NCBI GenBank assembly: GCA_913058295.1
Contig: CAJXRD010000019.1
Span: 1 to 46,611 of the forward strand
Length of the DNA: 46,611 bases
Direction of reading: 5' to 3'
DNA from: an uncultured Flavobacteriales bacterium
GTDB lineage: Bacteria; Bacteroidota; Bacteroidia; Flavobacteriales; Flavobacteriaceae
Positions within the stretch are counted from its first letter, which is position 1; each line of letters opens with the position of its first letter. Positions 1 to 46,611 of the stretch are shown here, piece by piece. A program made the translations under genes and the position numbers. Below the pieces are notes generated by a model. The model ran no database searches. It was given only the letters and a program-made list of their open reading frames with translations, and had not been told where the DNA came from.

Positions 1-735
1 TCCACGAGCTGCATTTACTATTGCTGCACCATCTTTCATTAATTCGAATTCATTTCTGCCAATAACATAATCCTTTTGAGCAGGAACGTGTAAGCTAATA
101 AAATCGCTTTCTTTTAAAAGATCTTCAAAAGGAATCGATGTTAATTCTGTATCGATAAACTGACCATCGAAAAATTCTACTTTTACAGTTACTTTATCGA
201 TAAACATATCGCTTACAATAACTTTCATTCCACATCCTAAGGCAATTTTCGCAACTTCTTGTCCAATACGACCAATTCCGATAATTCCTAAAGTTTTTCC
301 TCTTAATTCTCTTCCGCCAGCGTAATTCTTTTTTAAATCTTTAAACTTACTGTCACCATCTAAGGGCATATTTCTGTTGGCATCATATAAATAACGAACT
401 CCCCCATATAAATGCGCAAAGACTAACTCTGCAACCGAAGCTGAGGAAGCGGCAGGAGTGTTGATTACTTGCAGCCCTTTATTTCTTGCGTATTCAACAT
501 CTATGTTGTCCATTCCAACACCACCACGACCAATAATCTTGATACTAGGGCAGGAGTCAATAATGTCTTTTCTTACCGTAGTGGCACTTCTAACTAAAAT
601 TACATCAATTTTATGTTCATTGATGTATTCTATAAGTTCATCTTGAGCTATTGTAGTTGTGATTACTTCAAATCCAGATGCTTCAAGAGAATCTATCCCG
701 GTTTGTGAAATTCCGTCGTTTGCTAATACTTTCAT
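1..735 (-). CDS. serA: D-3-phosphoglycerate dehydrogenase, 3' end outside window
   Basis: Catalyses the first step of serine synthesis, 3-phosphoglycerate to 3-phosphohydroxypyruvate with NAD. The visible 245 residues run from MKVLANDGISQTG to NAARG and stop only because the window ends. They show the 2-hydroxyacid dehydrogenase fold: RSATTVR, GRGGVGMDNID, NTPAASSASVAEL, and the Rossmann motif GIIGIGRIGQEVA. The missing part should hold the catalytic Arg/Glu/His region. It follows serC on the same strand, separated by about 100 bp that contains two palindromic repeats, so it may share the serC transcript with altered stability or translation. Identity is secure; total length cannot be read. 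Confidence 0.93.
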   Translation of the reverse strand, partial: MKVLANDGISQTGIDSLEASGFEVITTTIAQDELIEYINEHKIDVILVRSATTVRKDIIDSCPSIKIIGRGGVGMDNIDVEYARNKGLQVINTPAASSASVAELVFAHLYGGVRYLYDANRNMPLDGDSKFKDLKKNYAGGRELRGKTLGIIGIGRIGQEVAKIALGCGMKVIVSDMFIDKVTVKVEFFDGQFIDTELTSIPFEDLLKESDFISLHVPAQKDYVIGRNEFELMKDGAAIVNAARG

Positions 736-738
736 GTG

Positions 739-761
739 TATTCCCTGCGAAGGCAGGTATC
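739..761. repeat. Short palindromic repeat directly upstream of serA
   Basis: CCTGC (744-748), loop GAAG, GCAGG (753-757): a perfect 5 bp stem whose edge lies 8 bases from the serA start codon, so an mRNA hairpin here could touch the ribosome landing site. From memory, sequences of the form CCTGCGAAGGCAGG recur between genes in many Flavobacteriia; this window contains one copy that I can see. Confidence 0.6.
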
Positions 762-784
762 TTATTAATTAAACTTAATTCTTT

Positions 785-836
785 ATTGAGATTCCTAGTT
801 ACACTTCGACAAGCTCAGTGGCACTCGGAATGACAT
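785..836. repeat. REP-like dispersed palindromic element between serC and serA
   Basis: Read on the minus strand it starts right after the serC stop codon with GTCATTCCGAGTG, continues with GAGCTTGTCGAAGTG and ends with GGAATCTC. It is an imperfect inverted repeat: ATTCC (791-795) pairs with GGAAT (827-831) and CACT (802-805) with AGTG (817-820). The composition, richer in G and C than its surroundings, and the wording resemble intergenic repeats I recall from many flavobacterial genomes. Copy number in this genome cannot be tested here. Confidence 0.6.
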
Positions 837-1904
837 TTAACTTTTTCTTTCCAATTCTTTCATTACATCTACCAAAACCTGTACGCTTTCTAAAGATAAG
901 GCATTGTACATAGAGGCTCTATATCCACCAACACTTCTATGACCGTTTAGACCATTAATTCCGGCATCTTTCCAAAGATTGTCAAATTGATCTTTTAAAT
1001 TATCATTGGTAAGGTTAAAAGTTGCATTCATTTTTGAACGGTCCTCCTTATCGGCAACAAATCCTTTAAATAGTGGGTTTGTGTCTATTTCGGTATAAAG
1101 TAATTCTGCTTTTTTAGTATTTATTTTCTCAATCTCTGAAATCCCACCTAAATCTTTTAACCACTCTAGGGTTAACATCGATACATAAATAGGAAAAACA
1201 GCAGGGGTATTAAACATACTATCTTTGTTAATATGCACCTGGTAGTCTAACATAGAAGGAATGTTTCTTGAAACCTTTCCTAGAATTTCCTCTTTCACAA
1301 TTACTAAAGTAGTTCCCGCAGGTCCCATGTTTTTTTGTGCTCCGGCATAAATAAGATCAAATTGAGAAAAATCAATTTGCCTTGAAAAGATATCACTACT
1401 CATATCACAAACCAACTTTGTATCTGTTTTTGGGAAGTGATTTACTTGTGTCCCGAAAATAGTATTATTGCTAGTTAAGTGAAAATAATCAGCATCATTA
1501 GGAATCGTATAGTTTTTTGGTATATAGTTGTAATTGTTATCTTTAGAAGAATCTACTTCAACTAAATCTCCAAACATTTTAGCTTCTTTAATTGCTTTGT
1601 TTGCCCAAGTGCCAGTGTTTAAATAAGCTGCTTTTTTTTCTAAAAGATTGTAAGCAACCATTAAAAATTCTAAACTTGCTCCACCTTGTAAAAACAATGC
1701 TTTGTATCCCTTATTTTGAAGCCCTAAAAGCTCAAGAGATAAATTTCTAGCATTCTCCATTACGTCTACAAAGTCTTTAGATCTATGGGAGATTTCAATT
1801 AATGAAAGATTAAGGTCATTGAAATTTAATATTGCTTCAGATGCTTTTTGCATAACTGATTTCGGCAATATACAAGGGCCAGCACTAAAATTATGTTTCT
1901 TCAT
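837..1904 (-). CDS. serC: Phosphoserine aminotransferase
   Basis: PLP enzyme converting 3-phosphohydroxypyruvate and glutamate to phosphoserine, the second step of serine synthesis; cytoplasmic. Full length at 355 residues, with the family N-terminus NFSAGPCILP, the phosphate/cofactor loop QGGASLEF (73-80) and the PLP-binding lysine at about K191 in YAGAQKNMGPAG. C-terminal HRSVGGYRASMYNA is also typical. It lies between the LuxC-like reductase (69 bp upstream) and serA on one strand. A weaker -7-like box (CATCTTTG on the minus strand, 1926-1933, one mismatch to TAnnTTTG) may give it a promoter of its own. Confidence 0.96.
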   Translation of the reverse strand: MKKHNFSAGPCILPKSVMQKASEAILNFNDLNLSLIEISHRSKDFVDVMENARNLSLELLGLQNKGYKALFLQGGASLEFLMVAYNLLEKKAAYLNTGTWANKAIKEAKMFGDLVEVDSSKDNNYNYIPKNYTIPNDADYFHLTSNNTIFGTQVNHFPKTDTKLVCDMSSDIFSRQIDFSQFDLIYAGAQKNMGPAGTTLVIVKEEILGKVSRNIPSMLDYQVHINKDSMFNTPAVFPIYVSMLTLEWLKDLGGISEIEKINTKKAELLYTEIDTNPLFKGFVADKEDRSKMNATFNLTNDNLKDQFDNLWKDAGINGLNGHRSVGGYRASMYNALSLESVQVLVDVMKELERKS

Positions 1905-1973
1905 TTAGTCAATTTTTTACGAGTACAAAGATGTGAAAACTAATATCAAAAAAAGATAATTTATAGGAATAAA

Positions 1974-3056
1974 TTATTCATTCAAATTCAACAAAAACTC
2001 CATAGTATCTACATCGTCTGCATAGTCCCAAAGTTGTGGGTTCTGAGTTTCTCCAAAATTAATTTCTTTATCTATACCGGATTCAGAAACAATACATTGA
2101 ATGTTTTCTTCTTCAACTTTTAAGGTTTCTTTTAATGCCTCTAAATTACTATATGTTTCATTAAACATAACTGCGATAGGAGAGGACATTCCTTTATCTT
2201 CTTTTAATAGTAAAAACTCATTATCAAGCAACTTACCTCTTGAGCTTTCTGTACTCATTAAATATACTGCTTTGTTGTAATCGTAGTTGTTCATGTATTT
2301 ATTATCATACACAACCTGTTTCCAGCTATACATTGCTTTAAAGAAGCTATCAAAATCATAATCTAAGGGTACAAAAAGCTTGGATACATTGCGGCATCCC
2401 ATTCCAAAATACCTAAAAATATCGTTGGCTAAACTCTCTAATTGTTCTGGTGTTTCATCACCAGTTAGAACTGCAACAGAATTTCTGTTTTTTCTAATGA
2501 TATTGGGATACTTTCCAAAGTAATAATCGAAATATCTAGCGGAATTATTGCTCCCTGTTGCTATTACAGCATTAAAATCGGTAAGCTTTTCTTCTGTAAA
2601 AGAAATGAAATCTTTAAATTCAGGTTCTATTGCGATTAAGTATTTAGATAGAAACGGAAGTAATTGCTTGTCATTTGAGGATAATTTAACCAAAACCTTG
2701 TTTCCTGAAATAAGCACAGATAAAAAATCATGGAAACCTACCAAAGGAATATTACCTGCCATGATTAATGCAATGGTTTTCAAAGTCTTATTATGAAACT
2801 GATATTTTGAAAGCCATTGCTTTATGTTTTCTTCTGAAAGAGCATCTGACCAGCTCTTGAATGCAAATTGAATATTTTCTTCCGTAAACCAGCCGTTGTG
2901 AATTTTAGCGAGAACTATTTGCTCTTTCATTTCTTCGAAAAAGGAATCGTTAAACGGTATGCTGTCTTTTGATTTGTACTCTTTTGAAGTAAACTGACTT
3001 ATAAATTTACCTAAAGTGATAAATGCTTGAATCCTCTTTTCTAATTGCATATACAA
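1974..3056 (-). CDS. LuxC-like acyl-CoA reductase
   Basis: Member of the LuxC / long-chain acyl-CoA reductase family, an aldehyde dehydrogenase relative reducing acyl-CoA to aldehyde with NADPH. It shows the early motif MAGNIPLVGFHD (about residues 99-110) and the region FGMGCRNVSKLFVP with the likely nucleophile C221. At 360 residues it is shorter than bioluminescence LuxC (about 480) but, as I recall, of normal size for the flavobacterial form found upstream of serC-serA. The start is open: ATG at 3056 gives MYMQLEKR, while the third residue is a second ATG that better fits relatives. Substrate in this organism is unknown; no luxD or luxE partner is visible. Confidence 0.8.
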   Translation of the reverse strand: MYMQLEKRIQAFITLGKFISQFTSKEYKSKDSIPFNDSFFEEMKEQIVLAKIHNGWFTEENIQFAFKSWSDALSEENIKQWLSKYQFHNKTLKTIALIMAGNIPLVGFHDFLSVLISGNKVLVKLSSNDKQLLPFLSKYLIAIEPEFKDFISFTEEKLTDFNAVIATGSNNSARYFDYYFGKYPNIIRKNRNSVAVLTGDETPEQLESLANDIFRYFGMGCRNVSKLFVPLDYDFDSFFKAMYSWKQVVYDNKYMNNYDYNKAVYLMSTESSRGKLLDNEFLLLKEDKGMSSPIAVMFNETYSNLEALKETLKVEEENIQCIVSESGIDKEINFGETQNPQLWDYADDVDTMEFLLNLNE

Positions 3057-3073
3057 ATGACTTATTTTTTTTG

Positions 3074-3103
3074 CAAAGTTAGAAAAAGAAACTTTGCAAC
3101 AAT
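3074..3103 (-). promoter_or_regulatory. Promoter of the LuxC-serC-serA group inside an inverted repeat
   Basis: On the minus strand, ATTG (3103-3100) and TAACTTTG (3081-3074) are separated by 18 bases, matching the Bacteroidetes -33/-7 pattern. The -7 box lies in one arm of a perfect 10 bp inverted repeat, TTGCAAAGTT (3071-3080) and AACTTTGCAA (3090-3099), with a 9 base spacer. The start codon lies about 18-24 bases downstream. Confidence 0.6.
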
Positions 3104-3121
3104 TAGTTAGGAGTAAGGATT

Positions 3122-3559
3122 TTAATTGCTTGTATTATTATCCTTCTTTTTGAATTTTTCAGGTCTACTATCTTCCATAGCTTTACGTTCAGCTTCATAT
3201 TTTAGAAGTTGCGCCTTTTTAAACTCTTCCATTTCTTTCTGTTCTGCTATTTTTAGGGCTTCAATAGCGGCTTCATTTTCCTTATTAACTAATACCTCTC
3301 CATCTATTTCCTTAGTTTCACTGCTTTTTTCAGTTGTATAAACTTCATTCTGATTTTCTTCCCCAGTATCTTTAATGTCGATGATTTGGTTTTCTGTAGT
3401 TTTAGTTTTAGCAATAGTTGTTTCTTCATTAACACCTTTAGTGATAGTGGTTTTGGTGATGGTTTCTTCTTGAACATTTTTCAATTTACTTTTTTCTTGA
3501 GCTACCATTATTGTGGTAGAAAACAATAAAATAAATAGGGTATAAATGAAGTTTTTCAT
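3122..3559 (-). CDS. Secreted, highly charged protein of unknown function
   Basis: 145 residues. The first 20 (MKNFIYTLFILLFSTTIMVA) form a clear signal peptide with cleavage likely just before QEKS. The mature part is low in hydrophobic residues and rich in Lys, Glu and Thr, with repeated TIT/TTITK runs, then a Glu/Lys/Ala-rich stretch (AIEALKIAEQKEMEEFK) likely to be helical. I recognise no domain. It precedes the LuxC-like gene on the same strand, but the promoter between them argues for separate transcription. Confidence 0.7.
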   Translation of the reverse strand: MKNFIYTLFILLFSTTIMVAQEKSKLKNVQEETITKTTITKGVNEETTIAKTKTTENQIIDIKDTGEENQNEVYTTEKSSETKEIDGEVLVNKENEAAIEALKIAEQKEMEEFKKAQLLKYEAERKAMEDSRPEKFKKKDNNTSN

Positions 3560-3642
3560 GATAAAAACGATTTAAAAGTTAATAAAGGTAAATATAATGA
3601 AAACAAGGCAAAATCACAATGCTAATATTTAATTGAAAATGT

Positions 3643-3650
3643 ATATTTGC
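3643..3650 (+). promoter_or_regulatory. Promoter -7 box of ychF
   Basis: TATATTTG is an exact match to TAnnTTTG, 19 bases before the ychF start codon. No convincing -33 TTTG is seen at the usual distance. Confidence 0.55.
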
Positions 3651-3669
3651 ACCCATTAAAAAATAAGAA

Positions 3670-4764
3670 ATGAAAGCAGGAATTGTAGGATTACCAAATG
3701 TTGGAAAATCAACACTATTTAATTGTTTGTCAAATGCAAAAGCACAAAGTGCAAACTTTCCCTTTTGTACTATTGAGCCTAATATTGGTGTGGTTAATGT
3801 GCCAGATCATCGTTTAGAAAAATTAGAGGAATTGGTTAATCCAGAAAGAGTGCTACCTGCTACTGTAGATATAGTAGATATCGCTGGTTTGGTTAAAGGG
3901 GCAAGTAAAGGGGAAGGCTTAGGAAATCAATTCTTAGGAAATATTCGTGAAACAGATGCAATCTTACATGTTTTACGTTGTTTTGACGATGATAATATAA
4001 TCCACGTTGACGGCAGCATTGATCCTATAAGAGATAAGGAAACCATTGATATTGAACTTCAATTAAAAGATTTAGAAACAACCGATAAGAAATTAGAGAA
4101 AGTAAAGCGATCTGCAAGAACTGGTGATAAAGAAGCGCAAAAGGAAGAGACGGCTTTATTAAAAGTAAAAGAAGGATTGGAAGCAAGTATTTCTGTAAGA
4201 GCAATTGATCTTACCGAAAAAGAGCGCGAAGAATATATAAGTCAGATGCAATTTATTACAGACAAACCTGTACTTTATGTTTGCAATGTAGATGAAGCTG
4301 CAGCAGGAACTGGAAATGAATATGTAGAAAAAGTTAAGGCTGCGGTAGCAAATGAAAATGCAGAAGTTATTGTTTTGGCTGTTGGGACAGAAGCTGACAT
4401 TAATGAATTAGAAGAATACGAAGAACGTCAATTATTTTTGGAAGACCTTGGCTTAGAAGAGCCTGGTTCTGCAAAATTAATTCGTGGCGCTTATAAATTA
4501 TTAAACCTACAAACCTATTTTACTGCAGGTGTTAAGGAAGTACGAGCTTGGACTATCCATGAAGGATTTACTGCACCACAAGCAGCAGGGGTAATCCATA
4601 CCGATTTTGAAAAAGGTTTTATCCGTGCAGAAGTTATAAAATACGATGACTTTGTAAGTTTCGGTAGTGAAGCTAAAGTAAAAGAAGCAGGAAAATTAGG
4701 AGTGGAAGGAAAAGAATATGTAGTACAAGATGGCGATGTGATGCACTTTAGGTTTAATGTGTAA
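3670..4764 (+). CDS. ychF: Redox-regulated ATPase YchF (OLA1-type)
   Basis: Ribosome-associated P-loop NTPase of the Obg-related YchF/OLA1 family, which prefers ATP to GTP. Domains in order: G domain with GLPNVGKST (7-15), NFPFCTIEPN switch region and DIVDIAGLVKGASKGEGLGN; a coiled-coil insertion around residues 130-165; and a C-terminal TGS domain. The specificity motif reads NVDE (in YVCNVDEAA) instead of the NKxD of GTPases, which is the family hallmark. Length 364 matches the family. It is transcribed alone: own promoter box before, intrinsic terminator after. Confidence 0.96.
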   Translation: MKAGIVGLPNVGKSTLFNCLSNAKAQSANFPFCTIEPNIGVVNVPDHRLEKLEELVNPERVLPATVDIVDIAGLVKGASKGEGLGNQFLGNIRETDAILHVLRCFDDDNIIHVDGSIDPIRDKETIDIELQLKDLETTDKKLEKVKRSARTGDKEAQKEETALLKVKEGLEASISVRAIDLTEKEREEYISQMQFITDKPVLYVCNVDEAAAGTGNEYVEKVKAAVANENAEVIVLAVGTEADINELEEYEERQLFLEDLGLEEPGSAKLIRGAYKLLNLQTYFTAGVKEVRAWTIHEGFTAPQAAGVIHTDFEKGFIRAEVIKYDDFVSFGSEAKVKEAGKLGVEGKEYVVQDGDVMHFRFNV

Positions 4765-4789
4765 TTGAGCTAAATAGTTTCAAATCACT

Positions 4790-4811
4790 AAGTGTTATTG
4801 AACACTTTTTT
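4790..4811 (+). terminator. Intrinsic terminator of ychF
   Basis: AAGTGTT, loop ATTG, AACACTT: a perfect 7 bp stem followed by a run of T, 25 bases after the ychF stop codon. Confidence 0.8.
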
Positions 4812-4864
4812 ACGCGTTTTTTTTCAACAATTATCATCCCATTATTGTTAATTACTTTATGAGG

Positions 4865-4890
4865 TTTAGGTTTTAATTTTTACACCTAAA
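4865..4890. other. Inverted repeat in the parE leader region
   Basis: TTTAGGT (4865-4871) and ACCTAAA (4884-4890) form a perfect 7 bp inverted repeat with a 12 base spacer, ending 13 bases before the first possible parE start. It is followed by TATATTAG, a poor match to the -7 consensus. It could be an operator; being AT-rich, chance is also possible. Confidence 0.35.
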
Positions 4891-4903
4891 TTTTATATTA
4901 GCC

Positions 4904-6769
4904 ATGATACCCGAATCTATGGCAAAAGAGCAATATACCGAAGACAACATACGATCACTAGACTGGAAAGAACACATTCGCATGCGTCCTGGAATGTATA
5001 TAGGGAAGCTAGGAGATGGCTCTTCTCCAGACGATGGAATCTATATTCTTCTAAAGGAAGTAATCGATAACTGTATCGATGAATTCGTTATGGGTACTGG
5101 GAAAACTATCGAGATTCGTATAAAAGACAAAGAAGTTAAGGTACGAGATTATGGCCGTGGGATCCCTCTTGGGAAGGTAGTTGATGTAGTTTCAAAAATG
5201 AATACTGGTGGTAAATACGATTCCCGAGCTTTTAAAAAGGCAGTGGGATTAAACGGAGTAGGAACCAAGGCAGTAAATGCACTCTCGAGTTATTTTAAAG
5301 TAGAGTCGATAAGAGATAATAAAATGAAATTTGCCGAATTTAGTAAAGGTGAATTAACAAGCGATTCTCCAATTGAAGAATCTACAAAACGAAAAGGGAC
5401 AAAAGTTAGTTTTGTACCAGATGAAAATATTTTCAAGAAATTTAAATATAGAAGTGAGTATATCGTAAAGATGCTCAAAAACTATGTGTATTTAAATCCA
5501 GGCTTAACTATTGATTTTAACGGGGAGAAGTATTTTTCAGAAAATGGTTTAAAAGATTTACTAGAAGAAAATATCCCGGAAGGAGATATGCTTTATCCTA
5601 TTATCCACTTAAAGGGAGAGGATATAGAAATTGCTATTACACATAGTAAGACACAGTATAGTGAAGAATACCATTCTTTTGTTAATGGTCAAAACACGAC
5701 ACAAGGAGGAACACATCAAGCAGCCTTTAGAGAAAGTTTGGTAAAGACCATTCGAGAGTTCTACGGAAAAAATTACGAGGCTAGTGATATTCGAAAATCT
5801 ATTGTTTCAGCGATTGCCATAAAAGTAATGGAGCCTGTTTTTGAAAGTCAAACAAAAACCAAATTGGGTTCTGCCGAAATGGGTGGTAAATTGCCCACAG
5901 TACGTTCTTATATAAATGATTTTCTTAAAACCTATTTAGATAATTTTTTACATAAAAATACCGATACTGCAGAGTTTTTACAACGTAAGATCATGCAGGC
6001 AGAGCGGGAACGTAAAGATTTAAAAGGAATACGAAAGCTTGCTAAAGACCGTGCTAAAAAAGCTAACCTTCATAATAAAAAATTAAGAGATTGCCGAGTT
6101 CATTTAGGTGATATGAAGAAAGAACGTCGCTTAGAGTCCTCCTTGTTTATTACGGAGGGAGATTCTGCGAGTGGTAGTATTACAAAGAGTAGAGACGTAA
6201 ATACCCAAGCGGTTTTTTCATTAAGAGGAAAGCCACTTAATTGCTATGGAATGAGCAAGAAAGTAGTATATGAAAATGAAGAATTTAATCTTTTGCAAGC
6301 AGCTTTAAACATAGAGGAAGGAATGGAAGACCTTCGATATAATAATATTGTTATTGCTACAGATGCCGATGTAGATGGGATGCACATTAGATTATTATTG
6401 CTTACTTTTTTCCTTCAGTTTTTTCCTGAAGTGATTAAAGAAGGACATTTGTATATTTTGGAAACTCCATTGTTTAGAGTCCGAAATAAGAAGGAAACGA
6501 TTTATTGTTATTCCGAAGAAGAGCGAGTAATTGCTATAGAGAAGTTAAAACCAAAACCTGAAATAACCCGATTTAAAGGGTTAGGTGAAATATCACCAGA
6601 TGAGTTTGTTCATTTTATTGGGAATGATATAAAGTTAGATCCTGTAATGTTGGATAAAACGATGAGTATTGAAGATTTGCTGTCCTTTTATATGGGTAAA
6701 AATACTCCTACTAGACAGGAGTTTATTATCAATAACTTGAAAGTAGAATTAGACAAAGTGGAGGTTTAG
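4904..6769 (+). CDS. parE: DNA topoisomerase IV subunit B
   Basis: ATPase subunit of the type IIA topoisomerase that unlinks daughter chromosomes. GHKL ATPase motifs: [24 protein letters not shown] and [14 protein letters not shown]. Transducer domain follows. Toprim domain: [14 protein letters not shown] with the catalytic Glu, and [12 protein letters not shown] with the metal-binding aspartates. SLRGKPLN sits where gyrase B has PLRGK. At 621 residues it lacks the long insertion of enterobacterial GyrB. Called as ParE because parC follows 33 bp downstream and the product matches the ParE-like second type II enzyme of Bacteroidetes. A second ATG five codons in ([12 protein letters not shown]) fits relatives better and may be the true start. 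Confidence 0.93.
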
Positions 6770-6802
6770 AATTATTATTTTTTGATTTAAGAAGATAAAT
6801 TA

Positions 6803-9484
6803 ATGAGTGAGGAACAAGAACATAAAGATGAAGAGGAAATAATTTCCAATGAAGAAAACCAAACCGAAGAAAGCATAACCAAGGTAACGGGAATGTATAA
6901 GGATTGGTTTTTAGACTATGCTTCCTATGTAATATTAGAACGTGCTGTACCAGCTATTGAAGATGGTTTTAAGCCTGTGCAACGTCGTATCATGCAGTCT
7001 CTTAAAGATTTGGATGATGGGCGTTATAATAAAGTTGCAAACATCGTAGGACATACTATGCAATACCATCCCCATGGAGATATGAGTATTGCCGATGCTA
7101 TGGTGCAAATTGGTCAAAAAGATATTTTAATAGATACGCAAGGAAACTGGGGTAATATATTAACAGGGGATAGGGCAGCTGCTTCGAGGTATATAGAAGC
7201 GCGTTTGTCTAAGTTTGCCTTGGATGTCGTCTTTAATCCTAAAATAACCGAATGGCAAGCTTCCTATGATGGAAGACGAAAGGAGCCGATTAATCTTCCT
7301 GTTATGTTTCCCTTGCTCTTAGCACAGGGTGCAGAAGGAATAGCAGTGGGACTTTCAACAAAAGTATTGCCACATAACTTTATCGAATTAATCGATGCCT
7401 CTATAAAGCATTTACAAGGAAAAAGATTTACCATATACCCAGACTTTCCTACTGGAGGAATTGCAGATATTACTAACTATAATGATGGTTTACGTGGTGG
7501 AAAGGTTAGAACAAGAGCAAGAATCAATCATTCTGAAAAGAATACCTTAGTTATTACAGAAATCCCTTTTGGTACCACGACCTCTACTTTAATTGAGTCT
7601 ATTTTAAAAGCTAATGAAAAGGGGAAGATTAAAATTAAGAAGATTGAAGACAATACTGCTGCAGATGTAGAAATATTGATTCATATACCTAGCGGGATAT
7701 CTCCAGACAAAACCATCGATGCTTTATTTGCTTTTACTAAATGTGAAAGTTCTATATCACCATTAGGTTGTGTTATTGAAGCTAACAAACCTTTGTTTGT
7801 TGGTGTAACCGAAATGCTAAAAACTTCGACAGATCGGACTGTTGTTTTGTTGAGAAGTGAATTAGAAATTCAGCTTTATGAATTAGAATCCCAATGGCAT
7901 TTTGCTTCCTTAGAGCGTATTTTTATTGAAAACCGAATCTATAGAGATATAGAAGAAGAAGAAACTTGGGATGGAGTTATTTCAGCAATAGATAAAGGTC
8001 TTAAGCCTCATATTAAGCATTTAAAACGAGAAGTTGTTGTAGACGACATTGTACGTCTAACGGAAATTAGAATTAAACGTATTTCCAAATTCGATATCGA
8101 TAAGGCACAACAAAAGATTGATGCTTTAGAAGATAGAATTGCTGAGGTTAAGCATCATTTAGCGAATCTAATAGAATACGCTATAGATTACTTTAAGCGC
8201 CTTAAAAAGGAATATGGTAAAGGCAGAGAAAGAAAAACGGAAATTCGAGTATTTGATGATATTGAAGCTACAAAAGTGGTCATTCGAAATACAAAATTGT
8301 ATGTAAACCGTGAAGAGGGGTTTATAGGAACTAGCTTGCGTAGGGATGAATATGTTACCGACTGTAGCGATATAGATGACATTATTGTTTTTACTAAGGA
8401 TGGTAAGATGATGGTGACCAAAGTAGGGGCAAAAACATTTATTGGTAAGGATATTAATTATGTTGCTGTATTTAAAAAGAAAGATACTCGTACCATTTAT
8501 AATTTAATTTATAAGGATGGTTCTAAGGGAGCAACTTATGTAAAACGATTTGCAGTAACTTCGATTACAAGAGATAAAGAGTATGATCTAACCAAGGGAA
8601 CTAAAGGAAGTAAGGTTTTATACTTTACCGCAAATCCCAATGGAGAAGCTGAGTTGGTTACCGTTTTATTGCGACAATCTGGTAGTATTAAAAAATTAAA
8701 ATTCGATTTAGATTTTGCTGATATGTTGGTAAAAGGCCGAGCATCTAGAGGGAATATAGTTACCAAGTATTCGGTTAAAAGAATTGAATTAAAAGAAAAA
8801 GGACTTTCTACATTAAAGCCACGAAAATTATGGTTTGATGATACTGTACAACGTATTAATGTGGATAATCGCGGTGAATTATTAGGTGAATTTACAAGTG
8901 AAGACAGATTGTTAATTGTTACTCAGAAGGGGCTTTTAAGGACAGTATTTCCTAAGGTTACTTTGCGTTTTGATGATGATATGGTTATCCTTGAAAAATG
9001 GGAACCGAAAAAACCAATATCTGTAATTTACTGGGAAGGTGAAAAAGAACTGTTCTATGTAAAACGTTTTTTAATTGATCATCCGGATAGAGAAGACTCT
9101 ATTATTTCAGATCATCCAAAATCCTATTTAGAAACTGTTTTTACAGATTATCTCCCAATGGCTGAGATCGTTTTTGCTAAAAAAAGAGGAAAGGATAGAA
9201 ATGAAAACCTTAAACTTAATCTAGAAGAGTTTATTACTATTAAAGGTGTTACTGCTTTGGGTAATCAATTAACAAAAGAAAAAGTTTTAGAAATAAATGC
9301 ATTAGAGCCTTTACATTATGAATCCCCAGAACCTACCCCAATTGTAGAGTTAGAAGTGGTGGATGTAGAAAACTTAAATTCAGAAATAACAACAGATGAC
9401 GAGTCCTCTGAAGCTGAACCTTCAGAAGATAATAAAAATGTTGATCCAGATATAGATGATGAAGGCCAGACCTTACTATTTTAG
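6803..9484 (+). CDS. parC: DNA topoisomerase IV subunit A
   Basis: Cleavage and religation subunit partnering ParE. The winged-helix region holds YHPHGDMSIADAM and the catalytic tyrosine Y130 in AAASRYIEARL. The breakage-reunion core is followed by a beta-pinwheel C-terminal domain (about residues 500-800). Both ends carry long acidic, probably disordered tails: MSEEQEHKDEEE at the start and a Asp/Glu-rich stretch at the end. The last residues, GQTLLF, resemble a sliding-clamp binding motif (Q-x-x-L-F). The residue at the place of the classical quinolone-contact serine is M94. 893 residues; 33 bp after parE, so one transcript is likely. Confidence 0.93.
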   Translation: MSEEQEHKDEEEIISNEENQTEESITKVTGMYKDWFLDYASYVILERAVPAIEDGFKPVQRRIMQSLKDLDDGRYNKVANIVGHTMQYHPHGDMSIADAMVQIGQKDILIDTQGNWGNILTGDRAAASRYIEARLSKFALDVVFNPKITEWQASYDGRRKEPINLPVMFPLLLAQGAEGIAVGLSTKVLPHNFIELIDASIKHLQGKRFTIYPDFPTGGIADITNYNDGLRGGKVRTRARINHSEKNTLVITEIPFGTTTSTLIESILKANEKGKIKIKKIEDNTAADVEILIHIPSGISPDKTIDALFAFTKCESSISPLGCVIEANKPLFVGVTEMLKTSTDRTVVLLRSELEIQLYELESQWHFASLERIFIENRIYRDIEEEETWDGVISAIDKGLKPHIKHLKREVVVDDIVRLTEIRIKRISKFDIDKAQQKIDALEDRIAEVKHHLANLIEYAIDYFKRLKKEYGKGRERKTEIRVFDDIEATKVVIRNTKLYVNREEGFIGTSLRRDEYVTDCSDIDDIIVFTKDGKMMVTKVGAKTFIGKDINYVAVFKKKDTRTIYNLIYKDGSKGATYVKRFAVTSITRDKEYDLTKGTKGSKVLYFTANPNGEAELVTVLLRQSGSIKKLKFDLDFADMLVKGRASRGNIVTKYSVKRIELKEKGLSTLKPRKLWFDDTVQRINVDNRGELLGEFTSEDRLLIVTQKGLLRTVFPKVTLRFDDDMVILEKWEPKKPISVIYWEGEKELFYVKRFLIDHPDREDSIISDHPKSYLETVFTDYLPMAEIVFAKKRGKDRNENLKLNLEEFITIKGVTALGNQLTKEKVLEINALEPLHYESPEPTPIVELEVVDVENLNSEITTDDESSEAEPSEDNKNVDPDIDDEGQTLLF

Positions 9485-9501
9485 ATAGATATGTATTTTT
9501 C

Positions 9502-10248
9502 ATGAAGAAGCAATACCATATTTTAAATGGAGATTCATTAAAAAATCAATTTCCTGAAAAGATTAATGGAGAAATAATTGTTGCTCGAGAATGCTTGGTA
9601 GATGGAAATGTAAAAGGAGATAATTTAAAAGAATTTTTCCATTCTAGAGCTGAATTTATTTCTAGTTATGATGGTTATATAGAACAAGATTATTACGATA
9701 AAACGGTTCCAGAGATTCAGAAAATGCTTGATATCATTGATAATGCTGAGGTTAATCTTTGGTTTGAAGATGATTTGTTTTGTCAAGTGAATTTTTGGTT
9801 TGTATTAAGCCTGTTATTTAATTCAACTTCTAACAATTCCATATATCTTATTAGACCTAAAGCACATAATCAATATGGTTTTGGAGGATTAAATGAATTG
9901 GAGTTACAATTAGTTTATGAGGAAAGAACTCTATTAACATCTTTGGATAAATTATCTGGTCTTTGGAAATATTACCAGAATGAGGATTTTGATAACTTAC
10001 TAAAAACTGCATCTGAATTAGAAAGTGAATATCCTTTTATATTGACAGCAGTAAAAGCCCATCTTGATCGTATACCTTCCAAAGGAAATTTGGGAAGACC
10101 TAGTGAATCCTTGATTCAGATAATGAAAGACTTAAACACGGATCAATTTAATTTAGTGTTTAGAGAGTTTTGTAAACGGGAATCTATTTACGGATTTGGA
10201 GATTTACAGGTAAAAAGATTGTTTGACAATATTATAAAAAACCATTGA
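9502..10248 (+). CDS. DUF1835 domain protein
   Basis: 248 residues recognisable as a DUF1835 family member from HILNGDSL at the N-terminus, GEIIVARECLVDGNVKGDN and the RAEFISSYDGY segment. Biochemical role is unknown to me. The conserved acidic and polar N-terminal residues suggest an enzyme or nucleotide-binding fold, but this is inference only. It begins 17 bp after parC, and its stop codon overlaps the next start (TGATG), so parE-parC-DUF1835-GNAT may be one transcript. Confidence 0.75.
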   Translation: MKKQYHILNGDSLKNQFPEKINGEIIVARECLVDGNVKGDNLKEFFHSRAEFISSYDGYIEQDYYDKTVPEIQKMLDIIDNAEVNLWFEDDLFCQVNFWFVLSLLFNSTSNNSIYLIRPKAHNQYGFGGLNELELQLVYEERTLLTSLDKLSGLWKYYQNEDFDNLLKTASELESEYPFILTAVKAHLDRIPSKGNLGRPSESLIQIMKDLNTDQFNLVFREFCKRESIYGFGDLQVKRLFDNIIKNH

Positions 10249-10697
10249 TGCTAAAAATCGTTAGAACGAATTCTAAAAATCAAGACTTTATAGACTTAGT
10301 AAGTCTTTTGGATGCTGATTTAGCTATTAAAGATGGCGATGAACATTCTTTTTACGATCAATTTAATAAAATTGATCAAATAAAACATGTGATTGTCTTA
10401 TATGAAAATGATCAACTTGTAGGTTGTGGAGCAATAAAGGAGTTTGATCCTCAGACTACTGAAATTAAACGCATGTATGTTTCAGAAGATAGTAGAGGGA
10501 AAGGTTTTGCCACTATGATATTAACCGAGCTGGAAAAATGGTCTCATGAATTATCCTTTAAAAGATGTGTGCTAGAGACTGGCAAAAAACAAATTGATGC
10601 TATTGGCTTATATAAAAAAAATCGTTATAATATAATTCCTAATTATGGACAATATGCTGGAAAAGAGAACAGCATTTGTTTTGAAAAGGAAATATGA
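10248..10697 (+). CDS. GNAT family N-acetyltransferase
   Basis: 149 residues with the GNAT acetyl-CoA site: beta-strand IKRMYVSED followed by SRGKGFATMIL (the R/Q-x-x-G-x-G/A loop) and then ALET-like strand RCVLETGKKQIDAIGLYKKNRY. Substrate unknown. Start chosen at the ATG that overlaps the previous stop codon as TGATG; a TTG one codon earlier is less likely. Translational coupling with the DUF1835 gene follows from the overlap. Weakly palindromic AT-rich sequence lies between this gene and the convergent decarboxylase. Confidence 0.85.
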   Translation: MLKIVRTNSKNQDFIDLVSLLDADLAIKDGDEHSFYDQFNKIDQIKHVIVLYENDQLVGCGAIKEFDPQTTEIKRMYVSEDSRGKGFATMILTELEKWSHELSFKRCVLETGKKQIDAIGLYKKNRYNIIPNYGQYAGKENSICFEKEI

Positions 10698-10740
10698 TCG
10701 ATTTTGTAATTTTGAATAAAGGTTAAAATAATTTCCCTCT

Positions 10741-12111
10741 TTATAGAAAAAGGGATTTATTATCGTCAACGAACTTTTCTAAAGTTTTAAAGAAATTAAG
10801 AATATCTTCTTCATTATTCTGAACATTTATAGTTATTAAACGTATAAATTCTTGTTCATTAAAAGAACCATAACCTACTAAAAGTTTGGTATTTTCATAA
10901 AGTAAAGTACATATTTCTCTAGCAGAAATACCTTTATAATTAAAACAAATAGAAATGGAGTTATCAAAGCTATAAAGTGTGTAGTCACTGTTGTTTCTAA
11001 CATAGTTCCTAGCAACATCAGCTAATTCAAATTGCTTATCTACAATTTCCTCAAGACCTTTTGTACCAACACTTTTCCAAAGAGTCCAAAACTTTAAAGC
11101 ATCATTTCTTCTTCCACATTGTAAAGATGTTTTCCCTAAATTAAAATCATCATGATCCGTTTGGTATAAATAACTCGCATCGTTAGAAAACGAGTCGTAT
11201 AAATGCTTTTTATCTTTTACTAAAATCAAGGAACAGGTAAGGGGAGTGCCTATCATTTTATGTGCATTAAAACTAAAGGAATCTACATTTTCAAGGCCTT
11301 CAATTAAAAACTTATATTTAGAACTAAAGATTACGGAGCCACAATAAGCGCCATCAACGTGAAACCATACATTGTGCTTTTTGCATATTTCACTTATAGT
11401 TAAAACATTATCAAAAACCCCTAAAACGGTTGTTCCTGCTGTCGCATATACCATTGTTGGACATAATCCATTCTTTATGTCTTCTTCTATGGTATTATTT
11501 AATTCCTCAGTATTCATTTTACCTTCACCATCTACCGAAATATAACGAACATTATCTCTTCCAATTCCAGAAAAGGCTGCGTTTTTAGGAATACTATAAT
11601 GAGAGTCTTTAGAAGTATAAACAATCATATCATGTTGTATCCCTTCAAATGGAGCGCGATTGTTTTTCGCGTCTCTTGCCATTAACATCGCCATAAAATT
11701 AGTCATAGAACCTCCTGGAGCGATGGTTCCATTAGAATTTTCATCCCAACCTATGATTTCACAAACCTTATCTATTATTACTTTTTCAACACCAATTTGT
11801 GGACCTGCTGCCTTGTAGGTATACATGCTGTTGTTTAAAACAACAGAAAGTAAATCTCCTAAAACTGCTTTGTCATTTCTACCTCCAAATAGTTGGTTAA
11901 AGTAAGCGTTACTTGCTGTTTTTGTACTTTTTAAAACTAGGGATTTCAGTGTTTTTTTAAATTCAATTTCTGAAATAGGGCTCTCATCTAAAGATAAATC
12001 TATTGTTTTGTATAGGTCATCTACTGGTATATGTTCGGAAATAGGATTTGCTTTTTCATCTTGAATTAGTTCAGTAACAATTTCATTAAAAACAGAAAGG
12101 GTATTATTCAT
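10741..12111 (-). CDS. PLP decarboxylase, GAD/CSAD type (probable cysteine sulfinate decarboxylase)
   Basis: Group II amino acid decarboxylase, 456 residues. PLP lysine K285 in FNAHKMIGTPL, cofactor Asp D253 in FHVDGAYCG, stacking His H171, and APGGSMTN (131-138). The stretches YFNQLFGG (70-77), ASYLYQTD and SLQCGRRNDALKFW resemble animal GAD65 and CSAD more than bacterial diaminobutyrate or tyrosine decarboxylases. After FNQL the residue is Phe, as I recall for animal CSAD, where GAD has Ser. Together with the divergent cysteine dioxygenase this suggests decarboxylation of cysteine sulfinate to hypotaurine. Glutamate or aspartate remain possible substrates. Confidence 0.75.
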   Translation of the reverse strand: MNNTLSVFNEIVTELIQDEKANPISEHIPVDDLYKTIDLSLDESPISEIEFKKTLKSLVLKSTKTASNAYFNQLFGGRNDKAVLGDLLSVVLNNSMYTYKAAGPQIGVEKVIIDKVCEIIGWDENSNGTIAPGGSMTNFMAMLMARDAKNNRAPFEGIQHDMIVYTSKDSHYSIPKNAAFSGIGRDNVRYISVDGEGKMNTEELNNTIEEDIKNGLCPTMVYATAGTTVLGVFDNVLTISEICKKHNVWFHVDGAYCGSVIFSSKYKFLIEGLENVDSFSFNAHKMIGTPLTCSLILVKDKKHLYDSFSNDASYLYQTDHDDFNLGKTSLQCGRRNDALKFWTLWKSVGTKGLEEIVDKQFELADVARNYVRNNSDYTLYSFDNSISICFNYKGISAREICTLLYENTKLLVGYGSFNEQEFIRLITINVQNNEEDILNFFKTLEKFVDDNKSLFL

Positions 12112-12145
12112 AAGGGTTTATTGATAGAATTGAGTTAATTTTCAG

Positions 12146-12153
12146 TAGTTTTG
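12146..12153 (+). promoter_or_regulatory. Promoter -7 box for cysteine dioxygenase
   Basis: TAGTTTTG matches TAnnTTTG exactly on the plus strand; transcription would begin near 12160, giving a leader of about 90 bases. It points toward the minus-strand box at 12203-12210. Confidence 0.5.
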
Positions 12154-12163
12154 CATTTTAGAG

Positions 12164-12201
12164 AATGAAATAAAAAAACTTCCGACTAAGATTATTTCAT
12201 T
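12164..12201. repeat. 10 bp inverted repeat between divergent promoters
   Basis: AATGAAATAA (12164-12173) and TTATTTCATT (12192-12201) are perfect inverted copies with an 18 base spacer. They lie between the two facing -7 boxes and would be in the 5' leader of both transcripts. Possible operator or paired RNA hairpin. Confidence 0.5.
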
Positions 12202-12202
12202 G

Positions 12203-12210
12203 CAAAAGTA
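12203..12210 (-). promoter_or_regulatory. Promoter -7 box for the PLP decarboxylase
   Basis: On the minus strand the sequence reads TACTTTTG, an exact TAnnTTTG match; start of transcription would be near 12196, leaving a leader of about 85 bases that overlaps the leader of the opposite gene. Confidence 0.5.
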
Positions 12211-12249
12211 CCGCTTGTCTTAGCAACTTAAAAACTTTAGTGAATATAT

Positions 12250-12765
12250 ATGGAAACAATTAATTCTTTGCCAGAATTTATAACAAAACTGGAAGAAAAT
12301 GAAATTAATGACTATCCCAAAATTATTAAATCTCTTTCGATTCCTAGTGCTGAATTTGAAAAATATGCAACTTGGAATGAGGATAGATACACTAGAAACT
12401 GTATTGTAAGGACGGATACCTTTGAATTGATCTTACTTTGTTGGAATAAAAAACAAGAAACTCCAATTCACGAACATGGAGGTCAGAAGTGCTGGGTATA
12501 TCAAGTGGATGGTGAAGTAGAAGAAAAACGTTACCAGAACGATGAAGCTGGAGAGCTTAATATAACTTCTAGAATAAATTTAACTGCGGGTAGTATTACT
12601 TATATGGATGATAGTATGGGTTATCACACGCTTACAAATTTAGAAAATAAACGCGCTATGACCCTTCATATTTACATGAAGCCAATAGATTCTTGTGAAG
12701 TGTTTTGTAATAAAGCTGAGACATTTATAACTAAAGAGCTAGAATACGATACCTTTAAAAAGTAA
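12250..12765 (+). CDS. Cysteine dioxygenase
   Basis: Cupin enzyme that oxidises L-cysteine to cysteine sulfinate with O2 and a mononuclear iron. Iron ligands H74 and H76 (PIHEHGG) and H126 (GYHTL); R49 in DRYTRN fits the carboxylate-binding Arg. C81 lies seven residues after H74 and Y142 lies in TLHIYMKP, matching the mammalian Cys93-Tyr157 thioether cofactor pair; many bacterial homologues have Gly at the Cys position. 171 residues, slightly shorter than mammalian CDO (about 200). Divergent from the GAD/CSAD-type decarboxylase, whose substrate it would make. Confidence 0.88.
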   Translation: METINSLPEFITKLEENEINDYPKIIKSLSIPSAEFEKYATWNEDRYTRNCIVRTDTFELILLCWNKKQETPIHEHGGQKCWVYQVDGEVEEKRYQNDEAGELNITSRINLTAGSITYMDDSMGYHTLTNLENKRAMTLHIYMKPIDSCEVFCNKAETFITKELEYDTFKK

Positions 12766-13002
12766 TTATTTTAAATTCTTATCTTTTTTAATCGTTTTTA
12801 GGTATAGACGTTCTACCTTTTCTTTTGCCCAGGGAGTTTTCCTCAAAAATTTTAGACTTGAATTTATGGTTGGATTGGTATTAAAACTGTTAATTTTTAT
12901 TAATCCACCTAGATCGTACCACCCATAATACTCAACAAGATATTCCAACATTGTTTTTAAAGTAATGCCATGTAAGGGGTTGTTTGGTTGTTCTTGTTCC
13001 AT
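12766..13002 (-). CDS. VF530 / DUF2132 family protein
   Basis: 78 residues with the family signature [19 protein letters not shown], the segment [22 protein letters not shown], and a basic tail. The family is named after Vibrio fischeri VF530 and is described as a putative DNA-binding fold; its biological role is not known. The start ATG overlaps the trmL stop by one base (TAATG), so it is translated from the trmL message. It is directly convergent with the cysteine dioxygenase gene, with no spacer. Confidence 0.85.
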
Positions 13003-13457
13003 TATTTTTTTAAATTTCTAAGTCCTTCATAAATCACTACACTTACAGAATTTGCAAGATTTAAACTTCTAACCTTGTCACTAAACAATGGAATTTTATA
13101 AGTTTCATCTATATTGTCTTCCAATATTTTATCTGATAAACCTTTAGACTCTTTTCCAAAAATTAAATACAAATCTTCTTTATAATTTATATCCCAATAA
13201 TCTTTATTACCGTGACTGGATAGAAATGCCATATTCTTGTCTGCATTTTTAGCAAAGAACTCATCAACGCTTTCATAAATAACTAAGGATATATGATTCC
13301 AGTAATCCAACCCTGCGCGTTTTAATCGTGCATCAGTAATCTCAAAGCCAAAAGGCTTTACCAAATGCAATGTAGAGCCAGTAGCTAAGCTTAGACGGCC
13401 TATATTTCCAGTATTGGTATGAATCTCTGGTTCGATAAGAACAATGTTTAGTGGCAT
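13002..13457 (-). CDS. trmL: tRNA (cytidine(34)-2'-O)-methyltransferase
   Basis: SPOUT-class methyltransferase that 2'-O-methylates the wobble base of tRNA-Leu isoacceptors. 151 residues, full length. Motifs: [19 protein letters not shown] at the N-terminus, then the knot segments [10 protein letters not shown] and [20 protein letters not shown] which bind SAM. Its stop overlaps the start of the VF530-type gene, and it begins immediately next to the stop of the lipoprotein gene upstream, so the three form one operon. Confidence 0.93.
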
Positions 13458-13829
13458 TTATTTTGTTTTTTGTACTGTTCCTTTTTGTTTTTTAGTATCT
13501 CCTACAATATTGTATTCAAAAACATATTCTTCACCATTTGTAGTTAGTATCTTCATATGAATGGCTTTTTCTTCTGCCATCCTTTTTGGATTGATTTTCT
13601 TAACAATATACTCACAATCGTTAATCCATCGAATAGAGGATGTGTCTGCTTTTCCTTTAAAATAATCGATTTCAATTGAATCGTTTCTATAAAAAGTAGT
13701 TGTGAGCATTTCTGTACCCACTAAGGCTTCATATTTAAATGTTCCAGTCTTAAAGTGTGAACAGTTACGTTCTGCCTGATAACAGCTAATAAAAGGTAAA
13801 GAGACAAGGAAGATGATTAAAAAACGCAT
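13458..13829 (-). CDS. Small lipoprotein of unknown function
   Basis: 123 residues with signal sequence MRFLIIFLVSLPFISC; the LPFISC lipobox puts the lipidated cysteine at residue 16. The mature part has CSHFKTGTFKYE, RNDSIEIDYFKGKADTSSI and INDCEYIVKK, a pattern I recall from conserved flavobacterial proteins that are sometimes misnamed in databases as DNA topoisomerase IV; nothing here resembles a topoisomerase. First gene of the operon with trmL. Two further cysteines (22 and about 71) could form a disulfide. Function unknown. Confidence 0.75.
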   Translation of the reverse strand: MRFLIIFLVSLPFISCYQAERNCSHFKTGTFKYEALVGTEMLTTTFYRNDSIEIDYFKGKADTSSIRWINDCEYIVKKINPKRMAEEKAIHMKILTTNGEEYVFEYNIVGDTKKQKGTVQKTK

Positions 13830-13872
13830 TTGTGAAATTTTATACGAATCTCTGAATTATAAATGAATTATT

Positions 13873-14292
13873 TTAGTTTTTATATGATTTAAAGCTGCCG
13901 TCTTTATAGAATATAATTATGCGATCAATATCCTCTTCATTCAAACTTTTTAAAATATTTGAAGAAAGAGGAGGGGTATTTTGTGTTTTTTCAACGTTTT
14001 TTAAAGAAGTGGCAATTATAGGTGCTTTTTCATTTATAGAAGAAGTAGTGGTGTTTTCATTTTTCTCTGAAGGAAAATTTCCTTTTCCATTTAAAATCCA
14101 ATACAATTCTACCTCAGGAAATTTTTCTAAAACCTTCATTACAAAATCTAAACTAGGCTTATTTCTACCAGATAGGAGGTGGGAAATTGTGGACCTATTT
14201 ACGCTAATTTGATTAGAGAAATCAGTAGCAGAAATCCCATAATAGTTTAGGATAATCTGAAGCCTTTTACCAAAATCTGTACTGTTTACCAT
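13873..14292 (-). CDS. XRE-family transcriptional regulator
   Basis: 139 residues. An N-terminal Cro/CI-type helix-turn-helix (residues 7-70) is clear from GKRLQIILNYYGISATDF, SVNRSTISHLLSGRNKPS and ELYWILNGKGNFP. A Ser/Thr/Asn-rich linker follows, then a short C-terminal segment (EEDIDRIIIFYKDGSFKSY) that may mediate oligomerisation. Divergent from the M14 carboxypeptidase. Two near-identical 12 bp operator-like sites lie at its own promoter and start codon and two more at the M14 promoter, so autoregulation and control of the M14 gene are likely. Confidence 0.9.
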   Translation of the reverse strand: MVNSTDFGKRLQIILNYYGISATDFSNQISVNRSTISHLLSGRNKPSLDFVMKVLEKFPEVELYWILNGKGNFPSEKNENTTTSSINEKAPIIATSLKNVEKTQNTPPLSSNILKSLNEEDIDRIIIFYKDGSFKSYKN

Positions 14293-14297
14293 TGTAA
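14286..14297. promoter_or_regulatory. Operator-like site 1 (XRE start codon)
   Basis: TTACCATTGTAA, 11 of 12 identical to the perfect palindrome TTACAATTGTAA at 14534. It covers the start codon of the XRE gene (14290-14292). Centre to centre it is 35 bp from site 2. Confidence 0.6.
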
Positions 14298-14320
14298 TGT
14301 TTTATTCGCTGGATTTGATG

Positions 14321-14332
14321 TTACAAATGTAA
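14321..14332. promoter_or_regulatory. Operator-like site 2 (XRE -7 box)
   Basis: TTACAAATGTAA has inverted arms TTACA and TGTAA. It overlaps the -7 box of the XRE promoter, where a bound protein would block RNA polymerase. Confidence 0.65.
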
Positions 14333-14354
14333 TGCATTATGGATAGATTACAAA
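14324..14354 (-). promoter_or_regulatory. Promoter of the XRE regulator
   Basis: On the minus strand TTTG (14354-14351), 19 bases, then TACATTTG (14331-14324): a textbook Bacteroidetes -33/-7 promoter. The -7 element is nested in operator-like site 2. Confidence 0.75.
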
Positions 14355-14533
14355 TAATATTAATAAAAATGATTAAATATATTGAATTTATACTTCATGT
14401 AAATAATTATAAATAGCTGAAATATAGAATTATATGATTTAAACATTAAATTTATAATTTGTTAGTTGCAAAAAGCATTAATTGGACACTGTAATTGGTT
14501 ACAACAGTATAATTTTTAGAGACATTTACCTGT

Positions 14534-14545
14534 TTACAATTGTAA
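14534..14545. promoter_or_regulatory. Operator-like site 3 (M14 -33 region)
   Basis: TTACAATTGTAA, the core of the perfect 16 bp palindrome GTTTACAATTGTAAAC (14532-14547). It overlaps the likely -33 TTG of the M14 promoter and is 36 bp, centre to centre, from site 4. Confidence 0.7.
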
Positions 14546-14566
14546 ACTAAGCATTGTTTATCTTTG
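14540..14566 (+). promoter_or_regulatory. Promoter of the M14 carboxypeptidase
   Basis: TTG (14540-14542), 16 bases, TATCTTTG (14559-14566). The -7 box is an exact consensus match, 18 bases before the start codon, so the leader is only about 12 bases. Confidence 0.65.
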
Positions 14567-14569
14567 TGG

Positions 14570-14581
14570 TTAGCATTGTAA
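14570..14581. promoter_or_regulatory. Operator-like site 4 (M14 transcription start)
   Basis: TTAGCATTGTAA, 11 of 12 identical to site 1 and 10 of 12 to site 3. It lies between the -7 box and the start codon of the M14 gene, on the expected transcription start. Confidence 0.6.
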
Positions 14582-14584
14582 ACT

Positions 14585-15751
14585 ATGAAAATTGAAGCTT
14601 GGTATTCCGATTATTTTGAGTCAAGATTATCGGGAAGATATATCACCCTAGAACATATAAATCCTATATTAAAAGAATACAAAAACAGCTTAGAAATTTC
14701 TTCTCTTGGACAATCAGAATTGGGTAAAAATATTCCCATGATTAAAATCGGAAAGGGAAAAAAAAAGATTCTTGCATGGTCTCAAATGCATGGAAATGAA
14801 AGTACGTGCACCAAAGCAATCTTCGATTTTCTAAAATTTATTCAGCAAAAGGATCTATTTCAAGATGAAATAAGAGCTTTTCTCAATAAGCACACCTTAT
14901 ATGTTATTCCTATGTTAAATCCTGACGGAGCAGAGCTTTATACAAGAGAAAACTCAAATTTGGTTGATTTAAATAGGGATGCGCAAGATTTATCTCAAAA
15001 AGAAAGTAAAATTTTAAAGAATGCTTTTAGATCTTTAAATCCAGAATTGTGTTTAAATCTTCATGGGCAAAGAACTATTTTCGGATTAGAAAATGGACTT
15101 CCAGCAACGGTTTCCTTCCTATCTCCTGCAGCTAATAAAGAAAGGGAATTGGTTCCTTCTCGGTTGGAAGCAATGAAACACATTGTTAAAATGAATAAAT
15201 CGCTGCAGAAGTACATTCCTGGACAAATAGGAAGGTATGATGATTCCTTTAATAGTAATTGTTTTGGAGATTACTTTCAGATGAATGACGTTCCAGTAAT
15301 TCTTTTTGAAGCTGGTCATGATAAAAATGATTATTCAAGAGAAAAGTCTAGGGAATATATATTTTATGCATTTCTTGATCTATTTGGGATTACAAAGAGC
15401 GACAATGGAAATGAAAATGATTACTTCGCAATTCCAGAAAATAAAAAGAACTATAAAGATGTAATACTTAGAAACATTAGATTTAATGAAAATGAGCCCA
15501 CTTTTTCTATTGCAATTCAATATGTAGAGTTTTTGAATAAAGGAAAGATTGTATTTATTCCAAGAATTGAAAGCGTGGTGAATTTGGAGGGTCTATACGG
15601 ACATCTAGAAATTCAAGGAAATGGAGATGTTGTTTTAGTGAATTCACAAAATAATGTTAAAATTGGCGATAATATTTTGAGTATTATTAGTAATGAAGGC
15701 AATTCTTTGATATATTTAAATGAAAATGGTCTAATTGATAAATATAACTAG
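14585..15751 (+). CDS. M14-family zinc carboxypeptidase
   Basis: 388 residues without a signal peptide, so probably cytoplasmic. The zinc site is HxxE in QMHGNES (H69, E72) with a third ligand in LNLHGQ; NPDGAELYTREN and VDLNRD match the substrate-binding Asn-Arg region, and LFEAGHD supplies the catalytic Glu. After about residue 270 a C-terminal beta-rich domain of unknown role follows. Physiological substrate unknown; M14 relatives cut C-terminal residues from peptides or cell-wall peptides. Divergent from the XRE regulator and followed by an Lrp/AsnC regulator, so it sits between two regulators. Confidence 0.88.
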   Translation: MKIEAWYSDYFESRLSGRYITLEHINPILKEYKNSLEISSLGQSELGKNIPMIKIGKGKKKILAWSQMHGNESTCTKAIFDFLKFIQQKDLFQDEIRAFLNKHTLYVIPMLNPDGAELYTRENSNLVDLNRDAQDLSQKESKILKNAFRSLNPELCLNLHGQRTIFGLENGLPATVSFLSPAANKERELVPSRLEAMKHIVKMNKSLQKYIPGQIGRYDDSFNSNCFGDYFQMNDVPVILFEAGHDKNDYSREKSREYIFYAFLDLFGITKSDNGNENDYFAIPENKKNYKDVILRNIRFNENEPTFSIAIQYVEFLNKGKIVFIPRIESVVNLEGLYGHLEIQGNGDVVLVNSQNNVKIGDNILSIISNEGNSLIYLNENGLIDKYN

Positions 15752-15759
15752 TAAATTTG
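15752..15759 (+). promoter_or_regulatory. Promoter -7 box of the Lrp/AsnC regulator
   Basis: TAAATTTG, exact TAnnTTTG match, begins right after the M14 stop codon and 24 bases before the regulator start codon. Confidence 0.5.
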
Positions 15760-15782
15760 CAGCCAATCAATTAAAGCAAATA

Positions 15783-16262
15783 ATGACTAAATTTAAATTA
15801 GACGATACGGATCATAAAATTCTTGATATGTTAATCGAGAATACAAGAGTTCCGTTTACAGATATAGCAAAAAAATTAGATATTTCGGCAGGTACAGTAC
15901 ACGTAAGAGTACGAAAAATGGAAGAATCTAAACTTATTACAGGATCTTCCTTAACAATCGATTATCAAAAACTTGGCTATTCTTTCATAGCTTATGTTGG
16001 TATATTTTTAAATAAATCTTCACAAACTCATTTTGTTTTAGAGAGAATTAGTGAAATTCCATTTGTAACTGTAGCGCATGTAACTACAGGAAAATTCAAT
16101 ATCTATTGTAAAATTCGTGCAAAAAATACGGAGCAGGCAAAGAATATCATTTATAAAATTGACGATATAGATGGAGTTACGAGAACTGAAACGATGATTT
16201 CATTAGAAGAAAGTATCAATGACAAAAAAAGATTGATGCATCATATTTTTAAAGAAATATAA
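15783..16262 (+). CDS. Lrp/AsnC family transcriptional regulator
   Basis: 159 residues from the chosen ATG (MTKFKLDDTDHKILDML). An upstream TTG in the same frame would add 16 residues that overlap the M14 gene and do not fit the family. Winged helix at residues 5-60 (TRVPFTDIAKKLDISAGTVHVRVRKME), then the RAM ligand-binding domain with ISEIPFVTVAHVTTGKFNIYCK and a conserved end ISLEESINDKKRLMHHIF. Such proteins form octamers and often sense amino acids, which would fit control of a peptidase, but the target is not shown by the sequence. Ends in a strong terminator. Confidence 0.92.
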   Translation: MTKFKLDDTDHKILDMLIENTRVPFTDIAKKLDISAGTVHVRVRKMEESKLITGSSLTIDYQKLGYSFIAYVGIFLNKSSQTHFVLERISEIPFVTVAHVTTGKFNIYCKIRAKNTEQAKNIIYKIDDIDGVTRTETMISLEESINDKKRLMHHIFKEI

Positions 16263-16283
16263 TTAGGATTAAAATATTATTTA

Positions 16284-16315
16284 AAAACCTTTGTGATTTC
16301 ACAAAGGTTTTTTTT
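16284..16315 (+). terminator. Intrinsic terminator after the Lrp/AsnC gene
   Basis: AACCTTTGTG, loop ATTT, CACAAAGGTT: perfect 10 bp stem followed by a run of eight T. Confidence 0.9.
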
Positions 16316-16339
16316 ATACTTTTAAATAAAATATTACCT

Positions 16340-16855
16340 ATGAAAATTTCAGAATTAAAATCTTCAGAATTTCTTCCTTACTTTAGAGTATATATTGATA
16401 AAGTAGGAGGTGTTGACTTATTAGAGGCACTAGAAATTGGCGCTAAAGAGACTCTGTCTTTCTTTAAATCAATACCTGAATCCAAGCTAGATTATCGTTA
16501 TTCTGAAGGTAAATGGACTGTAAAAGATATTCTTTTACATCTGGTAGATACAGAACGGGTTTTTTGTTATCGTGCGTTAAGTTTCGCTAGATCTAAAAAC
16601 TCAAATCTTGAAGGCTTTGATGAAAATATTTATGTAGATAATGCTCAAGCTAATTCCAAGTCTATTTCAGAATTGCTTGCAGAATATATTGCAGTTAGAA
16701 ATGCTACTATTTTATTGTTTAAAAGCTTTTCTGATGATGATTTAAAAAGAATGGGAAAAGCAAGTGATGCAGTTCTTTCTGTTAGAGCTGCTGGGTTTAT
16801 AATTTGCGGTCATGAAATTCATCATAAGCAGATTATCAAAGAACGTTATTTATAG
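16340..16855 (+). CDS. DinB-like four-helix metalloprotein
   Basis: 171 residues of the DinB/YfiT superfamily. The metal site is read from HLVDTERVF (first His) and GHEIHHKQI near the C-terminus, with EGKWTVKDILLH as the typical entry to helix 2. Some family members are thiol-dependent transferases, others have no known activity; substrate cannot be told. It overlaps the convergent aroB gene by 10 bp at the 3' ends. The upstream terminator separates it from the regulator gene. Confidence 0.85.
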   Translation: MKISELKSSEFLPYFRVYIDKVGGVDLLEALEIGAKETLSFFKSIPESKLDYRYSEGKWTVKDILLHLVDTERVFCYRALSFARSKNSNLEGFDENIYVDNAQANSKSISELLAEYIAVRNATILLFKSFSDDDLKRMGKASDAVLSVRAAGFIICGHEIHHKQIIKERYL

Positions 16856-17919
16856 TTTTTATAATATTCAAAAGCTTCTATTATCAAATTATTTGGAACT
16901 TCACAGTTTATTTTATGGATCCCAATATCCTCTAATAAGACAAATAATATTTTGCCATTTGTGTTCTTTTTATCGTAGATAAGTAGTTTTATTATTTCAT
17001 CAATGTCTACCGATTTAAAAGTAACTTTTTCAAATTTTTTCAATATAGAGCTACTAATGTCTTCTAAAGTGTCTTTAGGAAAACCAAGTAGTTTTCCGGA
17101 TAAGAAGGTGGTTAAAACCATTCCAATAGCAATGGCTTCACCGTGTAACAATGGCTTGATCTCATTGTCATCTAAACAATAAGATTCAATCGCATGACCT
17201 AGTGTATGACCATAATTAAGTGTTTTCCGTAGACCTTTTTCAAAAGGGTCTTCCGTTATAACGCTATTTTTAATTAGGACAGATTCCCAAAGTAATTCCT
17301 CTAAGCCTTCAATTTCAATTTCGTTAAGGTTTTTAATTTCATTCCAATAAGATTTTGAATGAATTAAGCCGTGTTTAAGCATTTCTGCATAGCCAGAAGT
17401 CTTTTGATTGTCTGGAAGTGTTCTTAAAAATCTAGTATCAATTAAAACTAATATGGGATTATTAATAACTCCAATTTGATTTTTAATCAAACCTAAATCA
17501 ACACCATTCTTTCCTCCAACAGATGCATCAACCATAGAGAGTAGGGAAGTAGGTATATTAATAAACTCTATACCCCGCTTAAAGGTAGAAGCAACAAAGC
17601 CCCCCAAATCTGTAACAACGCCACCTCCTAAATTAATAATAAGGCTATTCCGATCTGCTCCTTTTTCAGAAAGTTCCTTCCAAAGAGATAAACAAGTTTC
17701 GATATTTTTATGAGTTTCGCCTTCAGGAATTTCTAAAAATTCAGGATTAAGATTAAAATTATAGTTATCTAAAAATAAAGGAGCGCATGATTTTCGAGTA
17801 TTTGTATCAGAAATAACAAAAATCTTAGAAGGATTAATTCTTTTTATTTCATTGTTAAAAGCATCCCAGGCTCCAGAATTGCAATAAATCGAACCTTTTT
17901 CTTTAAGGATTTCCTTCAT
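16846..17919 (-). CDS. aroB: 3-dehydroquinate synthase
   Basis: Second step of the shikimate pathway, DAHP to 3-dehydroquinate, NAD- and zinc-dependent. 357 residues. NAD-binding GGGVVTDLGGFVAS, the segment NIPTSLLSMVDASVGGKNG, and zinc-ligand histidines in NYGHTLGHAIES and LLHGEAIAIGM are all present. The start MKEILKEKGSIY is preferred: the frame stays open 43 codons further upstream, but that extension would run across the divergent proline dehydrogenase start and has no family counterpart. Convergent with the DinB-like gene. Confidence 0.95.
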   Translation of the reverse strand: MKEILKEKGSIYCNSGAWDAFNNEIKRINPSKIFVISDTNTRKSCAPLFLDNYNFNLNPEFLEIPEGETHKNIETCLSLWKELSEKGADRNSLIINLGGGVVTDLGGFVASTFKRGIEFINIPTSLLSMVDASVGGKNGVDLGLIKNQIGVINNPILVLIDTRFLRTLPDNQKTSGYAEMLKHGLIHSKSYWNEIKNLNEIEIEGLEELLWESVLIKNSVITEDPFEKGLRKTLNYGHTLGHAIESYCLDDNEIKPLLHGEAIAIGMVLTTFLSGKLLGFPKDTLEDISSSILKKFEKVTFKSVDIDEIIKLLIYDKKNTNGKILFVLLEDIGIHKINCEVPNNLIIEAFEYYKNYK

Positions 17920-17962
17920 GTATTTTTCGTCTTTTGTTGAATTAAATAATGTCAAAACTAAG

Positions 17963-17970
17963 TATATTTG
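17963..17970 (+). promoter_or_regulatory. Promoter -7 box of proline dehydrogenase
   Basis: TATATTTG, exact TAnnTTTG match, 15 bases before the start codon. A -33 element at normal spacing is not evident. Confidence 0.55.
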
Positions 17971-17985
17971 TTTTAAAATTACAAC

Positions 17986-19158
17986 ATGAAAGCAAATACT
18001 CTTTTCAATAATACCGAAACCGCTTTTCAGCTTAAAAATGATTCGCAATTAGAACGTGCGTATTTTTTGTTTAAAATGATATCGAAAGAGCCTTTAGTCC
18101 GTATAGGAACTGCAGCTACAAAGTTTGCTCTTAATTTGAATTTACCAGTAGAAGGTTTAATTAGATCTACAGTTTTCGATCATTTTTGTGGTGGAGTAAA
18201 TGAAAAGGATTGTATGCCAGTTGTAGATGATTTAGATAAAGTAGGGGTTAGTTCTGTATTGGATTATTCTGTCGAAGGTAAAGAAGGAAATGAGCAGTTG
18301 GATGCTACTTTAAACAAAGTACTTGAATTAACAGATTTTGCTGAAACAAAGTCTTCTATGCCGTTTTCGGTTTTTAAGCCTACTGGATTTGGAAGATTTG
18401 AGATATATAGAAAAATAACCGAAAAAGAAATCCTTTCTCCAATAGAAGTTGAAGAGTGGGAAGCTGTTGTTAACCGATTTGATAAGGCTTGTAAGGCAGC
18501 ATTAGACGCCAATGTTACCTTGCTAATAGATGCGGAAGAAAGTTGGATGCAAGATGCCGCCGATGATTTATGTGAGCAAATGATGGTAAAGTACAATAAG
18601 GACAGAGCTGTGGTATATAATACTTTGCAATGCTATCGTTGGGATCGATTAGATTATTTAAAAGAGCAGCATGCTAAAGCAAAAGCTTCTGGGTATAAAT
18701 TAGGCTATAAAATTGTTCGAGGAGCTTATTTGGAAAAAGAGAATGAAAGAGCTGAAGAAAAAGGTTATAGGTCTCCAATGCAAAAGAACAAACAGGATAC
18801 AGATGAATGTTTTAATACATTAATGCAATATATTTTGGAAAATATAGAAGATATAGAGCTATTTATAGGTACCCATAACGAAGAGAGTAATTATTTAGCT
18901 ATGGATTTGATGAATACTTTAGGGCTGTCTACAAATGACAAAAGAGTATGGTTTGGGCAGTTATATGGAATGAGTGATCATATTACTTTTAATATCGCTA
19001 CTGAAGGTTATAATGTTGCTAAATATATTCCTTTTGGGCCTGTTAAAGATGTTATGCCTTACTTGATTCGTCGTGCTGAGGAAAACACATCTGTTGCTGG
19101 GCAGACAAGTAGAGAACTTTCTTTACTTAAAAAAGAGAAACAAAGAAGAAAAATTTAG
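17986..19158 (+). CDS. Proline dehydrogenase
   Basis: FAD-dependent oxidation of L-proline to pyrroline-5-carboxylate, feeding electrons to quinones; membrane-associated in most bacteria. 390 residues forming a single PRODH barrel, not a PutA fusion. Typical stretches: LLIDAEESWMQD, NTLQCYRWDRL, KIVRGAYLEKENERA (barrel strand with the substrate/FAD contact), and RRAEENTSVAGQTSREL near the end. The separate P5C dehydrogenase is not in this window. Divergent from aroB with a 66 bp spacer containing the promoter. Confidence 0.93.
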   Translation: MKANTLFNNTETAFQLKNDSQLERAYFLFKMISKEPLVRIGTAATKFALNLNLPVEGLIRSTVFDHFCGGVNEKDCMPVVDDLDKVGVSSVLDYSVEGKEGNEQLDATLNKVLELTDFAETKSSMPFSVFKPTGFGRFEIYRKITEKEILSPIEVEEWEAVVNRFDKACKAALDANVTLLIDAEESWMQDAADDLCEQMMVKYNKDRAVVYNTLQCYRWDRLDYLKEQHAKAKASGYKLGYKIVRGAYLEKENERAEEKGYRSPMQKNKQDTDECFNTLMQYILENIEDIELFIGTHNEESNYLAMDLMNTLGLSTNDKRVWFGQLYGMSDHITFNIATEGYNVAKYIPFGPVKDVMPYLIRRAEENTSVAGQTSRELSLLKKEKQRRKI

Positions 19159-19209
19159 TTTACCATTTATTTAAACTTCTAGTAGGCAATCAGAAATGAA
19201 TTCCTGTCA

Positions 19210-19611
19210 TTACTCGATTATTGAAACATCTTGAACTGTTGCTTTGTTACTACAGTTTTCAACAGTAATCTTTATTTTTTTATCTGAATTTGGCATTTCT
19301 TTTGGAGCAACATTCCCTTCAATCACATAGACATTACAAGAATCAAGATCGGTATTGCTTTCCGAAAAAAGAACTTTTCCTTTTAATAAAACATAAGATA
19401 TGTTAGAGGTGTCTAATTGATGTTGGCTTAGGGTGTTCCAAGATTTTTCAGAAATAATACGCTCTTTTAATCTAATATTTTTTTTAGTTCTGGAATTTGG
19501 ACTATAATCAAACTCGCAGGAGGCACCACTACCGCCAACAAAAAAATACAATAAGATTAGGCCAATTCCAAAGCCACCTAGGTAAAATGCAAAACGTTTT
19601 AAAAGACTCAT
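19210..19611 (-). CDS. Membrane-anchored DUF4258-like protein
   Basis: 133 residues with one N-terminal membrane helix (about 7-28, FAFYLGGFGIGLILLYFFV) and a periplasmic or cytoplasmic domain with C32, C91 and C118. From memory it resembles flavobacterial proteins labelled DUF4258, of unknown function. The segment LLKGKVLFSESNTDLDSCNVYVIEG is beta-rich. It follows alanine dehydrogenase on the same strand with a 58 bp gap, so cotranscription is possible. Confidence 0.6.
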   Translation of the reverse strand: MSLLKRFAFYLGGFGIGLILLYFFVGGSGASCEFDYSPNSRTKKNIRLKERIISEKSWNTLSQHQLDTSNISYVLLKGKVLFSESNTDLDSCNVYVIEGNVAPKEMPNSDKKIKITVENCSNKATVQDVSIIE

Positions 19612-19669
19612 ATGTAGGTTTTAGGAATTTACTTTTGGTTTACTGTATTTTTGAATCTTTAATCTAATA

Positions 19670-20869
19670 TTAAAAGATGATCAAATTAATATCGCTATAA
19701 GACATATCGAACCAATCTGCTACAGATTTATTTGTTAAAATTCCCCGGTAAAAATACAAACCATTTTTCAAACCACTATCAAATCTAATCGCATTTTCTA
19801 TTCCACCAGATTCTGCAATATCTAATAGGTATGGTGAAAAAATGTTGCTAATAGCTATGGAAGCAGTTTTCGGGTATCTAGCAGGAATATTGGGTACTGC
19901 ATAATGAATAACATCATGTTTTATAATCGTCGGATTGTCGTGAGAAGTCATTTGAGAAGTTTCAAAACACCCTCCCATGTCAATTCCTACATCAATAATC
20001 ACAGCGCCTTTTTTCATGTTTTCAACCATCATTTCTGTAACAACGACAGGAGACCTATTTTTTCCTCTTAAGGCTCCTATAGCTACATCACACCTTAACA
20101 AAGCTTTCATTAAATATTTAGGCTGTAATGTAGAGGTATGTAAAGGTCTTCCAACATTAACTTGTAATTTCCTTAATCTTGTTATGGAGCTATCAAAAAC
20201 TTTTACATTAGCCCCTAAACCTAAAGCAGATCTGGTTGCAAATTCACCAACAGTTCCAGCGCCTATAATTACGACTTCTACTGGAGGAACTCCACTAATA
20301 TTGCCCAGAAGCATACCGTTTCCTTTTTTTGCATTGACCATTAATTCTGCAGCGATTAATACAGAAGCTGTTCCAGCTATTTCGCTTAATGCTTTTACAG
20401 CAGGATAACTATGGTCTACATCTTTAATAAACTCAAATGCCAAGGCAGTGATTTTCTTTTTTGCCAAGGCTTCGAAGTATTCTTTTCCACATGTTTTTAA
20501 TTGTAAGGCAGAAATTAAAACAGTTTTAGGTTGAATAAGTTCAATTTCATCTAGGGTAGGAGGTTCTACTTTTAAAACAATAGAACATCCAAAAACCTTT
20601 TTGGTGTCCTTGGTTAGTTCTGCGCCCGCTTCACTATAATCTGTATCCGAAAACCCAGCTTCATCCCCTGCGCCACTTTCAATGATTACATCATGCCCAT
20701 TAGCTACAATAGCAGTAACGGCATCAGGTGTTAAACATATGCGTTTTTCTTGAAAATAGGTTTCTTTAGGAATACCAATTAATAGGTTCCCTTTTTGCTT
20801 TGAAATTTCTAGAGTTTCTTCCTGTGGAAGTAATTGTGCTTTGGTAAAGGGTGATTTTGGCTTGGACAT
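19670..20869 (-). CDS. ald: Alanine dehydrogenase
   Basis: NAD-dependent interconversion of L-alanine and pyruvate plus ammonia. 399 residues of the AlaDH/PNT family. N-terminal GIPKETYFQEKRICLTPDAV carries the substrate-binding Arg and Lys region, and VVIIGAGTVGEFATRSALGLGANVKVFD gives the Rossmann NAD site. IDVGIDMGGCFETS and HYAVPNIPARYPKTAS are typical of the family. An N-terminal extension of about 30 residues precedes the usual start. The alternative, transhydrogenase alpha subunit, is unlikely since no beta subunit follows. Confidence 0.85.
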   Translation of the reverse strand: MSKPKSPFTKAQLLPQEETLEISKQKGNLLIGIPKETYFQEKRICLTPDAVTAIVANGHDVIIESGAGDEAGFSDTDYSEAGAELTKDTKKVFGCSIVLKVEPPTLDEIELIQPKTVLISALQLKTCGKEYFEALAKKKITALAFEFIKDVDHSYPAVKALSEIAGTASVLIAAELMVNAKKGNGMLLGNISGVPPVEVVIIGAGTVGEFATRSALGLGANVKVFDSSITRLRKLQVNVGRPLHTSTLQPKYLMKALLRCDVAIGALRGKNRSPVVVTEMMVENMKKGAVIIDVGIDMGGCFETSQMTSHDNPTIIKHDVIHYAVPNIPARYPKTASIAISNIFSPYLLDIAESGGIENAIRFDSGLKNGLYFYRGILTNKSVADWFDMSYSDINLIIF

Positions 20870-20929
20870 TAGTGATTTGTTGTATGTACCAAGTTACGGA
20901 AATAATTATTAATTATAATAAATCTAAGT

Positions 20930-21457
20930 TTATCTAAACAAATCTTTTATTTGTTGCCAAGTAGATCTTTTTTGACCTAGTTCTTCTTCGAAGGATTTTA
21001 AATCATCTCCACGAACCTTATCAAATAATTTCGCTCTAATAACATAGACAGCAGGTGTTAGAATCATTAATAATGGCAGAATGTAGATTAATTCAACTTC
21101 ATCAAGTTGATTACTTTCATTGATAATTCCCCATAATTGAAATGCATACATAGCAATAGGCGCTAGTATGATCCAATGCCACCAATGCTTACAAGTAAAA
21201 AACCATATTAATAAAAGAAATAATGGAATTACTTTACCGGTTAAATACCAAGCTAGATGAGAAACCGATGCATAATTAGTTTCTAATGTAAATAGAAAAG
21301 TTTCCCAAACCTGTGAATTGGCTGGAAAATCTTCATAAATATAAAATAATAAGGGGGTACTAGCTATTATAACAACAATAATACCCCCGTGTACAAGACT
21401 GTATTTACCCCTGTCTTGGGATGTCTGGTGGTGTAATTTGTTGTTCTGTTTGTCCAT
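20930..21457 (-). CDS. Four-helix membrane protein of unknown function
   Basis: 175 residues from the chosen ATG (MDKQNNKLHHQTSQ). Four membrane helices: GGIIVVIIASTPLLFYIY, GKVIPLFLLLIWFFTC, WIILAPIAMYAFQLWGII and IYILPLLMILTPAVYVI, then a charged cytoplasmic tail. Tryptophan- and histidine-rich CKHWWHW lies between helices 2 and 3. The frame is open for 18 codons further, but that stretch overlaps a better small lipoprotein gene. Even so the first 17 codons overlap that gene in another frame. I recall similar proteins in flavobacteria without known function. Confidence 0.75.
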   Translation of the reverse strand: MDKQNNKLHHQTSQDRGKYSLVHGGIIVVIIASTPLLFYIYEDFPANSQVWETFLFTLETNYASVSHLAWYLTGKVIPLFLLLIWFFTCKHWWHWIILAPIAMYAFQLWGIINESNQLDEVELIYILPLLMILTPAVYVIRAKLFDKVRGDDLKSFEEELGQKRSTWQQIKDLFR

Positions 21458-21539
21458 CTTCAATACTTTCAGGTGTACAAGAAACAAATAAACCGGCTCC
21501 GAAAATTGCAACGATAAATAATACTTTTGTAAGTTTCAT
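21405..21539 (-). CDS. 44-residue lipoprotein overlapping the membrane-protein gene
   Basis: Starts MKLTKVLFIVAIFGAGLF and continues VSCTPESIEDGQTEQQ, ending TPPDIPRQG. The lipobox LFVSC gives a lipidated cysteine at residue 21, leaving a 24-residue acidic mature peptide. An exact TAnnTTTG box lies about 30 bases upstream. Its last 53 bases overlap the beginning of the downstream membrane-protein frame, which suggests translational coupling. Small and hypothetical, but signal, lipobox and promoter agree. Confidence 0.65.
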   Translation of the reverse strand: MKLTKVLFIVAIFGAGLFVSCTPESIEDGQTEQQITPPDIPRQG

Positions 21540-21568
21540 AATGTTCTTTTTTTGTGAGGTTAATAGTA

Positions 21569-21576
21569 CAAACCTA
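21569..21576 (-). promoter_or_regulatory. Promoter -7 box of the small lipoprotein gene
   Basis: Minus strand reads TAGGTTTG, exact TAnnTTTG match, 29 bases before the lipoprotein start codon. Confidence 0.5.
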
Positions 21577-21716
21577 TCACAGAAAAAGACAAGTATTTAA
21601 AATAAGATGGTTGTATATTAGTAAGTTACACTTTTTTCAATATTTTACCTCTTAAAAACTTGCGATTTGGGACATCAATTTTAAAGTATTTTTATTTATA
21701 TGTTATCGTTATCAAT

Positions 21717-22130
21717 CTATTTCACTGGCTTCATGTTTATTGTTCTAGTTTCGTTTTTATTCTTAATTAAATTAATTTTTGTGTTTTCAATAGGTAGTAA
21801 ATTTTTAATTTTTTCTGGCCACTCAATAAAAATCCAGTGCCCGCTATAAAAATATTCTTCAATACCTATGTCCAAAACTTCTTCTTCATTTTTTATTCTA
21901 TAAAAGTCAAAATGAAAAATTTTATCATTATTAATTTCGTATTCATTAACTATAGAAAAGGTAGGACTACTAATCGTATCTGTCACACCTAAGCTTTTAG
22001 CTATTTCTTTAATCATAGTCGTCTTTCCAACACCCATATTTCCATAAAATAAGAGAATCTTATTTGATGTGTTTAACAGTACTTTTTCTGCAACCTTAGG
22101 CAAATCTTGTATTGTAAAGGTGTGTTCCAT
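21717..22130 (-). CDS. tsaE: tRNA threonylcarbamoyladenosine biosynthesis ATPase TsaE
   Basis: ATPase of the TsaB-TsaD-TsaE machinery making t6A37 in ANN-decoding tRNAs; essential in most bacteria. 137 residues. Walker A is GNMGVGKT (30-37), SSPTFSIVNEY is the conserved switch segment, and HFDFYRIKNEEEVLDIGIEEY and IFIEWPEKI match the family. Followed by the small lipoprotein region and alanine dehydrogenase, preceded by porX; the 94 bp upstream spacer contains a promoter box, so it need not depend on porX. Confidence 0.95.
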   Translation of the reverse strand: MEHTFTIQDLPKVAEKVLLNTSNKILLFYGNMGVGKTTMIKEIAKSLGVTDTISSPTFSIVNEYEINNDKIFHFDFYRIKNEEEVLDIGIEEYFYSGHWIFIEWPEKIKNLLPIENTKINLIKNKNETRTINMKPVK

Positions 22131-22145
22131 TAGCTAACTTAAAAA

Positions 22146-22153
22146 CAAATATA
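22146..22153 (-). promoter_or_regulatory. Promoter -7 box of tsaE
   Basis: Minus strand TATATTTG, exact TAnnTTTG match, 15 bases before the tsaE start codon; no clear -33 partner. Confidence 0.5.
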
Positions 22154-22224
22154 GAAATATATATCGATTATTTGCATAAAATATCGATAATAAACATAAA
22201 CGTAAGAATGTGCTTACAAATATT

Positions 22225-23772
22225 TTACTTAGGATCTAAAACTACAAAAGGTATAATTACCTCTTCTAAGGATATTCCACCATGCTGGTAAGTATTTCTA
22301 TAATAGCTTACAAAGTGGTTATATCTATTGGGATAAGCAAAGAATAAGTCTCCTTTAGCAAAGATAAATGAACTACTCATATTTATAGATGGTAGATGTA
22401 TGTCTTTTGGATTTTTAGATACTAGTACATCTTTTTCTTCATAGGATAAACTTCTACCGGTTTTATATCTAAGATTTGCACTAATATTTCTATCACCAAC
22501 CACTTTACTGGGGTTTTTGACATTTATAGTACCGTGGTCTGTTGTAATAATTAATTTGAAACCTAAATTGGATGCTTGTTGGATAATGTCTAATAGTGGT
22601 GAGTTTTTAAACCAACTTTGAGTTAGGGATCTATAGGATTTGTCTGTAGAAGCTAATTCCTTTATAACTTCCATTTCTGTTTTAGAATGTGAAAGCATAT
22701 CTACAAAATTATAAACCACAGCTATTAGATCATTATTTTTATGACTTCTAAAATTATCAGACAATCGTTTACCTTGTTTTAGACTTGAAATTTTATGATA
22801 ACTCCAATCCATATTAACGCCTAATCGTTTTAATTGTGATTCTAAAAACTCCTTTTCAAACATGTTTTTACCACCTTCTTCGGTATCATTTAGCCAATAA
22901 TTTGGATGCAACTTTTCCATATCACTAGGCATTAATCCAGAAAAAATTGCATTTCGAGCATATTGAGTTGCTGTTGGGAGAATGCTATAGTATAGTTCTT
23001 CAGATTTACTTTTATAACTACTCGCTAAAAATGGTTCGAAAGCTTTCCATTGATCGTAGCGCAAGTTGTCTACCACGACTAATAAAGTTTTCTGTTGCGT
23101 TATTTCTGGTAGAATCTTTTCTTTAAATAAAGTATGTGACATAACAGGTGCATCCTGATTGTGTTCAAACCAACTTGGGTAATTCTTATCTATAAACTTA
23201 CAAAACTGAATATTTGCTTCGTTTTTTTGTGATTCTAAAATTTCAAACATCCCAGAATCATCAATACTTTCTAATTCTAATTCCCAATACACTAATTTTT
23301 GATACATCTCTACCCAGCCTTCATAAGAATTAACCATAGACAAATCCATAGCAATTTTCCTAAATTCTTGTTGGTAACTAGAAGTAGTTTTCTCTGAAAC
23401 TAATCGAGTATGGTCTAAATTCTTTTTTAAACTCAACAGAATTTGATTTGGATTCACAGGCTTTATTAAATAATCTGCAATTTTAGATCCAATTGCCTCC
23501 TCCATAATATATTCCTCTTCACTTTTAGTTATCATAACTACAGGTAATGTAGCTTGATGCTCTTTTATCTCAGCAAGAGTTTCTAGTCCTGTTAATCCAG
23601 GCATATTTTCATCTAGAAAAACAATATCAAATTTTTGATTTTTTAATTCTTCTAAGGCTTCAGCGCCACTTTTTGCTTCGGTAACCTTATAATTTTTCTT
23701 TTCTAGGAAAATAATATGTGGTTTTAGTAATTCAATTTCGTCGTCTACCCAAAGTACTTTTATATCGCTCAT
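22225..23772 (-). CDS. porX: PorX, type IX secretion response regulator with PglZ domain
   Basis: 515 residues. An N-terminal receiver domain carries D10/D11, phospho-acceptor D54 in VFLDENMPG, T in MITKSEEEY and K in YLIKPVNP. The linker is helical (about 125-200). The C-terminal PglZ domain, alkaline phosphatase superfamily, has VVVDNLRYDQW, PTATQYARNAIFSG, TTDHGT and QHGG as metal-site segments. PorX works with the PorY kinase to control type IX secretion genes in Porphyromonas and relatives; the PglZ domain has been reported to cut oligonucleotides. Presence implies a T9SS elsewhere in the genome. Divergent from the HD hydrolase. Confidence 0.93.
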   Translation of the reverse strand: MSDIKVLWVDDEIELLKPHIIFLEKKNYKVTEAKSGAEALEELKNQKFDIVFLDENMPGLTGLETLAEIKEHQATLPVVMITKSEEEYIMEEAIGSKIADYLIKPVNPNQILLSLKKNLDHTRLVSEKTTSSYQQEFRKIAMDLSMVNSYEGWVEMYQKLVYWELELESIDDSGMFEILESQKNEANIQFCKFIDKNYPSWFEHNQDAPVMSHTLFKEKILPEITQQKTLLVVVDNLRYDQWKAFEPFLASSYKSKSEELYYSILPTATQYARNAIFSGLMPSDMEKLHPNYWLNDTEEGGKNMFEKEFLESQLKRLGVNMDWSYHKISSLKQGKRLSDNFRSHKNNDLIAVVYNFVDMLSHSKTEMEVIKELASTDKSYRSLTQSWFKNSPLLDIIQQASNLGFKLIITTDHGTINVKNPSKVVGDRNISANLRYKTGRSLSYEEKDVLVSKNPKDIHLPSINMSSSFIFAKGDLFFAYPNRYNHFVSYYRNTYQHGGISLEEVIIPFVVLDPK

Positions 23773-23823
23773 ATATGTATATTTGTTTTTTATTTACCTA
23801 AAAATGAATTTTAAGCAGTACTG

Positions 23824-23831
23824 CAAATTTA
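23824..23831 (-). promoter_or_regulatory. Promoter -7 box of porX
   Basis: Minus strand TAAATTTG, exact TAnnTTTG match, about 51 bases before the porX start codon. Confidence 0.45.
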
Positions 23832-23880
23832 ATTCCGAAGTACTTTAAAAATCATTCTTTTATTAAAAATATTATAAAGA

Positions 23881-25107
23881 TTGAATTCGCAAAACAAACT
23901 CAAAATCATAAACGACCCAATCTATGGTTTTATTACTATACCTAGTGTTCTCATTTTTGAATTAATTGAACATAAATACTTTCAAAGGTTACGTAGAATT
24001 TCTCAGATGGGGATGTCTTATTTAGTATACCCTGGAGCCCAACACAATCGGTTTCATCATGCTTTAGGCGCGATGCATCTAATGCAGAAAGCTGTGCAAG
24101 TGCTTCGTTTTAAGGGAGTAAAGATTTCAGAAGAAGAGGCAGAAGCCTTATACATAGCTATCCTATTACATGATATTGGGCACGGTCCTTTTTCCCATGC
24201 GATGGAACATAGTATTGTTGAAAAAGTAGATCATGAGCAAATTTCATTGCTTTTTATGGACGCTTTAAACAAAGAATTTAACAACAGATTAACGCTTGCC
24301 ATTCAAATATTTAAAAACGAATACCCAAGAAATTTCTTTTGTCAGCTAATTTCTGGTCAATTGGATATGGACAGAATGGATTATTTAAAACGAGATAGTT
24401 TTTATACCGGCGTTTCTGAAGGTGCCGTAAATTCTCAGCGATTAATTAGTATGCTAAATGTATTTGAGGACCATTTGGTTGTTGAAGAAAAAGGAATTTA
24501 CTCTGTAGAAAAATTCATTATCGCTAGAAGATTAATGTATTGGCAGGTATATCTTCATAAAACAGGATTGGTAGCAGAACAATTATTATTATTACTATTA
24601 AAAAGAGCTAAAGAACTTACCATTAATGGTTTTGTTTTACCAGCAAGTAAAGCTTTGACTTTCTTTTTAAATAAACCAATAACTTTTGAAAATTTCGATA
24701 CTGAAGTTTTAGAAACATTTGCAACATTAGATGATTACGATATAGTTTCCGCTATGAAATCTTGGGTTACGGAAGAAGATTTTGTTTTAAAAAACATTTC
24801 AGATATGTTATTGAATAGAGATTTACTTAAAATTGAAATGCAATCGAAACCATTTTCAGAAGAGAAAATAAATCTAGCAAAGCAATCTATGATGAGTAAA
24901 TATGACATTTCGGAAAAGGAAGCTTCCTATTTTGTTTTTACGGGAACCATTAGTAATCAGGCTTATCGAATGGATAAAGACACTATTAATTTGCTGACCA
25001 AGTCAGGTGAAATTATAGATGTGGCAAATGCAAGTGATCAATTAAATTTAAAAGCGCTTTCAAAAAATGTAGTGAAAAATTATATGTGTTTCCCAAAAAC
25101 CAAATAG
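23881..25107 (+). CDS. HD-domain phosphohydrolase (dNTPase/SAMHD1-like)
   Basis: 408 residues. HD metal site: HRFHHALGAMH (first His), LLHDIGHGPFSH (His-Asp pair) and LDMDRMDYLKRDSFYTG (last Asp). The opening NKLKIINDPIYGFI is the usual start of this deoxynucleotide triphosphohydrolase-like family. Its real substrate is unknown. Translation seems to begin at TTG; there is no ATG near, and the family motif starts five residues in, leaving little choice. Upstream of the lipid A cluster, but a promoter box before lpxD suggests separate control. Confidence 0.85.
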   Translation: MNSQNKLKIINDPIYGFITIPSVLIFELIEHKYFQRLRRISQMGMSYLVYPGAQHNRFHHALGAMHLMQKAVQVLRFKGVKISEEEAEALYIAILLHDIGHGPFSHAMEHSIVEKVDHEQISLLFMDALNKEFNNRLTLAIQIFKNEYPRNFFCQLISGQLDMDRMDYLKRDSFYTGVSEGAVNSQRLISMLNVFEDHLVVEEKGIYSVEKFIIARRLMYWQVYLHKTGLVAEQLLLLLLKRAKELTINGFVLPASKALTFFLNKPITFENFDTEVLETFATLDDYDIVSAMKSWVTEEDFVLKNISDMLLNRDLLKIEMQSKPFSEEKINLAKQSMMSKYDISEKEASYFVFTGTISNQAYRMDKDTINLLTKSGEIIDVANASDQLNLKALSKNVVKNYMCFPKTK

Positions 25108-25121
25108 TTATCCTTTTTTTC

Positions 25122-25129
25122 TATTTTTG
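25122..25129 (+). promoter_or_regulatory. Promoter -7 box of the lpxD-lpxC/fabZ-lpxA-efp cluster
   Basis: TATTTTTG, exact TAnnTTTG match, 34 bases before the GTG start of lpxD and 14 bases after the HD gene. Confidence 0.5.
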
Positions 25130-25163
25130 TAATGAATTAAAAAAAACTAATTAAAACCAACCT

Positions 25164-26183
25164 GTGAAATTTACAGCAGCTCAAATAGCCGGAATCTTAG
25201 AAGGCGAAGTAGACGGAAATCCTCAAGCAGAAGTATCTAAGCTTGCAAAAATAGAAGAAGGAATTGACGGAAGTCTTACCTTTTTAGCCAACCCTAAATA
25301 CACAAATTTTATATACTCAACTAAGGCATCTATCACAATTGTAAATAGTGATTTTGTACCAGACAACGAATTAACTACGACATTGATACGAGTAGAAGAT
25401 GCGTATAAGTCGTTTTCAAAATTATTAGAATATTATAATCAAGTAAAAATGAATAAAACAGGAATTGAAAAACCTGTTTTTATCTCGGATTCTGCGAATT
25501 ATGGTGATAACATTTATATTGGTGCTTTTGCTTATTTGGGTGAGAATGTAAAAATTGGTGATAATGTAAAAATTTATCCTAATGTTTATATTGGAGATAA
25601 TGTAATTATTGGTGACAACGTCACCTTATTTGCAGGCGCTAAAATATATTCAGATACTTTAATCGGAAACGGTTGTGTGATACATAGTAGTGTTATTCTT
25701 GGCGCAGATGGATTTGGTTTTACACCAAATGAAAAGGGTGAATTTATAAAAGTTCCACAAACTGGAAATGTTATAATAGAAGAAAATGTGGACGTAGGTG
25801 CTGCAACTTCAATAGACAGGGCTACTTTAGGTTCTACGGTGATAAGAAAGGGAGTTAAGTTAGATAACCAAATTCAAATTGCACATAATGTAGAAATAGG
25901 TAAGAATACAGTAATAGCAGCTCAAACGGGTATTGCTGGATCTACTAAAATAGGAGAAAATTGTATGATTGGTGGGCAAGTTGGTATTGCAGGCCATCTA
26001 GCTATTGGAAATTTTGTAAAAATACAAGCTCAAAGTGGGATAGGTAGAAATATTAAAGACGGAGAAGCAATACAAGGATCGCCAGCTTTTACCTATGGAG
26101 CATTTAATAAAAGTTATGTCCACTTTAGAAACCTTCCAGAAATTGTGAATAGGTTAAATATAATAGAGAAAAAAATAAAATAA
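25164..26183 (+). CDS. lpxD: UDP-3-O-acylglucosamine N-acyltransferase
   Basis: Third step of lipid A synthesis: N-acylation of UDP-3-O-acyl-glucosamine by hydroxyacyl-ACP. 339 residues. N-terminal uridine-binding domain (MKFTAAQIAGILEG to about 100), then a left-handed beta helix of hexapeptide repeats (IGDNVKIYPNVYIGDNVIIG). The catalytic His is in NQIQIAHNVEIG. A C-terminal helix (NLPEIVNRLNIIEKKIK) ends the trimer fold. It starts with GTG; relatives begin at the same MKFTA, so the start is good. Overlaps the next start by one base (TAATG). Confidence 0.95.
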   Translation: MKFTAAQIAGILEGEVDGNPQAEVSKLAKIEEGIDGSLTFLANPKYTNFIYSTKASITIVNSDFVPDNELTTTLIRVEDAYKSFSKLLEYYNQVKMNKTGIEKPVFISDSANYGDNIYIGAFAYLGENVKIGDNVKIYPNVYIGDNVIIGDNVTLFAGAKIYSDTLIGNGCVIHSSVILGADGFGFTPNEKGEFIKVPQTGNVIIEENVDVGAATSIDRATLGSTVIRKGVKLDNQIQIAHNVEIGKNTVIAAQTGIAGSTKIGENCMIGGQVGIAGHLAIGNFVKIQAQSGIGRNIKDGEAIQGSPAFTYGAFNKSYVHFRNLPEIVNRLNIIEKKIK

Positions 26184-27589
26184 TGATTAAAAGTTTCCAT
26201 AAACAACGCACGATTATAAAGGAAGTATCCTTAAGTGGAGTTGGTTTGCATACTGGTAAAGATGTTGAGATGACATTTAAGCCAGCTTCAGAAAATCATG
26301 GTTATAAATTTGTTCGAATAGATTTAGAAGGACAGCCTGTTATCGAAGCTGATGCTAATTATGTAACAAATACACAAAGAGGTACAAATCTTGAAAAGCA
26401 TGGCGTAAATATCAATACTTCAGAACATGTCTTAGCGGCATTAGTTGGTTTAGAGATAGATAATTGTTTAATTGAATTAAACGCTTCAGAGCCTCCAATA
26501 ATGGACGGATCTTCTAAGTTTTTCATAGATATATTAGAAAAAGCTGGAATTGTGGAACAGGAAGCAATGCGAGAAGAATTTATTGTAACCGATATCATAT
26601 CCTTTAAAGATGAAGAATCTGGAAGTGAAATTATGATTATGCCAGCAGATAATTATCAACTTACCACAATGGTTGATTTTGGAACCAATGTATTAGGAAC
26701 TCAAAATGCTTTTATCAATAATATTTCAGAATTTAAAGAAGAAATTTCTAATGCGAGAACTTTTAGTTTTTTGCATGAAATTGAAATGCTATTAGAGCAT
26801 GGACTTATAAAAGGTGGAGATTTAAACAATGCTATTGTATATGTAGATAAAGCTTTGTCTCCAGAAACAATGGAAAAATTAAAAGTAGCTTTTGGTAAGG
26901 ACACTATAACAGTAAAACCAAATGGTATATTAGATAACCTTACGTTGCATCATCCCAATGAAGCAGCTAGACATAAACTCTTAGATGTAATTGGTGATTT
27001 GGCATTGATAGGTACTCGAATTAGAGGAAAAGTAATTGCAAATAAACCTGGCCATCAAATTAATACTCAATTTGCAAAGAAACTTGCAAAAATTATTAAG
27101 ATTGAAAAACGAAATAAATTACCAGTTTACGATTTAAGTAAACCTCCCGTAAAAGATATTAATGCAATTATGGAAATGTTGCCACATAGGCCTCCTTTTT
27201 TATTAATTGATAAGATTTTAGAGATTAATGAAACTCAGGTTATAGGCTTGAAAAATGTAACAATGAATGAACCATTTTTCGTAGGTCATTTTCCAGGCGC
27301 TCCTGTAATGCCAGGGGTTTTAATTGTAGAAGCTATGGCACAAACTGGAGGTATTTTGCCTTTAAGCCAAGTACCAGATCCAGAAAACTATTTAACCTTC
27401 TTTTTAAAGATAGATAACGTTAAGTTTAAAAGACAAGTTAGTCCAGGAGATACCTTAATATTCGACCTTAAATTGATTGAGCCAATGCGAAGAGGAATCG
27501 TATTAATGTCAGGTAAAGCATACGTTAATGATGTATTGGTTACTGAGGCAGAATTAATGGCAAAAATTGTTAAAACAAAAAATCTATAA
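26183..27589 (+). CDS. lpxC/fabZ: Bifunctional LpxC deacetylase / FabZ dehydratase
   Basis: 468 residues, two enzymes in one chain. LpxC part (1-310): zinc ligands in TSEHVLAAL and HHPNEAARHKLLDVIGDL, the committed deacetylation in lipid A synthesis. FabZ part (about 315-468): NAIMEMLPHRPPFLLID and FFVGHFPGAPVMPGVLIVEAMAQ with the catalytic His and Glu, dehydrating 3-hydroxyacyl-ACP. This fusion is known from Bacteroidetes. It ties the branch point between phospholipid and lipid A, both using hydroxyacyl-ACP, to one polypeptide. One base overlap with lpxD and no gap to lpxA indicate one operon. Confidence 0.96.
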   Translation: MIKSFHKQRTIIKEVSLSGVGLHTGKDVEMTFKPASENHGYKFVRIDLEGQPVIEADANYVTNTQRGTNLEKHGVNINTSEHVLAALVGLEIDNCLIELNASEPPIMDGSSKFFIDILEKAGIVEQEAMREEFIVTDIISFKDEESGSEIMIMPADNYQLTTMVDFGTNVLGTQNAFINNISEFKEEISNARTFSFLHEIEMLLEHGLIKGGDLNNAIVYVDKALSPETMEKLKVAFGKDTITVKPNGILDNLTLHHPNEAARHKLLDVIGDLALIGTRIRGKVIANKPGHQINTQFAKKLAKIIKIEKRNKLPVYDLSKPPVKDINAIMEMLPHRPPFLLIDKILEINETQVIGLKNVTMNEPFFVGHFPGAPVMPGVLIVEAMAQTGGILPLSQVPDPENYLTFFLKIDNVKFKRQVSPGDTLIFDLKLIEPMRRGIVLMSGKAYVNDVLVTEAELMAKIVKTKNL

Positions 27590-28372
27590 ATGAATCAACC
27601 ACTAGCATACGTACATCCAGGAGCAAAAATCGCCAAAAATGTTGTTATAGAGCCTTTTGCAACCATACATAATAATGTAATAATAGGAGACGGAACCTGG
27701 ATTGGTTCTAATGTAACTATCATGGAAGGAGCACGAATTGGTAAAAACTGTAGTATTTATCCGGGCTCCGTAATTTCGGCTATTCCACAAGATTTAAAAT
27801 TTCAAGATGAAGATACCACTGTTGTAATTGGTGACAATACCACATTGCGTGAATATGTAACAGTAAATAGGGGGACAGTAGATCGTGGAAAAACAGTAAT
27901 TGGTAAAAATTGCCTGATAATGGCTTATTGCCATATTGCTCATGATTGTATTGTTGGAGATAATTGCATATTCTCTAATAATAGTACATTGGCAGGTCAT
28001 GTTACCGTAGGAGATTTTGCGATTTTAGCTGGAATGACAGCTGTTCATCAATTTTGCACTTTAGGAAGACATGCGTTTATAACCGGAGGATCTTTGGTTC
28101 GTAAAGACGTACCTCCTTTTGTAAAAGGAGCTCGAGAGCCAATGTCTTATGTTGGCATAAACTCTATAGGTTTGCGTAGAAGAGGTTTTGATTCTTCTAA
28201 GATTAGAGAAATTCAAAATATTTATAGAATTTTATATCAAAAAGGCCTTAATAATACACAAGCAGTGAGGTTAATTGAAGCGGATATGGAAGCAACTAAA
28301 GAAAGAGACGAAATCCTTCAGTTTATAAAAAACTCTAAGCGAGGTATTATGAAAGGATATTTTTCAAATTAA
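27590..28372 (+). CDS. lpxA: Acyl-ACP--UDP-N-acetylglucosamine O-acyltransferase
   Basis: First step of lipid A synthesis, O-acylation of UDP-GlcNAc. 260 residues: left-handed beta helix (IAKNVVIEPFATIHNN, IGDGTWIGSNVTIMEG), ISAIPQDLKF, catalytic His in YCHIAHDCIVGDN, and AGMTAVHQFCTLGRHAFITGG, then a helical C-terminal domain. Its ATG follows the previous stop codon directly. Being downstream of lpxC is the usual Bacteroidetes order. Confidence 0.96.
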   Translation: MNQPLAYVHPGAKIAKNVVIEPFATIHNNVIIGDGTWIGSNVTIMEGARIGKNCSIYPGSVISAIPQDLKFQDEDTTVVIGDNTTLREYVTVNRGTVDRGKTVIGKNCLIMAYCHIAHDCIVGDNCIFSNNSTLAGHVTVGDFAILAGMTAVHQFCTLGRHAFITGGSLVRKDVPPFVKGAREPMSYVGINSIGLRRRGFDSSKIREIQNIYRILYQKGLNNTQAVRLIEADMEATKERDEILQFIKNSKRGIMKGYFSN

Positions 28373-28394
28373 AAAAAAATTAGAATTTAAGATT

Positions 28395-28961
28395 ATGGCA
28401 AGTACTTCAGATATTAGAAAAGGATTATGTATTAAATACAATCACGATATTTTTAAAATTGTAGATTTTCAACATGTAAAGCCAGGTAAAGGGCCTGCAT
28501 TTGTTAGGACGAAATTAAAAAGTGTAACCACAGGTAAAGTGATAGATAACACTTTTTCAGCAGGACATAAAATTGAAGATATTAGAGTAGAAACACATAA
28601 ATTTCAGTTTTTATATAATGATGGAGAAACCTACCATTTTATGAATACTCAAGATTATGCACAAATTCAGGTGGAGAAAAGTTCCTTAGACAATCCTGAC
28701 CTTATGAAAGAAGGGGAGGTAGTTACCATTCAAATTAATACGGAAGATGATATGCCCTTGTCTGTAGATTTACCAGCGCATGTGATATTGGAAGTAACTA
28801 AAGCTGAACCTGGAGTTAAAGGAAATACAGCGACCAATGCAACTAAGCCTGCAACTGTAGAGACAGGAGCTGTAATTAATGTTCCTTTGTTTATTAATGA
28901 AGGAGATAAAATTAAAGTTGATACTGAGAAAGGAAATTATCAAGAGCGCGTAAAAGAATAA
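28395..28961 (+). CDS. efp: Elongation factor P
   Basis: 188 residues, three-domain EF-P that relieves ribosome stalling at polyproline. Tip loop VKPGKGPAF places the modifiable lysine at K32 (E. coli K34). No EpmA/EpmB gene is visible in the window, so modification chemistry cannot be told. Middle domain ETHKFQFLYNDGETYHFMN and C-terminal OB fold GAVINVPLFINEGDKIKVDT are typical. It lies 22 bp after lpxA and 48 bp before the second lpxD, inside the lipid A cluster. Confidence 0.96.
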   Translation: MASTSDIRKGLCIKYNHDIFKIVDFQHVKPGKGPAFVRTKLKSVTTGKVIDNTFSAGHKIEDIRVETHKFQFLYNDGETYHFMNTQDYAQIQVEKSSLDNPDLMKEGEVVTIQINTEDDMPLSVDLPAHVILEVTKAEPGVKGNTATNATKPATVETGAVINVPLFINEGDKIKVDTEKGNYQERVKE

Positions 28962-29009
28962 AGTTTTAGCGCCTATTAAGGCTTATATAGAATTTATCTA
29001 AGATGAATT

Positions 29010-29957
29010 ATGAAATTTAACAAACCTCAAACTTTAGAAGAAATTGCCAAAATCATTAATTGTGATTATGTTGGTAATGCAGAGTTTCCTGTTTTAGGAA
29101 TGAATGAAATTCATGTTGTTCAGCCTGGTGATATTGTTTTTGTAGACCATCCTAAATATTACGATAAAGCTTTAGAATCTCTTGCAACTATCGTATTGAT
29201 TAATAAAGAAGTAGATTGCCCAGAAGGGAAAGCCCTTTTGGTTTCAGACGATCCTTTTCGGGATTTTAATAAACTTACCAATCATTTTAGACCATTTGTG
29301 TCCGCATCTTCTGCAATAGCGGATTCAGCTATTATTGGTGAGAATACAGTTATTCAGCCCAATGTATTTGTTGGAAATAATGTGAAAATTGGAAACGATT
29401 GTATCATACATTCTAATGTCTCTATTTATGATAATACAGTTATAGGAAACAATGTAATTATTCACGCCGGAACTGTACTAGGAGCAGATGCTTTTTACTA
29501 TAAAAACCGACCTGAAAAATTTGACAAACTTCTAAGTGGAGGAAATGTTGTTATTGAAGATAATGTAGACATAGGTTCATTGTGTACTATAGACAAAGGG
29601 GTGAGTGACTCTACCAGAATAGGGGAAGGAACCAAATTAGATAATCAGGTTCATATTGGTCACGATACTGTTCTTGGAAAAAGATGTCTAGTAGCTTCAC
29701 AAGTTGGGATATCTGGTTGTGTTGTTATAGAAGATTTTGTTACCGTTTGGGGACAGGTTGGAATTACAAGTGGAATCGTTATTGGAGAAAAGGCTGTCAT
29801 TTCAGCTCAAAGTGGAGTTAGTAAGTCATTAGAAGGTCATAAATCATATTTTGGTACGCCAGCAGATGATTTCAGGAAAAAATATAAAGAAATAGCTGCA
29901 ATTCGAAAGATTCCAGAAATATTAGAGAAAATAGATAAATTAGATAAACTAAAATGA
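29010..29957 (+). CDS. Second LpxD-like N-acyltransferase
   Basis: 315 residues, a paralogue of LpxD: N-terminal domain (QTLEEIAKIINCDYVG, VVQPGDIVFVDHPKYYDKA), hexapeptide helix (IGENTVIQPNVFVGNNVKIG) and a retained candidate catalytic His in VHIGHDTVLG. Compared with the first copy it has ADAFYYKNRPEKFDKL where the first has ADGFGFTPNEKGEF, close to the acyl/substrate region, hinting at altered specificity (inference). Bacteroidetes often carry two such genes. It overlaps the next gene by four bases (ATGA). Confidence 0.88.
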   Translation: MKFNKPQTLEEIAKIINCDYVGNAEFPVLGMNEIHVVQPGDIVFVDHPKYYDKALESLATIVLINKEVDCPEGKALLVSDDPFRDFNKLTNHFRPFVSASSAIADSAIIGENTVIQPNVFVGNNVKIGNDCIIHSNVSIYDNTVIGNNVIIHAGTVLGADAFYYKNRPEKFDKLLSGGNVVIEDNVDIGSLCTIDKGVSDSTRIGEGTKLDNQVHIGHDTVLGKRCLVASQVGISGCVVIEDFVTVWGQVGITSGIVIGEKAVISAQSGVSKSLEGHKSYFGTPADDFRKKYKEIAAIRKIPEILEKIDKLDKLK

Positions 29958-30367
29958 GTAAATCGCCAAAACAGATTGTAAGTGATTTTCATCAAGCTAA
30001 TATTATAAATGATGAAACGGTATTAGATAATTATTTTCATAAAGATTTAGAATTAATCTGGAATAGTGCTGATGGTTTGTCCATAATGCATTATGAAGAT
30101 TTAATAGCATTCTTTTTAGAAATTAAAAGAACCTATCATGATTTAAGAGTCGAGATTAGTCATTTGCTAGAAGATGGCAATCATGTAACGATTCGATACA
30201 AGTATTATGTGAGAACAATCGAGAACCCAGATGAAGAGTTAGGAATTTCACATTTTATAGGTATTTGGGAGGTTAAGGACGAAAAAATGTACCGAGGACA
30301 TTTAGTAAGTCAGCCCGTAACGGCTCACGATGATACTACAGAATCTTATCATAAAGTTAAAGTGTAA
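29954..30367 (+). CDS. NTF2-like (SnoaL-like) protein
   Basis: 137 residues with the cone-shaped NTF2-like fold pattern: an N-terminal helix (PKQIVSDFHQANIIND), ELIWNSADG, a helix LIAFFLEIKRTYHDLR, and strands HVTIRYKYYVRTI and SHFIGIWEVKDEKMYRGH. Such proteins can be cyclases, isomerases or binding proteins; no catalytic set is certain. Its start overlaps the LpxD2 stop by four bases, so it is translationally coupled and may serve the same envelope pathway. Confidence 0.75.
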   Translation: MSKSPKQIVSDFHQANIINDETVLDNYFHKDLELIWNSADGLSIMHYEDLIAFFLEIKRTYHDLRVEISHLLEDGNHVTIRYKYYVRTIENPDEELGISHFIGIWEVKDEKMYRGHLVSQPVTAHDDTTESYHKVKV

Positions 30368-30394
30368 AATCCATATTTTTTTTTATAAAAAAAG

Positions 30395-30402
30395 TATATT
30401 TG
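30395..30402 (+). promoter_or_regulatory. Promoter -7 box of sucD
   Basis: TATATTTG followed by CACC, exact TAnnTTTG match, 35 bases before the sucD start codon; the same TATATTTGCACC also precedes ychF. Confidence 0.6.
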
Positions 30403-30437
30403 CACCTATAAAATTTAATTAAAAATTCACACAAATA

Positions 30438-31310
30438 ATGAGTGTTTTAGTAAATAAAGATTCAAAAATTATAGTTCAAGGATTTACAGGTGGAGAGGGA
30501 ACTTTCCATTCTGAACAAATGATAGAATATGGAACCAATATCGTTGGTGGTGTAACTCCAGGTAAAGGAGGTCAATTGCACCTTGGAAAGCCTGTTTTTA
30601 ACACAGTTGAAGATGCAGTAGCACAAGCTGGAGCAGATACAACAATCATTTTTGTGCCGCCTGCTTTTGCGGCAGATGCAATTATGGAGGCTGCTAATGC
30701 TGGAATTAAAGTAATAATTACAATAACCGAAGGTATCCCTACTGCGGATATGATGAAGGTTATGGATTATATTAAAAACTTAGATTGTCGTTTAATAGGA
30801 CCTAACTGCCCTGGAGTAATTACTCCAAATGAAGCAAAAGTTGGAATTATGCCAGGATTTGTTTTCAAAAAAGGAAAAGTTGGAGTAGTATCTAAATCTG
30901 GTACTTTAACTTATGAAGCTGCTGATCAAGTTGTAAAGCAAGGTTATGGTATTACAACTGCTATTGGTATTGGTGGTGATCCAATTATAGGAACAACAAC
31001 CAAAGACGCTGTAAAGATGCTAATTAACGATCCTGAAACCGAATGTGTGGTGATGATTGGGGAAATTGGAGGTCAATTAGAAGCGGATGCTGCTAAATGG
31101 TACAAAGAAAGTGGAAGTAAAAAACCAATTATTGGTTTTATAGCGGGAGAAACTGCGCCAGCAGGTAGAACTATGGGACATGCAGGAGCTATCGTTGGTG
31201 GATCTGATGATACTGCTCAAGCCAAAAAGAAAATTATGAGAGAACACGGTATTTATGTAGTGGATTCTCCAGCTGAAATAGGTAAAAAAGTTAAAGAAGT
31301 CTTAGGATAG
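30438..31310 (+). CDS. sucD: Succinate--CoA ligase, alpha subunit
   Basis: TCA cycle: succinyl-CoA plus ADP/GDP and phosphate to succinate and NTP. 290 residues, full length. CoA-binding Rossmann domain with VQGFTGGEGTFHSEQM and GGVTPGKGG, then IGPNCPGVITP, KVGVVSKSGTLTYEA, and the phosphohistidine in RTMGHAGAIVGG. The beta subunit sucC is not adjacent, as I recall for other flavobacteria. Own promoter and terminator make it a single-gene unit. Confidence 0.97.
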   Translation: MSVLVNKDSKIIVQGFTGGEGTFHSEQMIEYGTNIVGGVTPGKGGQLHLGKPVFNTVEDAVAQAGADTTIIFVPPAFAADAIMEAANAGIKVIITITEGIPTADMMKVMDYIKNLDCRLIGPNCPGVITPNEAKVGIMPGFVFKKGKVGVVSKSGTLTYEAADQVVKQGYGITTAIGIGGDPIIGTTTKDAVKMLINDPETECVVMIGEIGGQLEADAAKWYKESGSKKPIIGFIAGETAPAGRTMGHAGAIVGGSDDTAQAKKKIMREHGIYVVDSPAEIGKKVKEVLG

Positions 31311-31335
31311 TTTAAAGATTTCTTAAAAAATATAG

Positions 31336-31363
31336 GCCTTGTTAATTTAGCAAGGCTTTTTTT
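31336..31363 (+). terminator. Intrinsic terminator of sucD
   Basis: GCCTTG (31336-31341) and CAAGGC (31351-31356) pair across a 9 base loop and are followed by seven T. Confidence 0.8.
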
Positions 31364-31386
31364 ATGAAGAACTCCCAACGATTTGG

Positions 31387-31394
31387 TATATTTG
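31387..31394 (+). promoter_or_regulatory. Promoter -7 box of fabG
   Basis: TATATTTG, exact TAnnTTTG match, 27 bases before the fabG start codon. Confidence 0.55.
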
Positions 31395-31421
31395 AATTCA
31401 CTCTGAGAAAAACAATAACAA

Positions 31422-32168
31422 ATGAAATTATTAGAAGGTAAAACAGCAATTATTACTGGCGGAAGCAGAGGAATTGGAAAAGCAATAGTAGAGGTATTTG
31501 CAAAGCAAGGTGCTAATGTTGCATTTACCTATAGTTCTTCCTCTGAAGCAGCTAAAAAAATAGAAACTGAAACTCCTATAGATGGTGTAAAAGTTAAAGC
31601 ATATAAGAGTGATGCTTCTAATTTTGAACAAGCACAAGAATTGGCTACCGAAGTTTTAAAAGAATTTGGATCAATAGATATTCTTATCAATAATGCTGGT
31701 ATTACAAAAGACAACCTTTTAATGCGTATGTCTGAAGATGATTTTGATCGAGTAATTGAAGTAAATTTAAAGTCGGTTTTTAATATGACCAAAGCTGTTC
31801 AACGTACCATGCTAAAGCAACGCAAAGGTTCTATCATTAATATGAGTTCTGTAATAGGACTAATGGGAAATGCTGGACAAAGCAATTATGCAGCTTCTAA
31901 AGCTGGAATCATTGGTTTTACAAAATCTATGGCAAAAGAATTAGGTTCTCGTAACATTCGTAATAATGTTATTGCTCCAGGATTTATTATAACCGAAATG
32001 ACCGAAAAACTAGGAGAAGAAACCATTAAAAATTATCAAGAAGGTATTCCATTAAAAAGAGGAGGGACACCAGAAGATATTGCAAATGCCTGCGTTTTTC
32101 TAGGTTCAGATTTGTCAGATTATGTTACTGGGCAAGTCTTAAATATAGACGGAGGAATGCTTACATAA
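31422..32168 (+). CDS. fabG: 3-oxoacyl-ACP reductase
   Basis: NADPH-dependent reduction of 3-ketoacyl-ACP in fatty acid elongation. 248 residues, short-chain dehydrogenase fold: cofactor motif [14 protein letters not shown] in [10 protein letters not shown], catalytic Ser in IINMSSVIG, and YAASKAG with the Tyr-Lys pair. The C-terminal [12 protein letters not shown] is typical. FabG rather than another SDR is favoured by TKDNLLMRM and the length. Ends 26 bp before the vWA gene on the same strand. Confidence 0.92.
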
Positions 32169-32194
32169 ATCATAGGTCATAAAACGATATTTTT

Positions 32195-34228
32195 ATGTCT
32201 TCAATTACCATACTTTACATTATTATTTCAGGGATGGTTTCCCTCATTTTGGTTTTGTTCATGTATGGCTATAAATCTAAATTTTCTAATAAAGCAAAAT
32301 GGATTTATGGAGTTTTACGATTTATAACCTTATTTTCCATCTTATTACTTCTTATAAATCCAAAATTTAATACCGAAACTTTCTCAGTAAAAAAGCCTAG
32401 TTTACCTGTATTGGTAGATAATTCTTCTTCAATAAATGAGTTGGAACAATCTGAAAAAGTAAAAAGTTTTGTAGAATCATTAGAGAACGATAAAGAGCTT
32501 AACGATAAGTTTGATCTTACTTTTTATTCCTTCGGAAGTGACTTTAATACATTAGACTCTCTTTTCTTTAACGAAAAAAACACAGACATTTCTAAAGCAT
32601 TGGTAAGTACCAATCAATTATTTAAAAATGAATCTGCACCAACCCTTCTTATTACAGATGGAAATCAAACTTTAGGAAGCGATTATGAGTTTAGTACTGC
32701 CACAATAAAAAACCCAATATATCCTATAATTGCAGGAGACTCTACCAAATATGTAGATTTAAAAATAGCACAACTAAATACCAACCGTTATGCATTTTTG
32801 AAAAATAAATTCCCTGTAGAAACCATTATATTGTATAGTGGAGTAGCCCCTGTTAATTCACTATTTATTGTCAAACAAGGGAATGCTATTGTATATAGAG
32901 AACAAATTTCTTTTTCTGAAAAAGATAATTCGAAAACCTTATCCTTTACACTTCCTGCTTCTAAAGTTGGTTTGCAAAAGTATAGTGCTCAGGTAATTCC
33001 ATTAGCAGAAGAAAAAAACACTACAAATAATCTAAAACAATTTGCGGTAGAAGTAATTGATCAAGCAACAAATGTGTTGATTGTAAGCTCCATTTCGCAT
33101 CCAGATGTAGGAGCGATTAAAAAGTCTATATCGACTAATGAACAGCGAAAACTAACCATTAAAACACCAGCTGAAGCTTTAAAGTTGCTGAATGATTATC
33201 AATTGATTATTCTATACCAACCCGATAGAAGTTTTGCAGCAGTGTTTTTTGAGATTAAAAATCTTGGAAAGAATACTCTAACATTTACGGGCTTGCAAAC
33301 CGATTGGAATTTTTTGAATTTTTCTCAAGATAATTTCAGAAAGGAAGTAACCAATCAAACCGAAGATGTAGAAAGTTCCTTAAATATAAACTATGGAACC
33401 TTTGCTATAGAAGACATTGGATTCAGTGACTTTAGACCATTAAAAACATTATTTGGAGAATTGGAAATAATAGTTCCAAACGAAATAATATTGGAACAGA
33501 TAATAGATGGTTTCTCTACAGAGACACCACTATTGGCAACTACAGAATTAAATGGAAGTAAAAACGCAATCTTTGATGGAGAGGGTTTTTGGCGATGGCG
33601 TGCCCAATCTTTTTTAACTGGAGATAGTTTTGAAGATTTTGATAATTTTATTGGAAAGTTAGTACAATATTTAGCTTCAAATGAACGTAGGAGTAGGTTA
33701 GAGGTAAGCTCAGAAACCTTTTATTATAACAATAATCCTATTCGGATTTCAGCACAATATTTCGATAAAAGCTTTGTATTTGATTCTAGGGTGAGTTTAT
33801 TTATTAAAGTCACCAATAATGAAACAAACATTTCGAATGAATTCCCGATGTTACTAAAAAATAACTTTTTTGAGGTGGACTTAAAAAGCCTAGAAGCGGG
33901 AGAATATCAATTCTCTGTTTTTGCTAAAGATGAAGGAGTTTCAAGGAGTGGGTCTTTTACCATTCTAGATTTTAATGTAGAACAGCAATTTTTAAATGCG
34001 GATGTAACAAAGTTGAATAGAGTAGCGACTAATACCAACGGAAAGGCTTATTTTATTTCTGAAAGCAATTCTTTAATTTCCGACTTATTAGAAGATGACA
34101 GCTTTCAATCCATTCAAAAAAGAGAACAAAAAATAGTACCTTTAATTGATTGGAAGTATTTATTGGGACTAATTGTCATAACTTTGTCTTTGGAATGGTT
34201 TCTGAGAAAGTATAACGGACTTATATAA
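32195..34228 (+). CDS. Membrane protein with von Willebrand A-like domain
   Basis: 677 residues. Two N-terminal membrane helices (about 4-24 and 37-55), then a vWA-like domain starting PVLVDNSSSI with the MIDAS residues D75, S77 and S79, and TLLITDGNQTLG. A long periplasmic beta-rich region follows, and a C-terminal helix (YLLGLIVITLSLEWFLRKY) re-enters the membrane. The architecture, helix-vWA-long domain-helix, recalls BatA/aerotolerance-type and GATase-like membrane proteins, but no moxR partner is nearby. Function unknown. Located between fabG and a prohibitin homologue, 31 bp before the latter. Confidence 0.75.
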   Translation: MSSITILYIIISGMVSLILVLFMYGYKSKFSNKAKWIYGVLRFITLFSILLLLINPKFNTETFSVKKPSLPVLVDNSSSINELEQSEKVKSFVESLENDKELNDKFDLTFYSFGSDFNTLDSLFFNEKNTDISKALVSTNQLFKNESAPTLLITDGNQTLGSDYEFSTATIKNPIYPIIAGDSTKYVDLKIAQLNTNRYAFLKNKFPVETIILYSGVAPVNSLFIVKQGNAIVYREQISFSEKDNSKTLSFTLPASKVGLQKYSAQVIPLAEEKNTTNNLKQFAVEVIDQATNVLIVSSISHPDVGAIKKSISTNEQRKLTIKTPAEALKLLNDYQLIILYQPDRSFAAVFFEIKNLGKNTLTFTGLQTDWNFLNFSQDNFRKEVTNQTEDVESSLNINYGTFAIEDIGFSDFRPLKTLFGELEIIVPNEIILEQIIDGFSTETPLLATTELNGSKNAIFDGEGFWRWRAQSFLTGDSFEDFDNFIGKLVQYLASNERRSRLEVSSETFYYNNNPIRISAQYFDKSFVFDSRVSLFIKVTNNETNISNEFPMLLKNNFFEVDLKSLEAGEYQFSVFAKDEGVSRSGSFTILDFNVEQQFLNADVTKLNRVATNTNGKAYFISESNSLISDLLEDDSFQSIQKREQKIVPLIDWKYLLGLIVITLSLEWFLRKYNGLI

Positions 34229-34259
34229 ATTAATAATCACAAAATATAATATAAAAAAA

Positions 34260-35075
34260 ATGGAAAAATTACCTAAAATTGGAATACCAGTAATTGTAGT
34301 ATTGATCTTTGCAATTATTTTAGTTGCAAAATCTGCAATAACTATTAGTGCTGGTGAGGCTGGAGTTTTATATAAAACTTTTGATAATGGTGTAGTAACA
34401 GATCAACCACCTCTTGGAGAAGGGTTTCATATTATTGCACCTTGGAATAAAGTATTTGTATATGAAGTTAGACAGCAAGAAATTGTGGAGAACATGCAAG
34501 TATTATCTTCTAATGGTTTAGAGATTAAATTAGAAGCTTCTGCTTGGTACCAACCAGATTATGCAAACCTTGGTAACTTACACCAACAAAAAGGACAAAA
34601 CTATGTTTCTAGAGTTTTACAACCCGCAATTCGTAGTGCTGCAAGAAGTGTAGTAGGACGTTATACTCCAGAGCAATTGTATTCAAGTAAGCGTGATGCG
34701 ATTCAAGTTGAAATTCTTGAAGAAACTAAAAACATTGTGGCAGATCAATATGTTCAATTGAATGAAATTTTAATTAGAGACGTTACGCTACCAGCAACTA
34801 TTAAAGATGCAATTGAGCGTAAACTAGGACAAGAACAAGCATCTTTAGAGTTTGAGTTTAGATTAGTTACTGCAGCAAAAGAGGCTGAAAAAGTGATTAT
34901 TGAAGCGGAAGGTAAAGCAGAATCTAATAGAATATTAAGTGCTTCTTTAACCGATAAAATTCTTCAAGATAAAGGGATAGATGCTACTATTAAATTATCT
35001 GAATCTCCAAATACTAAAATAATCGTTATTGGATCAGGAGATAGTGGATTACCACTTATTTTAGGAAATAACTAG
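34260..35075 (+). CDS. Prohibitin-family SPFH protein
   Basis: 271 residues: an N-terminal membrane anchor (about 7-27, IGIPVIVVLIFAIILVAKSA), then the SPFH/PHB domain (GEAGVLYKTFDNGVV, GEGFHIIAPWNKVFVYEVR, LEIKLEASAWYQPD, SRVLQPAIRSAARSVVGRYTPEQLYSSKRDAI split here only by reading) and a coiled coil (LEFEFRLVTAAKEAEKVI, EAEGKAESNRIL). Such proteins form large ring or cage assemblies in the inner membrane and modulate FtsH-type proteases. Closest type is prohibitin; HflC/HflK pairs normally come together and no second copy is present here. Ends at a bidirectional terminator. Confidence 0.85.
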   Translation: MEKLPKIGIPVIVVLIFAIILVAKSAITISAGEAGVLYKTFDNGVVTDQPPLGEGFHIIAPWNKVFVYEVRQQEIVENMQVLSSNGLEIKLEASAWYQPDYANLGNLHQQKGQNYVSRVLQPAIRSAARSVVGRYTPEQLYSSKRDAIQVEILEETKNIVADQYVQLNEILIRDVTLPATIKDAIERKLGQEQASLEFEFRLVTAAKEAEKVIIEAEGKAESNRILSASLTDKILQDKGIDATIKLSESPNTKIIVIGSGDSGLPLILGNN

Positions 35076-35093
35076 AACTCTATTATAGCATAT

Positions 35094-35127
35094 AAAAAAA
35101 GCCACTTTTTAAAAGTGGCTTTTTTTT
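35094..35127. terminator. Bidirectional intrinsic terminator
   Basis: A run of A, GCCACTTTT then AAAAGTGGC and a run of T: palindrome with a very small loop, flanked by A-tract and T-tract, so it can end transcription of the prohibitin gene on plus and of the methyltransferase on minus. Confidence 0.88.
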
Positions 35128-35144
35128 GGTAAAAAATAAATCAA

Positions 35145-35924
35145 TTAGTTTTTAGTTAATATGTAACTAAAATAAATGTATTCGTTAGATGCAAATTGAT
35201 TAAACGTTTCAGAACCAATAGTTCCACTAAAATTTAAAGCAATTTTATGAAGAAATTTTGGAGTTAATTTTTTTACTAGACTTCGTTTTCTTGGGTCGTC
35301 TAGTTCTAGTGCAGTGATTACTTCTTTGTTTATATTTCTTTCTTTAATAACTTTTAAACCACTTAATTTTAATTGCTCATTAAGTTCATCCATTTCATAA
35401 TCGTATCTAAAATCTGTAAATAGAAAATGTCCTCCATGACGTAAAGTACGATATACTTCTCCTAAAAAACTTTGCATATCTGGGTATCTATGCGATGATT
35501 CTACATTAAGAATAATATCACAAGATTCATCCTTTAAAGTCAGCTTTTGTGCATCCCCATGTAAAAAGTTTAGATTGTTTTGAGTATAGTGTTTATTACA
35601 AAAAGTAATAGCGCGTTTGTCTAGCTCAATTCCAATTGCAGATTTTGGTTTAAACGTTTCTGTTAAGAAGTTTAATCCACCGCCACGGCCACTTCCAATT
35701 TCTATAATGTCTTTATTTTTAATAGAAACATCTGTTGTAAAGTGGGAGTAGAGTTGAATGGAATATCTGTTTATTTCGTCTTTTGGTTCTAAGGTGATTT
35801 TTAAATCCTCACTACTATAACCGTAATTCATAAATAAAATTTCAGCTTTTTTATCTACTTTGTTTACGTAGAAATACCAAATTTTAAATAAACCTTCTCT
35901 AATATTAAATTTTATGCCTGTCAT
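35145..35924 (-). CDS. Class I SAM-dependent methyltransferase
   Basis: 259 residues. SAM-binding motif I is DIIEIGSGRGGGLNFL, motif II region GIELDKRAI, LHGDAQKL and motif IV CDIILNVESSHRYPDM; LRHGGHFLFTDFRYDYE completes the Methyltransf_11 pattern. The His-Arg-Tyr-Pro after motif IV and the flanking amphipathic helices hint at a lipid or small polyketide-like substrate, which is inference. It starts 6 bp after a lysophospholipid acyltransferase-like gene on the same strand, so both likely act on one lipid. Confidence 0.82.
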   Translation of the reverse strand: MTGIKFNIREGLFKIWYFYVNKVDKKAEILFMNYGYSSEDLKITLEPKDEINRYSIQLYSHFTTDVSIKNKDIIEIGSGRGGGLNFLTETFKPKSAIGIELDKRAITFCNKHYTQNNLNFLHGDAQKLTLKDESCDIILNVESSHRYPDMQSFLGEVYRTLRHGGHFLFTDFRYDYEMDELNEQLKLSGLKVIKERNINKEVITALELDDPRKRSLVKKLTPKFLHKIALNFSGTIGSETFNQFASNEYIYFSYILTKN

Positions 35925-35930
35925 ATACTT

Positions 35931-36764
35931 TTATTTGTTTTCTCCTAATTGATAAACTTGATTCCGTATTTTTTGAGCCCATTCAGTATTCGTAGCTGTT
36001 TTGTCTAAAGAGCTGTGTGAAATTGACTTTCCTATACTAACTTTAATTGTTTGATTTCTTTTTTTAAACATTTCGCTAGGTAAAAGAATCAATTCAATAT
36101 TTTGATCAATCCCAAACCATTGTCTAATTCTAAATACGGAATAAAATAAATTGGAATTTTTTCCATGAATATGAAAAGGAACAATATCTCTTTTGTGTTG
36201 TATTGCTTTTTTTACAAAGCTTTTTTTCCAAACATCATCTTGCACTTTCCCTGAAGTAATTCTGGATACTGCACCAGCCGGAAAATGTGTGATTGGCATG
36301 TTACTTTGGTATATATTTTCTAGAGCAGTTGCATGCCCCTTTGAGGATTGTCCGTACACATTTACAGATATTATAAAAGGATTTAATTGGGGTATAAAAT
36401 CGAATGCATCATTAGCAATAGCTTTTAAATGGCCATATTTATGGTTTACAATAGAAGTTAATATTAAACCATCTAATATTCCAAATGGATGATTTGAAGT
36501 GAAGAAACATTTTTCATTTTCGGGTAGGTTTTCTAAGCCTTCTATTTCTAAAGTGATATTGAATTCTTCTAATATTTTTTGTAGAAAATCTCCGCCAATA
36601 GCAACAGAATACTTGTTTAGTATTTTGTTGATTTCCTTTTCTTTAACAATTTTTGAAATTAATCTAACTACAAAATATGGAAGTTTTGTTAAGAGTTTAG
36701 ATTCACTTTCTTTAATTGATTTAGCAACATCAATATATCTTTTATTTGCAAATTGATTTGTCAA
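35931..36764 (-). CDS. PlsC-like lipid acyltransferase
   Basis: 277 residues. The catalytic motif reads FFTSNHPFGILDGLIL, with five residues between His and Asp where classical PlsC has four (HX4D). The second motif is FPAGAVSRI in place of FPEGTRS, followed by FHIHGKNSNLFY. These forms recall Bacteroidetes acyltransferases acting on amino-acid lipids (glycine, ornithine or serine lipids, GlsA/OlsA-like) more than phosphatidic acid synthesis; the assignment is inference. Operon with the methyltransferase downstream. The leader upstream holds a possible promoter. Confidence 0.78.
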   Translation of the reverse strand: MTNQFANKRYIDVAKSIKESESKLLTKLPYFVVRLISKIVKEKEINKILNKYSVAIGGDFLQKILEEFNITLEIEGLENLPENEKCFFTSNHPFGILDGLILTSIVNHKYGHLKAIANDAFDFIPQLNPFIISVNVYGQSSKGHATALENIYQSNMPITHFPAGAVSRITSGKVQDDVWKKSFVKKAIQHKRDIVPFHIHGKNSNLFYSVFRIRQWFGIDQNIELILLPSEMFKKRNQTIKVSIGKSISHSSLDKTATNTEWAQKIRNQVYQLGENK

Positions 36765-36927
36765 AGTATCGAAATTGCTAAAATTTTATGTAAACCTAGG
36801 GATTAGGAATAACGGATAATAGCAGTTAGTAATGCATTGCTTTAAGGGGTGTAATTTACTAAATAAAAAGGAATGGGATTGTAACAAATATGCAAAAAAG
36901 AAAAACCGCTTATTTAAAGGTGATTAA

Positions 36928-36935
36928 CAAATATA
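36928..36935 (-). promoter_or_regulatory. Possible promoter of the acyltransferase-methyltransferase pair
   Basis: Minus strand TATATTTG, exact TAnnTTTG match, but about 160 bases before the start codon, so a long leader would result. Confidence 0.35.
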
Positions 36936-36981
36936 TTAGTTATTAATTTTAGTATGTAATATATCAATGACTTTAGAATGT

Positions 36982-37362
36982 TCACCTTAGTCTCAGTTTC
37001 TTACCTGTAGTTATCGAAGCAATTTGTTCTACTTCTTTGATAGAGCCAATTTTTATTCCGGGACTAGAAGTTCTAGGTTTAGTACCGTCACCGTATTCGG
37101 TATTTCCATACATGAATAAAATTCCAAATTTTTCAGAATCTGTTGGAGAGCGCCAATAAACAACATCCCCTTTCTTAAACACCTCTCTTTCTTCTCCATT
37201 AAAGGGAATGTCTAAGTCAAACTGATAAAAGAACACTTCACCTTCAATATTGTTTGCAAATCCTTCTAAGGGCTCCGAATCAATTATGGATTGAATTATT
37301 CCACATTCTAAATCCCAATCTATTTCAATTGATTTTCCTTCTATTTCTAATATGTTCTTCAT
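36982..37362 (-). CDS. Cyclophilin-like fold protein (probable)
   Basis: 126 residues. The stretch GDVVYWRSPTDSEKFGILFMYGNTEYGDGTKPRTSSPG matches my memory of small cyclophilin-like beta-barrel proteins of unknown function (quoted here as separate motifs: GDVVYWRSP, EKFGILFMYGNT, GDGTKPRTSSPG). The proline isomerase active-site set of true cyclophilins is not evident. No signal peptide. It lies alone between the acyltransferase region and the symporter operon, 61 bp from the latter. Confidence 0.55.
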   Translation of the reverse strand: MKNILEIEGKSIEIDWDLECGIIQSIIDSEPLEGFANNIEGEVFFYQFDLDIPFNGEEREVFKKGDVVYWRSPTDSEKFGILFMYGNTEYGDGTKPRTSSPGIKIGSIKEVEQIASITTGKKLRLR

Positions 37363-37423
37363 GGAGTATAATTAGGAAAAATGAGCTTTCTAAATGATTA
37401 ATTTATAAAAATAATAATTACCA

Positions 37424-39259
37424 CTAATCTAAAGCAGAAAGTTTATTTTTCTTCCAAAGTCTTATTAATAATAAACTAGATATAATAATTAATATTATTA
37501 GTCCTAAAGCAATATCATAATTTCCATACAAAATATTACCAGTAGCAAACATGCAGCTATATACGAGGATACATCCTAAAACCATAGCCAATATACCAGA
37601 TGGGACAGACCATTTTTTGCCATTCTCTTTTTTAATAAATTCTGGATCGCTAAAGGTATTTAATACTTTTTTCCAACCAGGACCACCAGGGGTGGTCTGT
37701 TTGTAAAATTCTCTTAGAGTTTCCTCTTTTTCTGGTTTTGTTAAAAAAGTAACGATTACCCAAATAATGGTGGTTATTAGAACAACGAGTGGAAACTTTG
37801 CCCAAGCAGGAAATACACCTTCTACAAGGCTGCCACCGTCAATTTTATGGTCGAATAATATAGTGCTAAGCGAAGTGAAATTTAATAGGATAGATATAAC
37901 ACCAGAAGCAAACATAGCAGAGATCTCACTCCAAGCATTAATCCTCCACCAAAACCAACGTAAAATAAAAATCAATCCTGTACCTGCACCAAACATTAGT
38001 ATAATGTCAAATAGTTGAAGTGCATTTGTTAATACTAAAGCTAGTAAAGCACTAAAAAACATTAATACTATTGTGGACAAACGTCCAACGTTTACCAATT
38101 CTCTTTCGGAAGCTTTTTTATTTATCTGTTGCTTGTAAAAATCGTTTACAATGTATGAGGAACCCCAATTTAAATGTGTAGATATGGTAGACATATAGGC
38201 TGCTCCCAAAGATGCTAATACCAAACCTAATAATCCAGCGGGTAATTTTGTAAGCATAGCTGAATATGCCAAATCATGTCCTAATTTACTTTCTTCTACA
38301 TTTGGAAATGCTTCTTGTATACTAGCTAAATCTGGATATAAAACTAAGGATGCCAATGCTACTAAAATCCAAGGCCATGGTCGTAAAGCATAATGCATGA
38401 TATTGAAAAAGAAAGTGGCTCCAATGGCATGGTTTTCATTTTTAGCAGCGAGCATTCGTTGTGCAATATAACCACCGCCACCAGGTTCCGCACCAGGATA
38501 CCAAGCACTCCACCATTGTACAGCTAAAGGAATTATAAAAATACCAATCAAAGCTTCTGTATCTGAAAAATCTGGAAATATAGATAACTTTCCTACCACA
38601 TTTTCGTGTTCTATTAATTTAGACAATCCGCCTACTTCGGGCATATTCACTAAATAATATGCAGCTCCAATAGCTCCAGCAATAGCGACAAAAAACAAAA
38701 CAAAATCGGTATATACTACACCTCTAAATCCACCAAGGGCGCTAAATATTACCGTTATTGTACCTGCAATTAAAACCGTTTGAACAGGGGAGAGCCCCAA
38801 CATAACTTGTCCAATCTTGATAGCTGCTAAGGTTACTGCTGCCATCGCCATAATATTAAATACTACGCCAAGGTATACAGATCTAAATCCTCTTAAAAAA
38901 TGAGCTGGTTTACCACCATACCGAAGGTCATAAAATTCCATATCGGTACTAACATTAGATTTTCGCCATAGTTTGGCATAAACAAAAACAGTTAACAATC
39001 CTGTTAATAGAAAAGCCCACCAAACCCAGTTTCCAGAAACACCATTATTTCTAACAATATCGGTAACTAAATTGGGAGTATCTGTAGAAAATGTGGTAGC
39101 CACCATGGAAAAGCCCAAAAGCCACCAAGGCATACTTCGATTCGATAGAAAGTATTCAGAAGTATTTTTACCAGATTTTTTTGATACAACAATCCCTATG
39201 GTTAGGACTAGAGTAAAAAATGAAATAATTAATACCCAATCTAAAGTGGCTAATGTCAT
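37424..39259 (-). CDS. Sodium:solute symporter (SSS family)
   Basis: 611 residues with about 14-15 membrane helices. SSS features: EYFLSNRSMPWWLLGFSM near the N-terminus, GGFRGVVYTDFVLFFVA in the middle and AAYMSTISTHLNWGSSYI with the Na-site serines, followed by a long C-terminal cytoplasmic/periplasmic extension and two final helices. SFSTDTPNLVTDIVRN and WYPGAEPGGGGYIAQRM recall the flavobacterial sugar- or sialate-like subgroup; substrate not determined. It is the last gene of the OmpA-HhH-symporter group, 12 bp after its neighbour. Confidence 0.9.
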   Translation of the reverse strand: MTLATLDWVLIISFFTLVLTIGIVVSKKSGKNTSEYFLSNRSMPWWLLGFSMVATTFSTDTPNLVTDIVRNNGVSGNWVWWAFLLTGLLTVFVYAKLWRKSNVSTDMEFYDLRYGGKPAHFLRGFRSVYLGVVFNIMAMAAVTLAAIKIGQVMLGLSPVQTVLIAGTITVIFSALGGFRGVVYTDFVLFFVAIAGAIGAAYYLVNMPEVGGLSKLIEHENVVGKLSIFPDFSDTEALIGIFIIPLAVQWWSAWYPGAEPGGGGYIAQRMLAAKNENHAIGATFFFNIMHYALRPWPWILVALASLVLYPDLASIQEAFPNVEESKLGHDLAYSAMLTKLPAGLLGLVLASLGAAYMSTISTHLNWGSSYIVNDFYKQQINKKASERELVNVGRLSTIVLMFFSALLALVLTNALQLFDIILMFGAGTGLIFILRWFWWRINAWSEISAMFASGVISILLNFTSLSTILFDHKIDGGSLVEGVFPAWAKFPLVVLITTIIWVIVTFLTKPEKEETLREFYKQTTPGGPGWKKVLNTFSDPEFIKKENGKKWSVPSGILAMVLGCILVYSCMFATGNILYGNYDIALGLIILIIISSLLLIRLWKKNKLSALD

Positions 39260-39271
39260 AAAAAATGTGGA

Positions 39272-39889
39272 TTAAAGTACTTTATGTGAATTTGCTTGTC
39301 CTACCCAATCGTCACGTTCAATTCTACCTGGAAAGAAATCAATAAGCTCTGTAATGGCTCTAATATCCTCGAAAGTAAATTTACTAATCTGATCAAAATT
39401 ATATATACCAATTTCATTCAACCTTTCTTCTATATATGGGCCAATACCATTAATTTTTGTGAGGTCAGTCTTTTGGTTGCTAGTGGCAGTCCCAAAATTC
39501 TCGAAGTTAAGTTCAGGCTTATTTTTAGTGTAAGTTATATAACTGGTTCTTGTTTTTTCGGGAACTGTTTTGGAAGGTTCAATTTCCTTTGGCTTTGGAA
39601 TTTGATCTTCAATTAACTGCTCTTGAGTTTCTTTTACCACTTTAATAATTTGAGGTTTTATTTCGGTAAAAAGAGTTTCAATATCCTTAGTTTTTTTATT
39701 TCTAAGGCTTGCATTATGTCTTTCCTTTATAGAAGTAATCTTTTTCTTTAATTCTTTTATAATGGCCGTATACTTTGCTTTCTGAAAATATAAGGAGGAA
39801 AAATATCCAATTAAAAAGGAGCTAAGCATTAAGATGAAAATGCCTATATATTGAGGAATTAAATTTGTTGTTTCGATTATTAAAAACAT
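39272..39889 (-). CDS. Membrane-anchored helix-hairpin-helix protein
   Basis: 205 residues: one membrane helix (about 11-35), a basic coiled coil (40-95), a Pro/Lys/Glu linker, and a C-terminal helix-hairpin-helix domain (141-200) with KINGIGPYIEERLNEIGI, QISKFTFEDI and ERDDWVGQA. The last domain resembles the HhH module found fused to other proteins in Bacteroidetes, often listed as a 24 kDa NADH dehydrogenase-like or H3TH domain. HhH domains usually bind DNA or RNA, so a membrane-tethered one is notable. One base gap to the OmpA-like gene and 12 bp to the symporter gene. Confidence 0.75.
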   Translation of the reverse strand: MFLIIETTNLIPQYIGIFILMLSSFLIGYFSSLYFQKAKYTAIIKELKKKITSIKERHNASLRNKKTKDIETLFTEIKPQIIKVVKETQEQLIEDQIPKPKEIEPSKTVPEKTRTSYITYTKNKPELNFENFGTATSNQKTDLTKINGIGPYIEERLNEIGIYNFDQISKFTFEDIRAITELIDFFPGRIERDDWVGQANSHKVL

Positions 39890-39890
39890 T

Positions 39891-40889
39891 TTAATTAAAA
39901 ATAACTTCTATTCTTCTGTTTGCAATCCTTCCACTATGTGTGTTATTATCTGCAATAGGTTCGGACTCTCCTTTTGATAATGCTTTCAAAAGTGTTTTAT
40001 CAAAATTTCCTTTCGAAATTAAATACCATCTTACTTGTTTCGCATATTTTAAACCAATATTGTAATTGTCTGTACCGTTTCCAATTTTATCTGTGTGTCC
40101 AACAATATCAATTGTTTTGGTTGGGTTTTTGGCAAAATAAAGGCTCAATTCGCTTAATAAATTTTTTAAATCCTTGTTTGCTAATATTCCAGATTCTGAA
40201 AACATTGGATAAACAATTCTAGTTTTTGGAACACTATTTTTTAATAAATCAATCCTATTTTGATCCAAAGGTTTAAATGTAAGGTAAATACTACTGTTAA
40301 AGCTATTATTTTCGTTAAATATAATGTCTTTAATAACGGATTTAATTACAATCTTTTCTTTTGGAACTCCTGTTTCTACTAATTGATTATAAATGTAATC
40401 TGCTCTTTGTAGGCCTATATTTGGAGTTATTATTCTTTCTTTTGGGCTGTAAATAGATTGGATATGGATTTCTTGATCTGGATGTTCTAATAGGTAGGTA
40501 TTGACTTTGTATTTATAATCAATAATTGAAATTGGTATCGTAATTTCAATTTCATCTTTTATCATGGCGATGCCTTCAGAAAATAGAAATATAATATCTC
40601 CAGATTCATTTGTGGCTTTTAATCCTATAATATCTACTTCATTTAATTTGGGTTCTGAAGTCTTTTTTACTAAAGTATCTTCAACTAAACTTTTTAAAGG
40701 AAGCTTGTTGCTATTGGACTCTTCTAGTTGGTTGTTTTCAATTAAATCTGTATTTAACTGTGCAGATTCACTTTTGGGTTGGAGCCACGAGTAAATCCAT
40801 AGCCCAAAAAGGGACCATACCAAGAATACTGAAGAAGCAATTAAAAAGTTTTTCATTCTTTGTGGAAATTCATGATACCATGAATTCAC
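39891..40889 (-). CDS. OmpA-family protein with two OmpA-like halves
   Basis: 332 residues. A signal-anchor helix (residues 14-32), a Ser/Asn/Lys-rich linker, then a degenerate OmpA-like half (about 120-210: EIHIQSIYSPKERIITP, GLQRADYIYNQLVETGVPKEK) and a canonical OmpA_C peptidoglycan-binding domain (about 220-332: DIVGHTDKIGNGTDNYNIGL, AKQVRWYLISKG, GESEPIADN, NRRIEVIF). It likely holds the envelope to peptidoglycan. A second ATG 11 codons in (MKNFLIASS) also fits as start and would place an inverted repeat in the leader. First gene of the group with the HhH protein and symporter. Confidence 0.85.
   Translation of the reverse strand: MNSWYHEFPQRMKNFLIASSVFLVWSLFGLWIYSWLQPKSESAQLNTDLIENNQLEESNSNKLPLKSLVEDTLVKKTSEPKLNEVDIIGLKATNESGDIIFLFSEGIAMIKDEIEITIPISIIDYKYKVNTYLLEHPDQEIHIQSIYSPKERIITPNIGLQRADYIYNQLVETGVPKEKIVIKSVIKDIIFNENNSFNSSIYLTFKPLDQNRIDLLKNSVPKTRIVYPMFSESGILANKDLKNLLSELSLYFAKNPTKTIDIVGHTDKIGNGTDNYNIGLKYAKQVRWYLISKGNFDKTLLKALSKGESEPIADNNTHSGRIANRRIEVIFN
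40867..40886. promoter_or_regulatory. Inverted repeat at the OmpA-like gene start
   Basis: AATTCATG (40867-40874), four bases, CATGAATT (40879-40886): perfect 8 bp inverted repeat just inside the longest reading of the gene or in the leader if the internal ATG is used. Confidence 0.4.
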
Positions 40890-40908
40890 CCTATGTAAGG
40901 TGAATAAT

Positions 40909-40916
40909 CAAATCTA
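40909..40916 (-). promoter_or_regulatory. Promoter -7 box of the OmpA-HhH-symporter group
   Basis: Minus strand TAGATTTG, exact TAnnTTTG match, 20 bases before the upstream ATG and 53 before the internal one. Confidence 0.5.
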
Positions 40917-40996
40917 TAAAATATATTTATTTAAATGGGAAGGGATTTAATATGTTTTCCACATAATTTTCAACAAATTTTCAGGAAATATTAAGT

Positions 40997-41040
40997 AAAA
41001 AAATAGATTCAGTTTTCAATTTATGAGAACTGAATCTATT
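40997..41040 (-). terminator. Intrinsic terminator of the four-helix membrane protein gene
   Basis: AATAGATTCAGTT (41002-41014) and AACTGAATCTATT (41028-41040) form a perfect 13 bp stem. On the minus strand it is followed by a T run, 19 bases after the stop codon. Confidence 0.85.
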
Positions 41041-41059
41041 AAAATAGGGTATGTGTTTG

Positions 41060-41491
41060 TTAATTCAACCAGCCTTTGGTAGTGGCATTTTTACTATACA
41101 TAAATAGGAAAATTCCAAGAACAAGAATCATGATAGGCATTATCATACCAACTGGGCCATAAACGTCAATAGAATTACTCAATAAAAAATTATAAGACAT
41201 TTGGACAATAATGCCTAGTAGTGAAACAGTAAATAATAAGTTGGCAATTTTCTTTCTTAATAATAATGATAAAGAACCTAGTAAACCTCCAAAAACAGCA
41301 AGAGCAAATGCTGCTGTTGCCCAAACAGGGACATTATCGTATAAAGCTCTTTCGGCTTCGGGTAGTAATTGTTTTGCTTCGTCAGTCATATAGGCTTGTT
41401 GTAAATATGCCATAACGCCCATAATGTTCCAAATAAATGCAATAATAGCAATAACCCAATAGGCTGCTTTTGGTTTTGTAGTAGTTGTCAT
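41060..41491 (-). CDS. Four-helix membrane protein of unknown function
   Basis: 143 residues, four membrane helices: YWVIAIIAFIWNIMGVMAYL, VWATAAFALAVFGGLLGSLS, NLLFTVSLLGIIVQMSYNFL and MIMPIMILVLGIFLFMYS. Between helices 1 and 2 lies MTDEAKQLLPEAERALYDNVP, a conserved-looking acidic loop. I recall similar proteins in many bacteria, sometimes labelled sugar transporter without good reason. Single gene with a strong terminator. Confidence 0.75.
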   Translation of the reverse strand: MTTTTKPKAAYWVIAIIAFIWNIMGVMAYLQQAYMTDEAKQLLPEAERALYDNVPVWATAAFALAVFGGLLGSLSLLLRKKIANLLFTVSLLGIIVQMSYNFLLSNSIDVYGPVGMIMPIMILVLGIFLFMYSKNATTKGWLN

Positions 41492-41623
41492 AAAAGTTGG
41501 TTTTAGAGATTATTTAAATTTGTATCAATGTAAGAGATTTGTTTTTAATTTGCAAACTTTTGATTTATTGGCAGTTATGACATTCGTTTAATTTTATAGT
41601 ATCTTTAAAACAAAAATGACACT

Positions 41624-42298
41624 ATGAGTACTATCCCAACAAATGCATTTACTTTTTTAAAATCTCTAAAAAAGAATAACCATAGAGATTGGATGCAAGA
41701 AAATAAAAAAGAATATCTAGCTAATGAAAAAACTTTAAAACAGTTTTATGCTTCTATAGAAAGTGATTTAAATATTACAGATGAAATTTCTAAAGTGAAG
41801 GTTTTTCGAATTAATAGAGATGTTAGGTTTAGTAAGGATAAGACTCCCTATAATGTGCATAGAAGTGTTAGTTTTAGTAGGGCAGGAGCCCAAAGAAGAG
41901 GTGGGTATTATTTGCGATTAGAACCTGGGAATACTATGATGGCCGGTGGATTCTTTTCACCAGAACCTTCAGATTTATTACGAATCCGGAAAGAATTTGA
42001 AATGGATTCTTCCGAGATAAATGCCATATTAAATAAAAAAGAATTCAAAAAAGCATTTGGAGGTTTTAATCAGGAATTTGCTGTAAAAACCGCTCCAAGA
42101 AATTTTGATAAGAATGACCCAAATATAGGCTTGATTAAACTAAAAAGTTTTTTTGTGGTACATTCTTTTACTGATAAAGAAGTATTCTCTAAAGATTTTG
42201 ATAAAAATGTGATGCAACATTATCTATTACTTCGTCCATATTTTGACTATATGAGTGAGGTCTTAACCACTGACCTTAACGGGCTCTCATTAATTTAA
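41624..42298 (+). CDS. DUF2461 family protein
   Basis: 224 residues of the DUF2461/TIGR02453 family, recognised from FLKSLKKNNHRDWMQENKKEYL at the start (given as FLKSLKKNNHRDW and QENKKEY), KVFRINRDVRFSKDKTPYN in the middle and GGYYLRLEPGNTMMAGGFF. Function unknown in the family. Its 3' end overlaps the convergent next gene by four bases. A box TATCTTTA, one mismatch from the -7 consensus, lies 17 bases before the start. Confidence 0.88.
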   Translation: MSTIPTNAFTFLKSLKKNNHRDWMQENKKEYLANEKTLKQFYASIESDLNITDEISKVKVFRINRDVRFSKDKTPYNVHRSVSFSRAGAQRRGGYYLRLEPGNTMMAGGFFSPEPSDLLRIRKEFEMDSSEINAILNKKEFKKAFGGFNQEFAVKTAPRNFDKNDPNIGLIKLKSFFVVHSFTDKEVFSKDFDKNVMQHYLLLRPYFDYMSEVLTTDLNGLSLI

Positions 42299-42702
42299 CT
42301 AGCAAATTGGTATTCCAATACTTGAATATTGCTCTTTAATCTTTCTTTTACAATACCCATCATTCGTTTGTTTAGAGCAGAGGAATTTTGAACATAGATT
42401 TTGTGTTCTTCAATAGTAAACTGTCCAATAATAATCCCTTTTAGTGAATTTCTAAACTTCATGTCTTTATGCACCGCATTTTCTATATAGTTTAATCGCT
42501 TATCGATAGGTAGATCATAAAAAACATTTTTATGCTTTTTTACATAATGTTTAAAAACCTCCACTAATAATTCGTTTTGTAATTTAACTATTGGTCGAAT
42601 GGTTTTGTTCTGAAAACATTCTTCGGTAGACATGGAAGAAGAAACAATTGCTGTTGGAATTTCAGGGCGTAATTTGAGTAATTCAAAATCTCGTGAGTCC
42701 AT
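42295..42702 (-). CDS. Conserved protein of unknown function
   Basis: 135 residues, soluble, no signal peptide. Features: LRPEIPTAIVSSSMSTEECFQN, IRPIVKLQNELLVEVFKHYV and a basic C-terminal region MMGIVKERLKSNIQVLE. From memory, similar proteins occur across flavobacteria and are often labelled glyoxalase; no glyoxalase metal-binding set (His/Glu pairs) is visible, so I do not use that name. Convergent with the DUF2461 gene. Confidence 0.65.
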   Translation of the reverse strand: MDSRDFELLKLRPEIPTAIVSSSMSTEECFQNKTIRPIVKLQNELLVEVFKHYVKKHKNVFYDLPIDKRLNYIENAVHKDMKFRNSLKGIIIGQFTIEEHKIYVQNSSALNKRMMGIVKERLKSNIQVLEYQFAS

Positions 42703-42821
42703 AACTTTTGGGTTTTAATAAAATTAAAGATTTATTAATATCTTTTTTGGGGAACTGAAAATAGTTATAAACGTTGTTTTCAACAGTTTAGAATTATCGA
42801 AATAATAAGAGAATGATTAGT

Positions 42822-44084
42822 TTATTTGCTTATTGTGAAGCTGTTAGTACTTGGGAATTCAAAAATTTCTAAATCAAAATATGGAGCAGATGCAACTAAA
42901 TGGTCAAAAATATCTGCTTGAATGTGTTCGTAATTAACCCATTCTTTATCCTTACTAAAACAATATACTTCAATTGGGATTCCTCGATCTGTTGGAGCCA
43001 AATGTCTAACCATTAAAAACATATCTTTATTCACTGCTGGATTTCCTTTTAAATAGGCATCGATATATTTCCTAAAAACGCCCAAATTTGTTTGATTTTT
43101 TCCGTTGATTAATAGTGTTTTATCAATTGAGTTTTTCTCATTGAAACTATTATTATCTTTCACTCTATGCTCTAAATAAGGTTTAATTATAGAAATGTTT
43201 TTTAATTGCTTAATAGACTCTTTCGATAAAAATTTAACCGAGTTTTGTTTTATAAACAATGCTCTTTTAATTCTTCTTCCACCAGATTCTTGCATACCAC
43301 GCCAATTCTGAAAGGAATCTGAAGTTAAACTATAAGTAGGTATGGTTGTAAAGGTTTTATCGAAATTTTGAACACGAACTGTAGCGAGATTGATTTCAAT
43401 TACAGTACCGTCTGCTCCATATTTACTGAAAGTAATCCAATCTCCAATTTTCACCATATCGTTTATGGTTATTTGAATGCTGGCTACAAAACCAAGGATG
43501 GTATCTTTAAAAATCAATAATATTACTGCTGAAGCAGCACTCATGGAGGCAACACTAATAGTGGAATACCCCGTAAGTGTGTTTACTATAAAAAAGATCC
43601 CAATCCCCCAAATAAACATCATTAATACTTGAAGGTAACTATCTAAAGGTTTGTCTTTATATTTTTCAAATTCATCTAGGTAAGATCTTATGGACTTTAA
43701 GATGCTTCTAAAAATAAAAACACATAAAAGAATGATATAAACATCAATAATTTTTAATAAAAATTTTGAAGCAATAGGATATTCTTTAAATAAAATTGGA
43801 ACAAAATACCAAGAAATAAGCAATGGAAGTCCGTGAGCTATATGTTTTGGAAAATTGCTTAATATAAGATAATCATCAAATGTTGACTTGGTTTTATTAC
43901 TAAAAGCTTTAAATAACTGGATAATTATTTTTTTATTAAGAATGTCAATTAGATAAATAAAACCAAAAAAGAGGATTCCAATAACTAGAATATTTAAAAT
44001 GATTGCTAATTCAGCATTCATTCCTTTGTCCAAGAAATAATGTTGCAACCAATCGCTATATTCTATTATTTTTTTATTTAGCAT
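42822..44084 (-). CDS. Mechanosensitive channel, MscS family (YbdG-like)
   Basis: 420 residues. Four to five membrane helices in the first half, the last being the pore-lining helix around STISVASMSAASAVILLIF, then the MscS beta domain (ITINDMVKIGDWITFSKYGADG, VQNFDKTFTTIPTYSL) and a C-terminal cytoplasmic part. SDSFQNWRGMQESGGRRIKR and the size fit the YbdG/MscM type with an insertion better than small MscS. It should open on membrane tension and protect from osmotic downshock. The start overlaps the DUF3817 gene by 11 bp. Confidence 0.9.
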   Translation of the reverse strand: MLNKKIIEYSDWLQHYFLDKGMNAELAIILNILVIGILFFGFIYLIDILNKKIIIQLFKAFSNKTKSTFDDYLILSNFPKHIAHGLPLLISWYFVPILFKEYPIASKFLLKIIDVYIILLCVFIFRSILKSIRSYLDEFEKYKDKPLDSYLQVLMMFIWGIGIFFIVNTLTGYSTISVASMSAASAVILLIFKDTILGFVASIQITINDMVKIGDWITFSKYGADGTVIEINLATVRVQNFDKTFTTIPTYSLTSDSFQNWRGMQESGGRRIKRALFIKQNSVKFLSKESIKQLKNISIIKPYLEHRVKDNNSFNEKNSIDKTLLINGKNQTNLGVFRKYIDAYLKGNPAVNKDMFLMVRHLAPTDRGIPIEVYCFSKDKEWVNYEHIQADIFDHLVASAPYFDLEIFEFPSTNSFTISK

Positions 44085-44361
44085 TTAAGTATTTTCTATC
44101 CGCATAAAAGGGACCAAAAGGTAAAACAGAACATAAAACTACAATTAATAAAGTTGGTATTGACCAATTTAGCTTTGGTTTCATATAAATTGCTCCAAGT
44201 ACATAAAGCATAAAAAGGATTCCATGTGCCATACCTACAGCCTGAACTGCTTCTGGGATATCATAGATGTATTTAAGAGGCATTGCTATTCCCAATAATA
44301 TTAAAAAAGATAAGCCTTCTAAAATACTGATTATTCGGAAAGACTTTATAGAATTATTCAT
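44074..44361 (-). CDS. DUF3817 membrane protein
   Basis: 95 residues with three membrane helices and the family pattern SFRIISILEGLSFLILLG, MPLKYIYDIPEAVQAVGMAHGILFMLYV (here in two motifs: MPLKYIYDIPEAVQ and GMAHGILFMLYV) and LPFGPFYADRKYL. Role unknown. Its end overlaps the MscS-type gene by 11 bp, so the two are cotranscribed and may both concern osmotic stress (inference). Confidence 0.85.
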   Translation of the reverse strand: MNNSIKSFRIISILEGLSFLILLGIAMPLKYIYDIPEAVQAVGMAHGILFMLYVLGAIYMKPKLNWSIPTLLIVVLCSVLPFGPFYADRKYLNAK

Positions 44362-44374
44362 AGTTTATTTTTTG

Positions 44375-44382
44375 CAAATATA
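44375..44382 (-). promoter_or_regulatory. Promoter -7 box of the DUF3817-MscS pair
   Basis: Minus strand TATATTTG followed by CAAA, exact TAnnTTTG match, 13 bases before the start codon. Confidence 0.55.
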
Positions 44383-44463
44383 CTGATGACAATTTCAAAT
44401 TTATTAACTTAATAATAATTAATTAGGAAAAAGGTAATTTCATTTAATTTAAGGGAAAACGAA

Positions 44464-44868
44464 CTATCTAGTAATTTTTATAGCCCAATCTAAAGCTTCT
44501 TTTAAAGATCTAAACCTATTAATACTCTCCTTTGCAAATAATCTTTCAAGTACAACACTTAGGCCGCCACTTTCTCCATAGGCAACAATTCCTGTAGCGG
44601 TAAATAAATGATATTTTTTATCAAACCTTGTCCAAGATTGGGGTTCGATAGAGTAGGAGTTTACACGATTAGAAATATAAATAAGTTTATTTTCTTTTCC
44701 ATAATGCATCACCATTAAATCTGAAACAATTTTTATTTTTTTCCAATCAAAATGAACTCCTTCTTTTAGTTCTGAAACTACAATCCGATCAAAGAAATAA
44801 AAATTGCCAAAAGGAAACTTTATTTCTTCGTGTTCTAAATTTATAAATTTCGAATCTTCAACTTTCAT
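44464..44868 (-). CDS. STAS/SpoIIAA-like protein (tentative)
   Basis: 134 residues, soluble. DRIVVSELKEGVHFDW, VMHYGKENKLIYISNRVNSY and the terminal helix RFRSLKEALDWAIK resemble flavobacterial proteins with a SpoIIAA/STAS-like alpha-beta fold; the ending SLKEALDWA in particular is typical. No conserved phosphorylatable serine can be pointed out with confidence. Alone between DUF3817 and Dps on the same strand, 63 bp after dps. Confidence 0.5.
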   Translation of the reverse strand: MKVEDSKFINLEHEEIKFPFGNFYFFDRIVVSELKEGVHFDWKKIKIVSDLMVMHYGKENKLIYISNRVNSYSIEPQSWTRFDKKYHLFTATGIVAYGESGGLSVVLERLFAKESINRFRSLKEALDWAIKITR

Positions 44869-44931
44869 TTTCAGTCAAATTGTATCTTGAACTTTTAAAG
44901 TTAGGAAATTTATTTTAAATAGAATATTTCT

Positions 44932-45399
44932 TTACTTTATATATGAATTAAGCATCCAAAGTATTTTTTCAGTTTCAGAGATATAATCACTCATTAAGCT
45001 TACCGTACCTTCATCATCTGCTTCGGCTGCTAAACTAAGAATCTCACGTTCTTTTAATATTAAGATGGAAAAATTATTGATGATGATATTTATTCCTTCA
45101 ATTCCATTAGTAATTCCTTTTTCTTCTTTAATTTCAGAAATGTTCAAATAATCTGTAAAGGTGTGTAAAGGCTCCCCATCTAGAGTTAATATTCGTTCTG
45201 CAATTTCATCCACTTTTATTACAGCATTGTTATAATACTCTTCAAACTTTAAATGTAATTCAAAAAACTCACGCCCTTTAATATTCCAATGTAATCCTCT
45301 AAGATTTTGATAGAATAATTGATAATCTGCTAATAAACCATTTAGTCTAAGACTTAGATTTAATGCTTTTTCTTTGTCTATTCCAATTGTGTTTTTCAT
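44932..45399 (-). CDS. dps: Dps family ferritin-like protein
   Basis: 155 residues forming a four-helix bundle that assembles to a 12-subunit cage storing iron and protecting DNA from peroxide. The ferroxidase site, shared between subunits, is complete: H in GLHWNIKG, H and E in ELHLKFEEYY, and D/E in VDEIAERIL. DGEPLHTFTDYL and the C-terminal helix match the family. No Lys-rich N-terminal tail, so DNA binding is uncertain. Regulation not visible in the 200 bp upstream region, which is AT-rich and lacks an exact TAnnTTTG box on this strand. Confidence 0.93.
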   Translation of the reverse strand: MKNTIGIDKEKALNLSLRLNGLLADYQLFYQNLRGLHWNIKGREFFELHLKFEEYYNNAVIKVDEIAERILTLDGEPLHTFTDYLNISEIKEEKGITNGIEGINIIINNFSILILKEREILSLAAEADDEGTVSLMSDYISETEKILWMLNSYIK

Positions 45400-45553
45400 T
45401 TTGCTTTTATTTTATAGTATAAATATACAACACCTATTTTCGCGCTACGTATAATTAAAATTGATGTTATTTATAATCAAATAGAATTTGATTATAAGGG
45501 GTTTTATGTTTCTAATTTATAAAAAATTTAAGTTTTTATAATATTGAAAGCAT

Positions 45554-45561
45554 TATTTTTG
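45554..45561 (+). promoter_or_regulatory. Promoter -7 box of the secreted protein gene
   Basis: TATTTTTG, exact TAnnTTTG match, 38 bases before the start codon. Confidence 0.45.
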
Positions 45562-45599
45562 GCGCAATTATTGTTTGATTAAATTCGAAAAAAATAAAA

Positions 45600-46259
45600 A
45601 TGTTTACAAGAGGATTATTTTTTTTTATATTGTTTCTTTTTAGCTTTAGCCCTTTATTAGCTCAAGTTGAAGATACGGATAATTCTGTGAAATTTAATAT
45701 TGTTGAAGACGATTATAAAGTTCCCGAAGGATATGAACTTCCCGCTATTAATGCACCAAGTTTAATTACTCCAGATAATTTATTTAAGCCTGATGATTAT
45801 TCTGATTTAGGTCAAAAGCAAACAGAATTATTAGATATAACATTTGAAGAAAAGTTTATTGATGTTAAAACGAATAAAGCTCCAAAATACTTTACAAAGG
45901 ATAAGGCAATTTCTGAGGAATATGGTACAGATCAGTATCTAGGACAACTTAACACCAAATCTGGTAGTGTAACTATTATGTATAGGGATCACGAATATGT
46001 GGACGGAGATCGGGTTAGAATTTTTGTCAATGGCGATATTGTAAAAACCAGTGTTTATCTTTCTGGAGCCTTTAATGGTTTTACTTTTCCATTGCAAAGT
46101 GGTTTTAACAAAGTAGAATTTCAAGCTTTAAATCAAGGATCGTCTGGTCCAAATACTGCAGAACTTATGATTTATGATGAGGAGGGGAATATCTTGTCTT
46201 CCAATCAATGGAATCTTACTACAGGTAGAAAAGCTACTGTCACAATTATAAAAGATTAA
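45600..46259 (+). CDS. Secreted beta-rich protein of unknown function
   Basis: 219 residues. Signal peptide MFTRGLFFFILFLFSFSPLLA, cleavage before QVEDTD. The first 100 mature residues are acidic and proline-rich (YKVPEGYELPAINAPS) and probably extended. The C-terminal half looks like one beta-sandwich: SGSVTIMYRDHEYVDGDRVRIF, NGDIVKTSVYLSG, FPLQSGFNKVEFQALNQG and TAELMIYDEEG. It lacks an obvious type IX secretion C-terminal signal, so it may stay periplasmic. I do not recognise a characterised relative. Followed by a 258 bp region where I see no gene. Confidence 0.7.
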   Translation: MFTRGLFFFILFLFSFSPLLAQVEDTDNSVKFNIVEDDYKVPEGYELPAINAPSLITPDNLFKPDDYSDLGQKQTELLDITFEEKFIDVKTNKAPKYFTKDKAISEEYGTDQYLGQLNTKSGSVTIMYRDHEYVDGDRVRIFVNGDIVKTSVYLSGAFNGFTFPLQSGFNKVEFQALNQGSSGPNTAELMIYDEEGNILSSNQWNLTTGRKATVTIIKD

Positions 46260-46517
46260 TTCGCTTTCCATAGGTAATATAATTTTTCACGGTTGTTTCT
46301 TATCTATAATAAATTTAGGCTATCACCTATTACTATTTAAAACATAAAGCAATAATTTCTTAATCGGGATGCTTGTAGTTTTTTAAATTAAGTTAATTAT
46401 GGTTTACTAAACTAAGGATATAAATTATCAAGAATAATTCTAAACTATAATCTTAGTAAGGATTGAAAACAATAATTGACAAAGCAAATGGTTTATTAAA
46501 CAAATTCTTTAATTGCT

Positions 46518-46564
46518 ATGAAAAAGATATTATTTGTATCCTTATTCTTTATTTCGTTATTTAC
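46518..46564 (+). CDS. Truncated gene, signal-peptide start only
   Basis: Begins ATG with MKKILFVSLFFISLFT, a typical signal sequence, and then runs into adapter sequence, which would add the artificial peptide CLLYTSPSPRDS and a stop. Only about 15 native codons are present. A real secreted or lipoprotein gene probably starts here, but its identity cannot be told. Confidence 0.55.
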
Positions 46565-46611
46565 CTGTCTCTTATACACATCTCCGAGCCCACGAGACTC
46601 CTGAGCATCTC
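46565..46611. other. Illumina Nextera adapter contamination at the contig end
   Basis: CTGTCTCTTATACACATCT (46565-46583) is the Tn5 mosaic end used in Nextera libraries; it continues with CCGAGCCCACGAGAC (46584-46598), the read 2 adapter, TCCTGAGC (46599-46606), which matches an i7 index (N704 as I recall), and ATCTC, the beginning of P7. It is not genomic. Confidence 0.98.

Follow-up and report, generated by a model that had tools for sequence, protein, structure and literature searches.

A small XRE-family regulator that probably switches off its own gene and a neighbouring peptidase gene, apparently by folding the DNA between them into a loop

Results and Discussion

A peptidase gene between two regulator genes

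In an uncultured Flavobacteriales bacterium, a gene encoding an M14 metallopeptidase is placed between genes for two different regulators, one of the XRE family, transcribed divergently, and one of the Lrp/AsnC family, following downstream. In a preliminary description of the window, i.e. of the whole stretch of 46,611 nucleotides analysed here, four similar 12-mers in the divergent region had been read as two pairs of operators, at which one repressor, most simply the XRE protein, controls itself and the peptidase. The genes concerned are the following:

13873 to 14292, minus strand: XRE-family regulator, 139 aa (Pfam HTH_3, AlphaFold2 model)
14585 to 15751, plus strand: M14 metallopeptidase, 388 aa (PF00246)
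15753 to 15760, plus strand: predicted -7 box of asnC, TAAATTTG, directly after the M14 stop codon
15783 to 16262, plus strand: Lrp/AsnC-family regulator, 159 aa (AsnC_trans_reg and HTH_AsnC-type domains, both over their cut-offs)

The XRE protein matches Pfam HTH_3 with 27.2 bits (gathering cut-off 23). Its AlphaFold2 model comprises an N-terminal HTH domain with five helices in residues 4-68, as is typical for the HTH_3 type, a linker and a C-terminal beta hairpin, modelled with pLDDT values of about 90, below 50 and about 85, respectively. The neighbours of this fold in the PDB are small HTH proteins including C-proteins, SinR and 434 Cro (best E-value 1.8e-3). At sequence level, the family profile has one PDB match only, the putative DNA-binding protein 3bs3. 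An XRE match is present in 186 of the 199 sampled genomes of the family, this genome counted.

The peptidase scores 54.8 bits against PF00246 (cut-off 21.6). Its residues H69, E72, N130, R131, H160 and E242, which we take to correspond to the zinc-binding and catalytic residues of carboxypeptidase A, are invariant in all 17 aligned sequences. Judged by eye, the protein has no evident signal peptide, and its score against the MpaA equivalog (20.9) is far under the cut-off of 157. The AsnC protein exhibits mostly 74-79% identity to its relatives (range 57-84%). A small lipoprotein-like gene at 13458-13829 has no match in Pfam or NCBIfam; such a gene follows the XRE gene in most relatives and adjoins the M14 gene in seven of eight family loci lacking XRE.

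An array of putative operators at fixed spacings

The divergent region was compared in 169 loci containing the XRE gene, 97 of them from the sampled family genomes (the window's own included) and 72 from a set of 80 named M14 loci, which belong almost all to Flavobacteriaceae. Removal of three duplicates left 166 loci, i.e. the window's own and 165 relatives. The unit found in this comparison is the 16-bp palindrome GTTTACAwwTGTAAAC, and the array formed by it is larger than the four 12-mers. In the window the following elements were located in the 292 bp between the two genes and at the XRE start; a strand is given where one was assigned:

14284 to 14299: O1, operator over the XRE start codon, position conserved in relatives
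14319 to 14334: O2, operator containing the predicted XRE -7 box TACATTTG (14324 to 14331, minus strand), recognised by spacing and TAnnTTTG
14390 to 14429, minus strand: central block with the IHF-like core TTTCAGCTATTTA (14410 to 14422), recognised by the block matrix
14497 to 14512: A, weak operator GGTTACAACAGTATAA, score 9.6, recognised by the A-B spacing
14532 to 14547: B, perfect 16-bp palindrome over the predicted M14 -33 region, 24.0 bits, the best in the window
14556 to 14571: C, operator slot, degenerate here (GTTTATCTTTGTGGTT), with the predicted M14 -7 box TATCTTTG (14559 to 14566)
14568 to 14583: D, the fourth site of the preliminary description, lineage-specific position, score 15.5

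All four 12-mers were found exactly where they had been described (14286, 14321, 14534 and 14570), the third one inside the perfect palindrome GTTTACAATTGTAAAC at 14532-14547; their centre spacings of 35 and 36 bp and the gap length of 292 bp were reproduced as well. The first three are conserved in relatives, but the position of the fourth is generally not.

The XRE gene faces the M14 gene in 159 of the 166 loci, with a median gap of 300 bp (10-90%: 280-343 bp). At least three sites of at least 10 bits are present in 155 of these 159 loci, and shuffled sequences contain 0.008 sites of at least 12 bits per 300 bp; the operator matrix maps its own training loci, positions and spacings not being fixed by it. 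In 138 of the 166 loci the centre of O1 is 0.5 bp away from the first base of the XRE ATG. In the 117 loci with both O1 and O2 these are 33-36 bp apart (mode 35), so that the first of the two proposed pairs is borne out, and so is the overlap of its sites with the XRE start codon (O1) and -7 box (O2). The second pair, 14534 with 14570, is not supported. What is conserved next to B are two sites that had been missed, A at a distance of 34-35 bp upstream and C at 24 bp downstream. The B-C spacing is exactly 24 bp in 123 of the 166 loci. For A and B it amounts to 32-35 bp; of the 74 A-B pairs measured next to a B-C pair of 24 bp, 71 have a spacing of 34-35 bp. An extra site about 35 bp past O2 occurs in 26 of the 166 loci. 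Binding to the same face of the DNA within a pair, as had been considered, is not supported because neither 35 bp (3.3 turns) nor 24 bp (2.3 turns) is a whole number of turns.

A 34-base pattern of the B-C pair gave matches in 101 of the 199 genomes, at 109 places among the matches listed compared to about 21 for the reversed pattern. At least four of these 109 places are off-locus, two of them (L289, L290) with neither gene and two on contigs that do not carry the XRE match. The array of predicted operators is conserved at fixed spacings across the Flavobacterium family loci, and the candidate sites form an old, evenly spaced set.

In a scan of the genome the loose 12-mer was not enriched (66 and 59 matches versus 69 and 56 for the reversed control). 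The window holds six loose matches with 2.18 expected, a number reached in 3 of 100 shuffles. Lone sites therefore mean little and the signal is the cluster. The 16-mer GTTTACAATTGTAAAC occurs without mismatch at one place in the genome only, namely 14532-14547. It is the clustering that is not due to chance: when the whole window was scanned with a matrix trained on relatives, the window excluded, the three best matches were those at 14532, 14284 and 14568, in this order, followed by 14319. Five of the seven matches scoring at least 9 are located in 14284-14583; each of twenty Markov-shuffled windows contained 0-6 such matches, anywhere.

The site at 14570 (D) sits 12 bp beyond slot C. A right half of the TGTAAAC type at D is kept by the close relatives L162, L163 and L165 and is absent in L011 of the same genus. 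Slot C no longer has a right half in the lineage of the window, though its -7 box is intact. D may be a displaced half-site of this lineage, and the stretched inverted repeat at 14556-14583 may still be bound.

Operators overlapping promoter elements and the XRE start codon

An excerpt of PMC9723704 gives TAnnTTTG as the -7 box of sigma-A promoters in Flavobacterium. Within O2 this motif was found on the minus strand in 118 of 122 sites and never on the plus strand, within C on the plus strand in 120 of 125 sites and never on the minus strand, and within B symmetrically (32 on each strand). The outward strand bias in O2 and C indicates that each of them is putative operator and predicted -7 box in one. 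The same operator is thereby found at both predicted promoters of the divergent pair, overlapping promoter elements. Using the -12 to -5 placement in the same excerpt of PMC9723704, transcription is predicted to start at about 14319 (XRE, minus strand) and about 14571 (M14, plus strand). Of 138 loci, 107 also have TAnnTTTG in the last 100 bp before asnC, compared to 17.7 in shuffles. As this box of its own lies behind the M14 stop codon, co-regulation of asnC with the peptidase is not required.

The third codon of XRE is AAC in 140 of the 145 loci with an ATG at the predicted start, AAC making up 27.5% of the Asn codons elsewhere in the same loci. At codon 2, all 46 Ile codons are ATA (27.6% elsewhere). 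This constraint on the codons at the XRE start fits the presence of the putative operator O1.

Helical phase between the two clusters

The centre distance between O2 and B could be determined in the 101 of 166 loci having both O2 and the 24-bp pair. It falls into classes of about 202, 213, 224 and 234 bp, which follow one another at about 10.5 bp; three values (190, 208 and 255 bp) are outliers. The vector strength at 10.5 bp is 0.83-0.84 for O2 to B and 0.72 for O1 to B (106 loci). If the tree is ignored, control intervals show vector strength as well (0.57 for the distance from C to the M14 ATG, 0.49 for the whole gap length at 10.5 bp), and for this reason it is important to take the tree into account. 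A quick M14 tree yielded 23 edge-disjoint pairs with unequal O2-B distances, the difference being 8-14 bp (18 pairs), 20-22 bp (three pairs), 34 bp and 47 bp. None of these independent differences is 4-7 or 15-19 bp, and the one of 47 bp is out of phase. Compared to uniform changes the phasing has a P of about 2e-5, given the simple null and the quick tree, whereas the control distance from C to the M14 ATG is unphased (P 0.18-0.40, 13 pairs). Mean cosines are 0.61 at a period of 10.5 and 0.66 at 11, the latter fitting slightly better. Helical phase is kept between the predicted XRE cluster (O1, O2) and the predicted M14 cluster (A, B, C), about 213 bp apart.

Midway between the mirror-image pairs O1-O2 and A-B lies an IHF-like element. 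The matrix of this central block, trained on the same loci that it maps, scores above 6 bits in 158 of the 166 loci and 30.0 in the window; best scores in shuffled regions have a median of -4.3, with 4.2 at 95% and 11.1 at 99%. The block is also present in six of seven loci without M14. Its core reads TCARNNNNTTR on the minus strand. The conventional IHF consensus, WATCAANNNNTTR in an excerpt of PMC10380432, matches exactly on the minus strand of 25 of 164 spacers and on the plus strand of four (3.1 on average in shuffles), and with one mismatch on 104 and 76, respectively (shuffles 58.7). The window's core has two mismatches to the consensus as worded in that excerpt. A looser pattern, chosen after the block had been seen, matches 105 minus and 7 plus strands (shuffles 6.5). 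HU/IHF-family genes were found in all 12 genomes tested, two in 11 of them and one in the twelfth. According to PMC5683647, HU/IHF proteins of Bacteroidetes align well in only 60% of cases.

The core in the window is centred at 14416, between O2 and A, which are 89.5 and 88.5 bp away, respectively. Among the loci, the distance from the core to B is about 112, 123 or 133 bp and that from O2 to the core about 90 or 100.5 bp. Of 62 loci, 40 have two arms, O2 to core and core to A, of equal length to within 3 bp; in the other 22 the arms differ by 7-12 bp. The candidate element is phased to both clusters, and we infer an involvement of HU/IHF at this position.

A proposed repression loop

We favour, with a probability of roughly 0.7, that the XRE protein is a mainly local autorepressor and that the two clusters, joined by a DNA loop, shut the XRE and M14 promoters together. 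XRE dimers would bind the 16-bp palindromes. As O2 and C contain the -7 boxes, a dimer bound there would exclude RNA polymerase at the XRE or the M14 promoter, respectively; B would cover the M14 -33 region and O1 the XRE start codon. XRE bound at the two clusters would then contact itself across the loop, O2 with A and O1 with B, the DNA being bent by a bending protein at the IHF-like element midway. Such a joining would explain the 35-bp step in both arms and also why A has been kept though it lies over no promoter element. A signal, plausibly tied to a peptide handled by the peptidase, would release XRE. In its most detailed form the proposal is a mirror-symmetric repressor hairpin, in which a central HU/IHF-type bend puts O2 on A and O1 on B, C seals the peptidase promoter and selection in the family has preserved the phase through about 23 independent changes of the spacer. 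We put this detailed form forward as a tentative possibility.

Alternatively it might be that XRE represses locally at each promoter without any loop, and that the classes 10-11 bp apart result from duplication or slippage of a unit or from intrinsically curved DNA. Indels can indeed have preferred sizes, and A/T triplets in the spacers show an autocorrelation at 9-10 bp, in related and thus non-independent sequences. However, independent differences of 20-22 bp fit the phase, too, the neighbouring control interval is unphased in independent pairs, and the bend-like core is phased to both clusters, with arms that are symmetric or about one turn off. We regard repression without a loop as rather unlikely. 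It is improbable that XRE represses itself at O1 and O2 and activates M14 from A and B, for although these two sites precede the M14 promoter, C has the -7 box of this promoter inside it, which is a repressing position.

The looped repression proposed here resembles the GalR-HU repressosome of the E. coli gal operon, where two operator groups with a bend element between them and in helical phase mediate looped repression. Operator groups and helical phasing between them are found in the array as well; a bend at the central IHF-like element and the repression of promoters by a loop would be further likenesses. The systems differ in that GalR is a repressor of the LacI/GalR family acting on two operators, while the candidate repressor here is of the XRE family, with five predicted operators. 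Moreover, the array would belong to a divergent autoregulated pair, with operators fused to -7 boxes. XRE repressors of the 434/lambda type and SinR-like ones act on multiple palindromic operators and are autoregulated. They share the HTH fold with the XRE protein studied here, which differs from them by its low-confidence linker and beta hairpin, its GTTTACA half-sites and the steps of 35 and 24 bp.

Looped repressors and autoregulated repressors are well known. To our knowledge it is unusual that a whole operator array is conserved to the base pair in its spacing throughout a bacterial family, and a literature search in one open-access collection revealed no account of this XRE regulator or its array. 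Should the loop exist, the spacer variants found naturally in about 100 loci would amount to a test of helical phasing, for which engineered spacers are the usual means, and a hairpin phase kept by selection would be an evolutionary record of DNA looping. In the array the Bacteroidota -7 box and a start codon are each fused with putative operators. From the comparison a regulator, an operator and a target gene can be proposed for a group about whose control of transcription little is known, and it offers a precise handle on an uncharacterised conserved peptidase.

Presence of the sites in loci with and without XRE

That one regulator, most simply XRE, acts at both promoters is supported by the comparison of loci. 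All 162 loci with both XRE and M14 have at least one site of at least 12 bits within 300 bp of M14. Among 15 M14 loci lacking XRE, 14 have no such site and one has one; AsnC is retained in all 15. These loci comprise eight usable ones from the 13 XRE-less genomes among the 199 sampled and seven of eight named loci. Left out were G095 (contig edge, one site), G003, G041, G058 and G161 (no M14 match) and the named locus L219 (contig edge, three sites). L219 carries three good sites upstream of M14 at positions 1-179, its draft genome has no XRE match, and the contig ends short of the XRE position.

On the quick M14 tree, which took in all 15 XRE-less and 85 of 161 XRE-containing M14 rows, the presence or absence of XRE changes nine times, at least five times on well-supported branches. 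A sign test for co-loss on the five well-supported pairs gives p = 0.0625. In four XRE-less loci (L145, L151, L153, L154) the gap between the lipoprotein gene and M14 is below 80 bp, so that one deletion could have taken gene and sites together. L144, L146, L147 and L220 keep about 130-220 bp, yet they are without the array, one relic being found in L147. In the loci without M14 a site lies within 6 bp of the XRE start, as extrapolated from weak matches, in five of seven cases, and the 24-bp pair in none of the seven.

In other families of the order 14 XRE loci were fetched, 13 of them with M14 within about 1.7 kb. In eleven of these 13 the intergenic region contains a site of at least 13 bits, in most cases one or two such sites. 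Four sites are present in L272. In L271 there are five, with steps of 34 and 24 bp among them; its M14 gene would be located past the end of the contig. AsnC was not found in the fetched stretches, reaching at least 1.7 kb past M14 in seven of the 13 loci and 0.5-1 kb in six; in these six it could lie beyond the fetched ends. As L271 and L272 carry operators and no asnC in the fetched stretch, the switch may predate the linkage to asnC. XRE, rather than AsnC or BlaI, is the gene best tracking the predicted sites and the likely binder of the array.

Lrp-family proteins often bind several spaced palindromes, and the asnC gene is both adjacent and highly conserved. Its position after the peptidase, as described before, was confirmed, and the locus shares with Lrp/AsnC-controlled promoters that such a regulator is encoded in the cluster. 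Its presence, however, does not track the sites: the 15 XRE-less loci mentioned above retain AsnC and are siteless but for one relic, one genome (G136, 84% complete, locus L047) has XRE and O1 and no AsnC match at 1e-25, and no AsnC was found in the stretches fetched around the XRE-M14 loci of other families. Binding of the array by the AsnC protein is very improbable.

Least credible of all is binding by a BlaI/MecI/CopY-family repressor, whose operator core TACANNTGTA is the same and which is present in this genome, because PF03965 was found in 11 of the 15 XRE-less genomes, all without the array, was not found in G188 and G136, both having sites, and has its only match in this genome on another contig. 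In an excerpt of PMC7253601, GTTTACAATTGTAAAC is found letter by letter in the CopR operators of copB and yahC in Lactococcus, i.e. the operator can be identical over 16 bp, and two operators with a proposed layered occlusion are described. CopR and CopY belong to another protein family (PF03965), and here a repressor of this family is neither encoded with the array nor does its presence track it.

Other possible targets

From a larger number of off-array sites listed, 13 were fetched (12 strict ones and the one-mismatch site of this genome). Nine are located inside mechanical ORFs and two in a divergent thioesterase/esterase promoter, which also exists in this genome. At this promoter a site of at least 12 bits is present in seven of 11 genomes with XRE and in none of four without. 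Beside it a distinct palindrome, TTTGTAnnnTACAAA, was read by eye as intact in nine of the 11 genomes with XRE. It is possible that this promoter is a second XRE target or that it belongs to another regulator; the promoters of the XRE-less genomes differ as a whole. Because of the few genomes and the second palindrome, we call XRE only "mainly local". In L296 the operator-like site of this thioesterase/esterase promoter is located upstream of the esterase gene (C16:50442-50457).
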